Positions 1-59,771 of a stretch of DNA of 59,771 nucleotides are shown piece after piece. The translations under genes were made by a program, and so were the position numbers. The stretch comes from Desulfuromonas acetoxidans DSM 684 (GTDB lineage Bacteria; Desulfobacterota; Desulfuromonadia; Desulfuromonadales; Desulfuromonadaceae). The first letter of the stretch is position 1; each line of letters begins with the position of its first letter. The notes under the pieces were generated by a model that was not told where the DNA came from, did no database searches, and was given only the letters and a program-made list of their open reading frames with translations. The stretch lies in assembly GCF_000167355.1 (NCBI RefSeq), contig NZ_AAEW02000021.1:1-59771 (forward strand). The letters run 5' to 3'.

Positions 1-66
1 TGTTTGATTTAATCCGTAAACCTTTTCTGATCTCAAAGTTGACTATGGATTTCTGTGGGAGTTAAC

Positions 67-1908
67 ATGCTGTTACAAAAACTGCGCTATTTTTTCATTT
101 TGTCAAGTATTCTCTGTGCTTTACCTGTTCAAGCGGCAACGAACCAGCAACAACCTCTGGTTCTTGACCCCATTGTCGTTACAGCCAGCCGTGCTCCAGA
201 GACTCTGAGCCAGGTGGCTCAGTCTGTTGAGGTCATCGACCGGGCAGATATCGCCAACAGTGCTGCTGACAGTGTGGCTGACCTGCTCGAATATGTCAGC
301 GGGGTTGATGTGCGCCAGCGTGGCATTCACGGTGTTCAATCCGACATCTACATCCGCGGCGCAGGTTCGGAGCAAACCCTGATCCTGCTCAACGGCATTC
401 GCTTGAGCAACCCGCAAACCGGACACCACAATATGGATATCCCGGTCTCTTTGCAGGACATCGAACGGATTGAAGTAATCAAGGGGCCGGGGTCAAAACT
501 CTATGGTGCCAATGCCATGGCCGGCATCATCAATATCATCACCCGCAGTCCTGGGGAGCGCCACCTCAGTGCCGAGGTCAAAGCGGGCGAGTACGATTAT
601 CTGGCCGAAAGCCTGCAGGCCGGTTTTGCCACCGGCCCGGTTAACCATCGTCTGTCCGCCGGCCAACAGTATTCCTCCGGCTTTGACAACGATGAGCCGA
701 CCGGCTTCAATGTTCGCACGCTCAACTATCAGGGGGAAACCCGCTTCAATGAGAGTCGCCTGGATTTCGGCGCCGGCTATGTGGACAAAAAGTTTGGTGC
801 CAGTCGTTACTATTTTGACGCCCCGGACCAAAAGGAGCACACCCGCACGATGGTTGGCCACATTGCCCTGGAGAGCGATTGGTTGGACATTGACTGGCGC
901 CCCCAATGGTCGGTCAACCGCCACGAAGACACCTATCGCTATCTGTACGGCACCTCCTGGTACGAAAACAACAGCGATACCACGACCCATAATTTTCAGC
1001 TCACCGGCAACAGCCAAAACCGTTTCGGCCAGACCTCGTTTGGCATCGGTTACGAGCGTGAAAAGATCGACAGTTCCAGCCTGGGTGACCAGGATCGGAG
1101 CAATCGCAGCCTATTTGTCAACCACAAGCTGCCCCTCGGCGATCGCGTGACCATTGGCGGCGGACTCAGCGCTGTGCACTATTCCGACTGGGGTTGGGAA
1201 TACTGGCCGGGGATGGATGCCCTGGTGACCCTGACACCACAGCTGCGGTGGTTCAGCTCGGCAGCCAGATCGTTTCGCATCCCGACCTACACCGAAATGT
1301 ATTACAACACCCCAACCAACATCGGTGATCCAGATCTGGAAGCCGAGGAGGCCTGGAGCTATGAAACAGGTCTGCGCTGGCAGCAGAAACGGCTCACCAT
1401 GAGCGCCAGTGTCTTTCGCCGCGATGCCGACAATCTGATCGACTGGGCACGTCAACCAAATACTTTGACATGGTACGTTCAGAACCTCAGTGACACAACC
1501 ACCACCGGCTTTGAATTCAACGCAGACATACGCCGCCCCATTGCGGCGTTGACCTGGTTGAATCGTGTTGCGGTCGGCTACAGCTATCTGGACCGCGATG
1601 TGGACTCCAAGGGGCTGGAGTCCCGCTACACTCTCAACAATCTGCGTCATCAAGCACATGGCACCCTCTTCCTGACCTGGTTTAACACCGTGGAACAAGT
1701 GATCAAGGCGCGCTGGCAGGAACGTCTGCTCGGCGATTCGAGCTGGGTGATGGATACCCGGCTCAGCTATCCGCTGACGGATGAGATGGAACTGAGTGTT
1801 GAGGTCAGCAACCTGTTTGATGAAGACTACATTGAATCGGGTGATGCACCGATGCCGGGGCGCTGGATTATGGTGGGGATGCGTATGGAGCATTCGTTTC
1901 TGGAATAA
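67..1908 (+). CDS. TonB-dependent outer-membrane receptor, BtuB-like
   Basis: Outer-membrane active transporter of 613 residues. The open frame extends to a GTG at 55, but the ATG at 67 has GGAG eight bases upstream and begins a clean signal peptide (MLLQKLRYFF..., cleavage after VQA). A TonB-box-like stretch (DPIVVTA) comes next, then a plug domain (about residues 40-160, with the typical IERIEVIKGPGS and NIITR motifs), then a 22-strand-type barrel ending in an aromatic-rich segment with the NLFDEDY signature. Length and plug resemble the vitamin B12/siderophore BtuB-CirA group. The ligand cannot be read from sequence. Cobalamin is plausible because a B12-dependent methionine synthase lies in the window, but no B12 riboswitch is visible in the 66 bases before the gene. 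The gene stands alone and is followed by a terminator. Confidence 0.88.
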   Translation: MLLQKLRYFFILSSILCALPVQAATNQQQPLVLDPIVVTASRAPETLSQVAQSVEVIDRADIANSAADSVADLLEYVSGVDVRQRGIHGVQSDIYIRGAGSEQTLILLNGIRLSNPQTGHHNMDIPVSLQDIERIEVIKGPGSKLYGANAMAGIINIITRSPGERHLSAEVKAGEYDYLAESLQAGFATGPVNHRLSAGQQYSSGFDNDEPTGFNVRTLNYQGETRFNESRLDFGAGYVDKKFGASRYYFDAPDQKEHTRTMVGHIALESDWLDIDWRPQWSVNRHEDTYRYLYGTSWYENNSDTTTHNFQLTGNSQNRFGQTSFGIGYEREKIDSSSLGDQDRSNRSLFVNHKLPLGDRVTIGGGLSAVHYSDWGWEYWPGMDALVTLTPQLRWFSSAARSFRIPTYTEMYYNTPTNIGDPDLEAEEAWSYETGLRWQQKRLTMSASVFRRDADNLIDWARQPNTLTWYVQNLSDTTTTGFEFNADIRRPIAALTWLNRVAVGYSYLDRDVDSKGLESRYTLNNLRHQAHGTLFLTWFNTVEQVIKARWQERLLGDSSWVMDTRLSYPLTDEMELSVEVSNLFDEDYIESGDAPMPGRWIMVGMRMEHSFLE

Positions 1909-1934
1909 TTTCAGGGATACCACAGTAAGAAAAA

Positions 1935-1972
1935 GAGGGAATGGCATCATGTGCCATTTCCCCTTTTTTATT
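1935..1972 (+). terminator. Rho-independent terminator after the TonB receptor
   Basis: Inverted repeat AGGGAATGGCA / TGCCATTTCCCC around a TCATG loop, followed by a run of T. It starts 27 bases after the receptor stop codon. The structured repeat block begins only about 20 bases downstream. Confidence 0.8.
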
Positions 1973-1989
1973 ATTCATCGCTGCGCCTA

Positions 1990-2916
1990 AGATCAAAGTC
2001 AAGACCGCCGGGTCTCGTCCCGACAGCCGACATACTTTTGACTGGCCGCTCAAAAGTATGCAAAAGCCAGCTTGAACACCTCCTGAACCTAGATCAACCG
2101 ATAATGAGTCTGTTTCCGGTGTGCGTCACAGATTAGGCTCGCCACCCTTGAGGTCGGCGAATCGTGCAACTCATTATCTCTGGCGTAAAACGGTGATGCC
2201 AGACTGACGCCGCTCTCTAGTTTTTTCCGTGGCACCGATCAAACGGGTGGGCAGTGCCCACCCTGCCTGAGATTGTTATTTAGCAGCCAAGCCCTCCCGT
2301 TCAGCAGCACCGAACGCAATGAACGTCAGCGCGATGGTTGTCGGCAACCTGTTTGAGCGATAGCGAGTTTTGCCGACATCGCGATGTAAGAGAATGGAGA
2401 GAGGGAACCCGAAGGGTGCAATGACGGGAGTCGATTTTGCCTCCCTTTTGTCGACGCAAAAGGGAGCCGACGGGCGGGCGCGGAAGCCCGCGTCACGTGC
2501 GTACCAGAATTGCGAACGGATGATGTTCGTCAGCACGATCAGCTTCTGAATAACGAACCACCGAAGCTCAAAGTCAAGGTCGCCGGGTTTCGTCCCGGCA
2601 GCCGACATACTTTTGACTGGCCGCTCAAAAGTATGCAAAAGCCAGCTTGAACACCTCCTGAACCTGGATCAACCGACGCTGTGTCTGTTTCCGGTATGCT
2701 TCACGGATTCGGCTTGCCGCCCTTTAGCTCGGCAAATCATGCAACTCATCATCTTGGGCGTAAAACGGTGATAACAATTTTACGCCTCTTTCTATTTTTT
2801 CAGTGGCACCGATTAAACGGGTGGGCAGTGCCCATCCTTGTATGTCGCGTGTTATTTAACATTCCAGCTCTTCGATTCAGCAGCGCCGATTACAAGGAAT
2901 GTCACGATAAATCACA
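1990..2916 (+). repeat. Structured interspersed repeat block 1 (A-B-A-b)
   Basis: Non-coding stretch of alternating units: A1 about 1990-2270, B1 about 2271-2570, A2 about 2571-2841, and a 5' fragment of B at about 2842-2916 that ends against the stop codon of the next gene. A1 and A2 align nearly throughout. Both units reappear on the other strand at 47885-48880, and a diverged B sits at 19985-20420. Visible hairpins: CATACTTTTGA/TCAAAAGTATG (2031-2060 and 2606-2635), GCCGGG/CCCGGC (2582-2599), GGGTGGGC/GCCCACCC (2245-2263), GCGAT+GTCGGCAA / TTGCCGAC+ATCGC (2331-2382), CTCCCTTTTG/CAAAAGGGAG (2441-2466), GCGGGC/GCCCGC (2474-2491). Open frames inside (for example a 120-codon minus frame at 2276-2638) are not kept uniformly between copies. 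No transposase is present, and I do not recognise the family. Confidence 0.85.
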
Positions 2917-2918
2917 CA

Positions 2919-3731
2919 CTACTGACTAAAGGCATAAATCAGCTCATAGACAGCAATCGGATTTTCTCCTTGAGCCGCTGCCACCTCTTTGACCGTCATC
3001 TCTGCAGAGGCCTCAAAACCCTGTTCCTTAAGTGCCTCAACCAACGCGACACAATCAAGTCCGTAAGTAGTACAAATCGTGTGCAAAGTCTTGCGACCAA
3101 GCCCGGATGGCGGCAATTTCGGCATTGCGGAAAATTCGCCCGCAGTCAGCTCCGGCTGCATCAGGATAAACAACTGCTGCGGTGTCAGACCATTATTCTC
3201 AGCAATCTGCAACACCGGCTGTTCCAACGATTCAAGCACAATGTTCTTATTTGCCAGACGCTTTTCGACGGTTTGAACATCAAGACCGGTATTACGAATC
3301 AGCATAGCCAACGAGGACAATTCAGCGTGGCCATAGGGGGGCTCGCCATAAGTAGCACTCGCCTGATTTTTGACAAAGGTATTGAGATCGAGCAACCAGC
3401 TCATCGGCGGCAGGTGCAGAAAAGTCCCCACCACAACAAGAAGAGTGATGAGTAGCGCCATCACACCAGCTTTGGAGCGAATCCCCTCTCGGCTACGCTT
3501 CAGATAACTGACAATCGCCGACCAATTGAGAACCGTGTGCCAGACGCCGACGACGACAAACAAAGCCCCAAGCGTAATATGCAATTCATCCCAGGTGGTT
3601 TTGGGCAGGCCGAACAAGTGCCAGTTGGCCCAATAAGCGACACGGCCATGCGGCATGATGTACAACACAACACTGGTCACCAGCAGCAAAATAAAGCAGA
3701 ACAGAGCAATCAATGAAATGGTTTTACGCAC
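2919..3731 (-). CDS. DUF4405-type membrane protein with helical C-terminal domain
   Basis: 270 residues. The N-terminal third has about three membrane helices (near residues 6-26, 45-66 and 85-103). Histidines in MPHGR, ANWHLFG, DELHITLG and VWHTVLNW resemble the heme-b-binding, cytochrome b-like pattern of DUF4405 proteins. The remainder is soluble and mostly helical (about 125-270), with two similar helix pairs ending TVKEVAAAQGENPIAVYELI. It may be a membrane electron-transfer or sensory component; this is inferred from the histidine pattern and no substrate can be named. It lies downstream of the reductase gene at 3822, separated from it by a strong hairpin, and its 3' end abuts repeat block 1. 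Confidence 0.65.
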   Translation of the reverse strand: MRKTISLIALFCFILLLVTSVVLYIMPHGRVAYWANWHLFGLPKTTWDELHITLGALFVVVGVWHTVLNWSAIVSYLKRSREGIRSKAGVMALLITLLVVVGTFLHLPPMSWLLDLNTFVKNQASATYGEPPYGHAELSSLAMLIRNTGLDVQTVEKRLANKNIVLESLEQPVLQIAENNGLTPQQLFILMQPELTAGEFSAMPKLPPSGLGRKTLHTICTTYGLDCVALVEALKEQGFEASAEMTVKEVAAAQGENPIAVYELIYAFSQ

Positions 3732-3766
3732 CCCAGACCCCTTTCATAAGAAACATGACACAAACG

Positions 3767-3796
3767 ACAACGGGAGAGCCAAAGCTCTCCCGTTGT
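3767..3796 (-). terminator. Perfect 13-bp hairpin between two minus-strand genes
   Basis: ACAACGGGAGAGC and GCTCTCCCGTTGT pair perfectly around a CAAA (minus strand TTTG) loop. It lies just downstream of the 3822-4688 gene stop and upstream of the DUF4405 gene. The T tract on the minus strand is poor (TCGTTTGTGT), so it may be a partial terminator or a 3' stabilising hairpin. Confidence 0.6.
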
Positions 3797-3821
3797 TTTA
3801 ATTACGTTGTCAGCAAAAATG

Positions 3822-4688
3822 CTACTTCTGCAACACCTTGATAATCGCTGAAAAATCTTCCTCACCACGACCATCTTCCATGGCTTCGGTGTACAGATCA
3901 AGAACCGCTTCCATGCCCGGCAGTCTGGCACCGGTAATATCCGCCGCTTCCTTGACTTTGCACAAACCGGCATGAACATATTTAAGCGCCAGATTGCGAC
4001 TGAAGTCGCCACGGGCCACGGAGCGGCCTTTCTTGTGCAGCAACGGAGAAGCAACGCCACCGGCGTCCAACACCTCGAGAATCTGATCGTTGGTGAAACC
4101 AAGGCGGTCACCCAATACCAGGCTTTCCGCCAACGCTTCCATCAATTGTGACTGCATCAGGGTGACGACAAATTTCATCTTGGTGGCATCACCGACATCG
4201 CCGACATGAAGAATATTCAGCCCGACATGGGAAAGCACTTCGCGACAACGGCTAACCACCGAATTGTCGCCGCCGATCAGAATGGTCAACAAACCGTGAG
4301 CGGCATGCTCCTTGGTTCCCCAAACCGGAGCATCAAGGAACATGATCTTGTTTTGAGCAGCCTTTTTCGACACTTCCATGGTGACTTCAAGGGAATGGGT
4401 CCCCAGATCACACAGAATTGTTCCGGGAGCAATGCCTTCAAGAAAGCTGCCGGCCGACGAGAGGGCTTGCTTGAGCTCCTCCTCGTCAGGAAGAACCGTC
4501 ATCACCAGATCTTTCTCTTTGACCGCATCCAGTGTTGTTGATGCTGCTTTTGCGCCCTTGGCCACCAATTCATCAACGGCCTCTGTGCGGTGATCAAAAA
4601 CAGTGAGATTATAATTCCCCTTAAGAAGATTGGTAGCCATGGACTTGCCCACAGTTCCCAACCCGATAAACCCGATTTCCTTAATCAT
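3822..4688 (-). CDS. NAD(P)-dependent 3-hydroxyisobutyrate dehydrogenase-family reductase
   Basis: 288 residues, the usual length for beta-hydroxyacid dehydrogenases. The N-terminal Rossmann fold has GFIGLGTVGKSMATNL (residues 6-21). The substrate-binding signature follows at about residues 118-131 (FLDAPVWGTKEHAA, replacing the usual DAPVSGG). The catalytic-lysine region is DATKMKFVVTLM at about 168-179, followed by the all-helical C-terminal domain. The family reduces semialdehydes such as succinic semialdehyde or glyoxylate, or oxidises 3-hydroxyisobutyrate, in the cytosol. The altered VWGTKEH motif means the substrate should be left open. The start is preceded by GAGGAGGCAGAGT, a good ribosome site. 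It stands alone with its own candidate promoter. Confidence 0.8.
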   Translation of the reverse strand: MIKEIGFIGLGTVGKSMATNLLKGNYNLTVFDHRTEAVDELVAKGAKAASTTLDAVKEKDLVMTVLPDEEELKQALSSAGSFLEGIAPGTILCDLGTHSLEVTMEVSKKAAQNKIMFLDAPVWGTKEHAAHGLLTILIGGDNSVVSRCREVLSHVGLNILHVGDVGDATKMKFVVTLMQSQLMEALAESLVLGDRLGFTNDQILEVLDAGGVASPLLHKKGRSVARGDFSRNLALKYVHAGLCKVKEAADITGARLPGMEAVLDLYTEAMEDGRGEEDFSAIIKVLQK

Positions 4689-4735
4689 ACTCTGCCTCCT
4701 CTATGGCATCGCCATTACCATCAGATATCTGCGAT

Positions 4736-4762
4736 AGTATAACTGATATGCCGTAAATTCAA
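4736..4762 (-). promoter_or_regulatory. Candidate sigma-70 promoter for the reductase gene
   Basis: On the minus strand TTGAAT (4762-4757) and TATACT (4741-4736) are separated by 15 bases, slightly short, about 50 bases before the start codon. Only the -10 element is strong. Confidence 0.35.
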
Positions 4763-4836
4763 GCCCTTGTTAAAACAAACATATCAGGTCATTTTTATCA
4801 TACCAAAATGAAACGCCCGTCCAGCCACGACAGTGC

Positions 4837-7512
4837 CTAATGCGCTTCACGCCAATTCGCGCCCCGGCCCAACGACACCTCCAAAGGCACGCGCAGCTCT
4901 ACAGCCTGCTCCATCTCTTGAACCACCAGAGCGACAACATCATCCACTTCGTCTTTGGGAACATCAAACACCAGTTCATCATGGACCTGTAACACCATAC
5001 GGGTTTTGAGTTGCAGATCCTGAAGACGCTGGTGAATACGCACCATAGCCACTTTGATGATGTCAGCGGCCGAGCCCTGCACCGGGTAGTTGACGGCATT
5101 GCGCTCGGCATAGCTGCGCACTTGGCCGTTCTTGCTGTTGATGTCGCTCACCGCACAACGGCGGCCAAGCAAGGTCTCGACATAGAGATGCTCGCGACCG
5201 AACTGTTTCTGCTGTTCAATAAACTCCAGAACAGCCGGGTAACGTTCGAAATAATGATCAATGTATTGCTTGGCTTCCTTATTGGAGATGCCCAGATCCT
5301 TGGCCAGGCTGAACGCACCCATACCGTACAGAACCCCGAAATTGATGGTTTTTGCGCGACGGCGCATTTCACTGTCGACCATGTCGGGAAACACGCTAAA
5401 AATCTCACTTGCAGTGCGCTGATGGATATCTTCCCCCTGGCGAAAACTCTCCTGCAGAATCGGTTCATCGGCCATATGCGCCATGACGCGCAATTCGATC
5501 TGAGAATAGTCAGCAGCCAGCAACACCTGACCGGCATCCGGGACAAAAGCTTCGCGAATCGCCCGCCCCTCTTCACTTCGGATGGGAATATTCTGCAGAT
5601 TGGGATCGCTTGACGACAGCCGACCGGTAGCGGTAACCGCCTGATTGAACGAGGTGTGAATCCGCCCGCTATCGGGATGGATCAGCAGCGGCAGTGCATC
5701 GGTATAGGTACCTTTCAACTTAGCTAGAGAGCGATATTGCAGGATCAGGGCGACAACATCATGTTTGTCGGCGAGATTTTTCAACACGTCAACAGCTGTG
5801 GACCAGCCGGTCTTGGTTTTCTTGCCGTGCGGCAGGTCGAGCTTTTCAAACAATATCACACCGAGTTGCTTGGGCGAGTTGATATTGAACTCTTCACCGG
5901 CCAACTCATAGATCTGCTGCTCAAGCTGTTTAATTGAGGTGCTGAACCCGGCACTCAACGCATCCAGCCGCTCACGATCGACCCGTACGCCCCACCACTC
6001 CATATCGATCAGCACCTGCAACAAAGGCATCTCAACGGTTTCGAACAGTTCCCGCAGGGTACCGTCAAGTTCCGCATCGAAGCGCTGATAGAGTTGCAGG
6101 GTGATATCAGCATCCTCGGCCGCGTAACGGGTGGCCACATCCAGAGCCACCTCATCGAAACCGATCTGTTTTTTACCGGTACCGGCCACCTCACTGTAGC
6201 TGATCATTTTGTACCCGAGATGATCGGCAGCCAGCGCATCGAGGCCATGGGAACGGGCTGCCGGATAGAGCAGGTAGGATTGCAACATGGTGTCAGCCAC
6301 CACACCGCGCAACGCGATCCCGGCACGCCGTAACACCAGCGCGTCGTATTTGAGGTTCTGCCCCACTTTGGCTAAGGTTGCGTCCTCAAGAAGCGGTTGC
6401 ACCTGTGCCACCACCTCATCACGGGGCAGTTGCTCTTCGGCACCGCCACCACAGTGCCCGACCGGCACATACCAGCCATGACCGGGCTCAACGGCAAAAC
6501 AGAAACCAACCACCTCAGCCAGCAACGGGTTGAGCGAGGTGGTTTCCGTATCTACGCTGATCACCTCGGCCTGACGCAACGCCGCCACCATGGCATCCAG
6601 CTCAGCCGTTTCAGTGACACACACATAATCGCCTTCGGCCTGCTCGTGGGGCTCAGCAACAGCAAACTCGTCATAGAGTTGCTGAAACTCCAACGTCTTA
6701 AACAGCTCCGACAGAGCCTCGCGATCCTGCTCACAACGTGCAAAATCCGCGGGCAAACCGCTCAGATCCATATCGTCGACCAGCGTCACCAATTGACGCG
6801 ACAGGCGCGCCTGATCAGCAAACTCGCGTAAATTCTCCTGACGTTTTTTCCCTTTGACCTGGTCCACATGGGCCAGCAGATTTTCAACGTCACCGAACTC
6901 TTCAATTAACGCCTTGGCGGTTTTTTCGCCGATTCCCGGCACCCCCGGTACATTGTCCGAACTGTCACCGGCCAGCGCCTGCACTTCAATCACCTTGTCC
7001 GGGGTCCCGCCAAACCGTTCAGCAACTTCGGCCAGCCCCGACTGCTTATCTTTCATGGTATCGAGCAGACACACTTTGTCGGAAACAACCTGCATCAGGT
7101 CTTTATCACCGGTAACCACGGTCACATCCATGCCCGCAGCCGACTTTTGCCGGGCCAATGTGGCAATGATGTCATCGGCCTCAAAACCGTTCATTTCCAA
7201 CGCCGGAATGTTAAACGCCGCCACCACATCTTTGATCAAGGGGATCTGCGGCACCAGATCTTCGGGCATTTTACTGCGGTTGGCTTTGTATTCGGAATAG
7301 ATCTCTTTGCGAAAAGTCGGTCCCTTTGCATCAAAGATCACCGCCAGTTGATCCGGGTTGTGATCACGAACGACCTTGAGCAGCATCTTGGTAAACCCAA
7401 ACACCGCATTGCACGCCATCCCCTGCGAGGTCGACAAATGGCGAATGGCATAATAAGCGCGATAGATATAGGACGAACCGTCAATGAGAAACAGGCGGGG
7501 AGCAGAAGACAT
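4837..7512 (-). CDS. polA: DNA polymerase I
   Basis: 891 residues with all three activities. The N-terminal 5'-3' exonuclease domain (about 1-290) has FLIDGSSYIYRAYYA, EADDIIATLA and the helix-hairpin GVPGIGEKTA. The 3'-5' proofreading domain (about 310-490) keeps the exonuclease I acidic residues in SVDTETTSL, so proofreading is probably active. The polymerase domain has motif A DYSQIELR, motif B RRRAKTINFGVLYG and motif C QVHDELVFDV. It works in Okazaki-fragment maturation and repair in the cytosol. A GC-rich hairpin separates it from the upstream response-regulator gene, so it is probably transcribed separately. Confidence 0.98.
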   Translation of the reverse strand: MSSAPRLFLIDGSSYIYRAYYAIRHLSTSQGMACNAVFGFTKMLLKVVRDHNPDQLAVIFDAKGPTFRKEIYSEYKANRSKMPEDLVPQIPLIKDVVAAFNIPALEMNGFEADDIIATLARQKSAAGMDVTVVTGDKDLMQVVSDKVCLLDTMKDKQSGLAEVAERFGGTPDKVIEVQALAGDSSDNVPGVPGIGEKTAKALIEEFGDVENLLAHVDQVKGKKRQENLREFADQARLSRQLVTLVDDMDLSGLPADFARCEQDREALSELFKTLEFQQLYDEFAVAEPHEQAEGDYVCVTETAELDAMVAALRQAEVISVDTETTSLNPLLAEVVGFCFAVEPGHGWYVPVGHCGGGAEEQLPRDEVVAQVQPLLEDATLAKVGQNLKYDALVLRRAGIALRGVVADTMLQSYLLYPAARSHGLDALAADHLGYKMISYSEVAGTGKKQIGFDEVALDVATRYAAEDADITLQLYQRFDAELDGTLRELFETVEMPLLQVLIDMEWWGVRVDRERLDALSAGFSTSIKQLEQQIYELAGEEFNINSPKQLGVILFEKLDLPHGKKTKTGWSTAVDVLKNLADKHDVVALILQYRSLAKLKGTYTDALPLLIHPDSGRIHTSFNQAVTATGRLSSSDPNLQNIPIRSEEGRAIREAFVPDAGQVLLAADYSQIELRVMAHMADEPILQESFRQGEDIHQRTASEIFSVFPDMVDSEMRRRAKTINFGVLYGMGAFSLAKDLGISNKEAKQYIDHYFERYPAVLEFIEQQKQFGREHLYVETLLGRRCAVSDINSKNGQVRSYAERNAVNYPVQGSAADIIKVAMVRIHQRLQDLQLKTRMVLQVHDELVFDVPKDEVDDVVALVVQEMEQAVELRVPLEVSLGRGANWREAH

Positions 7513-7530
7513 GAAAACCTCAAAAGAACA

Positions 7531-7555
7531 GTAAGGCCCGCAGCGCGGGCCTTAC
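7531..7555 (-). terminator. Hairpin between the response regulator and polA
   Basis: GTAAGGCCCGC and GCGGGCCTTAC form a perfect 11-bp stem with a 3-base loop. On the minus strand the stem is followed by TGTTCTTTTG, a moderate T tract. It sits 24 bases after the stop codon of the two-component operon. Confidence 0.6.
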
Positions 7556-7578
7556 AAAAAAGATACTGTCAGAAAAGA

Positions 7579-8943
7579 TTACAACAAACCGAATTTTTTC
7601 ATCCGGTAACGAAACGCATCAATGCCCAGATGAAGTTTGCGTGCAGCCTGAGATTGATTGCCATTACTCAAGGCCAGGGCTTGCTGAATCAACTGTTTTT
7701 CCACCACTTCAATATCGATCCCCTCAGGCGGCAACTGGAAATTTCCGTTAGTTGTCGCTGGTGTCTGGCTGAGCATCTCCCTCGGCAGCAGTTCCAGTTT
7801 CAACGTGTCACCACTTTCAAGAATGATCGCCCGTTCAATGACATTGCGCAACTCACGAATATTGCCCGGCCAATCATAATCGAGCAAATAGCGCTCGGCA
7901 GAAGTGGAAAACCCCGTAACGTTTTTGCCGAATTCAGCATTAAAATGCTGAACAAAGTGATGGGCCAAAGCCAGAATGTCGTCCGGCCGCTCACGTAGCG
8001 GCGGCAGGTAAATTGGGATCACCTGGATGCGATAGTAGAGGTCTTTACGGAAGGTGCCGTCATCAATGGCCTTGAGTAGCTCTTTGTTGGTCGCCGCAAC
8101 AATGCGCACATCGACATGGATATCCTTGGTACCGCCGATACGCCGGAAAGAACGCTCCTCAAGAACACGCAACAATTTAGCCTGGGTGCCCATCGGCATG
8201 TCGCCGATCTCATCAAGAAAAACCGTGCCGCCGTTGGCCAGCTCAAACAGACCCTTTTTCTGAGCTTTGGCATCAGTAAACGAGCCTTTTTCATGGCCCA
8301 TCAACTCGCTTTCAAGCAAGGTTTCAGGCACTGCGGCACAGTTAATCGCCATAAACGGCTGTTCACTGCGCGGACTATCGTAATGCAGGGCACGCGCCAC
8401 CAGTTCTTTACCGGTGCCGCTCTCGCCCTGCACCAGCACCGTGGCCGCATCGCTCTGGGCGATCTTCGACACCATGTCCAGCACATTTTTCATGTGGCTG
8501 CTTTCAGCGACGATGCGGGAAGAACTCTGGGTCCGTTTCTTTTCGGTACGCAGATGTTCCACCTCTTTTTTCAGCGCCTGGGTTTCCAGAGCTTTACGCA
8601 ACACCACGGATAGTTCGTCGAGGTTAAACGGTTTGTTGATATAATCGTAGGCACCGAGCTGCATGGCCTTGACCGCTGTTTCAAGAACACCGAGCGCGGT
8701 GATCATGATCACGCTGATATCGCTGTCAATCTCCTTGATCTTTTCCAGGGTTTCAATCCCGTCAATGCCCGGTAGCTGAATATCGAGAAACACCAGGTCC
8801 GGCGAGTCACTGCGCACATAATCAAGGGCCTCTTCGCCGGAACCGACGGTCTGGACATGGTACCCCTGTTTCTTGAGGCTCTGCTCCAGCGACCAGCGGA
8901 TCAGATGTTCATCATCGACAACCAGTACCCGATAGTTATTCAT
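7579..8943 (-). CDS. NtrC-family sigma-54-dependent response regulator
   Basis: 454 residues from the ATG at 8943, chosen because GAGG lies just upstream and the start overlaps the kinase stop by eight bases. The frame stays open to 8970. Domains: receiver (about 1-120, phosphoacceptor Asp in LVFLDIQLPG), AAA+ sigma-54 interaction domain (about 145-380, Walker A GESGTGKE, Walker B GTVFLDEIGDM), and a Fis-type helix-turn-helix (NGNQSQAARKLHLGIDAFRY). The sigma-54 contact loop reads GSFTDA instead of canonical GAFTGA; it keeps the F-T pair. It is the partner of the kinase encoded directly upstream. Its target genes cannot be read, though two sigma-54 promoters lie elsewhere in the window. Confidence 0.93.
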   Translation of the reverse strand: MNNYRVLVVDDEHLIRWSLEQSLKKQGYHVQTVGSGEEALDYVRSDSPDLVFLDIQLPGIDGIETLEKIKEIDSDISVIMITALGVLETAVKAMQLGAYDYINKPFNLDELSVVLRKALETQALKKEVEHLRTEKKRTQSSSRIVAESSHMKNVLDMVSKIAQSDAATVLVQGESGTGKELVARALHYDSPRSEQPFMAINCAAVPETLLESELMGHEKGSFTDAKAQKKGLFELANGGTVFLDEIGDMPMGTQAKLLRVLEERSFRRIGGTKDIHVDVRIVAATNKELLKAIDDGTFRKDLYYRIQVIPIYLPPLRERPDDILALAHHFVQHFNAEFGKNVTGFSTSAERYLLDYDWPGNIRELRNVIERAIILESGDTLKLELLPREMLSQTPATTNGNFQLPPEGIDIEVVEKQLIQQALALSNGNQSQAARKLHLGIDAFRYRMKKFGLL

Positions 8944-10456
8944 GCGCATCCTCGTGTTGTGACTGCTCAATCTGCGGCAGGTCCGCTACTGGCAGTGAAA
9001 TGGCAAAAGAGGTCCCCTCATCCGGGGAACTTAATACGGAAATATGCCCGTCATTCTGTTTAACAAGCTGTTTGCAGATAGCCAGCCCCAAACCGGTGCC
9101 ACGGTTTTTCGTGGTATAGAACGGCGTGAAAATTTTGTCCAGAGTTTCCACCGGAATACCGCTACCGGTATCAACAATCTGAATCCGCACGTAACGGCGC
9201 TCATCATGTTCGCGGGTCAACTCCGTCTGTACCGTGAGTGAGCCGCCGTTTGGCATGGATTGCAGGGCATTGATGATGATATTGAGTAACACCTGCTGAA
9301 TTTGCTTACGATCTGCCCACACCGGCGGCAGGTCACGCGTCAATTCAGTGATCTGATGAATATTTTTAGCTTCCGGATGCTGGGCAACGAAAAACAGCGT
9401 CTGTTTGACCACATCATTGACATCGACAAAATCACATTGTGGCGAACCGGGGCGGCCAAAATTAAGCAAATCAGTGGCCGTTTTGTTGAGTCGGGCAATT
9501 TGGGCCAGAATATCCTGCACCACTTGACGGCGCGGATCATCTTTGGCCAGATCATCGGCCAGGACGGTCACCGCACCACTGATCCCGGCCAGAGGGTTTT
9601 TGATCTCATGGGCCATGCCCGTGGCCATCTCACCAATCGATGCCAGACGATCGGCCTGTTCCATCTGGCTGAAATGATACGCTTCGAGTTCGTGTTTGGC
9701 GGTTTCGAGCTTTTCGACCATGGAGTTGAAACTGCGCATCAGAAAAGCAATCTCATCATGGTGTTTCGGCACCATACGCACTTTGAGATCACCCGCTTCG
9801 ACCCGTGCCATACGGTCACTGATCACCTGGATGGGCTTACGTACAAAACGCATCAGAATCACAGCAACACCAATGGACAACAGCACCGTGATAAACACCA
9901 TGGACATCGAGAAACAGCGCGACGAACTGGCCAGTCGCGCATTGGTCTCATGCATGGAATATTCGAGGTTCAGTACACCGAGCACACCGGCACTTGCGCC
10001 ATGACACTCTTTGCATAGCTCACGAGCCTTAATCGGCTTGACGATGCTGAGAACTTCCTCCTGGTCGCCCTTGATCAATCCGGAGGTGCGACCACTGGTG
10101 TAGACCTCAAGGTCTTGAGGCGATACCGGCTGATCGATTTCAGAGTCAAAGGAGGAATTGATGATTCGTCCCTCTTCAGGATCAAAAATGCGCACCCCGA
10201 GCAGGTTGGGACTTTGAGAAATAAACTGCAGTGTTTTCTGCAGCCGCTCCGCATCCCCCTTACATTTGGAGTTAAAAATGGCATTTTCAATGGTGGCCAT
10301 AAGAATTTCGGCCCCTTGCGTGGTCAACTCAATCATGTTCTGCTGATCACGCTTGTGATGGAACGCGGCAAAAAAGCCGATTCCCAGCGTCAACAACAAC
10401 ACATTCATGACAATGATCCGTCTGATCAGACTGCTACTAAACAACGTTGACTCCAC
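8936..10456 (-). CDS. Membrane sensor histidine kinase with a CxxCH heme motif in its sensor region
   Basis: 506 residues. Two membrane helices (about 12-32 and 183-204) flank a periplasmic sensor region that contains CKECH at residues 148-152, preceded by IVKPIKARELC. This fits a c-type heme sensor domain of the kind common in Desulfuromonadales. HAMP (about 205-260), HisKA with phosphoacceptor His283 in MAHEIKNP, and HATPase_c (N box NIIINALQS, G box DTGSGIP, GTGLGLAIC) follow. The periplasmic heme could sense redox state or a gaseous ligand; this is inference from the motif. It overlaps its response regulator and follows the gene with the VEKP repeat by 15 bases, so it is part of the murI-metH transcription run. 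Confidence 0.9.
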   Translation of the reverse strand: MESTLFSSSLIRRIIVMNVLLLTLGIGFFAAFHHKRDQQNMIELTTQGAEILMATIENAIFNSKCKGDAERLQKTLQFISQSPNLLGVRIFDPEEGRIINSSFDSEIDQPVSPQDLEVYTSGRTSGLIKGDQEEVLSIVKPIKARELCKECHGASAGVLGVLNLEYSMHETNARLASSSRCFSMSMVFITVLLSIGVAVILMRFVRKPIQVISDRMARVEAGDLKVRMVPKHHDEIAFLMRSFNSMVEKLETAKHELEAYHFSQMEQADRLASIGEMATGMAHEIKNPLAGISGAVTVLADDLAKDDPRRQVVQDILAQIARLNKTATDLLNFGRPGSPQCDFVDVNDVVKQTLFFVAQHPEAKNIHQITELTRDLPPVWADRKQIQQVLLNIIINALQSMPNGGSLTVQTELTREHDERRYVRIQIVDTGSGIPVETLDKIFTPFYTTKNRGTGLGLAICKQLVKQNDGHISVLSSPDEGTSFAISLPVADLPQIEQSQHEDAHE

Positions 10457-10471
10457 TGCCGCTGTCGATTA

Positions 10472-10885
10472 TTAACGACCGGCTTTGAGGTAAAGCTTTA
10501 CCAACTCCCGCAAACTCTTCGGTTTCTCAACCGGCTTCTCGACCGGCTTCTCGACCGGCTTCTCAACCGGCTTCTCAACCGGCTTCTCAACCGGCGATGC
10601 ATCGTCTGTAAGAGGGATGTTCATTGCCGCAATACGGTCATCAAACCCACCATCTTTGAGGTCGCGCAGCATTTGTTTATGCTGCTCCTTCATCCGTTCT
10701 TCCACCAGCTCAGACACATCCGTCAGGTCACGCAGATCTTCGTAGGTTGAGGTATGGCGGGCAAGAATGGTTCCACCACTGTACAACAGCGAGGTGATCT
10801 CGGCTTTTTTAACGCCACTGTCCTCCGTCTGGACATGAAACATGTGTCCACGATAACGGAAATTATGGTTAAACCCTCCCACCAT
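10472..10885 (-). CDS. Conserved hypothetical protein with six VEKP repeats
   Basis: 137 residues with a good ribosome site (AAAAGGAGAACCGCTT before ATG). The first 95 residues look like a small folded domain (NFRYRGHMFHVQTEDSG, LLYSGGTILARHTSTYEDL). They are followed by six perfect VEKP repeats and a basic tail (KSLRELVKLYLKAGR). No signal peptide or membrane helix. I recall similar short proteins in Geobacter-like genomes but no function. It is sandwiched between metH (14 bases upstream) and the sensor kinase (15 bases downstream) and is surely co-transcribed with them. Confidence 0.75.
   Translation of the reverse strand: MVGGFNHNFRYRGHMFHVQTEDSGVKKAEITSLLYSGGTILARHTSTYEDLRDLTDVSELVEERMKEQHKQMLRDLKDGGFDDRIAAMNIPLTDDASPVEKPVEKPVEKPVEKPVEKPVEKPKSLRELVKLYLKAGR
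10521..10592 (-). repeat. Six-copy 12-bp coding tandem repeat
   Basis: Six units of GGCTTCTCAACC (plus-strand reading; the first unit has T for C, two units have G for A) encode six VEKP repeats in the 10472-10885 protein. Because the unit is 12 bp, slippage would change copy number without shifting the frame. Confidence 0.95.
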
Positions 10886-10899
10886 AAGCGGTTCTCCTT

Positions 10900-13311
10900 T
10901 TAGGCGTTGTGGAGCATTTGCTTGATTTTAGCCACCGCTTCCAACGCATCTTCCGCATAGAGATCAGCACCGATTTCATCGGCATAATCCTGGGTGACAA
11001 CGGCGCCCCCGACCATTGTGAACACCTTCACACCGGCCTCTTTCAGGGCATCAATGGTAATTTGCATCTGCTGCAGCGTCGTGGTCATCAGGGCGGACAG
11101 GCCAACGGCATCGACATGAGCGGCCTGGGCCTGTTCAACAATATGGGCCGCCGAAACATTCTTACCCAGATCGATCACCTCGTAGCCATGATTTTCCAAT
11201 AAGGTGCAGACAATATTCTTGCCGATGTCATGAATATCACCCTCCACCGTCGCCATCATGATCTTGCCCAGCGAAGCAACCTGCTCGCCCTTCATCTCCT
11301 GCCTGAGACGGGCAAAGGCGGTTTTCATGGTTTCGGCACTGAGCAGCACCTGCGGCAAAAAGATGCGGTTTGCGCCAAAACGACGCCCGACCTCTTCGAG
11401 GCCGGCAAGCAATCCTTCATTACTGATCTGCAGCACATCCAGCCCGTCCTTCAGAGCCAGCTCAACCAGGGCCACCACCCCATCCTGATCGCCGTCAATG
11501 ATTGCCTGGGCCAAACGCTCGCGGATAGACGGCTCTGCACCGGCCACCGCTGCCACGGCAGGAGCAGTCTCCTGAACCTCGGCATAGGCATCAATGTAGC
11601 GCTCGGCACGCAGATCCTTACCCAGCAACACCATGGCAGAACGAAACGCATCCATCATGGCCTGATCTTTGGGGTTGATAATCGCCGCGCTCAGTCCAGC
11701 CTGCAATGCCATGGCGAAAAAGGTCGATGACATCAATGGTCGCCGCGGCAAACCAAACGAGATATTACTCACCCCAAGCACCGTCGCCATGCCGTGATCC
11801 TGAGTCAAGGTACGGATCGCCTTGAGGGTTTCAATCGCCTGCCCCTGTTCCGCCGAAACAGTCAGCGCCAGACAGTCGATGACGATATCACAGCGCTGAA
11901 TACCCACAGCCTGTGCCCGTTCAATGATACGTTCGGCAATCTCGACCCGCCCTTCGGCTGTCTGGGGGATCCCCTGGCCATCCAGAGTCAGACCGATAAT
12001 GGCAGCACCATATTTTTTCGCCAGCGGCAAAACCGTGGCAAGGCTTTTTTCCTCGCCATTAACTGAATTGATCAACACCTTGCCGTCAGCCGCCTTCAAT
12101 CCGCGCTCCAGAGCAATGGGATCAGACGAGTCGAGAACCAGCGGGGTTCCGACAACCCCTGTGATGGCATGCACAGCCCGCTCCAGAGCCAGCGGCTCAT
12201 CAGCACCGGGCGCACCGCAGTTAACATCAAGCAGGGTTGCCCCGGCACCGGTCTGTTGTTGAGCTTCGCGTCGGATATAGGCGGTCTTGCCCTCGCGCAA
12301 CTCGGCACTGTAGCCTTTTTTTCCGGTGGGATTAATCCGCTCACCGATAATGGCACAGGGCTGCTCAGGCCCGACAGCAACCACCTGGGTACGACTCGAC
12401 AACACGCCACGGCGTGCTGGAGCCGTCCACTGCTGACCACGTTCATCCATGGCCTGACGCATCACCCGGATATGCTCCGGCGTGGTTCCGCAACAACCGC
12501 CAAGGACCCGCACCCCCAGCGCAATCAGCTGGTCGTGATGACTGGTCATCTCCACGGGCGTTGCCGGGAAGATGGTCTCGCCATCTTTAAGAATCGGCAA
12601 TCCGGCATTGGCCTGGGCAATGAGAGGACAGGAACATACATCGCGCATCTGGCCCAGCAATTCGTACATGCCATCAATGCCAAGACCACAGTTGGTGCCC
12701 ACCACGTCGACACCGAGACCCTCGAGCATTACCGCCGCTGCGGCGGGTGGTGTTCCCAACACCGTGCGACCGCCATCGTCAAAGGTCATCATGGCCATCA
12801 CCGGCACATCAGCATACTCGCGACACGCCATCACAGCGGCCTTAAGTTCACGAATATCGAGGAAGGTCTCACAGGTCAGCAGATCAACCCCACCCGCAAC
12901 CAGCGCCTTGACCTGCTCGGCGTAAATCTCGACCATTTCGTCAAAGGTCGCATCGCCCACCGGTTCAACAAAACGGCCGGTCGGACCAATACTGCCGGCA
13001 ACAAAATCATTGGCCGGGTCAGCAAGAGCGGCGCGTGCCAGACGGGCAGCCTGGACATTGATCTCATACACCTTGTCCTCGAGACCATAATGCTCCAATT
13101 TGCTGCGGGTGCCGCCAAAGGTATTGGTGACAATGATCTGCGCTCCGGCCTGCGCATAATCACGATGCACGCCCTCAACCACCTCCGGCTTCTCCAGGTT
13201 CATCAACTCCGGACAACCACCAGCAGCGAGACCACGAGCCTGAAGCATGGTTCCCATGGCGCCATCGAGGATCAGTACACGCTGTTGTATCGCTTCAAGA
13301 AATCTGTTCAT
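10900..13311 (-). CDS. metH: Cobalamin-dependent methionine synthase, short form
   Basis: 803 residues. Homocysteine-binding barrel (about 1-290, zinc cysteines in GTNCGLG and GGCCGTTPEH), pterin-binding methyltetrahydrofolate domain (about 315-570, ERINPTGKKG, LDVNCGAPG, LDSSDPIALERGL), and the B12-binding cap and Rossmann modules (about 590-803) with the cobalt-histidine motif DIHDIGKNIV. The C-terminal S-adenosylmethionine reactivation domain of the 1200-residue enterobacterial enzyme is absent, as in many anaerobes, so reactivation must use another protein or be rarely needed. It transfers methyl from methyltetrahydrofolate to homocysteine in the cytosol. It is tightly linked to the GerMN gene upstream. 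Confidence 0.93.
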   Translation of the reverse strand: MNRFLEAIQQRVLILDGAMGTMLQARGLAAGGCPELMNLEKPEVVEGVHRDYAQAGAQIIVTNTFGGTRSKLEHYGLEDKVYEINVQAARLARAALADPANDFVAGSIGPTGRFVEPVGDATFDEMVEIYAEQVKALVAGGVDLLTCETFLDIRELKAAVMACREYADVPVMAMMTFDDGGRTVLGTPPAAAAVMLEGLGVDVVGTNCGLGIDGMYELLGQMRDVCSCPLIAQANAGLPILKDGETIFPATPVEMTSHHDQLIALGVRVLGGCCGTTPEHIRVMRQAMDERGQQWTAPARRGVLSSRTQVVAVGPEQPCAIIGERINPTGKKGYSAELREGKTAYIRREAQQQTGAGATLLDVNCGAPGADEPLALERAVHAITGVVGTPLVLDSSDPIALERGLKAADGKVLINSVNGEEKSLATVLPLAKKYGAAIIGLTLDGQGIPQTAEGRVEIAERIIERAQAVGIQRCDIVIDCLALTVSAEQGQAIETLKAIRTLTQDHGMATVLGVSNISFGLPRRPLMSSTFFAMALQAGLSAAIINPKDQAMMDAFRSAMVLLGKDLRAERYIDAYAEVQETAPAVAAVAGAEPSIRERLAQAIIDGDQDGVVALVELALKDGLDVLQISNEGLLAGLEEVGRRFGANRIFLPQVLLSAETMKTAFARLRQEMKGEQVASLGKIMMATVEGDIHDIGKNIVCTLLENHGYEVIDLGKNVSAAHIVEQAQAAHVDAVGLSALMTTTLQQMQITIDALKEAGVKVFTMVGGAVVTQDYADEIGADLYAEDALEAVAKIKQMLHNA

Positions 13312-13320
13312 TCTTTTATT

Positions 13321-13938
13321 TCATTCCTGTTCTTTCACCGGGACAGCCACATCCTCCACCACCGGCACATCACGTTCACGATGCACCAATGAAAAATCAG
13401 CGGAAACCGGTTCAGTTAAATCAACATGGCCACGCAGGGTTTTGATCTCGCGTCCTTCCACATGAAGCACCAGGCGACGCACATACGGAATATTGGCTGC
13501 CAAAGTATTGACCAGGGCATGAACGCTCAACAGTTCTGAACTGCATCCCGCCGGGAGATTCGTCACCAAGGCTTGGTTAAAATCCAGCACCACACGGTCT
13601 TCGTCAATCTCCACACCCAACAGCAGCGCCTGAGCCGGCAAAACCGGCACCAACTCTGTTTGTGGACCGGCAACCAGTTCACGGACAATGGCTTCAATGC
13701 ACGTCAGGTCGTCATCACATTCCGCGATCGGTCGCTCTTCCTGAGCCAGAAACGGCGAAGCGGGATCACCGAAATAGAGCACCACATCGCGTTGTACCGG
13801 CTGTTCCTCTTCCACCACAACCGCCACCGATTCCGCTTCCGGCTCATTGTCCCGATTAAACGGATTAAAAACCGCACCGACACCGGCAATAAATGCCACC
13901 AGGGCGAGCAAGCCAAACCAGCGTAACATATTTTTCAC
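13321..13938 (-). CDS. GerMN-domain protein, membrane anchored
   Basis: 205 residues from a GTG start at 13938. That start has GGAG eight bases upstream and overlaps the murI stop in a GTGA arrangement, which suggests translational coupling. An N-terminal membrane anchor (LRWFGLLALVAFIAGVGAVF) is followed by an acidic linker and a GerMN-type domain (about 50-170: DVVLYFGDP, REVAGP-like RELVAGPQTEL, RVVLDFNQALV). GerMN domains are extracytoplasmic and occur in GerM and LpqB, proteins linked to the cell envelope. Being coupled to murI, a cell-wall role is a reasonable inference but not proven. Confidence 0.75.
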   Translation of the reverse strand: MKNMLRWFGLLALVAFIAGVGAVFNPFNRDNEPEAESVAVVVEEEQPVQRDVVLYFGDPASPFLAQEERPIAECDDDLTCIEAIVRELVAGPQTELVPVLPAQALLLGVEIDEDRVVLDFNQALVTNLPAGCSSELLSVHALVNTLAANIPYVRRLVLHVEGREIKTLRGHVDLTEPVSADFSLVHRERDVPVVEDVAVPVKEQE

Positions 13939-14771
13939 AATAACAACTCCTGGGCACAGTCCGGGCACACGGGCAAACTGATCCGTGTTACCGGCGCAAC
14001 AGGCTCACCGAGAAACCCCTGACCAACCTGAACAAAGCGTGTCGGCACATCGGTCACGAAAAAGGTCCATGATCCTCGTTCACCGGGATTCAACAAACCG
14101 TGTTCCGACAACAGTTCTTTGACCTCCAATGCGGTCTCCTGTGCCGAATCAACCAACTGCACCGTATCGGGTAAAACCTGTCGCAATGTCGGTTTAAGCA
14201 ATGGATAATGGGTACACCCCAACACCAGCGTATCAATTTGCTGTTCCAAAAGAGGTGCCAGATATTCGCGGGCCACCTGGTGAGCCACCGCGTGCTCCGC
14301 CCAGCCCTCTTCCGCCAGCGGCACAAACAACGGGCAGGGCTCCGAAACGACTTTCATATCGGGTTGCAAAGCCTTCAAGGCTCGCGGGTAAGCATCACTG
14401 CTCACCGTGCCATGGGTCCCGATAACACCAACCACATGACGGCGACTCAAACGCACCGCGCACCGCGCACCGGGCAAAATCACCCCAACCACCGGCACCG
14501 GCAAGCACTGTTGCAAACGCTCCAACGCAAATGAGGACGCCGTGTTACAGGCGACCACAATCATTTTAACCTGCTTAGCAAGCAGAAACTCGGCGGCTTG
14601 CTCCGAGTAACTGCACACGGTTTCAGGGCTCTTGCTCCCATAGGGAACCCGCGCGGTGTCACCAAGATAGATCAGGTTCTCTCCCGGCAACAGCCTGCGC
14701 AACTCGTGCAACACGGTCAGGCCGCCCACACCCGAATCAAAGACACCGATGGCGTTTTCAGATAAAGACAA
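13935..14771 (-). CDS. murI: Glutamate racemase
   Basis: 278 residues from a TTG start at 14771 (AGGA six bases upstream), beginning LSLSENAIGVFDSGVGGL. The frame is open to 14945, but the extra N-terminal codons do not belong to the family, which starts just before GVFDSGVGGLTVL. The two catalytic cysteines are in VVACNTASS and LGCTHYPLL. It makes D-glutamate for peptidoglycan in the cytosol. It is the first gene of the minus-strand run murI-gerMN-metH-VEKP protein-kinase-regulator. Confidence 0.93.
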   Translation of the reverse strand: MSLSENAIGVFDSGVGGLTVLHELRRLLPGENLIYLGDTARVPYGSKSPETVCSYSEQAAEFLLAKQVKMIVVACNTASSFALERLQQCLPVPVVGVILPGARCAVRLSRRHVVGVIGTHGTVSSDAYPRALKALQPDMKVVSEPCPLFVPLAEEGWAEHAVAHQVAREYLAPLLEQQIDTLVLGCTHYPLLKPTLRQVLPDTVQLVDSAQETALEVKELLSEHGLLNPGERGSWTFFVTDVPTRFVQVGQGFLGEPVAPVTRISLPVCPDCAQELLL

Positions 14772-15137
14772 CGACGTTCCTGCGCTGAAACACCCCGGAC
14801 ACACCGTGAAAACACCGCGCCTGAAGCATTTCAAATAGAAGTGAATAAAAACAGCGACAACGTGTTGCCGCCGCGACAAAACAATCAACTTATCAGAGCT
14901 GCTGATGATAGGTGTAAAGCCACGAGTAGTCAAGGTTTTCAGCACATTTCGCGCTTGTATTTCCTCATAAAAATGCTATCTTTTATGAATTGTTTTATGA
15001 AGAGTCTTTCAAACAGGTTATTCGATAAGAGCTTGGTTGTTAATGCTCCACGTGGTTTCATGAGCTTAAAAACGGCGAATACTGCAATAATCAGTCGGCG
15101 ACAACCACCGCCGCTTCTTTTATAAGGGCTGCAAAAA
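14772..15137. other. Divergent intergenic region between murI and a small membrane protein
   Basis: About 366 bases without a convincing gene. It should hold the promoter of the murI run (minus) and of the 15138 gene (plus). AT-rich stretches lie at about 14955-15020 (TTGTAT ... TATCTT, 16 bases apart, on the plus strand), but no promoter stands out. The N-terminal extension of the murI frame here looks non-coding. Confidence 0.5.
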
Positions 15138-15458
15138 ATGACAATGGATCAGTTTATGGATGGGCTGTCGATGTTCGAGACCAAGCACGTGGTGAGTTAC
15201 GTCACCGAACTGGACCTGATCCACAACCCCTGGTTTATTGCCGGGGCGATCCTGTTTATCGTTGTCAGCCTGCTTCTCAAATGGTACCTGCTGCTGTCCT
15301 GCACCCTGAGCCTGGCCGGTCTGATTGGCCTGGTCACGGTTGTCCACCAACAGGGAACAGACCTTGACAAATCCTCCGACAGTCTGTTTATGTTTATTGG
15401 CGGCGGCGCCATCATAGTCTTCTTTCTGATCTACATGGTATTTCTACGCAGTGAGTAG
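15138..15458 (+). CDS. Small integral membrane protein of unknown function
   Basis: 106 residues. A soluble N-terminus (about 1-30, MTMDQFMDGLSMFE) is followed by three predicted membrane helices (about 31-49, 51-69 and 84-102), ending in LRSE. No heme motif or known domain recognised. The ribosome site is AGGGC, weak; an ATG two codons in is an alternative start. The next gene encodes a membrane-anchored diheme cytochrome 102 bases downstream, so the pair may work together in membrane electron transfer; that is only a neighbourhood inference. Confidence 0.65.
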   Translation: MTMDQFMDGLSMFETKHVVSYVTELDLIHNPWFIAGAILFIVVSLLLKWYLLLSCTLSLAGLIGLVTVVHQQGTDLDKSSDSLFMFIGGGAIIVFFLIYMVFLRSE

Positions 15459-15560
15459 CTGCGCGAAACCCCGCCCTGACAACATCTACGCTACTAAAAA
15501 TTCAACAGACACAAAAGAACCGCCCCCAGGCATCACCCCCATCTGGAAGGACTATGTTCA

Positions 15561-15815
15561 GTGAGTAAACGCGATATTATCATGATCGTTCTCGGGCTCA
15601 TCGTTGTGGCCGTACTCTGGGCCGCCCCAGACGAGACCACCCCCCATCTTCCCATGGACGACACCCATAAGGAGTTTCACCAGATCGTCAAGCAGGACGG
15701 CAAAAAAGCCGCTGAAAAATTCTGCAAGGACTGTCACGGCCAGCCAGGCATGGAATTCCCGCCGGATCACCCCGATCCGAACCGTTGCCTGTTCTGCCAT
15801 AAGGCAACGCCTTAA
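15561..15815 (+). CDS. Small membrane-anchored diheme c-type cytochrome
   Basis: 84 residues from a GTG start with GGAAGG ten bases upstream. One N-terminal membrane helix (residues 6-21, uncleaved anchor or signal) is followed by a periplasmic segment with two CxxCH motifs, CKDCH (near residue 55) and CLFCH (near residue 77), plus extra histidines (HEF-type KEFHQ and PDHPD) that could be distal ligands. Likely a small electron carrier tethered to the inner membrane. An ATG at 15554 opens only a four-codon frame (ATG TTC AGT GAG then TAA) overlapping the GTG start. It is followed by a strong bidirectional terminator. Confidence 0.82.
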   Translation: MSKRDIIMIVLGLIVVAVLWAAPDETTPHLPMDDTHKEFHQIVKQDGKKAAEKFCKDCHGQPGMEFPPDHPDPNRCLFCHKATP

Positions 15816-15829
15816 TTTTACGAGGACAA

Positions 15830-15868
15830 CAAAAACGCCCGGCACACAAAGTCCGGGCGTTTTTGTAA
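15830..15868. terminator. Bidirectional terminator between convergent genes
   Basis: CAAAAACGCCCGG and CCGGGCGTTTTTG form a 13-bp stem, with A tract and T tract on the two sides, so it can end transcription both of the cytochrome gene (plus) and of the aldolase operon (minus). Confidence 0.88.
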
Positions 15869-15909
15869 AAACACGGTCAATCCATACCCGTGTTGCCTGA
15901 ATAACCAAC

Positions 15910-16566
15910 CTACCCTTTGGAACAATCCTGCTGCCCATAGGTGCGAAACTTCTCTACCACTCGGTCCATCTCCTCATCCGCCACCAACACCGGTTCGCCA
16001 ATGGAACAGGCCTGATAATAGATACGCGCCACCAGTTCAATCTCTTCCGCCACGTTGAACGCTTGAGGAAGATCCCGCCCCACGGCAACCAATCCATGAT
16101 TGGCCAGCAGCAAAGCGTTGTTGTCACTGATATGGGTGCGCACCGATTCCGCCAATTCAGCGGTTCCGAAAGTTGCATAAGGGGCCACAGGAACCTTCTT
16201 TCCTGCAAAGGCTACCAGATAGTGCACCGCTGGAATTTCGCGATGCAAACAAGCCATGGTGGTCGCATAAACCGAATGGGTATGGACTACGGCGCGGACA
16301 TCAGGACGTTGATCGTACAGTGCCAGATGAAAGCTTAACTCACTCGATGGCTTCCAGCGGCCATCCACCACAACGCCGCTACGGTCAACCAGCACCACAT
16401 CCTGTGCAGAAACATCCGCGTAATCAATACCGCTTGGACCAATGGCGATCAGGTTTTCATCGGCATTAAAGAGACTGAGGTTGCCGCCACTGCCAGTGGT
16501 TAATCCGGCGTGAACCAACTTACGCCCGTAATCGGCAATCAACTGCCGTTCAAAAGAGAGCTTCAT
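15910..16566 (-). CDS. Class II aldolase/adducin-family protein (fuculose-phosphate aldolase-like)
   Basis: 218 residues, the typical length of L-fuculose-1-phosphate or L-ribulose-5-phosphate 4-epimerase family members. Phosphate loop TTGSGGNLS (about 25-33), acidic SSELSFHLALY (catalytic Glu), the zinc histidines in AVVHTHSVYAT and the third in LLANHGLVAVG are all present. The reaction is a zinc-dependent retro-aldol or epimerisation of a sugar phosphate, or methylthioribulose-phosphate chemistry; the exact substrate is undetermined. Its start overlaps the stop of the PHP gene by four bases (ATGA), so they form one operon. Confidence 0.82.
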   Translation of the reverse strand: MKLSFERQLIADYGRKLVHAGLTTGSGGNLSLFNADENLIAIGPSGIDYADVSAQDVVLVDRSGVVVDGRWKPSSELSFHLALYDQRPDVRAVVHTHSVYATTMACLHREIPAVHYLVAFAGKKVPVAPYATFGTAELAESVRTHISDNNALLLANHGLVAVGRDLPQAFNVAEEIELVARIYYQACSIGEPVLVADEEMDRVVEKFRTYGQQDCSKG

Positions 16567-17294
16567 GCGTCATCCCTATCCAAGCCAAGAAACGCCAGAG
16601 TCGACTCCAGCGTGCGATTAACAATCTGTTCCGGCGCGATACCGACCTGCGTCACGGCCTCGAGAGAATCACTGAATTCGCCAATCCCTTGGGCAATATG
16701 GGCATCACTGCCGATGGCTATTGGTGCCCCGTGTTCGGCGCACAATCGGGCGATTTCCAGGCAGTTGGGCGCGCTGCCGCGCCGCGTACGCCGGAACGAC
16801 GAGCTGTTGATTTCCAACGCCGTGCCGGTGGCCACGGACTGGCGGACAACAGCCTCATAGTCGATGGGGAACTCCGGATTGCCGGGATGGGAAATGATGT
16901 GCACCAGAGGATTTTCCATGGCCAGCATCATGGTCCGGGTGTGGTCGTCACGCGTTGTTCCGGTGTAACCGCAATCAGCGTGAAACCCGGCCAGTATCAC
17001 ATCGAGGTTTTGCAGATAACTTTCATCGAGATCAATCCGCCCCTCGTCAAGCAGATTGGCCTCAATACCACGAAATATACGTACCCCGCACAGGGTGTCG
17101 GGGATAAAGCCGAGCACCATAAAATGGTAAAAGTGTGGTGCACCGGGCATGGACGGGCCATGGTCGGTCATGCCAATCCCTTTAAGGCCGAGTGCCGCAG
17201 CAGCCCGGGCGTTTTCCTCAATGGTGCTGAACGCATGCCCCGAAGCGATGGTGTGGACGTGCAGATCCACCTCGGGGGACAAAATTTCCGACAT
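16563..17294 (-). CDS. PHP-domain phosphoesterase, YcdX-like
   Basis: 243 residues with a strong ribosome site (AAGGAGGGAACAC). The metal-binding motifs of the PHP superfamily are present: DLHVHTIASGHAF (residues 10-22), GMTDHGPSM, RGIEANLL, AGFHADCG, ISHPGNPEF, NSSSFR and GSDAHIAQ. YcdX-type proteins bind three zinc ions and act as small phosphatases. The physiological substrate is unknown. It is coupled to the aldolase gene by ATGA overlap, so it may prepare or remove that enzyme's phosphorylated sugar. Confidence 0.83.
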   Translation of the reverse strand: MSEILSPEVDLHVHTIASGHAFSTIEENARAAAALGLKGIGMTDHGPSMPGAPHFYHFMVLGFIPDTLCGVRIFRGIEANLLDEGRIDLDESYLQNLDVILAGFHADCGYTGTTRDDHTRTMMLAMENPLVHIISHPGNPEFPIDYEAVVRQSVATGTALEINSSSFRRTRRGSAPNCLEIARLCAEHGAPIAIGSDAHIAQGIGEFSDSLEAVTQVGIAPEQIVNRTLESTLAFLGLDRDDA

Positions 17295-17442
17295 GTGTTC
17301 CCTCCTTACAGTTAAAAAACAAAAAACTTGTCAGTGCCGCAAGCGACATTGTAGATTGCGTGGTTTGTTGGCGCAACATGCCAGAAAATGGCATAATTGC
17401 CCCAAACAGCCCCTTAATTTAACACGACACCTTTGAAAGACA
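17295..17442. promoter_or_regulatory. Divergent promoter region with a small palindrome
   Basis: 148 bases between the PHP operon (minus) and the radical-SAM gene (plus). It contains a perfect inverted repeat, ATGCCA-GAAAA-TGGCAT at 17378-17394, 49 bases before the plus-strand start, which could be an operator. No convincing -35/-10 pair seen. Confidence 0.3.
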
Positions 17443-19956
17443 ATGATGAATTCCTGCGATGCCCTGCTGCACATCAACCGCCCGGCCCGCTATATCGGCG
17501 GCGAGGCGGGAAGTATCCATAAAGACCCCAGTCAGGTTGAGCTACGTTTTGCTCTGGCCTTTCCCGATACCTATGAAATCGGCATGAGCCATCTCGGCTC
17601 GGCCATTCTCTACCGCGCACTTAACGCACAATCCTGGATCGGCGCTGAACGCAGTTATTGCCCGTGGCCGGACATGGCCGCTGAAATGCGCGATCAGGGC
17701 ATCCCCCTGCTGTCGCTGGAATCGCAAACACCGTTGGGTGAATTTGACCTGATCGGCTTCAGTCTCCAATATGAGTTGTGCTACACCAATGTGCTGACCA
17801 TGCTCAAATTGACCGGTATCCCCCTGCGCCGCGACCAGCGGAACGACAGCCACCCGCTGATCGTGGTCGGCGGCCCGTGCGCCTACAACCCGGAACCCCT
17901 GGCTGATTTTATCGACCTGGCTCTGATCGGTGACGGCGAAGAGGCGATCATTGAACTGTGCCAGGCGGTACGCGACAGCCGCCACGCCGAGGAAAACCGT
18001 CAGCAATGCTATGATCGTCTCAAACAAATTGACGGCATCTACCTACCCCACTTGTTTGAGTTTCATTACGATGACGAAGGGCACATTCAGGAACGTAAAG
18101 CTCTTGATGCGCAAATCAAAAAGGTAACCCGGCGCTTCATCACCGACCTCGACAGTGCCATCTACCCTGACAAACCGGTGATCCCGTTCATGCACACCGT
18201 TCACGATCGCGTTGCTGTTGAGATCGCCCGCGGCTGCACACGCGGCTGCCGGTTTTGTCAGGCCGGGTACATCTATCGGCCGGTACGCGAACGCAAAGCG
18301 GAGACCATTGCCAAGCTCATCGACAACGCCCTGAAACACAGTGGTTACGACGAAGTGTCGTTGTTGTCGCTGTCCAGTGGCGACTACACCGCCATTGAAC
18401 CGCTACTCAAACACCTCATGGCCCGTTACGCCGAGGAACGCGTGGCCGTGTCGCTGCCGAGTCTGCGGGTCGGCTCCCTGACCGATGAGCTGATCGAAGA
18501 GGTACGCAAGGTACGCAAGACCGGCTTCACTCTGGCACCGGAGGCTGGAACCGACCGGTTGCGCGATGTGATCAACAAAGGGATCAAAGCCGACGATCTG
18601 CTGGACACGGCCCGCACCATCTACACCCTGGGTTGGCGGCTGATCAAACTCTACTTTATGATGGGACTGCCCACGGAAACCCGTGACGACCTTGACGCCA
18701 TCGTCGAACTGGCTCGCCAGGTCAAGCGTTGCGCCAAAGGCACCGAAGGTGGCGGTGACGTCAACGTCGCGGTCTCAACCTTCGTACCCAAAGCGCACAC
18801 GCCGTTCCAGTGGGAAGCGCAACTGAGCATTGCCGAAACCGTGGAACGCCAGCACTACTTACGCGATGCATTGCAGCGCAAAAAACTACGCCTGAAATGG
18901 CACGAAGCCGAACTGTCTTACCTCGAAGGTGTGTTTGCCCGCGGTGACCGGCGTCTCGGAGCAGTGCTGGAAAAAGCGGTCGAACTGGGGAGCTGTTTTG
19001 ACGGTTGGCGCGACCACTTCGAATTCAGCCGCTGGCAGCAGGCCTTTGCCGACTGCGGTATCGACAGCGATTTTTATCTGCGTGCCCGTAATGAAGCGGA
19101 GATCCTCCCCTGGGATCATATCGATTGCGGCATTGAAAAAACGTTCTTCCTCGCCGAACGGCGCAATGCCTTGGCCGAACACTACACGCCCGACTGCCGT
19201 ACCGGGCCATGCAGCGGCTGCGGCGTGTGCGATTTTGATCAGTTACGCATGCGCTATGCCAAAGCTCAACCGCAGTTCCCGACACCGCCGACCAAACCAA
19301 CCCAAGGTGACGAACGCTACAAAGTCCGCCTGTGTCTGCACAAGACCGATCAGGCCCGTTTTGTCAGCCACCTGGAATTCATGACTGTCATCCAGCGCGC
19401 CTTGCGTCGCATTAATGCGCCGGTCCGTTTTTCTCAGGGATTTCACCCCCATCCACGGCTGTCGTTCCCCGATGCGTTGCCCACTGGCGTGGAAAGCATC
19501 AGCGAAGTGGTCGATATTGAGCTGTTCCAGCCAATCGACACCAAGCAATTCGGCCAACAACTGGCTGCGGAACTGCCGAGCGGTTTTGCCGTAACATCGG
19601 TTGAAACGGTTCATTGGCGCATGCCATCACCAGGCAGCTGTATCGTCGCCAGCGACTACCGCGTCCCCCTGGATGAAACCGTCCGCCAACGGGTACATGA
19701 ACAAATTGATCCATTTCTGGACGCCGACCATGTTATCGTACAACGTAACAAGGGAAACAAAGTGGTCGGAATGGACATCCGTGGCGATGTTGAGGCCCTG
19801 CGTCTGGAACAGAATGCCCTGATCATGACCCTGCGCAAAGGCAGTCCGGTCGCCATTGCCGCCCACCTGCTCGGCCTCAGCGACCACGAAGTGCGCAGCC
19901 TGCGCATCTGCAAAACAGCAGTAACCCTGGTGGTTCCCGAGTCGTTTGAGGATTGA
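17443..19956 (+). CDS. B12-binding-like radical SAM protein fused to a DUF2344 domain
   Basis: 837 residues. The N-terminal part (about 1-600) matches the TIGR03960-type radical SAM family: a cobalamin-binding-like region (AFPDTYEIGMSHLG, GFSLQYELCYTNVL, VVGGPCAYNPEP) and the iron-sulfur motif CTRGCRFC with cysteines at residues 265, 269 and 272. A cysteine cluster CRTGPCSGCGVCDF (near 585) follows. The last 200 residues are a DUF2344/TIGR03936 domain (RFVSHLEFMTVIQRAL, RFSQGFHPHPRLSF), encoded separately in some bacteria. The reaction is unknown. The fused protein usually lies directly before ribonuclease G, as here, suggesting an RNA or ribosome modification role (inference). Start codons at 17443 and 17446 are equally possible. 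Confidence 0.85.
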   Translation: MMNSCDALLHINRPARYIGGEAGSIHKDPSQVELRFALAFPDTYEIGMSHLGSAILYRALNAQSWIGAERSYCPWPDMAAEMRDQGIPLLSLESQTPLGEFDLIGFSLQYELCYTNVLTMLKLTGIPLRRDQRNDSHPLIVVGGPCAYNPEPLADFIDLALIGDGEEAIIELCQAVRDSRHAEENRQQCYDRLKQIDGIYLPHLFEFHYDDEGHIQERKALDAQIKKVTRRFITDLDSAIYPDKPVIPFMHTVHDRVAVEIARGCTRGCRFCQAGYIYRPVRERKAETIAKLIDNALKHSGYDEVSLLSLSSGDYTAIEPLLKHLMARYAEERVAVSLPSLRVGSLTDELIEEVRKVRKTGFTLAPEAGTDRLRDVINKGIKADDLLDTARTIYTLGWRLIKLYFMMGLPTETRDDLDAIVELARQVKRCAKGTEGGGDVNVAVSTFVPKAHTPFQWEAQLSIAETVERQHYLRDALQRKKLRLKWHEAELSYLEGVFARGDRRLGAVLEKAVELGSCFDGWRDHFEFSRWQQAFADCGIDSDFYLRARNEAEILPWDHIDCGIEKTFFLAERRNALAEHYTPDCRTGPCSGCGVCDFDQLRMRYAKAQPQFPTPPTKPTQGDERYKVRLCLHKTDQARFVSHLEFMTVIQRALRRINAPVRFSQGFHPHPRLSFPDALPTGVESISEVVDIELFQPIDTKQFGQQLAAELPSGFAVTSVETVHWRMPSPGSCIVASDYRVPLDETVRQRVHEQIDPFLDADHVIVQRNKGNKVVGMDIRGDVEALRLEQNALIMTLRKGSPVAIAAHLLGLSDHEVRSLRICKTAVTLVVPESFED

Positions 19957-19984
19957 ACAAATTGAAAGATTTTCAATGACTCAC

Positions 19985-20420
19985 GGTCTGCGCAACACGA
20001 CTGTTCCCCCGTTCAGCAGCGCCGAACAGAGTGAACGTCACCGCGATGGTCGTCGGCAACATGTTTGAGGACTGATGCCGACTGGGCGAGTTTTGCCGAC
20101 ATCGCGGGGTAAGTGAACGAAGTGAAGGAACCCGCAGGGCACTAGGGTTGTTGTCAATCAGCAGAACGAGGGATGTTGCGAGATATTTTTCGGGTCAGCA
20201 AAGCAGAGAGAGGAGCTATAGTGATTCTATGGCGACGACCGATAACACCGCTGACGCGCAAAAGATTCGCAACAGCACCGTGAGGCCCGGTTGATACCAA
20301 CCCTTTGTCGGGGGGTCGTTTTTGCGTCTCTTTTGACGACGCAAAAACAACCCGAAGTGTGGGCGCGGAAGCCCACGTCACGTGGGTACCAAGCGTAGTG
20401 AACGGATGGCACAAATCAAT
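19985..20420 (+). repeat. Diverged B unit of the structured repeat, with a central insertion
   Basis: The 5' part (about 19989-20140: CCCGTTCAGCAGCGCCGAAC, then GATGGTCGTCGGCAAC paired with TTGCCGACATCGC) and the 3' part (about 20318-20412: GTTTTTGCGTC/GACGCAAAAAC, then GTGGGC-GCGGAA-GCCCAC and CACGTGGGTACC) are clearly the B unit of blocks 1 and 3. About 170 bases not found in the other copies separate them. The stem sequences differ from B1 on both arms together, so the hairpins are kept. It fills the gap between the radical-SAM gene and rng. Confidence 0.75.
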
Positions 20421-20495
20421 GCAACATCCGCTTTCCATTACTCGGTCCTTAAAAAATTAAGAATCTATCTGCTTTCTATATAAAAGGAGTCTCCC

Positions 20496-22004
20496 ATGAC
20501 CAAAAAACTGGTCATCAACACCACCTCGCGCGAAACCCGCGTTGCCCTGCAGGAGAACGGCCACATCGCCGAACTCTACATCGAACGCTGCTGCGAACGC
20601 GGCATTGTCGGCAACATCTACAAGGGCAAAGTGATCCGCGTACTGCCCGGCATGCAGGCTGCTTTTGTTGATATCGGCCTGGAAAAAGCCGGCTTCCTTT
20701 ACGTCGCTGACGTGATCGACGAAATGGATGCCGTGGTCGATTATGTCGACGGCCGTAGTTCCAGCGCCGATCCCGGTGATGAAGGGATGGAGGAAAAACC
20801 ACTGCCGCCCATTGAAGACCTGCTTCAGGAGGGCCAAGAGATCCTCGCCCAGATCGCCAAGGAACCTCTCGGCACCAAGGGCGCCCGCATCACCTCACAC
20901 ATCTCGTTGCCTGGGCGCCACCTGGTCTACATGCCGACCATCGACCACATCGGCATTTCGCGACGCATTGAAAATGAGGAAGAGAAGGAACGGCTGCGGA
21001 CTACCGTGGAAGAGATCCGCCCGGCAGGCAGCGGTTATATCGTTCGCACTGCGGCCGAAGGTAAAAGCGAGGAGGATTTGCGTGCCGACATGCTCTATCT
21101 CTCTGAATTGTGGAAAGATATTGATTCGCGTCAAAAGGATGCTGAGGCACCGTGCCTAATCCACTCCGATCTCGACGTAACCAGCAAAGTACTGCGTGAC
21201 ATCCTCACTGAGGACATCCGCCACATCGTTGTTGATTCGCAAAGTGAGTACGACAAGATCGTCCAGTTCCTTGGCACCTACATGCCCAAGCAGCAGTACA
21301 CCATTGAGCTGCACGACAAGAACGAGCCACTGTTCGACACATACGGTCTCGAAGTGGAGATCGCCAGGGCTCTGGGGCGTAAAGTGTGGTTGAAAAGCGG
21401 CGGCTACATCATCATTGAGCAGACCGAGGCACTGACCGCAGTGGATGTCAATACCGGCCGTTTTGTCGGCAAACGTAATCTCGAGGACACCATCCTTAAA
21501 ACCAACCTCGAAGCTGTGCGCGAGATTGCCTACCAACTGCGACTGCGCAACATCGGCGGCCTGATCATTATCGATTTTATCGATATGGAGAAGGAGGCCC
21601 ACCGCGAACAGGTGCATAGTGCCTTAGAAGAAGCGCTGAAAAGCGACAAAAGCAAAACCAATATCCTTAAGATCTCCGAACTGGGCCTGGTTGAGATGAC
21701 CCGCAAGCGGGTGCGTGAAAGCATCGGCCGCACCCTGTGCGAACCCTGCCCGTATTGCGAAGGCACCGGCTACATCAAAAGCCGCACCACCATGGTGTTT
21801 GAGATTTTCCGCAAGTTGAAGCGGGAGATGAACGATCTGCCCGGTTATCGGGTCAACCTGCAGGTTCATCCCGATGTTGCCGCACTGCTTTACGACGAGG
21901 AGAGCAGCGTCATTGACGAGTTGGAGCGTCATTACCAGAAACAGATCACCATTATCGCCCGGCCCAATTTCCACATTGAACAGTTCGAGATCGGCGCGGG
22001 CTAG
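20496..22004 (+). CDS. rng: Ribonuclease G/E family endoribonuclease
   Basis: 502 residues, RNase G length (no long RNase E scaffold tail). N-terminal S1 domain split around the RNase H-like fold (RGIVGNIYKGKVIRVLPGMQAAFVDIG; given here only as a landmark), DNase I-like catalytic region with aspartates in TAVDVNTGRFVG and IIIDFIDM, and the zinc link CEPCPYCEG. It cleaves single-stranded RNA, for example in 16S rRNA 5' maturation. Strong ribosome site AAAAGGAGTCTCCC before the ATG. It follows the radical-SAM fusion gene (with a repeat between) and is 11 bases from the sigma-54 activator gene. Confidence 0.94.
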   Translation: MTKKLVINTTSRETRVALQENGHIAELYIERCCERGIVGNIYKGKVIRVLPGMQAAFVDIGLEKAGFLYVADVIDEMDAVVDYVDGRSSSADPGDEGMEEKPLPPIEDLLQEGQEILAQIAKEPLGTKGARITSHISLPGRHLVYMPTIDHIGISRRIENEEEKERLRTTVEEIRPAGSGYIVRTAAEGKSEEDLRADMLYLSELWKDIDSRQKDAEAPCLIHSDLDVTSKVLRDILTEDIRHIVVDSQSEYDKIVQFLGTYMPKQQYTIELHDKNEPLFDTYGLEVEIARALGRKVWLKSGGYIIIEQTEALTAVDVNTGRFVGKRNLEDTILKTNLEAVREIAYQLRLRNIGGLIIIDFIDMEKEAHREQVHSALEEALKSDKSKTNILKISELGLVEMTRKRVRESIGRTLCEPCPYCEGTGYIKSRTTMVFEIFRKLKREMNDLPGYRVNLQVHPDVAALLYDEESSVIDELERHYQKQITIIARPNFHIEQFEIGAG

Positions 22005-22015
22005 CAGGGTGAACC

Positions 22016-23392
22016 ATGGCCAAACAGGATGACGACAATCTGACCACCTCCACCGAGGCGATCCTTGAGAGCATCAGCGATGGCGTGTTCACCGTTGATA
22101 ACGACTGGCGCATCACTTCATTTAACCGCGCCGCCGAGGAGATCACCGGCACGCCGCGCGATCAGGCCATCGGCCAACTGTGCTCCGAGGTGTTTCGTTC
22201 AAGCATGTGCGAAAACCACTGCGCCTTGCGTCAGACCCTGGCCGACGGCAAGCCAATTATCAACCGCACCGGCTACATGATCAATGCCTTGGGCCGCCGC
22301 ATCCCCATCAGTATCTCCACTGCTGTGCTACGCGACAGTCACGGTCACATCATCGGCGGTGCCGAAACATTTCGCGATCTCACCGAAGTGGAAACGCTGC
22401 GCAAGCAACTCAGCGGCCGGCGCCAACTGGGCGATCTGGTCAGCCACAGTCCGGTGATGCACGATATTTTTCAACTGATCACCGCCGTGGCCGCCAGCAG
22501 CAGCACGGTGCTGATTCAGGGAGAAACCGGCACCGGCAAAGAACTAGTCGCCCGGGCCATCCACAGTATCAGCGACCGCGCCGAGCAGCCGTTTGTCGCC
22601 GTCAATTGCGGCGCACTGCCCGACACCCTGCTTGAATCCGAACTGTTCGGCCACAAAAAAGGGGCGTTTACCGGTGCCGTTGCCGACAAAGCGGGACGCT
22701 TTGCCGCCGCCGGACGCGGCACTCTGTTTCTCGACGAAATCGGCGAGATCAGTCAGGCATTGCAGGTGCGCCTGTTGCGCGTGTTACAGGAACATCAGTT
22801 TGAACCGCTCGGTGCCAACCGCAGTGAACCCTGCCATGCCCGTATCCTGGCCGCCACCAACCGCAACCTGGAACAGATGGTGGAGGAGGGAACCTTCCGC
22901 CGCGACCTGTTCTATCGTATTCAGGTCGTACAGATCGATCTGCCCCCTCTGCGCCAGCGCATGGAAGATCTGCCATTGCTGGTCGATCACTTCATCCAAC
23001 GCTTCAACCAGCTGCAAAATAAAAACATCAAAACCGTCACACCGGCGGCGCTCAGCGCCCTGATGGCCCATCACTGGCCGGGCAACGTACGCGAACTGGA
23101 AAACATCATCGAACGGGCCTTTGTTCTGTGCAAAACCAGCGAAATCGACCTACCCTGCCTGCCTGCAGCACTGCAACGGGGAGCCGCCGACAGCGGTGCC
23201 CAAGCCATGCGCGCCAGCCGCCAGCAGCACGAGCGCCAGGTGATTCTCGCCGCACTGCGACGCAATCACTACAACCGTGCCGCGACAGCCCGCGAACTCA
23301 ACATCCACAAGGCAACGCTCTACCGTAAAATCAATACATTAAACATCTCCCTGCCCGACCAGGACGGGCGCAACAGCACAGCGTCGCAATAA
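22016..23392 (+). CDS. PAS-domain sigma-54-dependent activator of the ORP-like cluster
   Basis: 458 residues. PAS domain (about 8-125) with cysteines in [19 protein letters not shown], the type seen in regulators beside Mrp/NifX clusters. The AAA+ domain (about 140-380) has Walker A GETGTGKE, the canonical GAFTGA loop, Walker [12 protein letters not shown] and the R-finger region, and a Fis-type helix-turn-helix closes the protein ([19 protein letters not shown]). It has no receiver domain, so the PAS/cysteine region probably senses the signal directly, perhaps redox or a metal cluster. By position and type it corresponds to DVU2106, the cognate activator of the Desulfovibrio vulgaris orange-protein operons. 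The best target is the sigma-54 promoter at 23531. Confidence 0.88.
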
Positions 23393-23530
23393 AGCAACGC
23401 CACCACCAGTACCGTCGCACAAACGCGTCACATTCCCACCTTCGCACATCAATGCCCATCAAAACAAAAACAAAAAAACACCCTGTGAAACCAGCGAGAT
23501 AAATCAAAACACCCCGCAAAAGAGCCGCTT

Positions 23531-23546
23531 TGGCACTCCCTTTGCT
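23531..23546 (+). promoter_or_regulatory. Sigma-54 (-24/-12) promoter of the ORP-like cluster
   Basis: TGGCAC-TCCCT-TTGC matches the RpoN consensus exactly, with the invariant GG (23532-23533) and GC (23544-23545) ten bases apart. It lies about 50 bases before the first cluster gene and directly after the gene for a sigma-54 activator. No clear activator-binding palindrome was found in the 138 bases upstream. Confidence 0.88.
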
Positions 23547-23593
23547 CATATGGTCAAGCAACACTCTGGAAACCACCCGGGAAGGAGCTGCCT

Positions 23594-23986
23594 GTGGCTA
23601 CTGCAGGATTTACGATTTGGAATGACCGCATCGCGCCGGTATTTGATGTGGCCAGTCAACTGATCATTGTCGATGAACATTTGGATCAGCCCTGGCGACA
23701 ATTGACCCTTCCCGAAGGTTCCGCCTTAGACAAACTGTGGTTTCTCAAGCAGCAACAGGTGACCACACTGGTGTGTGGCGCCATGACCTGCAGCAGTTAC
23801 TACGCGGCGGACGGTTACGGCATCACGGTATACCGTTTTATCGCCGGACCTTGCCAGGCCGTCATTGACGGCTGGCTTAACCATGTGCCGCTGGAACACC
23901 ACTTCCCCATGCCGGGTTGCGGTGGTGCCGGACGGCAGCGACGAGGACGACGCAACAAACAAACGATGCTGCGTCCTCTGAAATAA
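23594..23986 (+). CDS. NifX/ORP-family (dinitrogenase iron-molybdenum cofactor) protein
   Basis: 130 residues from a GTG start with GAAGGAG six bases upstream. One NifB/NifX/NafY-type domain (pfam02579): strand-rich start GFTIWNDRIAPVFDVASQL, LVCGAMTCSSYYAADGYGITVYRF, and a basic, glycine-rich tail (PGCGGAGRQRRGRRNK). Members bind Fe-Mo or Mo-Cu clusters; the Desulfovibrio orange protein is the best known of this gene neighbourhood. First gene after the sigma-54 promoter. The cysteines in GAMTCSS and PGCGG are candidate cluster ligands (inference). Confidence 0.8.
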   Translation: MATAGFTIWNDRIAPVFDVASQLIIVDEHLDQPWRQLTLPEGSALDKLWFLKQQQVTTLVCGAMTCSSYYAADGYGITVYRFIAGPCQAVIDGWLNHVPLEHHFPMPGCGGAGRQRRGRRNKQTMLRPLK

Positions 23987-24004
23987 CCTGAAAAGGAGTC
24001 GATC

Positions 24005-24256
24005 ATGCCCAATCAGAACGGAACAGGGCCATTAGGAGAGGGCCCAATGACAGGTCGCGGTGCCGGTCGTTGCGGCCGCGGACAGCGCAATAGTATTTCC
24101 GGCCGCGGTATGGGCCGCCAGGGAATGATGCGTCAAGGCGTCCGCCGTCTCGACGACACCAATGACGCGGCCCTGCGCCAACAAATGGATGAGATGCAAC
24201 AACAGCTCAACACCATGAGCAAAGCATTGGAAGAACTCGGTCGTCAACGTAACTGA
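24005..24256 (+). CDS. DUF5320 small Gly/Arg/Met-rich protein
   Basis: 83 residues. N-terminal half is glycine- and arginine-rich (GTGPLGEGPMTGRGAGRCGR), the typical DUF5320 signature. The C-terminal half is a predicted coiled coil (LRQQMDEMQQQLNTMSKAL). Good ribosome site AAAAGGAGTCGATC. DUF5320 proteins commonly sit beside Mrp ATPases and NifX/ORP-family proteins, as here, but their role is unknown. Possibly a scaffold or RNA/nucleotide-binding partner; this is a guess. Confidence 0.85.
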   Translation: MPNQNGTGPLGEGPMTGRGAGRCGRGQRNSISGRGMGRQGMMRQGVRRLDDTNDAALRQQMDEMQQQLNTMSKALEELGRQRN

Positions 24257-24269
24257 TCTTTCCACATCA

Positions 24270-24324
24270 GGAGTCTGTCGAACATGCCGGGGCGACACAA
24301 CAAACCAGCCTATCGACAGACTCC
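24270..24324 (+). repeat. Perfect 12-bp inverted repeat inside the ORP-like cluster
   Basis: GGAGTCTGTCGA (24270-24281) and TCGACAGACTCC (24313-24324) are perfectly complementary with a 31-base spacer. It occupies the only sizeable gap (122 bases) within the cluster. It has no T tract, so it is more likely an RNA processing, stability or operator element than a terminator. Confidence 0.7.
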
Positions 24325-24378
24325 CAGCAACTCAAGGCATCATGACGGATTTCAGCCGCTGTGATGAGCAGAGGAACC

Positions 24379-24747
24379 ATGAAAATAGCTTTCAGTACCC
24401 AAGGAAACGATCTTACGGCTTTGGTGGATACCCGTTTCGGTCGCAGCGAACGCTTCTTGATTGTTGATACCGAGCAGGAATCCATTGAAGTCATTGAAAA
24501 CACTCAGAATCGCCAGTCCGCCCAAGGCGCTGGGATTCAGAGCGCCACACACCTGATCCAGAACAACGTCAATGCCGTAGTCACCGGCCAGTGCGGCCCA
24601 AAAGCGTTTGCTCTGCTGAATCGCTCAGATATTACCGTGTACCCAACGCCATCCATGACAATCAGTGAGGCACTTGACGCGCTGAAAAATGGCCAGCTTT
24701 CGCCCACCAAAGATGCCACGGTTGAGGGCCATTGGGGTGAGGTATGA
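24379..24747 (+). CDS. NifX/ORP-family protein, second copy
   Basis: 122 residues from the ATG at 24379 (AGAGGA just upstream); in-frame GTG/ATG at 24361-24364 are alternatives. It is the pfam02579 member closest to the orange protein in layout: KIAFSTQGNDLTALVDTRFGRSERFLIVD, with GAGIQSATHLI and VVTGQCGPKAFALL, then a tail ending HWGEV. The single cysteine in TGQCGP is a possible cluster ligand. Its stop overlaps the start of the next gene by four bases (ATGA), so it is translationally coupled to the first Mrp ATPase. Confidence 0.82.
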   Translation: MKIAFSTQGNDLTALVDTRFGRSERFLIVDTEQESIEVIENTQNRQSAQGAGIQSATHLIQNNVNAVVTGQCGPKAFALLNRSDITVYPTPSMTISEALDALKNGQLSPTKDATVEGHWGEV

Positions 24748-25592
24748 AACTGGCCATCGCCTCCGGAAAAGGGGGAACCGGCAAAACGACGCTGTCCGTT
24801 GCTCTGGCCCAGGTCGCTGACAGACCGGTTCAACTGCTCGATTGCGATGTCGAGGAACCCAACAGCCATCTGTTTTTTGAGCAGGCCGCGACAGATTGTG
24901 AAATTGTCACGGTGCCGGTGCCACGCATTGATGAACAACGCTGCCAGCATTGTGGCGCGTGTGGTGAGTTTTGCGCATTTAATGCTCTGGCCTGCCTGCC
25001 GACGGAAACGGTTCTATTTGAAGGGCTGTGCCACAGCTGTGGCGGCTGCCGTCTGGTTTGCCCCCACGATGCCATCAGCGAACAGCAGCAACGCATCGGC
25101 GTAATCCGCAAAGCCCGCCACGGCAAGATCGACCTGTTCAGCGGTGTGCTGGATGTCGGGCTGGCCATGTCACCACCACTGATTCGCGCTCTGAAGCGCC
25201 ATCAAAACGACGAGACGTTGATCCTGCTTGATTGTCCACCGGGCACATCCTGCCCGTTGTCGACCACCATTCAGGATGCGGACATGGTCCTGCTGATCAC
25301 CGAGCCGACTCCGTTCGGCCTGCATGATCTGGAGATTGCCGTCGAAACAGTGCGTCAACTCAAACGCCCCATCGCCGTGATCATTAACCGCAGCGATCTC
25401 GGCGACAACAGCGTTACTAACTATTGTCGCCGAGAAAGGATCCCGGTTTTACTGCAGTTGCCGTATGAAAAACGGGTGGCCGTGGCGTATTCGCGCGGCG
25501 AAGGGCTGCTTGACGCCCTGCCCGGCCTGGAGACGCAACTTGAAATTGTACTGCAACATGCCGAGAAACTGTATCGGGAGAGTCTGTCATGA
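24744..25592 (+). CDS. Mrp/MinD-type ATPase with ferredoxin insertion, first copy
   Basis: 282 residues. Deviant Walker A ASGKGGTGKTTL (residues 6-17) and the switch motif LLDCPPGTSCP place it in the Mrp/NBP35/MinD group. A two-cluster ferredoxin is inserted after the first strands (CQHCGACGEFC, then CHSCGGCRLVC, about residues 60-115), giving two predicted [4Fe-4S] clusters. Such paired ATPases occur in the Desulfovibrio ORP operons, where the complex was linked to cell-division placement. Other members act in iron-sulfur or cofactor assembly. It overlaps both neighbours by four bases. Confidence 0.88.
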   Translation: MKLAIASGKGGTGKTTLSVALAQVADRPVQLLDCDVEEPNSHLFFEQAATDCEIVTVPVPRIDEQRCQHCGACGEFCAFNALACLPTETVLFEGLCHSCGGCRLVCPHDAISEQQQRIGVIRKARHGKIDLFSGVLDVGLAMSPPLIRALKRHQNDETLILLDCPPGTSCPLSTTIQDADMVLLITEPTPFGLHDLEIAVETVRQLKRPIAVIINRSDLGDNSVTNYCRRERIPVLLQLPYEKRVAVAYSRGEGLLDALPGLETQLEIVLQHAEKLYRESLS

Positions 25593-26503
25593 AAGAACTG
25601 ACTATCATCAGTGGTAAGGGCGGCACGGGCAAAACCAGCCTGACCGCAGCTCTGGCCGATCTTGCTGACGACTGCGTCATCGCCGACTGCGACGTGGATG
25701 CGGCCAATCTCCATCTACTGCTGTCACCGCAAGTTGACCACTGTCATGAATTTATCAGCGGCACCATTGCGGTGATCGACGAACAAGGGTGCACCCAATG
25801 TGGTGAATGCCAACGTTTGTGCCGATTTGGCGGCATCAGCGCCACACCACCCTACACCATTCAGCCGTCCGGCTGTGAAGGCTGCGGAGTGTGTGCCCGT
25901 TTCTGCCCGCAACAGGTCATCACCATGGAACCACGCCGCTGCGGTGAATGGTATCAGTCTCACACCGAGCAAGGCGCGATGATCCATGCTCGGCTTGATG
26001 TCGGCGCCGAAAACTCCGGAAAACTGGTCAGTCTGGTCCGCGAGCAGGCACATCAATGGGCAAAGGCACACAACATCCCCCTGTTGCTGATCGACGGCCC
26101 CCCAGGGATTGGTTGTCCGGTTATCGCTTCCATCACCGGCGCCGACCATGTGTTGATCGTGACTGAACCCACCCTGTCGGGGTTACACGACATGGAGCGA
26201 ATTATTGACTTGCTGGAACATTTTTCCATCCCCGGCAGCCTGTGTATCAACCGCTGGGACATCAACCCCAACATGACCCGGCAGATTCGCGACGCGGCAG
26301 CCCGTCGCCATGTAGACTGCGTCGGTCTGATCCCGTTTGATCGCCATATGGTCAACGCCCAGCTCAAGGCCCAACCAGTGGTCCGCCAGCACGACAGCAT
26401 TGCCGCCATGGCCATTCGCGATCTATGGAATAACCTCAACGGTCTTGTAACCGTTCTTGAACCCTCAAACCTCTTACCGAAAAACCAGGAGTCTCGTGTA
26501 TGA
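25589..26503 (+). CDS. Mrp/MinD-type ATPase with ferredoxin insertion, second copy
   Basis: 304 residues, paralogue of the preceding protein. Walker A SGKGGTGKTSLTAAL (about 7-21), ferredoxin insertion with CTQCGECQRLC and CEGCGVCARFC, and LIDGPPGIGCPVIAS. The two proteins very probably form a heterodimer, as in the Desulfovibrio ORP system (DVU2103/DVU2104 type). Coupled by ATGA overlap to the upstream ATPase and to the downstream NifX-like gene. Confidence 0.88.
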   Translation: MKELTIISGKGGTGKTSLTAALADLADDCVIADCDVDAANLHLLLSPQVDHCHEFISGTIAVIDEQGCTQCGECQRLCRFGGISATPPYTIQPSGCEGCGVCARFCPQQVITMEPRRCGEWYQSHTEQGAMIHARLDVGAENSGKLVSLVREQAHQWAKAHNIPLLLIDGPPGIGCPVIASITGADHVLIVTEPTLSGLHDMERIIDLLEHFSIPGSLCINRWDINPNMTRQIRDAAARRHVDCVGLIPFDRHMVNAQLKAQPVVRQHDSIAAMAIRDLWNNLNGLVTVLEPSNLLPKNQESRV

Positions 26504-26835
26504 AAATCGCTATCCCTACAGCCGAAGGCAAACTAACCCCCCATTTCGGCCACTGTGAAAAATTTGCCATTGTCACTGTCGACGAAAATGCCGAAATCGG
26601 CAGCCCTGAATTTATCACCCCGCCGCCACATGAGCCGGGTGTTCTGCCGCAATGGCTGGCTGAAAAGCAGGTCACTCTGATCATTGCCGGCGGCATGGGC
26701 CAACGTGCCCAGCAGTTATTTGACAACAACGGCATTCAGGTCATTACCGGCGCACCTGCCGAACTGCCTCAAGTGTTGGTCCAACAACATCTCAACGGCA
26801 GCCTGACCACCGGGATCAATCTCTGTGACCATTGA
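26500..26835 (+). CDS. NifX/ORP-family protein, third copy
   Basis: 111 residues. pfam02579 domain: MKIAIPTAEGKLTPHFGHC, VTVDENAEI, LIIAGGMGQRAQQLFDNNGI. The HFGHCEKF motif and the histidine-rich PPPHEPG are typical of the cluster-binding members found next to Mrp ATPases. Overlaps the second ATPase gene by four bases and the thioesterase gene by eleven. Having three family members in one operon suggests different cluster-carrying roles. Confidence 0.84.
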   Translation: MKIAIPTAEGKLTPHFGHCEKFAIVTVDENAEIGSPEFITPPPHEPGVLPQWLAEKQVTLIIAGGMGQRAQQLFDNNGIQVITGAPAELPQVLVQQHLNGSLTTGINLCDH

Positions 26836-27277
26836 TCTGGCAACAGCCACCGGTCAAGGTCAAGGGCATCAACACTGCATTATGTGTGGTGAGCACAATC
26901 CGCTGTCGCTGAAACTTTCGTTCAGCGACGACGGTCAGGGAGGTGTCCACACCTCTTTTCGCGGTTCGCCGTGGCTACAGGGCTACCAGAGCCTGCTCCA
27001 CGGCGGCATCATCTGTTCCCTGCTCGATAGCGCCATGACCCACTGCCTGTTCGCCCATCGCATTAAGGCGGTGACCGGAGAATTGAAAATCCGTTTTGTT
27101 CAGCCGGTCCCCGCCGAAGCCACTCTGCAGTTGTCGGCGCGCATCACCCACAGCCTGCCACCTGTTTATCGAGTCGAGGCGCAACTCCACCAGGAGAACT
27201 GCCTGATGGCACGCGCCGATGCGAAGTTTATGCAATTCGATGCCCTGCCAAACGGGGCGGACCAGCCTGCCCGTTAA
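26825..27277 (+). CDS. PaaI-type hotdog-fold thioesterase
   Basis: 150 residues from a GTG start overlapping the NifX-like gene. Hotdog fold with the PaaI/4HBT signature LLHGGIICSLLDSAMTHCLF (catalytic region), GELKIRFVQPVPAEA, and an N-terminal CIMCGEHNP that resembles a small metal-binding or thiol motif. Predicted acyl-CoA thioesterase in the cytosol. It is translationally coupled to the ORP-like cluster but has no evident functional tie to it; it may simply be carried along. Confidence 0.8.
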   Translation: MTIDLATATGQGQGHQHCIMCGEHNPLSLKLSFSDDGQGGVHTSFRGSPWLQGYQSLLHGGIICSLLDSAMTHCLFAHRIKAVTGELKIRFVQPVPAEATLQLSARITHSLPPVYRVEAQLHQENCLMARADAKFMQFDALPNGADQPAR

Positions 27278-27291
27278 GGGGAAAAATCTCC

Positions 27292-27320
27292 TTGACAGCG
27301 CCCCGATCGAACGGTACAGT
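27292..27320 (+). promoter_or_regulatory. Sigma-70 promoter of rplU-rpmA
   Basis: TTGACA (27292-27297), 17-base spacer, TACAGT (27315-27320). The start codon of rplU follows about 46 bases later, leaving a short leader of roughly 40 bases. One of the best housekeeping promoters in the window. Confidence 0.8.
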
Positions 27321-27366
27321 GCGCCGTTACTGAAGCATAAAAACACAGAGAAACGAGGTGAAGTAC

Positions 27367-27675
27367 ATGTATGCGGTGATCAAGACCGGAGGAAAACAAT
27401 ACAAAGTATCCGAAGGTGACACAGTAAAAATTGAAAAAATCGCCGGTTCTGTGGGTGAAACCATCGAACTGAGCGAGGTCCTCATGGTCGGCGGAGAAGA
27501 GGTAAAAATCGGAGCACCTCTATTGCCAGGCGCAAAGGTTACAGCTCGCATTGTCGAGCAGGGCAAGGACAAAAAAGTTCTCGTCTTCAAATCCAAGCGT
27601 CGCAAGGGCTTTCGCAAGACCTATGGACACCGTCAACCCATCACTCGTCTGATGATTACAGGCATTGAGGCTTAA
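27367..27675 (+). CDS. rplU: 50S ribosomal protein L21
   Basis: 102 residues, beginning [14 protein letters not shown], the family N-terminus. The frame opens at a GTG three codons earlier, but the ATG at 27367 is preceded by GAGGTGA and gives the standard length. Contains the conserved [18 protein letters not shown]-type C-terminal region (here [19 protein letters not shown]). Binds 23S rRNA with L20. Directly followed by rpmA. Confidence 0.97.
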
Positions 27676-27686
27676 GGAGGCTACTC

Positions 27687-27941
27687 ATGGCTCACAAAAA
27701 AGCGGGCGGCAGTTCCAAGAACGGTCGCGACAGTGTTGGTAAGCGCCTTGGCGTCAAGCGATTCGGTGGTCAGGAAGTGACAGCCGGTTCCATCCTGGTA
27801 CGTCAGCGTGGGACCACGTTCCACCCAGGTAACAATGTTGGTTGCGGCAAGGATTATACCCTGTTCGCCCTGATCGACGGCGTTGTCAAGTTTGAACGCA
27901 AAGACAAGAAGCGTCAGAAAATTTCTGTTTACGCCAACTAG
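27687..27941 (+). CDS. rpmA: 50S ribosomal protein L27
   Basis: 84 residues, starting [20 protein letters not shown], so the N-terminus that reaches the peptidyl-transferase centre is the non-processed type. AAGGAGG ribosome site. Ends with a terminator, so rplU-rpmA is a two-gene unit, although obgE follows as in most bacteria. Confidence 0.97.
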
Positions 27942-27966
27942 TCGCGCGAACAACACACAACTAAAG

Positions 27967-28003
27967 ACCCGGAGTTCAGCGTTGAGAACTTCGGGTTTTT
28001 TTA
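27967..28003 (+). terminator. Terminator after rpmA
   Basis: ACCCGGAGTTC and GAACTTCGGGT pair (one G-U) around AGCGTTGA, followed by seven T. Confidence 0.9.
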
Positions 28004-28189
28004 TGGTAAATTGGGAGAACGTTTTTACAAAAAGACGCCGGATATTCATTTCGACTACCCGTGGCCCCATAAACCGTTAAAAAACGTTGCGGTGTTGCCA
28101 GGCAACACGATTCACAACACCAGCCGACTTTATAATTCATGCGATCATCGCGTTTACAACGCGCGTCGCAAGAAAGACAATACCCGATC

Positions 28190-29224
28190 ATGCGCTTCGT
28201 TGATCAAGTCAAAATCCACATCAAATCCGGCGACGGCGGCCGCGGCTGCATGTCGTTTCGGCGTGAAAAATTTATTCCCCGTGGCGGTCCTGACGGCGGT
28301 GACGGCGGTGACGGTGGCGACGTTTATCTGCACACCGACTCCAGCCTGACCACCCTGCTCGATTTTCGCTACAATGCCCACTACAAGGCAACCAACGGCG
28401 CCCCCGGCATGGGCAAAAACATGCACGGAAAAACCGGCGACGACCTGACCATCCACGTGCCTCCCGGCACGCTGGTCTACGATGCGGACAGCGATGAACT
28501 GCTGGCCGACATGGTCGAACCCGGGCAGACCACCAAGCTGCTCAGCGGCGGCCAGGGCGGCCGCGGCAACGCCCGTTTTGCCACCAGCACCAACCGAGCA
28601 CCGCGCCACTGTCAACCAGGCACCCCCGGCGAGACACTTACCCTGCGGCTGGAACTGAAGCTGCTGGCCGACGTCGGCTTGGTGGGCATGCCCAACGCCG
28701 GAAAATCAACCCTGATCCGTGCCGTGTCCGCAGCCCGGCCCAAAGTAGCGGACTACCCGTTTACCACCTTGGTGCCCAACCTCGGCGTGGTTCGCTATGG
28801 CGGCTTTAAAACCTTTGTCATGGCCGACATCCCCGGCTTGATTGAGGGCGCCAGCGACGGTCAAGGCCTTGGCACCCGCTTTCTGCGCCATGTGGAACGG
28901 ACTGATTTCTTCCTCCACCTGGTGGATCTGACCAGCGCCCCGGAGGACAACCTACTTGAGCAGTTTGATATCATCAATGGCGAGCTGAAACGTCACGATG
29001 CCACCCTGGCCAACAAACCGCAACTGGTGGTGCTGACTAAAAACGATGTCACCGATGTCCGCGAGCGGGCTGAAATCGCCCGTCCCCTGTTTGAACAACG
29101 CGGCTATCAGGTGTTTACCATCTCCGCCATCAGCGGTGATGGCCTTAAAGAACTGGTCGAGGAAGTGGGAACACGTCTCGACGCGTTAAAGGAAGCAACT
29201 TCTGATGATGGCACGACGAATTAA
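28190..29224 (+). CDS. obgE: Obg-family GTPase
   Basis: 344 residues from the ATG at 28190, MRFVDQVKIHIKSGDGGRG; the frame is open to 28139 but the extra 17 codons are not family sequence. Glycine-rich Obg domain (about 1-158), G domain with G1 GMPNAGKSTL, switch and G3 DIPGLIEGAS, and G4 TKND, without the OCT domain of Gram-positive forms. It is a ribosome-assembly and stringent-response GTPase. The proB start lies inside its last codons, so the genes are coupled. Confidence 0.95.
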   Translation: MRFVDQVKIHIKSGDGGRGCMSFRREKFIPRGGPDGGDGGDGGDVYLHTDSSLTTLLDFRYNAHYKATNGAPGMGKNMHGKTGDDLTIHVPPGTLVYDADSDELLADMVEPGQTTKLLSGGQGGRGNARFATSTNRAPRHCQPGTPGETLTLRLELKLLADVGLVGMPNAGKSTLIRAVSAARPKVADYPFTTLVPNLGVVRYGGFKTFVMADIPGLIEGASDGQGLGTRFLRHVERTDFFLHLVDLTSAPEDNLLEQFDIINGELKRHDATLANKPQLVVLTKNDVTDVRERAEIARPLFEQRGYQVFTISAISGDGLKELVEEVGTRLDALKEATSDDGTTN

Positions 29225-30371
29225 AGCCATGCGCAAAACATTGATTTCACCGGCAAAACGGGTGGTAATCAAAGTTGGCAGTGCGGTAATTTCTGATCAG
29301 GACGGCCTCGATCGCAACCACCTTGACGCCTTGGCCCAGGACATCTGCACGTTGAAGCAGCGTGGCTACGAAGTCATCCTGGTCTCGTCGGGTTCCGTGG
29401 CGGCCGGAAAAAAAGATCTGGGCATCACCGGCCGGCCGAAGACCATCCCACTCAAACAGGCGGCTGCTGCCGTTGGCCAAAGCCGCATGATGCGTTACTA
29501 CCGCACAGCGTTTCGCGAGCGCAAGGAGAACGTTGCTCAGGTGCTGCTGACCCGTGACGACCTGGCCAATCGCCGCCGCTATCTCAACGCGCGCAACACC
29601 CTGACAACGCTGCTTGATTACGGCATTGTCCCGATTATCAATGAAAACGACACCGTCGTTGTTGACGAAATCCGCTTTGGCGACAACGACAACCTGTCGG
29701 CTCTGGTGACCAATCTGGTCGACGCCAACCTGCTGGTCATCCTGTCCGACGTCGACGGCCTTTACGACAAAGATCCGCGCAAACACCCCGATGCCGCCCT
29801 GATCCAGGAGGTGGAGCGAATCAATGAAAAGGTCAAAGCCATGGCCGGTGTGGCCGACAGCGAACTCGGCACCGGTGGCATGGCCACCAAACTCAAGGCG
29901 GCCAAGCGCGCCACCATGCACGGAGTCGGCACTGCCATTATCAACGGCCTGACGCCCGGCAACCTGCTCCGTCTGTTTGACGGCGAAGATATCGGCACCT
30001 ATTTTTTCCCGGCCAGCAACCGCATGGCAGCAAAAAAGCACTGGATCGCCTTTACCAAAAAACCACGCGGCAAGTTGCTCGTCGATGAAGGCGCCGTCAA
30101 TGCCGTCGTTCACAATGGCCGCAGCCTGCTGCCATCGGGCATCAAGGGCGTCGAAGGCGGCTTTGATCGTGGCGATGCCGTGCGTCTGTGCGATGAGCAG
30201 GGCAATGAATTCGCCAAAGGGGTCACCAACTACGCCCTGGCTGAACTGCTGCAGATCATGGGAAAAAAAACCGCTGAAATCGAGCGGGTTCTCGGCTATA
30301 AATATGGCGACGAAATCATTCACCGTGACAATCTGGTCTTGACCGAAGCCGACGGTGACGAAAACAGTTAA
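29205..30371 (+). CDS. proB: Glutamate 5-kinase
   Basis: 388 residues. Amino-acid-kinase domain (VVIKVGSAVIS, LVSSGSVAAGKKDLG, INENDTV, LSDVDGLYDKDP, GTGGMATKLKAA) plus a C-terminal PUA domain (about 290-375). It phosphorylates glutamate as the first step of proline synthesis. Starts at 29205, 29208 and 29229 are possible; 29205 is kept because AAGGAAG precedes it, with overlap of the obgE end. Followed by proA 28 bases on. Confidence 0.95.
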   Translation: MMARRIKAMRKTLISPAKRVVIKVGSAVISDQDGLDRNHLDALAQDICTLKQRGYEVILVSSGSVAAGKKDLGITGRPKTIPLKQAAAAVGQSRMMRYYRTAFRERKENVAQVLLTRDDLANRRRYLNARNTLTTLLDYGIVPIINENDTVVVDEIRFGDNDNLSALVTNLVDANLLVILSDVDGLYDKDPRKHPDAALIQEVERINEKVKAMAGVADSELGTGGMATKLKAAKRATMHGVGTAIINGLTPGNLLRLFDGEDIGTYFFPASNRMAAKKHWIAFTKKPRGKLLVDEGAVNAVVHNGRSLLPSGIKGVEGGFDRGDAVRLCDEQGNEFAKGVTNYALAELLQIMGKKTAEIERVLGYKYGDEIIHRDNLVLTEADGDENS

Positions 30372-30399
30372 TTTAAAAAACACGCAAGGAGCGTTGAGG

Positions 30400-31656
30400 A
30401 TGAATGTTGCAGAGCAGATGAAACAACTGGCCCTGGAGGCCAAACAAGCGGCGACAACCATGGCCGAGCTCTCTTCGGCAGTCAAAAATGACCTGTTATG
30501 TCGTATGGCTGCAGCCCTGGAATCCAAAACCAGCCAGCTGCAACAGGAGAACGAAAAAGACCTTCAGGCAGCTCGCGACAACGGCTTGTCCAGCGCCATG
30601 ATCGACCGCCTGGTTCTCAATGATGACCGCATCACAGCCATGGCTGACGGCCTGCGGGAAGTCGCCGCACTGCCCGACCCGGTCGGTGAAGTTACCGGCA
30701 TGTGGCGCCGCCCCAACGGCATCCAGGTAGGCCGCATGCGCATTCCGCTGGGCGTTATCGGCATCATTTTCGAATCCCGGCCCAATGTCACCGCCGACGC
30801 AGCCGCCCTGTGCCTGAAGAGTGGCAATGCCGTGGTCCTGCGAGGCGGCTCTGAAGCCATTCATTCCAACACCGCTATCGGTGCCATCCTCAAAAACGAG
30901 CTAAAAGGCATGGGACTGCCGGAAGCCGCCCTCCAGGTGGTCACCACTACGGATCGCCAGGCTGTCAATGAGCTGTTAAAACTCGACGAGGAGATCGATC
31001 TGATCATTCCCCGCGGCGGCGAAGGCCTGATTCGTTTTGTCAGCGAGAACTCGCATATCCCGGTGATCAAGCACTACAAAGGGGTGTGTCACACGTTTGT
31101 CGATGCCGACGCCGACACCGATATGGCCACCGAGATCTGCCTTAATGCCAAGGTGCAGCGTCCCGGCGTGTGCAACGCCATGGAAACCCTGCTGATCCAC
31201 AAGGACATTGCGGAAACCTTTGTACCGCATATTGCCCGAGCCATGAAGCAGCACAAAGTGGAACTACGCGGCTGCCCGGCCACCTGCGCCCTGACTGATG
31301 ACGCGGTCGCCGCCACGGAAGCCGATTGGGACGAGGAATACCTCGACCTGATCCTTGCGGTCCGCGTGGTCGACAACCTCGATCAGGCCATTGACCACAT
31401 CCGCCGCCATACCTCGCTCCACACCGAGGTCATCGTCACCAGCAATTACGCCAACGCGCAAAAATTTACCCGTAGCGTCAACTCCAGTGTCACCATGGTT
31501 AACGCGTCGTCACGCTTTTCCGACGGCAACCAGCTTGGTCTCGGCGCTGAAATCGGTATTTCAACCACAAAGCTGCACTCCTTTGGCCCCATGGGGCTGG
31601 AGGACCTGACCACGCGCAAATTCGTGGTCTTCGGCGACGGCCAAGTGCGCCCCTGA
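30400..31656 (+). CDS. proA: Gamma-glutamyl phosphate reductase
   Basis: 418 residues from the ATG at 30400 (AAGGAG upstream, MNVAEQMKQLALEAK). Aldehyde-dehydrogenase fold with IFESRPNVTADAAALC, LRGGSEAIHSN, PRGGEGLIRFV and the catalytic-cysteine region QRPGVCNAMETLL. It reduces gamma-glutamyl phosphate to the semialdehyde with NADPH. Works directly with ProB, encoded next door. Confidence 0.96.
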   Translation: MNVAEQMKQLALEAKQAATTMAELSSAVKNDLLCRMAAALESKTSQLQQENEKDLQAARDNGLSSAMIDRLVLNDDRITAMADGLREVAALPDPVGEVTGMWRRPNGIQVGRMRIPLGVIGIIFESRPNVTADAAALCLKSGNAVVLRGGSEAIHSNTAIGAILKNELKGMGLPEAALQVVTTTDRQAVNELLKLDEEIDLIIPRGGEGLIRFVSENSHIPVIKHYKGVCHTFVDADADTDMATEICLNAKVQRPGVCNAMETLLIHKDIAETFVPHIARAMKQHKVELRGCPATCALTDDAVAATEADWDEEYLDLILAVRVVDNLDQAIDHIRRHTSLHTEVIVTSNYANAQKFTRSVNSSVTMVNASSRFSDGNQLGLGAEIGISTTKLHSFGPMGLEDLTTRKFVVFGDGQVRP

Positions 31657-31669
31657 CGGAACAGACACG

Positions 31670-32323
31670 ATGAAGACAGGGATTATCGGCGGCACGTTCA
31701 ACCCCATCCACCTGGGACACCTGGCCATTGCCCGGGAAATGCAGCAACGCTTTGCGTTAGACCGGGTGTTATTTATCCCGGCAGCCATCCCACCACATAA
31801 AAAGGTTGCGGGATTGCCGCCGTTTGCACAACGACTGGCCATGGTTGAGTGCGCGATTGCCGGGACAGACGGCTTTGAGGCATGCGACATTGAAGGACAT
31901 CGCCAAGGCAAAAGCTATTCACGCGACACCCTGCAACAGCTTCATGCTCTTTACCCCGAGGACAGCTTCTATTTCCTTATCGGCATGGACTCGCTTCACA
32001 GCTTGCACACTTGGTACCATTTCGAGGATATTTTCCCCTTATGCAATCTGGTCGTCGCCCGTCGTCCGGGCGTGGCGAAACCAGCGTCGACAGACGCTCT
32101 GCCCGTTGCTATCCGCGGGCAGTTCTGTTATGATTCCGTACTTAAAACTTTTTGCCACACAAGTGGCAGCCACCTGTATTTCCTGACGGAATCGTTCATC
32201 AACATTTCGTCAACACAAATACGTCACAACCTGGCTGACAACCGCCCTGTTGAAGAGGCACTTCCACAGGCGGTCTACGAATACATCAAGACGCATCACC
32301 TGTATGCGTCCGGGAAAGGTTAA
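31670..32323 (+). CDS. nadD: Nicotinate-nucleotide adenylyltransferase
   Basis: 217 residues. Nucleotidyltransferase motif GGTFNPIHLGHL (residues 7-18), FIGMDSL-type FLIGMDSLHSLHTW, and the ISSTQIR signature near the C-terminus. It makes deamido-NAD from nicotinate mononucleotide and ATP. Part of the conserved proA-nadD-rsfS-rlmH gene string. Confidence 0.94.
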   Translation: MKTGIIGGTFNPIHLGHLAIAREMQQRFALDRVLFIPAAIPPHKKVAGLPPFAQRLAMVECAIAGTDGFEACDIEGHRQGKSYSRDTLQQLHALYPEDSFYFLIGMDSLHSLHTWYHFEDIFPLCNLVVARRPGVAKPASTDALPVAIRGQFCYDSVLKTFCHTSGSHLYFLTESFINISSTQIRHNLADNRPVEEALPQAVYEYIKTHHLYASGKG

Positions 32324-32328
32324 CGATT

Positions 32329-32694
32329 TTGCAATCCGATCAACGCGCTCTGTTGTGTTCTGAATACGCTCTGGACAGAAAAGCTCTCGACGTCAAGGTG
32401 CTCCACATCAGCAAACTGTCATCCCTGGCCGACTATCTGGTCCTGGCCACCGGCACCTCGGACCGTCAGGTGCAGGCCATTGCCGAGTCTGTCCGTCTGG
32501 GCCTTAAGCAGAACCACGACCTGCAACCCCTCGCTATCGAAGGGATGAACGAAGGGCGCTGGGTCCTGCTGGACTACGGCGATGTGATGGTGCATGTCTT
32601 TCAACAGGAGGTCCGCTCATTTTACGATCTGGACGGCCTGTGGTCTGAGGCGGCTGAACTGGAACAGCCCCAGACAAACAAAGCTAACGGTTAA
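32329..32694 (+). CDS. rsfS: Ribosomal silencing factor RsfS
   Basis: 121 residues from a TTG start at 32329 (six bases after nadD). The RsfS/Iojap core is present: LDVKVLHISKLSSLADYLVLATGTSDRQVQ (landmark DYLVLATGTSDRQ), EGMNEGRWVLLDYGDVMVHVF and YDLDGLW. It binds L14 and blocks subunit joining in starvation. Followed closely by rlmH. Confidence 0.94.
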   Translation: MQSDQRALLCSEYALDRKALDVKVLHISKLSSLADYLVLATGTSDRQVQAIAESVRLGLKQNHDLQPLAIEGMNEGRWVLLDYGDVMVHVFQQEVRSFYDLDGLWSEAAELEQPQTNKANG

Positions 32695-32706
32695 CAACAG
32701 AGAACC

Positions 32707-33183
32707 GTGAAACTGACGATTCTTTGTGTCGGAAAACTGTCGCTCCCCTTCCTTAAGGAGGGACGTGACGAATACCGCCAACGTCTGAAGCGCTATCTGC
32801 CCGTTGACGAGATTGAGTTAAAAGAGGAAAAGCGCGGTGGGAAAAAAGCCACGGCCGACTTTGTTCGCAACCATGAGGCCGAAGCACTGACGGCACGCAT
32901 TCCGGCAGGAAGCTACGTCATTGGTCTTGACGAAAAGGGGCGCCGGCTCAGCTCCGAAAAGCTGGCCGCCAACCTCGAAAGACATATGAATCAGGGCACA
33001 GCCAATGTATGTCTGATTATCGGTGGCGCGTATGGTCTAACAGAGGCATTGCGGCAACGTTGCGACAGCCTGCTATCGCTGTCTGACATGACCATGACCC
33101 ACCAGATGGCCCGCATGTTCCTTTACGAACAACTGTATCGGGCCATGACAATTATCCGTCGGGAGCCGTATCACAACAGTTAA
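32707..33183 (+). CDS. rlmH: 23S rRNA (pseudouridine-1915-N3)-methyltransferase
   Basis: 158 residues from a GTG start. SPOUT fold with VIGLDEKGRRLSSEKLA, IIGGAYGLTEALRQR (SAM knot) and the C-terminal TMTHQMARMFLYEQLYRA plus YHNS end. Methylates helix 69 of 23S rRNA in the 70S ribosome. Twelve bases after rsfS. Confidence 0.95.
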   Translation: MKLTILCVGKLSLPFLKEGRDEYRQRLKRYLPVDEIELKEEKRGGKKATADFVRNHEAEALTARIPAGSYVIGLDEKGRRLSSEKLAANLERHMNQGTANVCLIIGGAYGLTEALRQRCDSLLSLSDMTMTHQMARMFLYEQLYRAMTIIRREPYHNS

Positions 33184-33296
33184 CGGCTACCGTCGACCGG
33201 TCTCGTCGAACGGGACAAAACTGAAGCATCCATACATCTGGTATATTGTAGATATAATTTTATATTTATCTCGGGAATTTCCCGCAGGAGGACCGT

Positions 33297-34652
33297 ATGA
33301 CCCTCATGTCATTTCTTCTCGTTGTCATCATGTTCCTGGCTTTTTTTGTCTTCTTCTCAGGCATCAACCCCCAGGAAATGACTATTTTTTTCCTGCCGGA
33401 CAGTTCGGTCACGTACCCGGTCACGGTTGTGGTCATTGGCTGTATTCTGGTTGGTCTGTTCATCGGCTACGGTTTTCACCTCTACGGCGCACTGACCTAC
33501 GGAATGCGCAACTGGCTGCGTGGCCGCGGTGAGAAGAGAAACAAAGAGATCGAGACCATCTACCGTGACGGCGTCGGTCGCCTGCTCTCCGGTGACATCA
33601 AAAAAGCCCACGCCCTACTGCAAAAAGCCATCGACAAAAATCCAAACAAGGTGGAAAGCTACATCGCTCTGGCTAGCGTCAACACCCAGGAAGGCAACCA
33701 ACAGGGGGCAATCACCTTACTGCGCAAAGCCAAAAGTATTAACGGCAAAAGCCTCGAAGTTCTGTTCAAACTGGCGGCCACCTACGAAGATCTGGGCGAA
33801 GACGATTCAGCGTGCAAGGAGATCGAAGAGATCCTTGAACTGGAGAAGGATAACCGCAAAGCTATCCGCGCCTTACGCGACCTCCACATGAAGCATCAGC
33901 GCTGGGAACAGGCACTTGAGCTGCAGAAGCGTTTGCTCAAGGCTGGCCCGAGTGGCAACCGCATCCAGGAGGAGAAAGAAAAACTTCTCTCCATCCGTTA
34001 CGAGGTTGCTCGCCAGAAACTGGCCAACAATGATGAAGATCAGGCCATTTCGTCCCTAAAACAGATCATCAAGGAAGCACCGGAGTTTACGGCGGCCCGC
34101 GTCACCCTCGGCGATGCCTACGCCCAGCAGAACAATGCGGAAGATGCAGCACTCATCTGGCAAGACAGCTACAAAAAACTCGGCCGCAGTGTGTTTCTCT
34201 CTCGCCTGGAGAATCTCTACATTGAGCAGGAAGATCCGCAATCCCTGCTGTCCTTTTACAGCAGCGCTCTGATGGCACGCAGCAACGACCTGGTGTTGCG
34301 CTTTTTCTACGGCAAACTGTGTCTGCGTCTGGAAATGGTTGACGAAGCTCTTGAGCACATCTACACCGTGGAGAGCTCCGCACCCGACTTCCCGCAGATC
34401 CACCTGCTGCTGGCCGAAGCGCATCGTCGCCGTAACCGCATTGACGAAGCGATCGGGGAATACCAGAAAGCCCTTGGCGTCGACAACCAACTCAGCCTCG
34501 GATATGTCTGCGACTGCTGCGGCACCACCTCTCTGGAGTGGATGAGCCGCTGCGAACAGTGTGGCACCTGGGGCAGCTACAGCATCGCCTTCCGCAAGCT
34601 GATCGAAGACCGCAAGGTTGTCGAGCCGGTGATCCCCCAGCCAGGAGCATAA
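33297..34652 (+). CDS. LapA-LapB fusion: membrane-anchored TPR protein with rubredoxin-like zinc domain
   Basis: 451 residues. The N-terminal 85 residues look like LapA/DUF1049: two membrane helices (about 4-22 and 40-62) around a short loop. Tetratricopeptide repeats follow (about 85-400). The C-terminus has the LapB metal-binding domain with two C-x2-C pairs ([19 protein letters not shown], about 404-422). In E. coli lapA and lapB are separate neighbouring genes, and LapB adapts LpxC to FtsH to control lipopolysaccharide synthesis. Here the two seem to be one polypeptide. Good ribosome site CAGGAGGACCGT. An AT-rich stretch with TATAAT at 33253-33258 precedes it. Confidence 0.8.
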
Positions 34653-34657
34653 CCATC

Positions 34658-36193
34658 ATGGCCGCTGCCCAACGTCCCGTCATCCTGACCATTCTCGACG
34701 GCTGGGGAATCAATCCCGACCGGGAGAATAACGCTGCAGCCCTGGCTGACACGCCATTTCTTGACGGACTGTTCCAGCGCTACCCCAACAGCCGCCTGGA
34801 AGCATCAGGGCTGGCTGTCGGACTGCCGGAAGGACAAATGGGCAATTCGGAAGTGGGGCATTTAAATATCGGTGCCGGTCGGGTCGTTTATCAAGACCTG
34901 ACCCGCATCACCAAAAGCATCAGCGACGGCGACTTCTTCACCAACGCGGCTCTTTGCGAAGCCATGGACCACACCAAAGCCCGGGGCGGTGATCTACACC
35001 TCATGGGTCTGCTTTCCGATGGCGGAGTCCACTCGCTAAACAGCCACCTCTACGCACTGGTTAAGCTGGCCAAAGACAAGGAAATCGAAAAAGTTTACAT
35101 CCATGCCTTTATGGATGGCCGCGACACCCCGCCACGCAGTGGCGCAAACTATTTACAGCAACTCGAAAAGCAGCTGCAGCAACTCGGCACGGGAACCATT
35201 GCCACCATCTCCGGCCGCTTCTACGCCATGGACCGCGACCAACGCTGGGAGCGGGTTGAACAGGCCTACCGTGCCATGGTCGAGCGCCAAGGCAACACAT
35301 TCCCTTCCAGCGCTGCCGCAATTCAAGACTCCTACGCCAATGATGTCAGCGACGAATTTATCGTGCCCTGCCTCATCGACGGCGGCAAAGCCGTCAGCGA
35401 CGGTGACGGCATGATCTTTTTCAATTTCCGTGCAGACCGGGCGCGCGAAATCTCCCGCGCTTTCACGACAGAGGATTTCGACGGGTTCTCCCGACAGAGA
35501 AAAATCGATCTGGCCCATTACGTGTGCATGACCGAGTACGACGAGCACCTCAAACTGCCCGTTGCTTTCCCGACCGAAACCTATCCCAACATTCTGGCCC
35601 AAACAGTCTCAGCGGCCGGACTGAAACAACTGCACATTGCCGAAACAGAAAAATATGCCCACGTCACCTTCTTTTTCAATGGCGGCAATGAAACCAGCTA
35701 CACCGGCGAAGACCGAATCCTGGTCCCGTCACCAAAAGAGGTAGCCACCTACGACCTGAAACCACAAATGAGCGCTGAAGAGGTCACCCGCCAAGTTACG
35801 GAGCAAATTCGCAGCAACACCTACGACCTGATCATCCTCAACTTTGCCAATCCGGACATGGTCGGTCACACCGGCGTTCTCTCCGCAGCCATCACCGCGA
35901 TGGAAACGATTGACCACTGCGTTAAACAGGTTGTAGAAACCGCTCTGGACGCCGGCGGATGCCTTCTGATCACCGCTGACCACGGCAATTGCGAGCAGAT
36001 GGCGGACGCATCCGGCTCGCCACACACAGCACACACCAGCAACCCGGTTCCGCTCCTCTACGTCAGTGAGCACACTGACGGAGTTACCCTGTCCCCTGGA
36101 AAACTCGCGGATCTGGCCCCAACATTACTGCAACTGCTGGACCTGCCGCAACCGACAGAGATGACCGGCCACAGCCTGCTCAGCAATAGCTGA
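34658..36193 (+). CDS. gpmI: Phosphoglycerate mutase, 2,3-bisphosphoglycerate-independent
   Basis: 511 residues from the ATG at 34658 (CAGGAG upstream, [17 protein letters not shown]). The longer open frame runs back into the lapAB gene out of frame. Catalytic serine in [17 protein letters not shown], metal ligands [19 protein letters not shown] and [10 protein letters not shown]. Manganese-dependent glycolytic/gluconeogenic enzyme. Five bases after lapAB and followed by comF. Confidence 0.97.
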
Positions 36194-36213
36194 AATAAGG
36201 ACAGCCTCAAAAG

Positions 36214-36957
36214 ATGGCCATTGCCCGCGCAATCCATCCCTTGGTTAAGCTCTTGAAGGCTGTCGACAACAGCCTGTTTCCAGCCGCATGTCACGCATGT
36301 CAGAAACGGCTGAACACCAATGAGCCGTTCCTGTGCCACGACTGTCAAACATCATGCCTGCAACAGCCGACAGCCCACTGCCCACGCTGCGGCCAACCCC
36401 ACCCCGCAACAACCACGCAGAACCATCTTTGCAACCGCTGCCTGACCTCCCCCCCTCCTTTCAACTGGCTCAAGGCCGCCGGAATCTATCAAGGACAGCT
36501 TGCCGAGCTGCTGCAACAGTTCAAGTTTCACCACAAAACATCCCTGGCATCCCCCCTGGCCGACTTGATCCTGCTCCAACATCAGCAGGCTATCGATGAG
36601 TTTGCAGCCGACATCATCGTCCCGACACCACTTCACTTCCAACGGCTCCGTGAACGCGGCTACAACCAAGCCAAGCTGATCGGCCAACAACTGGCAAGAC
36701 ATCTCAACCTCCCCGTTAACTGCTCACTAGCCCTGCGCAACAGACCAACACCGCCACAATCGACACTCAGTCTGAACCAACGCATCGATAATATGCGCGG
36801 CGTGTTTTATAGCCCGGAAGCACGCCCTTCAAGAATCCTGCTGATAGACGACATTGCCACCACAACATCCACCGCCCGAGCCTGCAGCCGCGCCCTGACT
36901 CAACGCGGCCACACGGTCGCTGTACTGGTTGTCGCCCGAGCGCTGCCTCACCACTGA
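36214..36957 (+). CDS. comF: ComF-family amidophosphoribosyltransferase-like protein
   Basis: 247 residues. N-terminal zinc region with paired cysteines (CHACQKRL, CHDCQTSC, CPRCGQP, CNRCL) and a C-terminal phosphoribosyltransferase domain with PTPLHFQRLRERGYNQA and the PRPP loop ILLIDDIATTTST. ComF/GntX proteins take part in DNA uptake in competent bacteria; the biochemical role is uncertain. It ends the long housekeeping run. Confidence 0.88.
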   Translation: MAIARAIHPLVKLLKAVDNSLFPAACHACQKRLNTNEPFLCHDCQTSCLQQPTAHCPRCGQPHPATTTQNHLCNRCLTSPPPFNWLKAAGIYQGQLAELLQQFKFHHKTSLASPLADLILLQHQQAIDEFAADIIVPTPLHFQRLRERGYNQAKLIGQQLARHLNLPVNCSLALRNRPTPPQSTLSLNQRIDNMRGVFYSPEARPSRILLIDDIATTTSTARACSRALTQRGHTVAVLVVARALPHH

Positions 36958-37012
36958 CACTCAACCACACCAACGCTTAACAACAAACCAGCTTGACGCA
37001 AGATCAACATCT

Positions 37013-37063
37013 TACCAATCTTGGTATTTTATGCCTTGACTGACGCAGCACAGGTGCTAACAT
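37013..37063 (+). promoter_or_regulatory. Sigma-70 promoter with an upstream palindrome
   Basis: TTGACT (37036-37041), 16-base spacer and TAACAT (37058-37063) lie 26 bases before the small gene at 37090. Ten bases upstream of the -35 box is a perfect palindrome TACCAA-TC-TTGGTA (37013-37026), a possible operator. Confidence 0.55.
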
Positions 37064-37089
37064 CGTTGAGAAGCACAAAGGAGTTTCTC

Positions 37090-37248
37090 ATGGCAAAAAA
37101 ACATCAGACACCCTCTTCCGCACAGCTTGAAAACCAAGCAAGAAAAGCGGAAAAAGAGCGCCAAAGCCGCTACTTCAATAGCGAAGAGCAACAGCGCAAC
37201 ATGAAAAACCTCCTCTACGGACCCTCAGAGACGAGCAACGAGTCCTGA
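37090..37248 (+). CDS. Small charged protein of unknown function
   Basis: 52 residues, MAKKHQTPSSAQLENQARKA..., from an ATG with AAAGGAG seven bases upstream, a good ribosome site. Highly charged and helical (KAEKERQSRYFNSEEQQRNM), no membrane helix or cysteine. It has its own promoter (37036-37063), which supports a real gene. No family recognised. Confidence 0.65.
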   Translation: MAKKHQTPSSAQLENQARKAEKERQSRYFNSEEQQRNMKNLLYGPSETSNES

Positions 37249-37543
37249 CTTTCCCAGCAGGCACCTGTCACCCCCGACAAGACCGCACAATCTCCTTGCC
37301 CGCCCCCAGCCAATGTGCTAGAAATTTTCTTTACTGTAAACAGTGAGACCATGATGGCCACGAGTGTTCAAGCGCCCGCGCGACCCGAATGAGGCTTCGA
37401 AAAGAACAGTGCCGTCTTCGTAGGTTTGGCGGTATATTTCAAAGCTCAGGCGGGTCAATGACTTGCGCGATCAGCCACCAACAGCCTCACTGCTGCAAAC
37501 AAATTTATACGCTGTTATCATACCTCTCGTGAAGGAGCACACT
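37249..37543. other. Leader region upstream of ilvE
   Basis: 295 bases. Contains a palindrome ACTGT-AA-ACAGT (37333-37344) and, on the minus strand, a 46-codon frame from a TTG at 37458 to a stop at 37318 whose translation looks protein-like (SFEIYRQTYEDGTVLFEASF) but lacks a ribosome site. It could be a gene remnant or unrecognised small gene. No T-box or leucine/isoleucine/valine leader peptide was recognised before ilvE. Confidence 0.35.
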
Positions 37544-38611
37544 ATGCAGGACATCCAGATCTTACCCGTGGATGAGACCAAACAACCGGTTCAGGATGAA
37601 TCACAGCTGGTTTTCGGCAAAGAGTTCACCAACCGTATGTTTGTCATGGAATACAAAACCGGACAAGGCTGGCACTCACCACGCATCCAGCCCTACGGCC
37701 CATTCAGTCTTGATCCGGCCGCACTGGTATTGCATTACGCCCAGGAAATTTTTGAAGGCCTCAAGGCGTTTCGCCGCGAAGACGGAGAGATTGCCCTGTT
37801 CCGCCCTCGAGACAACTTCGAGCGTTTCAACCTCAGCGCTCGTCGTATGTGCATGCCGGAACTGGATGTCGATCTGTGCCTCAAAGCACTGCGCGAACTG
37901 CTCAAACTGGAACAAAACTGGGTCCCGAAAAGTGAAGGCACCAGCCTGTACATTCGCCCAACCATGATCGCCACGGAACCGGTTCTCGGTGTCAAACCGG
38001 CCGATGAGTACCTGTTCTACATCATCCTGTCACCAGTTGCCGCCTACTACAAAGGGGGGTTGAAACCCGTTAAAATCTGGGTATCCGATGAGTATGTGCG
38101 TGTTCCAAGCGGCGGAACCGGCGAAGCAAAGACCGGCGGCAACTACGCCTCCAGCCTCTACGCGTCAGCTCTGGCTGCGCAAAAAGGCTACGACCAGGTA
38201 TTGTGGCTTGACAGCGTTGAGCGCAAATATGTCGAAGAGGTCGGCAGCATGAATATCTGCTTCCTCTACGACGGCAAGATCGTTACCTCACCACTGAGTG
38301 GCTCGATTCTCAACGGAATCACCCGCCGCTCAATTCTGACGCTGGTTAAGGAGATGGGTTATGAGGTTGAGGAACGCGCCCTGACCATTGACGAAATCCT
38401 CGACGGCGCGGCCAATGGTCGACTCACCGAAGCCTTTGGAACCGGCACAGCCGCAGTCGTTTCTCCGGTCGGCCATTTCACGTACCGAGAACGCGAAGTT
38501 GACCTCGGCAATGGCGAAGCCGGTGAACTGACCATGAAACTCTACAACACCCTGACCGGCATTCAGTACGGTCGCTGTGAAGACAAATACAACTGGGTTG
38601 AAACCCTGTAA
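37544..38611 (+). CDS. ilvE: Branched-chain amino acid aminotransferase
   Basis: 355 residues from the ATG at 37544 (AAGGAG six bases upstream). Class IV PLP aminotransferase of the larger BCAT type: QEIFEGLKAFR, YIRPTMIAT, GGTGEAKTGGNYASSL (catalytic-lysine region), QVLWLDSVERKYVEEVGSMN and SGSILNGITRRSIL. Interconverts leucine, isoleucine and valine with their 2-oxoacids using 2-oxoglutarate/glutamate. Ends with a terminator, so it is monocistronic. Lies 250 bases before the glutamate synthase operon, which supplies its amino donor. Confidence 0.95.
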   Translation: MQDIQILPVDETKQPVQDESQLVFGKEFTNRMFVMEYKTGQGWHSPRIQPYGPFSLDPAALVLHYAQEIFEGLKAFRREDGEIALFRPRDNFERFNLSARRMCMPELDVDLCLKALRELLKLEQNWVPKSEGTSLYIRPTMIATEPVLGVKPADEYLFYIILSPVAAYYKGGLKPVKIWVSDEYVRVPSGGTGEAKTGGNYASSLYASALAAQKGYDQVLWLDSVERKYVEEVGSMNICFLYDGKIVTSPLSGSILNGITRRSILTLVKEMGYEVEERALTIDEILDGAANGRLTEAFGTGTAAVVSPVGHFTYREREVDLGNGEAGELTMKLYNTLTGIQYGRCEDKYNWVETL

Positions 38612-38630
38612 ATCCGACCTCTTTACACCA

Positions 38631-38665
38631 ACAAAGCCCCGACACGACAATCGGGGCTTTGTTGT
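38631..38665 (+). terminator. Terminator after ilvE
   Basis: ACAAAGCCCCGA and TCGGGGCTTTGT form a 12-bp stem with loop CACGACAA, followed by TGT. The T tract is short, but the stem is strong. Confidence 0.8.
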
Positions 38666-38802
38666 ATACGCCCCATTGAGTACACAGAAAAACACACAGA
38701 AACTCACCTCCCCCCATAACACACTCCACATCCGCCCCTAACACTAGAAAATTCATTCGCTTATTTAGCTAGTTACAGGATTTGCCGTCAAAACAAAAGA
38801 AT

Positions 38803-38818
38803 AGGCACACCCTTTGCT
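38803..38818 (+). promoter_or_regulatory. Sigma-54 (-24/-12) promoter of the glutamate synthase operon
   Basis: AGGCAC-ACCCT-TTGC keeps the invariant GG (38804-38805) and GC (38816-38817) ten bases apart, and differs from consensus only at the first base. It lies about 48 bases before gltB1. Sigma-54 control of ammonia assimilation fits nitrogen regulation. Confidence 0.82.
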
Positions 38819-38865
38819 TATAAGTTCCGAGGACAAAGAAATCATTCGATTGGAGGACAATGCCA

Positions 38866-39972
38866 ATGTGTCGAATTGGAGCAATTAAAAGTAAAAATTA
38901 TACCCACCCGAGTAAAGCCCTGCAGTTAATGCAATCTCAGCAAAAAGGGCACGACAACTCTGGGTTTGCCATGGTCATGCAAGACCTGGGCGGTATTTTT
39001 GAGGGCTACAAACATCTGCCCACCCTGTCTATGGCCTGTACCGATGAGGGTCTGAATCTGGCGGAAAACATCTTGCACGAAGCCGGCTTTCGCCGCGTTC
39101 TGCAATGGGTGCCTGACACCTTCCCCAGCGACGAACTCGACATCAATGCGATGCCGAACTACGTGTTTGAGACCTTCAGCTACCCCAAAAGCTACAAACA
39201 TGCCACCCAGGAAGAGAAAGAGGAACTGCTGCTCGACATGCGCCTGAAAATGCGCGCCGCGCTGGAGCCGGATGAGCAGGGATTCGTTTACTCATTCTGG
39301 CCGGACGTCGTTACCCTGAAAGAGATTGGCGATCCGCGCGATATTGGCACATTCTTCAACTTGTGGCAGGAAGACGAAAATTTTACCGCCAAGGTCATTA
39401 CCGCCCAATGTCGTCAGAACACCAACTACGACATCGTGCGCTATGCGGCTCACCCGTTTTTCCTCCAGGGATATACCGGACTGGCCAACGGCGAGAACAC
39501 ATTCTACCAGAAGAACAAGGAGATGCAGGCCAAGCTGCACCGCGGCTACATCGGCTTTGAATCGGATTCGCAGTGCTTCCTCTACAGCCTGCACTACATC
39601 CACCGCCAACTGAAATGGCCACTGCAGTACTTCAAGCACGTCATCACGCCCCTGCCATTCGATGAGCTGCAGAGCCGTGACGATGCTGACCAGCTGCGCT
39701 CCATCCGTCAGTCCCTTGCTCACCTGGAGATTAACGGACCAAACACCATCATCGGTGTGCTGCCGGACAACACACTGTTCACCTGCTGCGACGCTAAAAA
39801 ACTGCGTCCGGTTGTTCTTGGCCAAACCGAGGACACCATCGCTATCGCTTCAGAAGTATGCGGCATTAACGAAATCCTGCCGGATCGTGAATGGTCGACT
39901 GATATTTACCCCAACGAACGCGAAATCGTCGTGATCAATGATGAGCTGGAGGTTGCACGATGGAAACAGTAA
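38866..39972 (+). CDS. Glutamate synthase, class II glutamine amidotransferase subunit
   Basis: 368 residues from the ATG at 38866, which has GGAGG nine bases upstream and makes Cys2 the first residue after methionine removal (MCRIGAIKSK), as N-terminal-nucleophile amidotransferases need. The ATG at 38860 would bury it. Contains GHDNSGFAM and a GLANGENTFYQKN-type glutamine-pocket region. It releases ammonia from glutamine for the FMN subunit encoded next. Separate amidotransferase subunits are typical of the archaeal-type glutamate synthase also found in deltaproteobacteria. Overlaps the next gene by 13 bases. Confidence 0.88.
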   Translation: MCRIGAIKSKNYTHPSKALQLMQSQQKGHDNSGFAMVMQDLGGIFEGYKHLPTLSMACTDEGLNLAENILHEAGFRRVLQWVPDTFPSDELDINAMPNYVFETFSYPKSYKHATQEEKEELLLDMRLKMRAALEPDEQGFVYSFWPDVVTLKEIGDPRDIGTFFNLWQEDENFTAKVITAQCRQNTNYDIVRYAAHPFFLQGYTGLANGENTFYQKNKEMQAKLHRGYIGFESDSQCFLYSLHYIHRQLKWPLQYFKHVITPLPFDELQSRDDADQLRSIRQSLAHLEINGPNTIIGVLPDNTLFTCCDAKKLRPVVLGQTEDTIAIASEVCGINEILPDREWSTDIYPNEREIVVINDELEVARWKQ

Positions 39973-41603
39973 AAATACAGGACATCACCCCCAATGACCT
40001 GCCGTGGAAGCTACGCTACGACGCCAGCCGCTGCACCCTGTGCGGCTCCTGCGTTGCGGCCTGTTCTTTCCGCGCCATCGAGCCGAAAATCGAGCGTCGT
40101 CGCATGGTCTTTTCCGAAGGCGACCTGCCTGATCCGCGTGCCCGCTTCTCCGCGGTGCCGGTAATCCAACAGGTCAACTCGCTGAAAAACTACTGCCGCG
40201 GCTGCGGTATCTGCGAAAAGGTGTGCCCTAACGACGCCATTGCCCCAGTGCGCAATCCGGATACGCGCCACCCCATCGTCACCCGCTGCAGCGGTGGTGA
40301 CTCGATCAAACGTGGCGGTCGTAAAAACCTTACCGGCAGCACCCGTACCCTGGACCAACTGCGCGTTGGCCGCATTTCGCAAATGACCGACCCAAGCCTC
40401 GATGCCCAGCGTCACACCTTTGACATGCTGGCCCCCTTCGGTCGCATTCTACCTGCCGACGAACTGTCCATGACATTGGACAGCAGCGGCAAGCTGGTCA
40501 ACAACGCTCAGACACCGCCAGTCAACTGGATCTATCCGGTGATCATTGGCGACATGTCCATTGGCGCGTTGTCGTGGCGGATGTGGGAAGGCGTGGCTAT
40601 GGCCGTCGCTTACCTCAACGAGGAATGTGGCCTGCCGGTGCGCATGTGCTCCGGTGAAGGTGGCGTTCCGATGCGTTTACTCACCAGCAAATATCTCAAA
40701 TACTTGATCCTACAGGTCGCCTCCGGCCACTTCGGCTGGAACCGGATCATCAAAGCCATGCCACACATGGTGGAAGACCCGGCCGGTGTCCTGATCAAGA
40801 TCGGCCAGGGCGCCAAGCCCGGCGACGGCGGTCTACTTCAGGCGCAGAAAGTAGCCGAACATATCATGGCCATTCGCGGGGTTCCCAAAGCCGACCTGCT
40901 TAGCCCACCGAACCATCAGGGCCTCTACTCCATTGAGGAGAGTGTTCAGAAGATGTTCCTGTCGTTCAACGCGGCATTCAAATTCCGAGTTCCGGTGTCC
41001 ATCAAGGTAGCGGCTTCAGCGACCAGTGTTTCGGTGTTCAACAACCTGGTCCGTGACCCTTACAATATCGTCGGCGGTTTCTTCCTCGACGGTATCGATG
41101 GCGGTACCGCAGCAGCCCACGAGGTCTCTCTTGACCACACCGGCCATCCGATCGTCAGCAAGCTGCGCGATTGCTACCTTGCGGCTGTCACCCAGGGACG
41201 CCAGGGGCAGATCCCACTGTGGGCTGCCGGCGGACTTGGCAAAACCGGCGATCTGGCGGCAGATGCCTTTAAAATGATGTGCCTTGGTGCCAACGGCGTG
41301 TTCAGCGGCAAGCTGATCCTGCAGATGGCCGGCTGTGTCGGCAACGACCTCGGTCGCTGCAATGCTTGTAACACCGGCCTGTGCCCGGCAGGAATCACCT
41401 CGCAAATCCCGGCGTTGGCCCACCGTCTCGATCCGGAAAAGGTTGCCGAAAACATCGTCAACTACTTCCTGGCCATGGACCAGGAGCTGAAAAAGCTCAT
41501 GGCTCCTATCGGCAACTCCTCGCTGCCCATCGGTCGCTCCGATGCACTGGTCGCCATGGATAAAGCCGTCGCCGATCGCCTGCAAATCCAGTACGTGTGT
41601 TAA
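39960..41603 (+). CDS. Glutamate synthase, FMN-binding central subunit with ferredoxin domain
   Basis: 547 residues. N-terminal double-cluster ferredoxin (CTLCGSCVAACSF and CRGCGICEKVCPN, about 22-90), then the FMN barrel of glutamate synthase: GDMSIGALSWRMWEGVA, GEGGVPMRLL, KIGQGAKPGDGG, DGIDGGTAAAHEVSLDHTG, and the iron-sulfur loop CVGNDLGRCNACNTGLCP. It catalyses reductive transfer of ammonia to 2-oxoglutarate. The ferredoxin and iron-sulfur loop accept electrons from the third subunit or from ferredoxin. Follows gltB1 with overlap and precedes the GXGXG/GltD fusion by 11 bases. Confidence 0.92.
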   Translation: METVKIQDITPNDLPWKLRYDASRCTLCGSCVAACSFRAIEPKIERRRMVFSEGDLPDPRARFSAVPVIQQVNSLKNYCRGCGICEKVCPNDAIAPVRNPDTRHPIVTRCSGGDSIKRGGRKNLTGSTRTLDQLRVGRISQMTDPSLDAQRHTFDMLAPFGRILPADELSMTLDSSGKLVNNAQTPPVNWIYPVIIGDMSIGALSWRMWEGVAMAVAYLNEECGLPVRMCSGEGGVPMRLLTSKYLKYLILQVASGHFGWNRIIKAMPHMVEDPAGVLIKIGQGAKPGDGGLLQAQKVAEHIMAIRGVPKADLLSPPNHQGLYSIEESVQKMFLSFNAAFKFRVPVSIKVAASATSVSVFNNLVRDPYNIVGGFFLDGIDGGTAAAHEVSLDHTGHPIVSKLRDCYLAAVTQGRQGQIPLWAAGGLGKTGDLAADAFKMMCLGANGVFSGKLILQMAGCVGNDLGRCNACNTGLCPAGITSQIPALAHRLDPEKVAENIVNYFLAMDQELKKLMAPIGNSSLPIGRSDALVAMDKAVADRLQIQYVC

Positions 41604-41614
41604 GGAGGATCTCA

Positions 41615-43927
41615 ATGGCTGCACAAATTAATGGTTTTGATGCCAATGCCCGGCGTCTCTCCACTCAAATATTACTGCAAAAAATCTACACCGCTCTGGA
41701 ACAGGGAGAAACCGAATTTGAGGTACTCTCCTCCGGGCATCACAATATTGGCGGCCCGCTGTGGACCGAAGATGGCACACCGCTGAAATTCCGGGTTAAA
41801 AACCCCGGCCAGCGTGTCGGCTCTTTCGGCCTCAATGGCACCGATATTGTTGTTGATGGCTCAGCACCGGCTGATGCCGGCTGGCTCAATGCCGGTGCCA
41901 CCCTGACGATTCTCGGCGACAGCGGCGACACCACGGCCCACTGTGCGGCAAGCGGTAAAATCTACGTCGCCGGCCAGGTGGGAACCCGTAGTGGTTCGCT
42001 GATGAAACACGATCCGGCATTTGACGCCCCGGAACTGTGGGTTCTGAAAAAGACCGGATCCTTCTCGTTTGAATTTATGGGTGGCGGTATTGGTGTCATC
42101 TGCGGTGTTGACTGCGAAAACGAGGAATCCATCCTCGGTGATCGCGGCTGCGCCGGTATGGTTGGCGGCACTCTGTACATCCGCGGCCCAGTTACCGGCC
42201 TGTCCAACGACGTCTGGTTGATGGAACTGGACGAAGCTGACCACCAATTCCTCCGCCAGGGTCTTCCGGAATTTCTGGAGCGCATTGAGCGTCAGGATCT
42301 GACCGACACCCTGACCGATATGCGCCAGTGGAAAAAGATTGTTGCCAAGACCTACGAAGAACGCAACGCCAAGGAGCGCATCTCTCTGAATGAATTCCGG
42401 CTCGGCAAGTGGGTCGAGGGCGGCATTTTCGGCGACATCGTTGACGACGATTACAACCACGTTGCCGGACTGGTTAATGCCGGCGACGACCGCCTGAAAG
42501 TGCCACATTGGATGGAAAAACGCTACGCCGCACCGTGTCAGTCCTCCTGCCCGTCGTTCATCCCGACCCAGGACCGCCTCAAACTGCTGCGTGAAGGCAA
42601 AGAAAAAGAGGCCATGGAACTGGTGTTGCGCTACTCGCCGTTCCCGGCCAGCGTCTGCGGCCAGGTGTGTCCCAATCTGTGCATGGACGCCTGCAGCCGT
42701 CGCTTCCTCGACAGTCCGGTTTCCATGAAGCAACTCGGTGCCCTGTCCGTCGGCACACCGGCTCCAGAATGTGAACCGGACACCGGCAAGAAAATCGCCG
42801 TCATCGGTGGTGGCCCCGGCGGTCTGTCCGCAGCCTGGCAACTGCGCCTCAAAGGGCACGACGTCACCGTCTATGAAGCAGACGAGCGCCTCGGTGGTAA
42901 GCTGTACCAGGCCATCCCGACAGAACGCCTGCCTGAAAAGATTCTTCAAGGCGAAATTGATCGCATGCTCAGCAGCGGTATCAAAGCCCAGACCGGCACC
43001 AAGGTCGATGCCGCCCTGTTTGACGAAATCCGTCAGAACAACGATGCTGTCGTCATTGCCACAGGAGCTCACAACCCAGTGGTCATTCCATTCCCCGGCC
43101 ACGAGCGCATGGTCAAAGGACTCGACTTCCTCAAACAGATCAATGCCGGTCAAAAACCGTCCATTGGTAAAAAAGTGGTTGTTATCGGTGCAGGCAACGC
43201 CGGCATGGACGTTGTTCTCGGCGCCTACGCCATGGGTGCAGAAAAGGTCATTGCCATCGACGTTCAACGTCCTGCGGCCTACCAGAAAGAGATCGATCAC
43301 GTCAAATCACTCGGTGGTGAAATCCGTTGGCCGGTCTTTACCGACCACATCAGCGAACAAGGCCTACACACCAAGGATGGCGAACTGATCGAAGCGGATG
43401 ATGTCATCATCTCCATCGGTGAACGTCCAGACCTGTCGTACGTTCCCAGCGAATGGCTGACCGATCGCGGCATGATGGATGTCAACAGCTGCTGGCAGGT
43501 TCACGGCCAGGACAACATCTTCGCCATTGGCGACACTACACGCCCCGGCCTGTTGACCAATGCCATTGGTCATGGCCATGAAGCAGCAGATTACTGCAGC
43601 GACTGGCTCAACGGTCTTGAGGTGGTGGAACGCAAAAAGCTGGAGGTGATCCCCCAACACCGCCTGAGCAAAGAATTGTTCCGCCCGCGAAATCGCGGAC
43701 GGCTCAATATCACCGACGGTCGTGAAGAGACCACCCGTTGCATCTCCTGTGGCACCTGTCGTGACTGCTCCATGTGTCTCGAAGCATGCCCGGAAGCGGC
43801 AATCCGCCGCATTGAAGGGCCGAACGGCACCTTCGAATACGTCTCCGATGACCACGTTTGCATCGGCTGCGGCATCTGTGCCGGCCTCTGCCCCTGCGGC
43901 ATCTGGACAATGGAGCAAGTGGTTTAG
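41615..43927 (+). CDS. GXGXG-domain/NAD(P)H oxidoreductase fusion subunit of glutamate synthase
   Basis: 770 residues from the ATG at 41615 (TAAGGAGGATCTCA). Residues about 1-240 form the GXGXG beta-helix of glutamate synthase (GRIYV-type KIYVAGQVGTRSG, GGTLYIRGPVTG). A GltD-like part follows: iron-sulfur segment CQSSCPSFIPTQDR and CGQVCPNLCMDAC, FAD site IAVIGGGPGGLSAAW, NAD(P) site VVVIGAGNAGMDVVLG. A C-terminal ferredoxin closes it (CISCGTCRDCSMCLEACP and CIGCGICAGLCPC). It feeds NAD(P)H electrons to the FMN subunit. Third and last gene of the sigma-54-promoted operon. Confidence 0.92.
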   Translation: MAAQINGFDANARRLSTQILLQKIYTALEQGETEFEVLSSGHHNIGGPLWTEDGTPLKFRVKNPGQRVGSFGLNGTDIVVDGSAPADAGWLNAGATLTILGDSGDTTAHCAASGKIYVAGQVGTRSGSLMKHDPAFDAPELWVLKKTGSFSFEFMGGGIGVICGVDCENEESILGDRGCAGMVGGTLYIRGPVTGLSNDVWLMELDEADHQFLRQGLPEFLERIERQDLTDTLTDMRQWKKIVAKTYEERNAKERISLNEFRLGKWVEGGIFGDIVDDDYNHVAGLVNAGDDRLKVPHWMEKRYAAPCQSSCPSFIPTQDRLKLLREGKEKEAMELVLRYSPFPASVCGQVCPNLCMDACSRRFLDSPVSMKQLGALSVGTPAPECEPDTGKKIAVIGGGPGGLSAAWQLRLKGHDVTVYEADERLGGKLYQAIPTERLPEKILQGEIDRMLSSGIKAQTGTKVDAALFDEIRQNNDAVVIATGAHNPVVIPFPGHERMVKGLDFLKQINAGQKPSIGKKVVVIGAGNAGMDVVLGAYAMGAEKVIAIDVQRPAAYQKEIDHVKSLGGEIRWPVFTDHISEQGLHTKDGELIEADDVIISIGERPDLSYVPSEWLTDRGMMDVNSCWQVHGQDNIFAIGDTTRPGLLTNAIGHGHEAADYCSDWLNGLEVVERKKLEVIPQHRLSKELFRPRNRGRLNITDGREETTRCISCGTCRDCSMCLEACPEAAIRRIEGPNGTFEYVSDDHVCIGCGICAGLCPCGIWTMEQVV

Positions 43928-43957
43928 TTACACATTCTAAAGAATAAAAACCCTAAT

Positions 43958-43987
43958 AAAGGCGAGCTGCGGCTCGCCTTTTTTTAT
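43958..43987 (+). terminator. Terminator of the glutamate synthase operon
   Basis: AAAGGCGAGC-TGCG-GCTCGCCTTT, a 10-bp stem with tetraloop, then a T run. Confidence 0.93.
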
Positions 43988-43998
43988 TCCTGCAGTAT

Positions 43999-44335
43999 AC
44001 TCCTGTGATGAACTTCAGCCGATACGGTCATTTTACGAAACAGGAGTCGTCATATCGCCTAACAAAACCCTTATTTTCACGTTTCCATCACGGAAGAAAT
44101 CAAGAAAAGACACAAAAACCACCAGTTACAAAAAGTGGCACACATTGTGATATGCGTATATAAGGACATAACATTGTCGCTATCTAGATAAATGCGATAC
44201 GTGATCAGACGTGGCCCCTGTCACACACGCCTGATCTCATACATCGTCTTAGAGCACAGCAGACGGTCTGCTGTGAAATGATTTCGTAGAGCGAACGCTC
44301 TAACTCAATCAAAACGCACCACAAGGAGGCAACAC
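43999..44335 (+). promoter_or_regulatory. Long leader of the ext operon with three inverted repeats
   Basis: About 340 gene-free bases before extI. Inverted repeats: ACTCCTGT/ACAGGAGT (43999-44006 with 44040-44047), CACAGCAGAC-G-GTCTGCTGTG (44255-44275) and TAGAGCG-AA-CGCTCTA (44287-44302). The last two lie 34-81 bases before the ATG and may be operator sites or 5'-UTR stem-loops. A TGGCAC at 44136 resembles a -24 box but lacks the -12 GC. No promoter assigned with confidence. Confidence 0.45.
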
Positions 44336-46078
44336 ATGGTGAAAAGAACACTAGGTCTGATCCTGGTCGCTCTGATGCTCCTGCCCGCAGGCGCATTTGC
44401 AGCACCCTCGACAGCAGATCTCGCCCGTCAGATCGACATGCTGACCAAGCAACTGAGCGATCTGCAGGAGCAACTGAACGAAGTTCAAGACACAACTTAT
44501 GACAATGCCGATTCCGTTGAGCTGCTGGAAACCAGCGCTGAAAAATGGGACGAGCACAGCCGCTTTGAGTTCTTTGGCGACTACCGCTTCCGCATGGACT
44601 ACAGCGACACCGACACCGAAGCATACTGGGGTGCTGGCGAAGTAGCCAGTGCCATGGCAGTTATGGTTGGCGATGGTTTCAGTGTGGACCAAGTTCTCGG
44701 CATGATGAACAGCGTATCTGCTGCAGACCGCCAGTTCCTGATGGAAAACTTCAACATCGTTCGCAGCGTCGGTTACAGCATGGATCCTGCAGTTGTTGGT
44801 CCGGCCATGATGGCATGGGATCCCGCAGTAGCCACGGGGTATGAAATGACCCCCAAGAACAACTATGAGAATGACATTCTCTACACCAACCGCTTCCGCC
44901 TCGGCATGAAAGCCAAGATCTCCGATCAAATGGAGTTCAAAGGTCGTCTGGCCATGTACAAAGCTTGGGGTATGCAGTCTAACCCGACCTCCAATGGTCC
45001 TTACTTCATGAACTCCTTCACTGAGATGGATGGTGCGACCACCCGTCAACCTTCCGACAGCATTGTCCGTGTTGACCGTGCTTACATCAACTGGACCGGC
45101 ATCGCTGATCTGCCGATCTGGTTCTCCGTTGGTCGTCGTCCGACTACCGATGGTCCCCCGGCGCACCTGCGTATGGGTACCGGCAAGCGCATGGCAACTC
45201 CGGTTAACTTCATGGACTATGCCTTCGACGGTGCAACTCTGGGTGCCGTATTCAACAATCCCTTTGAATTCATGGGTTACAGCAAAATCCGTTTCTGCTA
45301 TGGCCGTGGTTTCGAAGCAGGCCCGACCGAAACCAGCAACGAACTGGACGACATGGACTTCGGTGGTCTGAGCTGGGACATCATCAACAAAGGTCCCCGT
45401 TTCATGAACATCCAAGCCTTCCTGGCTGCCAACATCATCAACGTTCCTGATGGCGTTACCTTCGCTAACCCGATGGAATTGGCCATGAATGATGTTCTCG
45501 GCACCAACTTTAACGGTACCCTGGACCAAGAAAACCTTGGTGACATCTACCACATCTCTACCGTCTACATGGACAAAGCTGCCGACCTCAACTACTTCAT
45601 CGCAGGTGGTTGGAGCCGCACTGACCCTGATGGTGTTGACGAGATGGGTTCCACCCTGCTCGGTTCCTGGTGGGAAGATCCCGGCCAGAAAGACGGCTAC
45701 TGCGTCTACGGCGGTGTCCGCTACGACATGGATGACTACGGTCTGAAGTTCGGTCTTGAGTACAACTACGGCACCAAGAACTGGATCTCCATGACTCCGG
45801 CACACGACGACATGACTCAAGCCAAACTGGCGACTCGCGGTCACGTTGGCGAAGCGTACCTGATTTGGGACCTGCCTGTTGGCAACCTGCTCAGCAGCAA
45901 GACCAAAGCCTTCATGCGCCTCGGCTACCAGCACTACGAGTACGAGTACACTGGCAGCGGCAACTGGCTGGGTGCCCCGGCTGACATTGACGAGCTGAGC
46001 GACCCTCTCAAGGCCCAGTTCTTCGCTCCGATCGACAGCATGGACCAAGTTTACCTGACCATGGAAGCGTTCTTTTAA
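44336..46078 (+). CDS. extI: ExtI-like outer-membrane porin (DUF3373 type)
   Basis: 580 residues. Signal peptide (MVKRTLGLILVALMLLPAGAFA), then a coiled-coil segment (about 26-60, IDMLTKQLSDLQEQLNEVQ) and a long beta-barrel region ending in an aromatic residue (MEAFF). It resembles the DUF3373 porin-like proteins of Geobacter Ext conduits; ExtI of G. sulfurreducens has been reported as a selenite-uptake porin. The assignment rests on layout porin - small secreted protein - multiheme cytochrome. Codon choice is strongly biased, as for an abundant protein. Strong AAGGAGG ribosome site. A 585-codon antisense frame is a shadow. Confidence 0.75.
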   Translation: MVKRTLGLILVALMLLPAGAFAAPSTADLARQIDMLTKQLSDLQEQLNEVQDTTYDNADSVELLETSAEKWDEHSRFEFFGDYRFRMDYSDTDTEAYWGAGEVASAMAVMVGDGFSVDQVLGMMNSVSAADRQFLMENFNIVRSVGYSMDPAVVGPAMMAWDPAVATGYEMTPKNNYENDILYTNRFRLGMKAKISDQMEFKGRLAMYKAWGMQSNPTSNGPYFMNSFTEMDGATTRQPSDSIVRVDRAYINWTGIADLPIWFSVGRRPTTDGPPAHLRMGTGKRMATPVNFMDYAFDGATLGAVFNNPFEFMGYSKIRFCYGRGFEAGPTETSNELDDMDFGGLSWDIINKGPRFMNIQAFLAANIINVPDGVTFANPMELAMNDVLGTNFNGTLDQENLGDIYHISTVYMDKAADLNYFIAGGWSRTDPDGVDEMGSTLLGSWWEDPGQKDGYCVYGGVRYDMDDYGLKFGLEYNYGTKNWISMTPAHDDMTQAKLATRGHVGEAYLIWDLPVGNLLSSKTKAFMRLGYQHYEYEYTGSGNWLGAPADIDELSDPLKAQFFAPIDSMDQVYLTMEAFF

Positions 46079-46123
46079 GCTAAGACTTCCAGGTTTTATT
46101 TCAATCACTTAAGGAGAAGCAAC

Positions 46124-46357
46124 ATGAAAAAAATGATCGTTTTGATGGCTACTGCTGCATTTATCGGTGGCCTGAGCTGCGCTGCTTTCGCCGGTGTTAA
46201 AGGCGAAGTTGTTAAAGTACGCGGCAGCAAAGTAACTGTAGAAGTATCCCGCTCTGACGCTAAAGACATCTCTAAAGGCGACAAAGTTGAGATGGACGTT
46301 GAAAAAGGTGCTGCTGCAGCTCCTTCCGGCGGCAACGATATGCTGACTGGCTGCTAA
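46124..46357 (+). CDS. extJ: ExtJ-like small secreted protein
   Basis: 77 residues. Signal peptide (MKKMIVLMATAAFIGGLSCAAFA), then a small beta-rich domain (GVKGEVVKVRGSKVTVEV, ISKGDKVEMDVEKG) and a tail NDMLTGC with a terminal cysteine. It sits between the porin and the multiheme cytochrome, the position of extJ in Ext clusters. Function unknown; it may stabilise the conduit or carry a ligand. AAGGAGAAGCAAC ribosome site, and codon use is as biased as in extI. Followed by a terminator-like hairpin. Confidence 0.7.
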   Translation: MKKMIVLMATAAFIGGLSCAAFAGVKGEVVKVRGSKVTVEVSRSDAKDISKGDKVEMDVEKGAAAAPSGGNDMLTGC

Positions 46358-46383
46358 GCCTTTCGCGATCATAGCTTGACCCC

Positions 46384-46416
46384 GAGGCCCGCATCGCAAG
46401 ATGCGGGTCTCTTTTA
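46384..46416 (+). terminator. Hairpin terminator/attenuator between extJ and extKL
   Basis: GAGGCCCGCATC-GCAA-GATGCGGGTCTC (one mismatch) followed by TTTT. It lies 27 bases after the extJ stop and 23 before extKL, so it probably lets only part of the transcripts reach the cytochrome gene. Confidence 0.8.
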
Positions 46417-46438
46417 CGCACATCAATAGGAATACACA

Positions 46439-47800
46439 ATGAAATCAATCAAAAACATCAGCCTTTCGCTGCTGATCGTGCTGCTCAGCGCCACCTGCGT
46501 CTTCGCCATTGGCGCCGGCGTTGGTCGTGACGGCACCATCGCAGCCACCAAAGGCAAAGCCAAGACCCTGGCAGAGCTGATCGAGATGTATGACTCGACC
46601 GCCTGCATCGACTGTCACGAAGAGATTCACGACGACTGGGCGGCATCTCCCCACGCTCGTCCCATGTACGGCACCGGCCGCACCGCTGCCACCATGATCA
46701 CCGCTATGAAAAACGGTTTCATGTCCTGGGCGTACTCCGGTGTTAATGGTCCGGAAGACGTTAAGGTTGAGCACCTGATGGGCTGCGCCAAGTGCCACCT
46801 GCCGCAACTGGCTGACGCCGAAGACAGCGTTGCCGTTGAGCTGGTTGAAACTCTCAACAGCTGGTATGCCGCTGCCAAAGCCGGCAAAGCTGACGAGCGC
46901 GCCAAGTACGAGGAAACTCTGCTGGCCCTCAACATCAACTGCCTGATCTGTCACAACCGCATGGCCATCACTCACAAGTGGACCGACGGTTATCCGCAAA
47001 GCGATACCGTTTATGGCTTCAACGAAGGTGAGCACGAAGACGAGCACTTCACCAAAATGAAGGTCAGCCCGATCATGAACGAGTCGATCTTCTGTGGTCA
47101 GTGCCACGGTCTCGGCCCCAACTTCGAGCTGGAAAACCCCACCCAGTGCGCCACCCTGTACGGCAGCTACCTGTGGTCTTACACCGCTGAAGGTGGCCAC
47201 GAGCGTTGCCAGGAATGCCACATGGAGAAATCCGGCCTGGGTCACAAGATCCTGAGCTACAGCGATCCCACCATGCAGGAAATGGCTGTTGACTTCGACG
47301 TCGAAGCCTTTGCCACCCGCTGGCGTGATGGCAGCAAGCTGACTCCGAAAACCGTCCTGAAAGTGAAAATGACCAACCGTGCCGGCCACGCAATCCCTGA
47401 TGGCTGACCGACCCCTAACCGACTGGTTCTGTCGGTACGTGCAACAACTGAAGAAGAAGGGGAAATTTTCACCAAAGACATCATCTACATGCCGACGCCT
47501 CAGCAGTTCGGTCGCAGCGACATCATGGGTCGTGGACCTTACGAAAAGAGCGGCATCATCGAAGACACCTGTCTTCCTCCAGGAAAAGAAGTTGAAGAGC
47601 GTTTCGACATCTTCTTCCCCACGGATGACGTAAAAAATGCTGCCGGCAAAATGGTACGAGAAACTCTCGAGCGCGAGATGGACGTCACCGTTGAGCTGTG
47701 GTACCTGCCTTTCGGCAACAAGCGGACTTCTGCTCAATTGTGGAAAGAGTGGGAAGAAACTATCACGATCAAGTCAGATGGTCTTGGTAGCCCGCGCTAA
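46439..47800 (+). CDS. extKL: Multiheme c-type cytochrome ExtKL, selenoprotein (Sec at in-frame TGA)
   Basis: Read through TGA 47405-47407, this is one 453-residue protein; stopping there would give 322. Signal peptide (LLIVLLSATCVFA). Five heme motifs: CIDCH (56-60), CAKCH (116-120), CLICH (168-172), CGQCH (219-223), CQECH (257-261). The TGA falls at residue 323 in RAGHAIPDG-U-PTPNRLVLSV, a GH-x-P-[DT]-G motif typical of cytochrome c554-like multiheme proteins. The frame continues without interruption to 47800 (IFTKDIIYMPTPQQ, FDIFFPTDDVK, LPFGNKRTSAQ). A SECIS-like hairpin follows the TGA. I recall ExtKL being annotated as a (seleno)protein in selenite/tellurite operons, but could not check. 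Predicted periplasmic or outer-membrane electron carrier working with the ExtI porin. Confidence 0.85.
47405..47439 (+). promoter_or_regulatory. Selenocysteine codon and bacterial SECIS-like hairpin
   Basis: TGA at 47405-47407. ACCGAC (47418-47423) pairs perfectly with GTCGGT (47431-47436) around the 7-base loop TGGTTCT. Sixteen bases separate the TGA from the apical loop, and the loop has G at position 2 and a GGU. Both fit what is known of bacterial SECIS elements (loop about 16-37 bases downstream, G among the first two loop bases). The lower helix is weak by eye. A second ACCGAC (47407-47412) could compete for the same GTCGGT. Confidence 0.75.
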
Positions 47801-47821
47801 AAGGCGCTAAAGCAACACTTT

Positions 47822-47857
47822 AAAGCCCCTGCAGAGATCTCTGCAGGGGCTTTTTTG
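47822..47857 (+). terminator. Terminator of the ext operon
   Basis: AAGCCCCTGCAGA-GATC-TCTGCAGGGGCTT, 13-bp perfect stem followed by TTTT. Repeat block 3 begins about 30 bases later. Confidence 0.95.
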
Positions 47858-47884
47858 TTTGTGGGCCTCTTTGATCTTCAGTGG

Positions 47885-48880
47885 TTCATCATTCGGAGTT
47901 GATCGCTCTGGCAAACATCATCCGTTCGCAATTTGGATGCGCACGTGACGTGGGCTGGCAGGACGAAACCCGGCGACCTTGGTCTTGACCTTGAGCTTCA
48001 GTGGTTCGTCATTCGGAACTGATCGCGCTGGCAAATTTCATCCGCTCGTAATGTTGGTACGCACGTGACGTGGGCTTCCGCGCCCACACCTCGGGCCACA
48101 TTTTGCGTCGACAAAAGTGGCGCAAAATCGACTCCCGACCATTGCACCCTACGGGTTCCCTCTCTCCATTCTCTTACACCGCGATGTCGGCAAAACTCGC
48201 TAGCGCTCAAACAGGTTGCCGACAACCATCGCGCTGACGTTCATTGCGTTCGGTGCTGCTGAACGGGAGAGCTGGGTTGCACAATAACAAACCCAGACAG
48301 GGTGGCACTGCCCACCCGTTTAATCGGTGCCACGGAAGAAATAGAGTGCAACGTCAAACCGTTATCAACGTTTTACGCCAAAAATGATAAGTTGCACGAT
48401 TCGTCGACCTAAAGGGCGGCGAGCCGAATCTGTGAAGCATCACGGAAGCAGACCCATTGTCGGTGAGTCCAGGTTCAGGAGGTGTTCAAGCTGGCTTTTG
48501 CATACTTTTGAGCGGCCTGTCAAAAGTATGTCGGCTGCCGGGACGAAACCCGGCGACCTTGACTTTAATCTTGATCTTTAGTGGTTCGCTATACGGAACT
48601 GATCGCGCTGGCAAACTTCATCCGCTCGTAATGTTGGTACCCACGTGACTTGGGCTTCCGCGCCCACACCTCGGGCCACATTTTGCGTCGACAAAAGTGG
48701 CGCAAAATCGACTCCCGACCATTGCACCCTTGCGGGTTCCCTCTCTCCATTCTCTTACATCGCGATGTCGGCAAAACTCGCTACCGCTCAGACAGGTTGC
48801 CGACAAACATCGCGCTGACGTTCATTGCGTTCGGTGCTGCTGAACGGGAGAGCTTAGTTGCTAAATAACAGGCCACCCGT
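47885..48880 (-). repeat. Structured interspersed repeat block 3 (B-A-B-b on the minus strand)
   Basis: Reading the minus strand from 48880 down: B about 48868-48575, A about 48570-48305, B about 48290-48000, then a short fusion of an A start (GCCGGGTTTCGTCCTG) with a B end (about 47990-47885). Hairpins of block 1 recur: CATACTTTTGA/TCAAAAGTATG (48501-48530), GCCGGG/CCCGGC (48537-48554), GCCAC(A)TTTTG/CAAAAGTGGC type (48675-48701 and 48095-48121). One B copy has GTGGGC/GCCCAC where block 1 has GCGGGC/GCCCGC. Short open frames here (for example at 48384, 48457 and 48650) are disrupted or shifted relative to block 1. No transposase or other gene in the 1.2 kb from extKL to the DUF4198 gene. Confidence 0.85.
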
Positions 48881-49000
48881 TTGCGAAGATGGTCTGACGT
48901 GACGTGGCTGTAAACATTTTTGGAGAAAGGGGAAAACAAAAAGCCGCTGCCCGACCACCGGACAGCGACTAGATGCTGGCTTACGAGTGTATCACGCTGC

Positions 49001-49819
49001 TTATTTCATATCCGTCACCTGAACCCAGATGACGGCATCCTGACTGAGTTCTTTGCCCTGGTACTCTTTGTCGCTGCCGACTCCGAGGGCGCAAAAACCC
49101 CACCAGCCGGCTTTGGGAAGACCGAAGGTAAACTTGCCGTTCGCATCGGCCTTGATGCCCATGGTGACAAAACTGTCATGCGGTGCTTCGACATACGCTT
49201 TGCCCATGGCGTTTTTCTCCAGATCGACGTCATGGTTGAGGTACTCCACTTCGATCTCGGCAAAGGGGACTGGTTTACCGTTACTTTTGACAATGCCGCT
49301 GAAGGTAGAACCGGTCCAGATGGAATAGGGTTTTGTCAGCGGAACGATCTCTGCTTTCAGTCCGAGATCCGTGTCCCAATCTGTCGGCGCGCCAGCCACA
49401 TTGACCATCATTTTTGTGATTTGCTGAATGTAGATCCCCTCTCCGCCTTCATAGTACGGAGCGGGTTGCATGACAAAGACATGGTCGCCCATGCGCCGGG
49501 CCTTGTACTGCGACTGATAAGCAGCGCCACTGTTGTGATGACCCTGCCAATTGATCGGATTCAAGGTGTTGAGAAGATCTTTTTTCTTGCCCTTGTTGAT
49601 GACATAAAACGCTTCGACAGGGTTCTTTTTACCACCCTCCTGCAACCCCATATCCATGGTGTGTTCATCAGCAAATGGATGGGTAAACACTTCACGCAGT
49701 TCAATTGTTGTACTGCCATCCAGAGCCGATTGCGGTGTGTAGAGCATCTGGAAATGGGCCAGGGCAGGAGAGGCGGCCAAAATCATGGCAGTGATGCTGA
49801 GCAGTAATGCTTTTTTCAT
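49001..49819 (-). CDS. Secreted DUF4198-family protein beside feoAB
   Basis: 272 residues from the ATG at 49819 (AAGGAAGGATCATC upstream); the open frame goes 11 codons further. Signal peptide MKKALLLSITAMILAASPALA, mature start HFQMLYTPQSAL. DUF4198 layout: N-terminal beta domain with MGDHVFVMQPAPYYEGGEG and a C-terminal Ig-like domain (SIWTGSTFSGIVKSNGKPVPFAEIEVEY). DUF4198 proteins include NikK-like periplasmic parts of metal importers. The mature N-terminal His, and clusters such as HTMDM and WQGHHN, could bind metal. Last gene of the feoA-feoB run, so a periplasmic iron-handling role is inferred. Confidence 0.75.
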   Translation of the reverse strand: MKKALLLSITAMILAASPALAHFQMLYTPQSALDGSTTIELREVFTHPFADEHTMDMGLQEGGKKNPVEAFYVINKGKKKDLLNTLNPINWQGHHNSGAAYQSQYKARRMGDHVFVMQPAPYYEGGEGIYIQQITKMMVNVAGAPTDWDTDLGLKAEIVPLTKPYSIWTGSTFSGIVKSNGKPVPFAEIEVEYLNHDVDLEKNAMGKAYVEAPHDSFVTMGIKADANGKFTFGLPKAGWWGFCALGVGSDKEYQGKELSQDAVIWVQVTDMK

Positions 49820-49872
49820 GATGATCCTTCCTTGGTTGAAAGTAGATAACACGCTGTTTGCTAAGGAGCGGC

Positions 49873-50184
49873 TTACTCGACAATGTCCTTACCGGAAACC
49901 GTGACGCTGTGACCTTCACCTGCGTGAAAAATCACGGTGTAATCACCCTGCGGTTTTTTGAAATTCACTTCGCTATAGTCATCCATTTTTGTTTTGAGCA
50001 GCACTTTGCCCTGTTGTTCAATCCGCACCTCGACGCCGCTGGCGCTGCTGCCGTCGCTGAAGCCGCCTTCGCAGGTGATAGTGCCGTCGCCTTCATCAAA
50101 GCACGACATCAGAGCGGTGTGAGCCATCACTGAGGTGGCGCTGAGCAACAGGACTAACAACGTAAAGAGAATATGTTTTTTCAT
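49873..50184 (-). CDS. Small secreted protein beside feoB
   Basis: 103 residues from the ATG at 50184 (AAAGG upstream). Signal peptide MKKHILFTLLVLLLSATSVMA, then HTALMSCFDEGDGTITCEGGF with two cysteines likely disulfide-bonded, and a beta-sandwich-like domain (ASGVEVRIEQQGKVLLKTKM). It resembles NikL/carboxypeptidase-regulatory-like modules that accompany DUF4198 proteins. The mature N-terminus starts with His, as in the neighbouring DUF4198 protein, which hints at metal binding at the amino terminus. 39 bases after feoB. Confidence 0.65.
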   Translation of the reverse strand: MKKHILFTLLVLLLSATSVMAHTALMSCFDEGDGTITCEGGFSDGSSASGVEVRIEQQGKVLLKTKMDDYSEVNFKKPQGDYTVIFHAGEGHSVTVSGKDIVE

Positions 50185-50222
50185 GGGAATAACCTTTCTG
50201 TTCATAGGTGAACGGGGTGAAT

Positions 50223-52649
50223 TTATTCTCCGACCTCCCAGGCCGGTTGTTTAGAACGGATAAATGCCAGCAGTACGGCAACGGTGACGACGCTGAGATA
50301 GAAGTAGTGCATCATGTCGACACCGCTCCAGCCGAAGCTGCGAGCCATGGTGAAAAAACCTGCCGATAACAGCAGTCCGAGTGTTATGGGGAAGAAGATG
50401 GCAAACGTCATCCAGCGGTACGAGCCGGATTGCAGTTTCACCACCACCATGGTGGCAATACACGGCGGTGTCAGGATCATGAAGATCAACATGGCCACGG
50501 CATGGATGGGGGTATAGGCACCATCTGAAGCGATGGAGGTTTCGGCCCGTTCCTGTTTGCCTTTTTCGTAGATGGAACCAAGAGTGGCCACGGCACTTTC
50601 ACGAGCGGCGAAGGAGCTGAGAAAGGCGACATTGACCCGCCAATCAAACCCGCAGAATTGCGTTACCGGCTCCAGAGCGCGCCCAAACATGCCGAGGAAC
50701 GAGTGGGTGATCTTTTCGTTTTTGATCTCTATCTGCAGTTTTTTGGCAACTTTTGACAGTTTGCGCACTGCCCGGTTGACGGTTTTTTCATCGTGACTTT
50801 TGCCGCGGACAATCGGGAACAGATGTGGATTGGTGTTGAGGAAGTCATTGTCGAGAGCTGCAACCGCCTCTTTACTGCTGGTCAGCATCCGCTTGGCCTT
50901 GTAACTGTTGTACAGGTTGAGCAGAGTCACCACCTCGTCTTGTTCGTCGACCAACGTGTAAAGCGCGGTTTTCTTCACGTTACGATCAAAGGTCTGCAGG
51001 GCCTGATCCGCCTCGGCGCGAAGTTTGGTCATGGTGTCGTCCGGCACACCGGGATATTGCAGCAAAGCAAACAACACCACGGCAACGGCTAGAACTATAG
51101 TGACCACCTTTTTGATGTACAGCCACACCCGTTGACAGGCGCGCAGCAGCACCCCTTTGACGGTCGGCAAGTGATAGGGTGGCAGCTCCATAATGAACGG
51201 TGCGGTTTCGCGATTGGATAACACCGTTGACGTTAACAGCCGGGCAACGATCAGGGCGATAAACAGGGTGACGGTGGAGATGTAAAACATCATCCGTGTC
51301 ATGTTGTCGGCAAAGAAGGCACCGAGAAGCAGGGTGTAAAACGGCACCTTGGCCAGGCAGTTCATGTAGGGAACCGTGAGAATGGTCGCCAATCGTGCGC
51401 GTTCATCGGCAATCCCTTTGGTGGCCATGACACCGGGCACAGCGCAGCCGCCGACAAGGGCCCCGCCGAGCACCAGCGGCAGGGTGGATTGACCATGCAA
51501 ACCATAGCGCTTGAAGACACGGTCGAGAATGAATGCCATGCGCGGCATGTAGCCGACATCTTCAAGGATGGCGATCAGAGCAAACAGGATGAAGAAGATC
51601 GGCAGATAATTGAGCAGGGCAATTGTGCTGTTGATCATCCATACGCTCAAATCGGTGAATAACGGGACATCAACCATGGCCGGTGGCGGCAGGAAACCGA
51701 CAATAAAATTTTTGATCGAGGCCAACAGCGGCCAGGTGTAATTGGTCAGTTGATAGCCGGCGACAATAGAGAGTTGGTAGACCAGGTAGATGATCAGGCC
51801 GAGAATAGGGAACGCCAGCCATTTATTGAGAATGATCCGGTCGAGCTTGTCGGTGAGGTTGCGCTTCATAGTGGGTGTTTCGCGGACACAGCGGTGATAG
51901 ACAATGTCGGCATTCTGATAGCGCATGGCGGCAAAGGTCTGATCCACATCAAGGTCACAGCGTTCGTGGATCTCCTCCGTCAGGGATTGGATGGTTTCCG
52001 TGGTCAGGCCAACTTTGTCGAGTACCACATCATCACCTTCCAGCGCTTTGATGGCCAGCCAGCGACGAGCAATCGTCGATTCAACGGTAATCTTTTCTTC
52101 CAATTGGGCGATGTAGGGTTCGAAGCGGTCATAGTCAATGCGAAACGGACGTGATACCGTTTGCTGACTGGCCCGTTCAATCGCATTGAGAATATCGGCC
52201 TTGCCCTTTTGCCGGGTGCCGACCGCTTCAATCACCTGGATATTAAGCAGTTGGGATAACAGGTCGACATTGATGGCGATGTTACGTCGCTCGGCGACAT
52301 CCATCATGTTCAGCACCATCACCACCGGCTTGCCCAGTTCGAGAAGCTGAAAGGTCAGGTAGAGGTTACGACGCAGATTCGCCGCATCCACCACATTGAC
52401 AATGACATCGGTGGTTTCATTGAGCAGGAATGATTTGGCCACCCGCTCTTCAAGCGAGAACATACTGAACGAATAGGTGCCGGGCAGATCGACCAGTTGA
52501 AAATTGTGTTGATTAAATTTGACCGTTGCTGATTTTTTGTCGACGGTTACGCCGGGATAGTTGGCCACGTGCTGGTTGACACCGCTGAGCATGTTGAAGA
52601 TGGTTGATTTGCCGCAATTGGGCTGCCCGGCCAGGGCGACATTGATCAT
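50223..52649 (-). CDS. feoB: Ferrous iron transporter FeoB
   Basis: 808 residues. N-terminal G domain with G1 GQPNCGKSTIF, G3 DLPGTYSF and G4 NMMD (about 1-165), guanine-dissociation-inhibitor helical region to about 270, then two Gate regions with membrane helices (for example GGALVGGCAVPGVMATKG and NVAFLSSFAARESAVATLGS). A soluble helical insertion lies at about 540-640. It imports Fe(II) across the inner membrane. The start overlaps feoA by four bases. No feoC seen. Confidence 0.96.
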   Translation of the reverse strand: MINVALAGQPNCGKSTIFNMLSGVNQHVANYPGVTVDKKSATVKFNQHNFQLVDLPGTYSFSMFSLEERVAKSFLLNETTDVIVNVVDAANLRRNLYLTFQLLELGKPVVMVLNMMDVAERRNIAINVDLLSQLLNIQVIEAVGTRQKGKADILNAIERASQQTVSRPFRIDYDRFEPYIAQLEEKITVESTIARRWLAIKALEGDDVVLDKVGLTTETIQSLTEEIHERCDLDVDQTFAAMRYQNADIVYHRCVRETPTMKRNLTDKLDRIILNKWLAFPILGLIIYLVYQLSIVAGYQLTNYTWPLLASIKNFIVGFLPPPAMVDVPLFTDLSVWMINSTIALLNYLPIFFILFALIAILEDVGYMPRMAFILDRVFKRYGLHGQSTLPLVLGGALVGGCAVPGVMATKGIADERARLATILTVPYMNCLAKVPFYTLLLGAFFADNMTRMMFYISTVTLFIALIVARLLTSTVLSNRETAPFIMELPPYHLPTVKGVLLRACQRVWLYIKKVVTIVLAVAVVLFALLQYPGVPDDTMTKLRAEADQALQTFDRNVKKTALYTLVDEQDEVVTLLNLYNSYKAKRMLTSSKEAVAALDNDFLNTNPHLFPIVRGKSHDEKTVNRAVRKLSKVAKKLQIEIKNEKITHSFLGMFGRALEPVTQFCGFDWRVNVAFLSSFAARESAVATLGSIYEKGKQERAETSIASDGAYTPIHAVAMLIFMILTPPCIATMVVVKLQSGSYRWMTFAIFFPITLGLLLSAGFFTMARSFGWSGVDMMHYFYLSVVTVAVLLAFIRSKQPAWEVGE

Positions 52650-52900
52650 AATTGTTCCACCAGAATCATTTCCGCTTCGCTGCGGCGCAGTGAAAGAAAA
52701 TAGTTTTGAATTCCAATTTCAATAGGGTCACGTAAAGGAGCGTTGCGAATCATCAGAATCTCAGCACCGGGAATAAACCCCATGTTGAGAAGTTTCTGCT
52801 TGAGCGCGCCCCCGGCGGAGCAGGCGTGGACAATGGCTTTATGCTGTTCGGCCAGTTGCGACAGCGGGATGGTCTGTTGTGGATTATTGAGGTGGATCAT
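52646..52900 (-). CDS. feoA: FeoA SH3-like iron transport protein
   Basis: 84 residues from the ATG at 52900 (AAGGAGTTCAGC upstream); the open frame continues 71 more codons upstream without family sequence. FeoA signature: IPLSQLAEQHKAIVHACSAGG, KLLNMGFIPGAEILMIRNAPLRDPIEI. It interacts with FeoB on the cytoplasmic side. First gene of the operon feoA-feoB-small secreted protein-DUF4198 protein. Confidence 0.93.
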   Translation of the reverse strand: MIHLNNPQQTIPLSQLAEQHKAIVHACSAGGALKQKLLNMGFIPGAEILMIRNAPLRDPIEIGIQNYFLSLRRSEAEMILVEQL

Positions 52901-52952
52901 GCTGAACTCCTTGAGTAGCTTCGCTGAGGAGGTATACGGCGAATAGGAACGC

Positions 52953-52994
52953 ATTCTACAAGGTAAGGAGGAAAAGTCTGTGACCGTGGTCACG
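52953..52994 (-). promoter_or_regulatory. feoAB promoter with CRP/FNR-family operator
   Basis: On the minus strand a -10 box TAGAAT (52958-52953) lacks a good -35. Upstream lies the palindrome TGTGACCGTGGTCACG (52979-52994), matching TGTGA-N6-TCACA at nine of ten positions. Its centre is about 41 bases from the transcription start expected from the -10 box, the classic class II activator position. A second inverted repeat TTCAC-N7-GTGAA lies at 53009-53025. Confidence 0.6.
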
Positions 52995-53138
52995 CATATG
53001 GCAGGTTGTTCACGCAGATGGTGAATCTGGTTTGGAACAACATTGGGTGTGTGCGTCTTGGTGCATTCCGATAATTTGCCGGCTGAAAAAGACTTTTGTA
53101 GGCCCTTTAGCAAAATCCAAACAAGCGGGTTGCATTGT

Positions 53139-53167
53139 TTGACATTGCGATACGATTTTACTAAAAA
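53139..53167 (+). promoter_or_regulatory. Candidate sigma-70 promoter of the 53211 lipoprotein
   Basis: TTGACA (53139-53144), 17-base spacer and a poor -10 TAAAAA (53162-53167), about 44 bases before the GTG start. Confidence 0.4.
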
Positions 53168-53210
53168 TGGTTAGATTTCAATTCAACCAGCGAAACAAGA
53201 GGGGGCGTAC

Positions 53211-53876
53211 GTGAAAAAAAATAATTATATTATGGAGCTGATGCTGATTTTGCTTTTGACTCTTTATGGTTGCGGAGATGATTCATCCTCTCGCTCATCA
53301 CAACCTTCCGAGGTTGATGCAGAGAGTTTTACTCTTCGCGCTGTTGAGCTTTGGGAGGACTACGATTATTCAATGGTCAATCCCGATGGGACGACTGATT
53401 CCGACGGCGATGGCGACATTGATGCTGACGATGCTGTGGTTTTTGTCGAAACATTTCAAGAAATGGGTTATTCCGTGCCGCCAACAACGGTCCAGGGTTT
53501 GTTTGACAATGAATATACCAGTAATGGCTATGCGGAAGATGGATCCGATCCGGATGTTGCTGTTAATGACTTCAGCTACACTCTTGCCTCCAGCGTCACG
53601 CAAGACGATTTAAAAAACATGCGTTGGGAGTTGTTGTCCGTCGGCGACATCATTTTCATAGATTATGATAATGACTTCGTCTGGGATAATGCGGCGATTT
53701 ACCTGGGGGCTTATGGCGAATTTGACCATGCGGCTTTTTTTGTGTCGGATTACTATGATAAGGCTCTGGTCGTTGATCTGGATTGGGATGAAGAGATCAT
53801 CAACTTGGATATTTCGTTTGGCTATAGCGCGGTAAGGACGCCGGATTACGAAAATATTTCGGCAGATCGTTTGTAA
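53211..53876 (+). CDS. Acidic secreted lipoprotein of unknown function with a calcium-loop motif
   Basis: 221 residues from a GTG start (GAGGGGG upstream). Lipoprotein signal with lipobox LYGC (Cys21), then a Ser-rich linker. A DSDGDGDIDADD loop (63-74) matches the dockerin/EF-hand calcium-binding pattern. The second half (about 145-215) holds GDIIFIDYDND, WDNAAIYLG and DHAAFFVSDYY, reminiscent of NlpC/P60-like or CHAP-type enzymes, but the only cysteine is the lipobox one, so no cysteine hydrolase is claimed. Very acidic and visibly more AT-rich than its neighbours, suggesting recent acquisition. It stands alone between feoAB (divergent) and the RND operon (convergent). Confidence 0.65.
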   Translation: MKKNNYIMELMLILLLTLYGCGDDSSSRSSQPSEVDAESFTLRAVELWEDYDYSMVNPDGTTDSDGDGDIDADDAVVFVETFQEMGYSVPPTTVQGLFDNEYTSNGYAEDGSDPDVAVNDFSYTLASSVTQDDLKNMRWELLSVGDIIFIDYDNDFVWDNAAIYLGAYGEFDHAAFFVSDYYDKALVVDLDWDEEIINLDISFGYSAVRTPDYENISADRL

Positions 53877-53900
53877 ATTTCTTTAGCGACAAATCAGACC

Positions 53901-53943
53901 ACGAACGGCCACTCAAAATCATTGAGTGGCCGTTCGTTTTTTC
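53901..53943. terminator. Strong terminator between the lipoprotein gene and the RND operon
   Basis: ACGAACGGCCACTCAA and TTGAGTGGCCGTTCGT pair perfectly over 16 bp around AATCA, with a T run on the plus strand. It serves the lipoprotein gene and may also stop convergent transcripts from the RND operon. Confidence 0.93.
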
Positions 53944-53959
53944 AGGGTGTTCCCGACTC

Positions 53960-56900
53960 TTATTCCATCGGGTGCGTCTCTCTCCAATGGGCGCGAATAT
54001 CCTCCACCACCATATACAACACCGGCACCAGCACCAGGGCGATCAGAGTGGCAAACAAAATGCCGAACCCCAGCGAGATCGCCATGGGGATCAGAAACCG
54101 CGCCTGACGTGAGGTTTCGAAGATCATCGGTGCCAGACCGAAGAAGGTGGTCAGGGTGGTGAGCATAATCGGCCTAAAGCGCTGCATCCCGGCGGCCAGT
54201 ACAGCATCGTGCGGATTTTCCCCTTTATGCAGACGACGGTTGGCAAAATCGATCAAGACCAGTGAATCGTTGACCACCACGCCGGACAGCGCGACAACAC
54301 CGAGCAGACTCATGATACTGAGACTGTAGCCCATGGCCAGATGGCCAAGGGTGGCGCCGACCATACCAAACGGAATGCTGATCATGATGATGGCGGGCTG
54401 GATATAGCTGCGGAACGGAATGGCCAGCAGCAGATAGATCAACAGCAGCGCCAGCAGCAAACCGGACACCAGCCCCTGAAAGCTCTCCTTCATGTCGGCC
54501 TGACGACCTTCGTACGACAAGCTCAGCCCGGCATAGCGATTGAGCAGGTCGGGGATGGTCTCCTCTTCCAGGGCGGCGATGACCTGACCGGCCTGGGGGC
54601 GTGGCGTGACATCGGCGGTGACGGTGACAATGCGTCGACCGCTGCGGCGGTCAATGGTGATGTAAGCGCGACCGCGTTTGATCTCGACAGCATCGAGTAG
54701 CGGAATTTCAATGCCCTCACTGTTGCGCAGGATCATCTGCTCCAAATTGTATTCAGAGATGCGCTCTTTTTTAGGCAAGCGCACGACAATGGTGATCTCG
54801 TTGCGCCCGCGTTGCTGTTTGAGGACATCCGCGCCGTCATAGGCGTTGCGCACTTGCCGGGCCACCTCAGAAGCGGTGAGGCCGAGACTGCGCGCCGCCG
54901 GTTTCAGGGTGAAATCGAGTTGCTGTTTGCCTGGGGCAAAACCGTCGTCAATATCTTTGACCTGGCTGTAGCTTTCCAATGCCGCGGCCAGCTCCTCGCT
55001 GGCGTTTTCAAGCACCGACAGGTCACGATGGCTCAGTTCCATGGTTAGCGCGGCTCCGGAGCCGGGACCGCCGGAGTCCGAAGAAAAGCTGATCGATTCA
55101 ACGCCGACAAATTCACCGCTGCGTTGACGCCATAGCTTGGTGAATTGATCCGTCGACATGGGACGGATTTCAGCATCGGTGAGATAGACGCGGATGCGTG
55201 CCTGGTGGCTGCCGCTGCGGCCAAGCTGGCTGAACGTGCCGACGGCCAGTTGGTCCCCGCCGTTTTCAGCAATGATTTCATCCGCCGCAGACATGATCTG
55301 GCGGGCGATCTGTTCCGTGCGCTCTATGGGCGCACCGTAGGGCAGGGTGACGGACGCCTGGGCATAATCCGACTCGATTTTCGGAAACATGCTCATGCCC
55401 ATCCGGCCGCTCTTGACATAAGCAATGGTGACCAGCAGCACAGCCACGGCAATGGCGATAGTGATATAGCGGGTGTGCAGCACCTTGTCGAGGAACGGGC
55501 CGTAGTATTTCTCAATCATTCGGGTGAAAAAGGCGCTGAAACGCTGCTGTCGCTCATGCAGCCAAGCCATCGGACCTTTGCGCTTGTGGCGATCATTAAG
55601 GTGGCCAAGGTGGGCCGGCAGCACAAACAGCGACTCGACCAGAGAGATGGCAAAGACGCTGATAACCACCACCGGGATGGTCATCATGATCTTGCCCATG
55701 GTGCCGGGAATAAAGTACAGCGGCATGAACGCCACAATGTTGGTCAACACGCTGAAGGTGACCGGCACGGCCACTTCACGCACCCCGGCGATCGCCGCCT
55801 GGACAAAGGGCAAGCCCTGCTGGCGGAATTTATAGATGTTTTCACCGACGACAATGGCGTCATCAACCACGATACCGAGCGCGATAATAAACGCAAACAT
55901 CGACACCATATTGATGCTGACTCCGGTCATGGCCATCATCAGAAAGGCGCCGAGAAACGAAATCGGAATGCCCATGGTGACCCAGAAGGCCAATCGCGTT
56001 TCGAGGAAAATACTCAGCAGCACCAGCACCAGCGCCAGACCGAGAAACGCGTTGCGCGATAACAAGTCCGCCCGTTGTTTAAAGATCTCAGAACGGTCCT
56101 TGACCGCTGCCAGCTTAATGCCGGGCGGCAGGTGCTCGTCAAATGCCTCCATCTGGGCAAATACGGCATTGGCAACGTCGATAGGGGTCTGTTCTCCAAT
56201 GCGGTAGATCTCGATCATCAGGGCGGGTTTGCCGTTGTACTCCGCGCGATAATCGGTGTCTTCAAAGCCGTCCTTGATGGTGGCCATCTCGCCGAGCCGG
56301 ACAATGCTGCCGTCGTTATTGCTGACCACCGGCAAGCTGGCAAATTGCTGCGCCGTGTCGCGTCGCTCCTTCATGCGGACCAGCACTTCGCCAGCGTCGG
56401 TTTTGATGCCGCCGCCGGGAAGATCGATGGAACCGGCGGCGAGGCGGCTGGCCACTTCACCGGTGGTCAGGCCGTAGCGACGCAAGGTTTGCTGGGGGAT
56501 CTCAATGGAGATCTCCAGATCAGGCACGTCCTCCAGCTCCACCTGGGTGATGTTTTTGTCCTGCAACAGGAAGTCGCGCAACTGTTCAGCCACATTGCGC
56601 AGAACGATCTCGCTCTGGTCGCCGTATACGACGATTGATACCACGTCGCGTTTGCGGCTTAGAATCTCCACTTCCGGCTCTTCGGCATCGTCGGGAAAGG
56701 TGCTGATGCGATCCACTTCGCTTTCGATGTCGCTGGCCAGTTTTTGCAGATCGGCACCGAGCAGCAGCTCGACGGTGACGACACCAACACCTTCCCTGGC
56801 GCTGGAGGTGACCTCATCCACACCGTCGAGGCCCTGTACCGCCTCTTCAATGGCGAGGATGATTCCCTGTTCCACCTCTTCGGGGCTGGCACCGGGGTAA

Positions 56901-57082
56901 GGCACGGTCACTGTGACGATATCGGTGTCAAACTCGGGAAACACCTCCTGCTTGATCTGGGTGGCAATGAGCAGGCCACCGATCATCAGGATCAACATCA
57001 GCAGGTTGGACGCCACCGAATTGCCCGCCATCCAGGCAATGGCCCCCCGTTCTTCACCGGGGCTACGAAACTGGTCGCTCAT
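53960..57082 (-). CDS. RND efflux pump inner-membrane permease, AcrB/HAE-1-like
   Basis: 1040 residues, the usual AcrB length. Twelve membrane helices with two large periplasmic loops. The N-terminal start GAIAWMAGNSVASNLLMLIL is typical of the HAE-1 subgroup with MFP partner. Helix 4 carries the proton-relay aspartate pair in GIVVDDAIVVGENI. It pumps hydrophobic compounds with proton influx, working with the adaptor and outer-membrane factor encoded upstream. The start overlaps the adaptor stop by four bases. No regulator gene is seen in the window. Confidence 0.94.
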   Translation of the reverse strand: MSDQFRSPGEERGAIAWMAGNSVASNLLMLILMIGGLLIATQIKQEVFPEFDTDIVTVTVPYPGASPEEVEQGIILAIEEAVQGLDGVDEVTSSAREGVGVVTVELLLGADLQKLASDIESEVDRISTFPDDAEEPEVEILSRKRDVVSIVVYGDQSEIVLRNVAEQLRDFLLQDKNITQVELEDVPDLEISIEIPQQTLRRYGLTTGEVASRLAAGSIDLPGGGIKTDAGEVLVRMKERRDTAQQFASLPVVSNNDGSIVRLGEMATIKDGFEDTDYRAEYNGKPALMIEIYRIGEQTPIDVANAVFAQMEAFDEHLPPGIKLAAVKDRSEIFKQRADLLSRNAFLGLALVLVLLSIFLETRLAFWVTMGIPISFLGAFLMMAMTGVSINMVSMFAFIIALGIVVDDAIVVGENIYKFRQQGLPFVQAAIAGVREVAVPVTFSVLTNIVAFMPLYFIPGTMGKIMMTIPVVVISVFAISLVESLFVLPAHLGHLNDRHKRKGPMAWLHERQQRFSAFFTRMIEKYYGPFLDKVLHTRYITIAIAVAVLLVTIAYVKSGRMGMSMFPKIESDYAQASVTLPYGAPIERTEQIARQIMSAADEIIAENGGDQLAVGTFSQLGRSGSHQARIRVYLTDAEIRPMSTDQFTKLWRQRSGEFVGVESISFSSDSGGPGSGAALTMELSHRDLSVLENASEELAAALESYSQVKDIDDGFAPGKQQLDFTLKPAARSLGLTASEVARQVRNAYDGADVLKQQRGRNEITIVVRLPKKERISEYNLEQMILRNSEGIEIPLLDAVEIKRGRAYITIDRRSGRRIVTVTADVTPRPQAGQVIAALEEETIPDLLNRYAGLSLSYEGRQADMKESFQGLVSGLLLALLLIYLLLAIPFRSYIQPAIIMISIPFGMVGATLGHLAMGYSLSIMSLLGVVALSGVVVNDSLVLIDFANRRLHKGENPHDAVLAAGMQRFRPIMLTTLTTFFGLAPMIFETSRQARFLIPMAISLGFGILFATLIALVLVPVLYMVVEDIRAHWRETHPME

Positions 57083-58314
57083 CGGCCGGCCTCGTCACCG
57101 CTGGTTTGGGCCTTCGGCCGATCAAGGCGCAACGGCAGACCCTCGACCGGAGCAGCCAGATCGCTGGTAACAATCAGTTCGCCGGCAGAAACGCCGGAGG
57201 TCAGATAAAAGTATTCCTTATCGCGCCAGGCGATTTGAACCGGGCGAATATGCAGTTTTTTGTCTTTGGCCAGCCACAGATGGCGGTTGTCGTGGATTAT
57301 CTGGCGTGGCACCTTGGTGGCTTCAGCGAGGGTACGGCCAAGAATGGTCACCTCAACATAATCGCCAAGTAGCAACGGGGTGCGTTGGGCGACCGGATGG
57401 CCCAGATCAAGCGGGTCACTGATGCGTACCAGCAGCCGTGCCATACGGCCTTGGGTTTCCAAATCGGCGAGCAGCCGCAGAATGGTTCCTGTGCGGTTGC
57501 CGGCAGCCGTGGTGATTTTCACGTGAGAGCCTTGTGTCGCGTTGTAGTCGGGGATCTCAATCCATGCCAGAGCCTGCATCGGCACGGACAGTTCCACCCA
57601 GAATTCGTCGGTGGCGACCAGAGTGGCAACCGTGGATTGGCTGCTGAGCTGGCTGCCGAGATCAACGGCTTTATCAATCACCAGAGCATCAAACGGCGTG
57701 GTGATGATGGTGCGTTGCAGATCAATGCGCGCTTTATCAACGCCGGCTTCGGCGGCGCGCACCTTGGCCTCAGCTTTCTTCAGGTGGGGTTCACGCAGGG
57801 CCAGCGCAGGAGGGAGGTTCGTCTGCCCACTGTGCTCCTGCTCGAACAGTTGCCATTCGCGGCGGGCCACTTCCTGCAGCCCCTCTTCAATGGATAAGGC
57901 ATAGCGAGCATCGGCCAGGGCCGCTTGCTGTTCGGCCAGGGCAACCTCGTAGTCGACCGGGTCGAGGGCCAGCAATTCCTGACCTTTGGCGAGCCGTTTG
58001 CCGAGATCGAAATTGTCATTGAGGCGAATCACTTGTCCGGAGACTTGCGCCTGAAGGTCGACCTTCCGCGAAGCGACCACCTGTCCGGCGGCGGTAATGG
58101 TCACCTGATGTGCCTGTGGTTGGGCAGGCATTACGGAAACCAGTACCGGTTTTTTGACTTTGGCCTTCTTTGCAGCTTTGGGCGCGGTTTTAATCAGATA
58201 GCTGGCCGCAAAAAAGCTCGCTGCCAGAATGACAACGATAATCAGAACGCGCAACCACACCCGCTTGTGCGGCTTGGGTGTGGAGGCAGCATGGTGATCC
58301 GGCATGTTGTCCAT
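57079..58314 (-). CDS. RND periplasmic adaptor (membrane-fusion protein)
   Basis: 411 residues. One N-terminal membrane anchor (about 19-40, VWLRVLIIVVILAASFFAA), lipoyl/barrel-sandwich segments (ASRKVDLQAQVSGQVIRL and TPFDALVIDKAVDLGSQL), a coiled-coil hairpin between (about 130-200), and beta-barrel plus membrane-proximal domains. It links the permease to the outer-membrane factor. Between outer-membrane factor and permease in the operon, coupled to the permease by ATGA overlap. Confidence 0.92.
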   Translation of the reverse strand: MDNMPDHHAASTPKPHKRVWLRVLIIVVILAASFFAASYLIKTAPKAAKKAKVKKPVLVSVMPAQPQAHQVTITAAGQVVASRKVDLQAQVSGQVIRLNDNFDLGKRLAKGQELLALDPVDYEVALAEQQAALADARYALSIEEGLQEVARREWQLFEQEHSGQTNLPPALALREPHLKKAEAKVRAAEAGVDKARIDLQRTIITTPFDALVIDKAVDLGSQLSSQSTVATLVATDEFWVELSVPMQALAWIEIPDYNATQGSHVKITTAAGNRTGTILRLLADLETQGRMARLLVRISDPLDLGHPVAQRTPLLLGDYVEVTILGRTLAEATKVPRQIIHDNRHLWLAKDKKLHIRPVQIAWRDKEYFYLTSGVSAGELIVTSDLAAPVEGLPLRLDRPKAQTSGDEAGR

Positions 58315-58472
58315 AAACTCGGTCCTTTTATGATTGAGTTTTTGTAAAAAAGGGGTCCTCGCTTTTCTACAAATCGCTTTTTAACGGGTTACTTTCAAAA
58401 GCGTACAAAATTGTCGGGTGCCGACCATTTTGCTCGCCTATCCATAGGCTTCACGAGCCTTTTGCCGAGGCT
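58315..58472 (-). other. Gap within the RND operon holding a nested hairpin
   Basis: 158 bases between the outer-membrane-factor stop and the adaptor start. A nested stem GCTCG(CCTAT-CC-ATAGG)CTTCACGAGC lies at 58432-58458, just after the first gene on the minus strand. It may be a processing or attenuation site. No gene. Confidence 0.45.
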
Positions 58473-59771
58473 CTATTGCAACCTGTTTTGACTGTTTGTG
58501 GTTGTGCCGCCGAGTGCCCGATGCAGGGCAACGCGGGCCAGCAGTTTGTCGCGTTGTTTCTGCACCCGTTCGCGTTGCAGGGTGTCTACGGACAATTTGA
58601 CGATCAGGTAGGAGAGATAGTCGTCATCGCCGTTCAGATAGCGAATATAGGCATTGTCCAGCGACTGGTGGCGGCGTTCAATCTGTTGATCGACGGCAGC
58701 GAGCTGTTCGCTGATTTTGCGCTCATCAAGCAGGGCGCTCTCCACTTCGTTGACCGCAGTGATCACCGTCTCTTCGTAGGCTGCGAGCAACTCGTCGGCT
58801 TCGGCGCGAGCGCGGGTTACTTTGGCACGGCGCGATCCGGCATCGAAAATAGGTCCGGTGACACTGGCAGCAAGGTTGGCCAGCCAGTTGTCAAACAAAT
58901 CGGCGAACCGGGTGCTGCTGTAACCGGCATCGGCGCTGAGCCTCATCGCCGGCAGGCGGTCGGCGCGGGCGGCGGCAACCAGCCAGTCACCTTTGTTAAG
59001 GCGCAGTCCTGCGGCACGCACATCAGGCCGATAAGCCAGAAGGTCGGCAGGAACGCCCACAGGAGGTAAGGGCGTCAGCGCCGGGAGTTGTTGTTGGTTT
59101 ACCTGGATATCAGCGCCGGGAGCCAATCCGCTGAGCAGACACAAATCGTAACGATATTGGCTTAGATTCTGTTCCAGTTCCAGGCGGCTTTGCTCAAACT
59201 GGTGAAGTTCCTGTTGGCGTTCCACCAGGTCGCTGCGGGTTGCCTGGCCTTCGAGGTAGCGCAGTTGGGTCAGTTCAACGATGTTGGTTGCTGTTTTGAT
59301 CTGACGTTCAATAATGGTGTATTGCTGTTGCAGGGCCACGCTGTTGAGCCAGTTGCCGGCAATCTCACTGCTCAGGGTGATGCGGGCGGTGCGCCAATCC
59401 TCTTCTGTGGCCTGCTGCTCACGACGCTGGGCGGTTGTTTGCGAACGGATACGTCCCCACAGGTCGATTTCGTAGCTACCGACCAGTCCCAGGGCGAAGC
59501 TTTCCGTACGGGTGTGCTGATCGTCTTTATACTGGTGTTGATGGCTGGCATTGCCGTTATAGTCGAGGCTTGGCCACAGATCGCTGCCGGTGATGATGGT
59601 GGTGGCGCGCGCCTGTTCAACGCGCGACCACGCCTGGCGCAGGGTAAAATTGCCGCTGAACGCGGTGGTCATGAGCTGATCCAGTTCATCGCCGCCGAGC
59701 TGTTGCCACCAGGGATTTCTTGATGTGGCGCTGTCGGCGGATAAAGAGTATATGTGGTCGGCAGAGACTTG
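58473..59771 (-). CDS. RND outer-membrane factor, NodT/TolC-like, 5' end outside the window
   Basis: Partial: 432 codons remain, continuing in frame through the window end (59771), so the ATG at 59672 is internal. Upstream of that ATG the frame reads WWQQLGGDELDQLM, the conserved start of the mature TolC-like fold (WW-x2-F/L...LDxL). Two repeats of the coiled-coil/beta outer-membrane efflux domain follow, with LLAYRPDVRAAGLRL, the signature of the NodT lipoprotein group, and LPAMRLSADAGY. It forms the outer-membrane exit duct for the RND pump encoded downstream. Confidence 0.9.
   Translation of the reverse strand, partial: QVSADHIYSLSADSATSRNPWWQQLGGDELDQLMTTAFSGNFTLRQAWSRVEQARATTIITGSDLWPSLDYNGNASHQHQYKDDQHTRTESFALGLVGSYEIDLWGRIRSQTTAQRREQQATEEDWRTARITLSSEIAGNWLNSVALQQQYTIIERQIKTATNIVELTQLRYLEGQATRSDLVERQQELHQFEQSRLELEQNLSQYRYDLCLLSGLAPGADIQVNQQQLPALTPLPPVGVPADLLAYRPDVRAAGLRLNKGDWLVAAARADRLPAMRLSADAGYSSTRFADLFDNWLANLAASVTGPIFDAGSRRAKVTRARAEADELLAAYEETVITAVNEVESALLDERKISEQLAAVDQQIERRHQSLDNAYIRYLNGDDDYLSYLIVKLSVDTLQRERVQKQRDKLLARVALHRALGGTTTNSQNRLQ

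Follow-up and report, generated by a model that had tools for sequence, protein, structure and literature searches.

The multiheme cytochrome gene extKL of Desulfuromonas acetoxidans DSM 684, divided by an in-frame UGA that is very probably read as selenocysteine

The frame of a multiheme cytochrome gene of Desulfuromonas acetoxidans DSM 684 is interrupted by a single TGA, and the question raised by this locus is whether the codon ends the protein or is read as selenocysteine (Sec). The gene is encoded in a stretch of 59,771 nucleotides (NZ_AAEW02000021.1), referred to as the window. Its frame opens with an ATG at 46439, meets the TGA and continues for 130 open codons to the next in-frame stop, a TAA at 47798-47800. 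The read-through product has 453 residues with U at position 323 and contains five CXXCH motifs starting at residues 56, 116, 168, 219 and 257. A plain listing of open reading frames splits it into products of 322 (46439-47407) and 103 residues (47489-47800). The interrupted five-heme frame and its splitting by gene callers, both pointed out in a preliminary description of the locus, are thus reproduced. The window contains 2,339 TGA triplets when all frames of both strands are counted. An open frame of at least 130 codons comes after 51 of them, and in one case alone, the TGA at 47405-47407, at least 322 open codons also lead up to it. Comparison of the window copy with six relatives gives dN/dS values of 0.10-0.32 past the codons of the hairpin described below and of 0.09-0.16 upstream of the TGA; by these ratios, what follows the TGA and the hairpin codons is evolving as protein sequence. 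The features of the locus are collected in Table 1.

Table 1. Features of the extKL locus in the window, with the evidence for each
Feature	Position	Strand	Basis
DUF3373 protein, probably outer-membrane porin, not ExtI	44336..46078	+	PF11853, E-value 1e-125
extJ, small protein, selenite/tellurite reduction operon family	46124..46357	+	NF040942, 72.6 bits (cut-off 52.5)
extKL, pentaheme c-type cytochrome selenoprotein (very probable), 453 residues, Sec 323	46439..47800	+	NF040886, 598.9 bits (cut-off 250); PDB MccSep
In-frame UGA, very probably read as selenocysteine	47405..47407	+	inferred from sequence
Candidate bacterial SECIS hairpin	47418..47436	+	fold of 26-nt piece; lowest synonymous change in gene

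The read-through protein has been assigned to the NCBIfam family of multiheme c-type cytochrome (seleno)protein ExtKL, which the preliminary description had named, and the pieces on either side of the TGA match opposite ends of this one model. The label "(seleno)protein" suggests that the curators know of non-Sec forms. A profile of 26 homologues retrieved from the PDB, with an E-value of 3e-220, chains deposited under the name "Multiheme cytochrome c selenoprotein" (MccSep). These comprise two distinct sequences across five entries (9wt8, 9wt9, 9wta, 9wtb and 9wtc), one of the sequences being a U325A mutant, and residue 325 of MccSep, the Sec position, aligns with residue 323 of the window protein. 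A literature search for the name MccSep returned only an unrelated neuroscience paper. The part of Fujita 2007 concerned with GSU2937 and GSU2936 of Geobacter sulfurreducens proposes the pair as a selenoprotein candidate and remarks that non-Sec homologues were missing (PMC1914089). The passages on ExtKL in the ExtI paper of 2018 refer to it as a putative selenoprotein (PMC5877670), and the family stands in a table of a 2026 review (PMC13188914). A reading of the gene as an unrecognised selenoprotein family is ruled out by NCBIfam, by the papers of 2007, 2018 and 2026 and by the five PDB entries. The window extKL is a new member of a known, named family with solved structures, and the present result is a correction of a split gene annotation and not a discovery. 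Beyond the 2007 proposal, the current analysis contributes candidates for the SECIS element, namely hairpins in two registers that show constraint and covariation, as well as homologues with Cys or Ile/Val in place of Sec; dispersed and homogenised extKL copies are also added.

Of 136 genomes in the order, 30 encode a match over the family cut-off, as do 40 of the 395 sampled from the phylum. The order search gave 34 rows over the cut-off; one is a fragment, and the other 33, three of them second copies, extend to the site and have TGA there. The phylum search gave 53 rows, three of them shared with the order search; the other 50 comprise 36 with TGA, four with TGT (Cys), two with Ile/Val, one fragment and seven others that have one in-frame TGA each in the table and whose codon lies outside the tally. 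Two of the 36 are under the cut-off: in L160 the TGA is preceded by PDS, and the halves of L161 are in different frames. In all, 75 homologous sites have been read, 69 with TGA, four with TGT and two with Ile/Val. Further 27 loci, all with TGA, overlap with the genomes of the order search and were kept out of this tally. The expectation that Cys or Sec would align at residue 323 therefore holds at 73 of the 75 sites, the exceptions being two tandem paralogues with Ile or Val, and at none of the sites read does the homology end at the TGA.

Four genomes have a Cys copy. A Sec copy has also been read in G412, G162 and G456, and G420 has a second match with one TGA in the table. In G162 and G336, which have tandem pairs, the upstream member is the copy with Ile or Val. 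These paralogues (L156:253-1590 and L145:1450-2763) keep the five hemes and Cys237 and are possible non-selenium carriers. Some relatives have defects, namely an in-frame TAA in the Cys copy L159, an additional TAG in L040/L055 and halves in different frames in L161. Conservation was followed in 76 full-length proteins, all distinct, of which 73 have Sec and 3 Cys. They were chosen by the pattern GHxx[PS][DA]G followed by TGA, TGT or TGC, a choice that makes G316, H317, G322 and residue 323 invariant from the outset; the invariance of the non-heme Cys237 does not stem from it. The strongest conservation surrounds the TGA, which is aligned with the Sec of MccSep and adjoins the invariant GHxxPDG motif. 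The motif reported earlier is present before U323, as GHAIPDGUP, with two residues between GH and PDG and not one.

The genome (3.82 Mb in 51 contigs, 96.5% complete, 1.75% contamination) encodes one selA, two selB and one selD, all over cut-off, and two full tRNA-Sec (selC) genes, both with the anticodon UCA; the four genes proposed as a check on recoding are all found. A third match over the tRNA-Sec cut-off is a tRNA-Trp according to ARAGORN. The selA and selD genes and one selB lie together on contig 16, where selD (39498-40415) has one in-frame TGA and probably encodes a selenoprotein itself.

The second tRNA-Sec and second selB are situated inside a glycine betaine reductase cluster on contig 10 (L078:4649-15587), along with genes for a GrdH selenoprotein, component C alpha and beta, a betaine BCCT transporter, acetate kinase and thioredoxin. 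The SelB of contig 10 shares 58% identity with that of contig 16. Two selB genes are found in only two of 134 genomes of the order, the present one and G030. Their second SelBs share 95.8% identity and are placed outside the clade formed by the remaining SelBs of the genus. This metabolic cluster carries its own Sec decoding genes and has probably been acquired. The occurrence of more than one tRNA-Sec gene is in itself already known (PMC5330540).

A candidate SECIS hairpin has been identified just after the UGA, with a stem of 6 bp, ACCGAC/GUCGGU (47418-47423 with 47431-47436), and the loop UGGUUCU (47424-47430). The 26-nt piece folds into this hairpin at -9.1 kcal/mol, 6 of 200 shuffles being as good; a 51-nt piece from the UGA takes another pairing of unremarkable stability (27 of 200 shuffles as good). 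In 25 order-level sequences the synonymous difference at codons 327-332 is 0-0.08 against a mean of 0.475 elsewhere, and of 394 seven-codon windows the one beginning at codon 327 has the least (0.034; lowest away from the site, 0.276). The sets for synonymous change were chosen by protein identity and by order search. In 47 other sequences the letters after the UGA are again constrained, and the fitting stem, GUGGUC/GACCGC with the loop CUGGAUGU, lies five nucleotides further on. This stem, picked by eye from the same sequences used to score it, pairs in 90.8% of cells against 25-65% for slid versions. Both-side changes occur in three of its six pairs (shuffle mean 0.5; 5 of 500 shuffles reach three), and two of the slid versions have more cells changed on both sides (5 and 6 versus 4). 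The four Cys genes do not retain the hairpin letters. Rfam at gathering thresholds gave 0 matches in the window, its SECIS_1 model matched neither the genome nor any control, and RNAalifold on the codon columns gave no useful consensus. The hairpin just after the UGA is of the kind expected of a bacterial selenoprotein gene, and the candidates in the two sets of sequences stand in two registers after the UGA.

We put a probability of about 0.93 on extKL being the known pentaheme c-type cytochrome selenoprotein, its UGA read as Sec under the guidance of the hairpin. The presence of selA, selB, selC and selD, the TGA or Cys at the site and the solved relatives with Sec all support the earlier suggestion of a selenoprotein, and the UGA is very probably recoded; for D. 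acetoxidans itself we infer this from sequence comparisons. The UGA would be decoded by way of SelA, SelB, SelD and tRNA-Sec, the hairpin right behind the codon guiding the process. The exported ExtKL would carry five c-hemes in its N-terminal part, and Sec323 would close the GHxxPDG motif just ahead of a C-terminal beta-sandwich. The AlphaFold model has a mean pLDDT of 68.5, with residues 212-245, 247-271 and 322-325 under 50. In a fold search against a library reaching to 8 April 2026, the PDB entry 5ze8 came first, the other matches listed were mostly to the beta-sandwich alone, and the MccSep entries were not among the best 50.

The role of Sec323 is a matter of more tentative proposals. 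Speculatively, it may be the chemical site that ends the heme chain, where electrons from an ExtMNOPQS chain could reach a selenium or tellurium oxyanion. Passages of the ExtI paper link the ext cluster to the reduction of selenite and tellurite, and tie the loss of extI to a defect in it (PMC5877670). A fuller account would have a heme-wired selenoenzyme in which Sec323 and Cys237, close to the hemes, act as a redox pair to reduce such an oxyanion, with extKL having left the operon in this genus, its two copies gene-converted, and the SECIS pairing having moved by about five nucleotides across the family; as a whole we regard it as unlikely. Were Sec the working site, ExtKL would be a selenium enzyme that receives its electrons straight from a heme chain, within a selenite-handling pathway.

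Alternatively, Sec is incorporated and Sec323 serves as a structural residue or as a heme or metal ligand, ExtKL being an electron carrier only. We consider this a possibility of real weight, if somewhat doubtful. The two Ile/Val paralogues speak for it, with their hemes and Cys237 intact, whereas the retention of Sec at 69 of 75 sites, in three genomes beside a Cys copy, and its position next to an invariant motif speak against it.

That extK and extL are genes in their own right, conserved together as an operon and divided by a genuine stop at the TGA, is very improbable. UGA is a stop by default, and in the part of Fujita 2007 that deals with GSU2937 and GSU2936 no SECIS is found for the pair and two separate genes are left open as the alternative (PMC1914089). 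Against this, there is no start codon at the TGA, and the first downstream ATG would leave 27 conserved codons unread; conservation is strongest around the TGA; the four TGT homologues are open there as one protein (one has an in-frame TAA further upstream), and the PDB chains span both halves with Sec. A sequencing error or pseudogene mutation, which a draft genome of 51 contigs and the broken copies in the family might allow, is hardly credible and is refuted by the homologues, since 69 of the 75 sites read, that of this genome's second copy among them, have the same TGA, and the remaining frame is under constraint.

With the gene taken as a very probable selenoprotein gene, its setting can be described. 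In the window, extKL follows extJ and the gene of the DUF3373 protein, and the genes ahead of these presumably encode a glutamate synthase, which they resemble. Neither an ExtI match nor any similarity to a true ExtI was found for the DUF3373 protein. The ext genes are found on contig 35, in the form of extI, extM, extN/O, a Rieske protein gene, extP, extQ and extS; extI is next to extM without extKL between them, and no contiguity of extKL with the ext operon was found. The ExtP of contig 35 scores 229.6 bits, under its own cut-off of 290, as does that of Desulfuromusa kysingii (223.3), in which extI, extKL and extM to extS stand together. In the present genome extKL is outside the ext operon; of the operon described earlier the adjacent extJ stands, and the neighbouring porin is not ExtI. 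The inference on the substrate of ExtKL is weakened by this location.

A second extKL is encoded on contig 4 (34557-35855, L018), beside an extJ-like sequence and near genes that we take to encode an ATPase from their resemblance. It differs from window positions 46439-47803 at 12 of 1,365 positions, in two clusters, and the flanks differ clearly. Both settings are also found in G033, G034 and G035, whose ExtP genes lie elsewhere. The two copies within each of these four genomes are 94.8-99.3% identical, and copies of the same setting in different genomes 84-96%, the closest pair of genomes (the present one and G035) giving 95.6-95.9%. In the 330 bases upstream, the copies pair by genome in G033 and G035 and do not in the present genome and G034; homogenisation beyond extKL thus varies between genomes. 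From these identities the copies look homogenised by gene conversion. In the present genome their near identity might be an effect of the assembly; this is unlikely in G033 and G034, which are both single contigs. Copies that are dispersed and look homogenised suggest that dosage or sequence is under selection, which could be tested in relatives with closed genomes.

Contigs 164 and 23 of G030 (L175 and L176) both end inside extKL with identical last 60 bases, as would be expected if two near-identical copies break the assembly. After the window extKL, at about 47880-48075, two similar consecutive non-coding stretches were seen by eye, and similar letters follow the contig 4 copy.

Among the known systems, MccSep is aligned over residues 12-448 of the window protein and these PDB relatives are called selenoproteins by their depositors; it is a different member of the ExtKL family and not the window protein itself. 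The ExtKL of Geobacter sulfurreducens (GSU2937 and GSU2936) matches over the whole length, with five CXXCH motifs and Sec at the same site, whereas the window gene differs in lying outside the ext operon, next to extJ and the gene of a DUF3373 porin, and in being present twice. The pentaheme cytochrome c552 of Thermochromatium tepidum (5ze8) shares about 22% identity with the window protein over the aligned residues, in a comparison made with the model of mean pLDDT given above. More distant pentaheme cytochromes of the same order (L109-L120) resemble ExtKL in their five CXXCH motifs and in a GHKIPTG at the matching place in 12 of 12 fetched; they differ in having Thr or Val after PTG in place of Sec, and they score far under the ExtKL cut-off.
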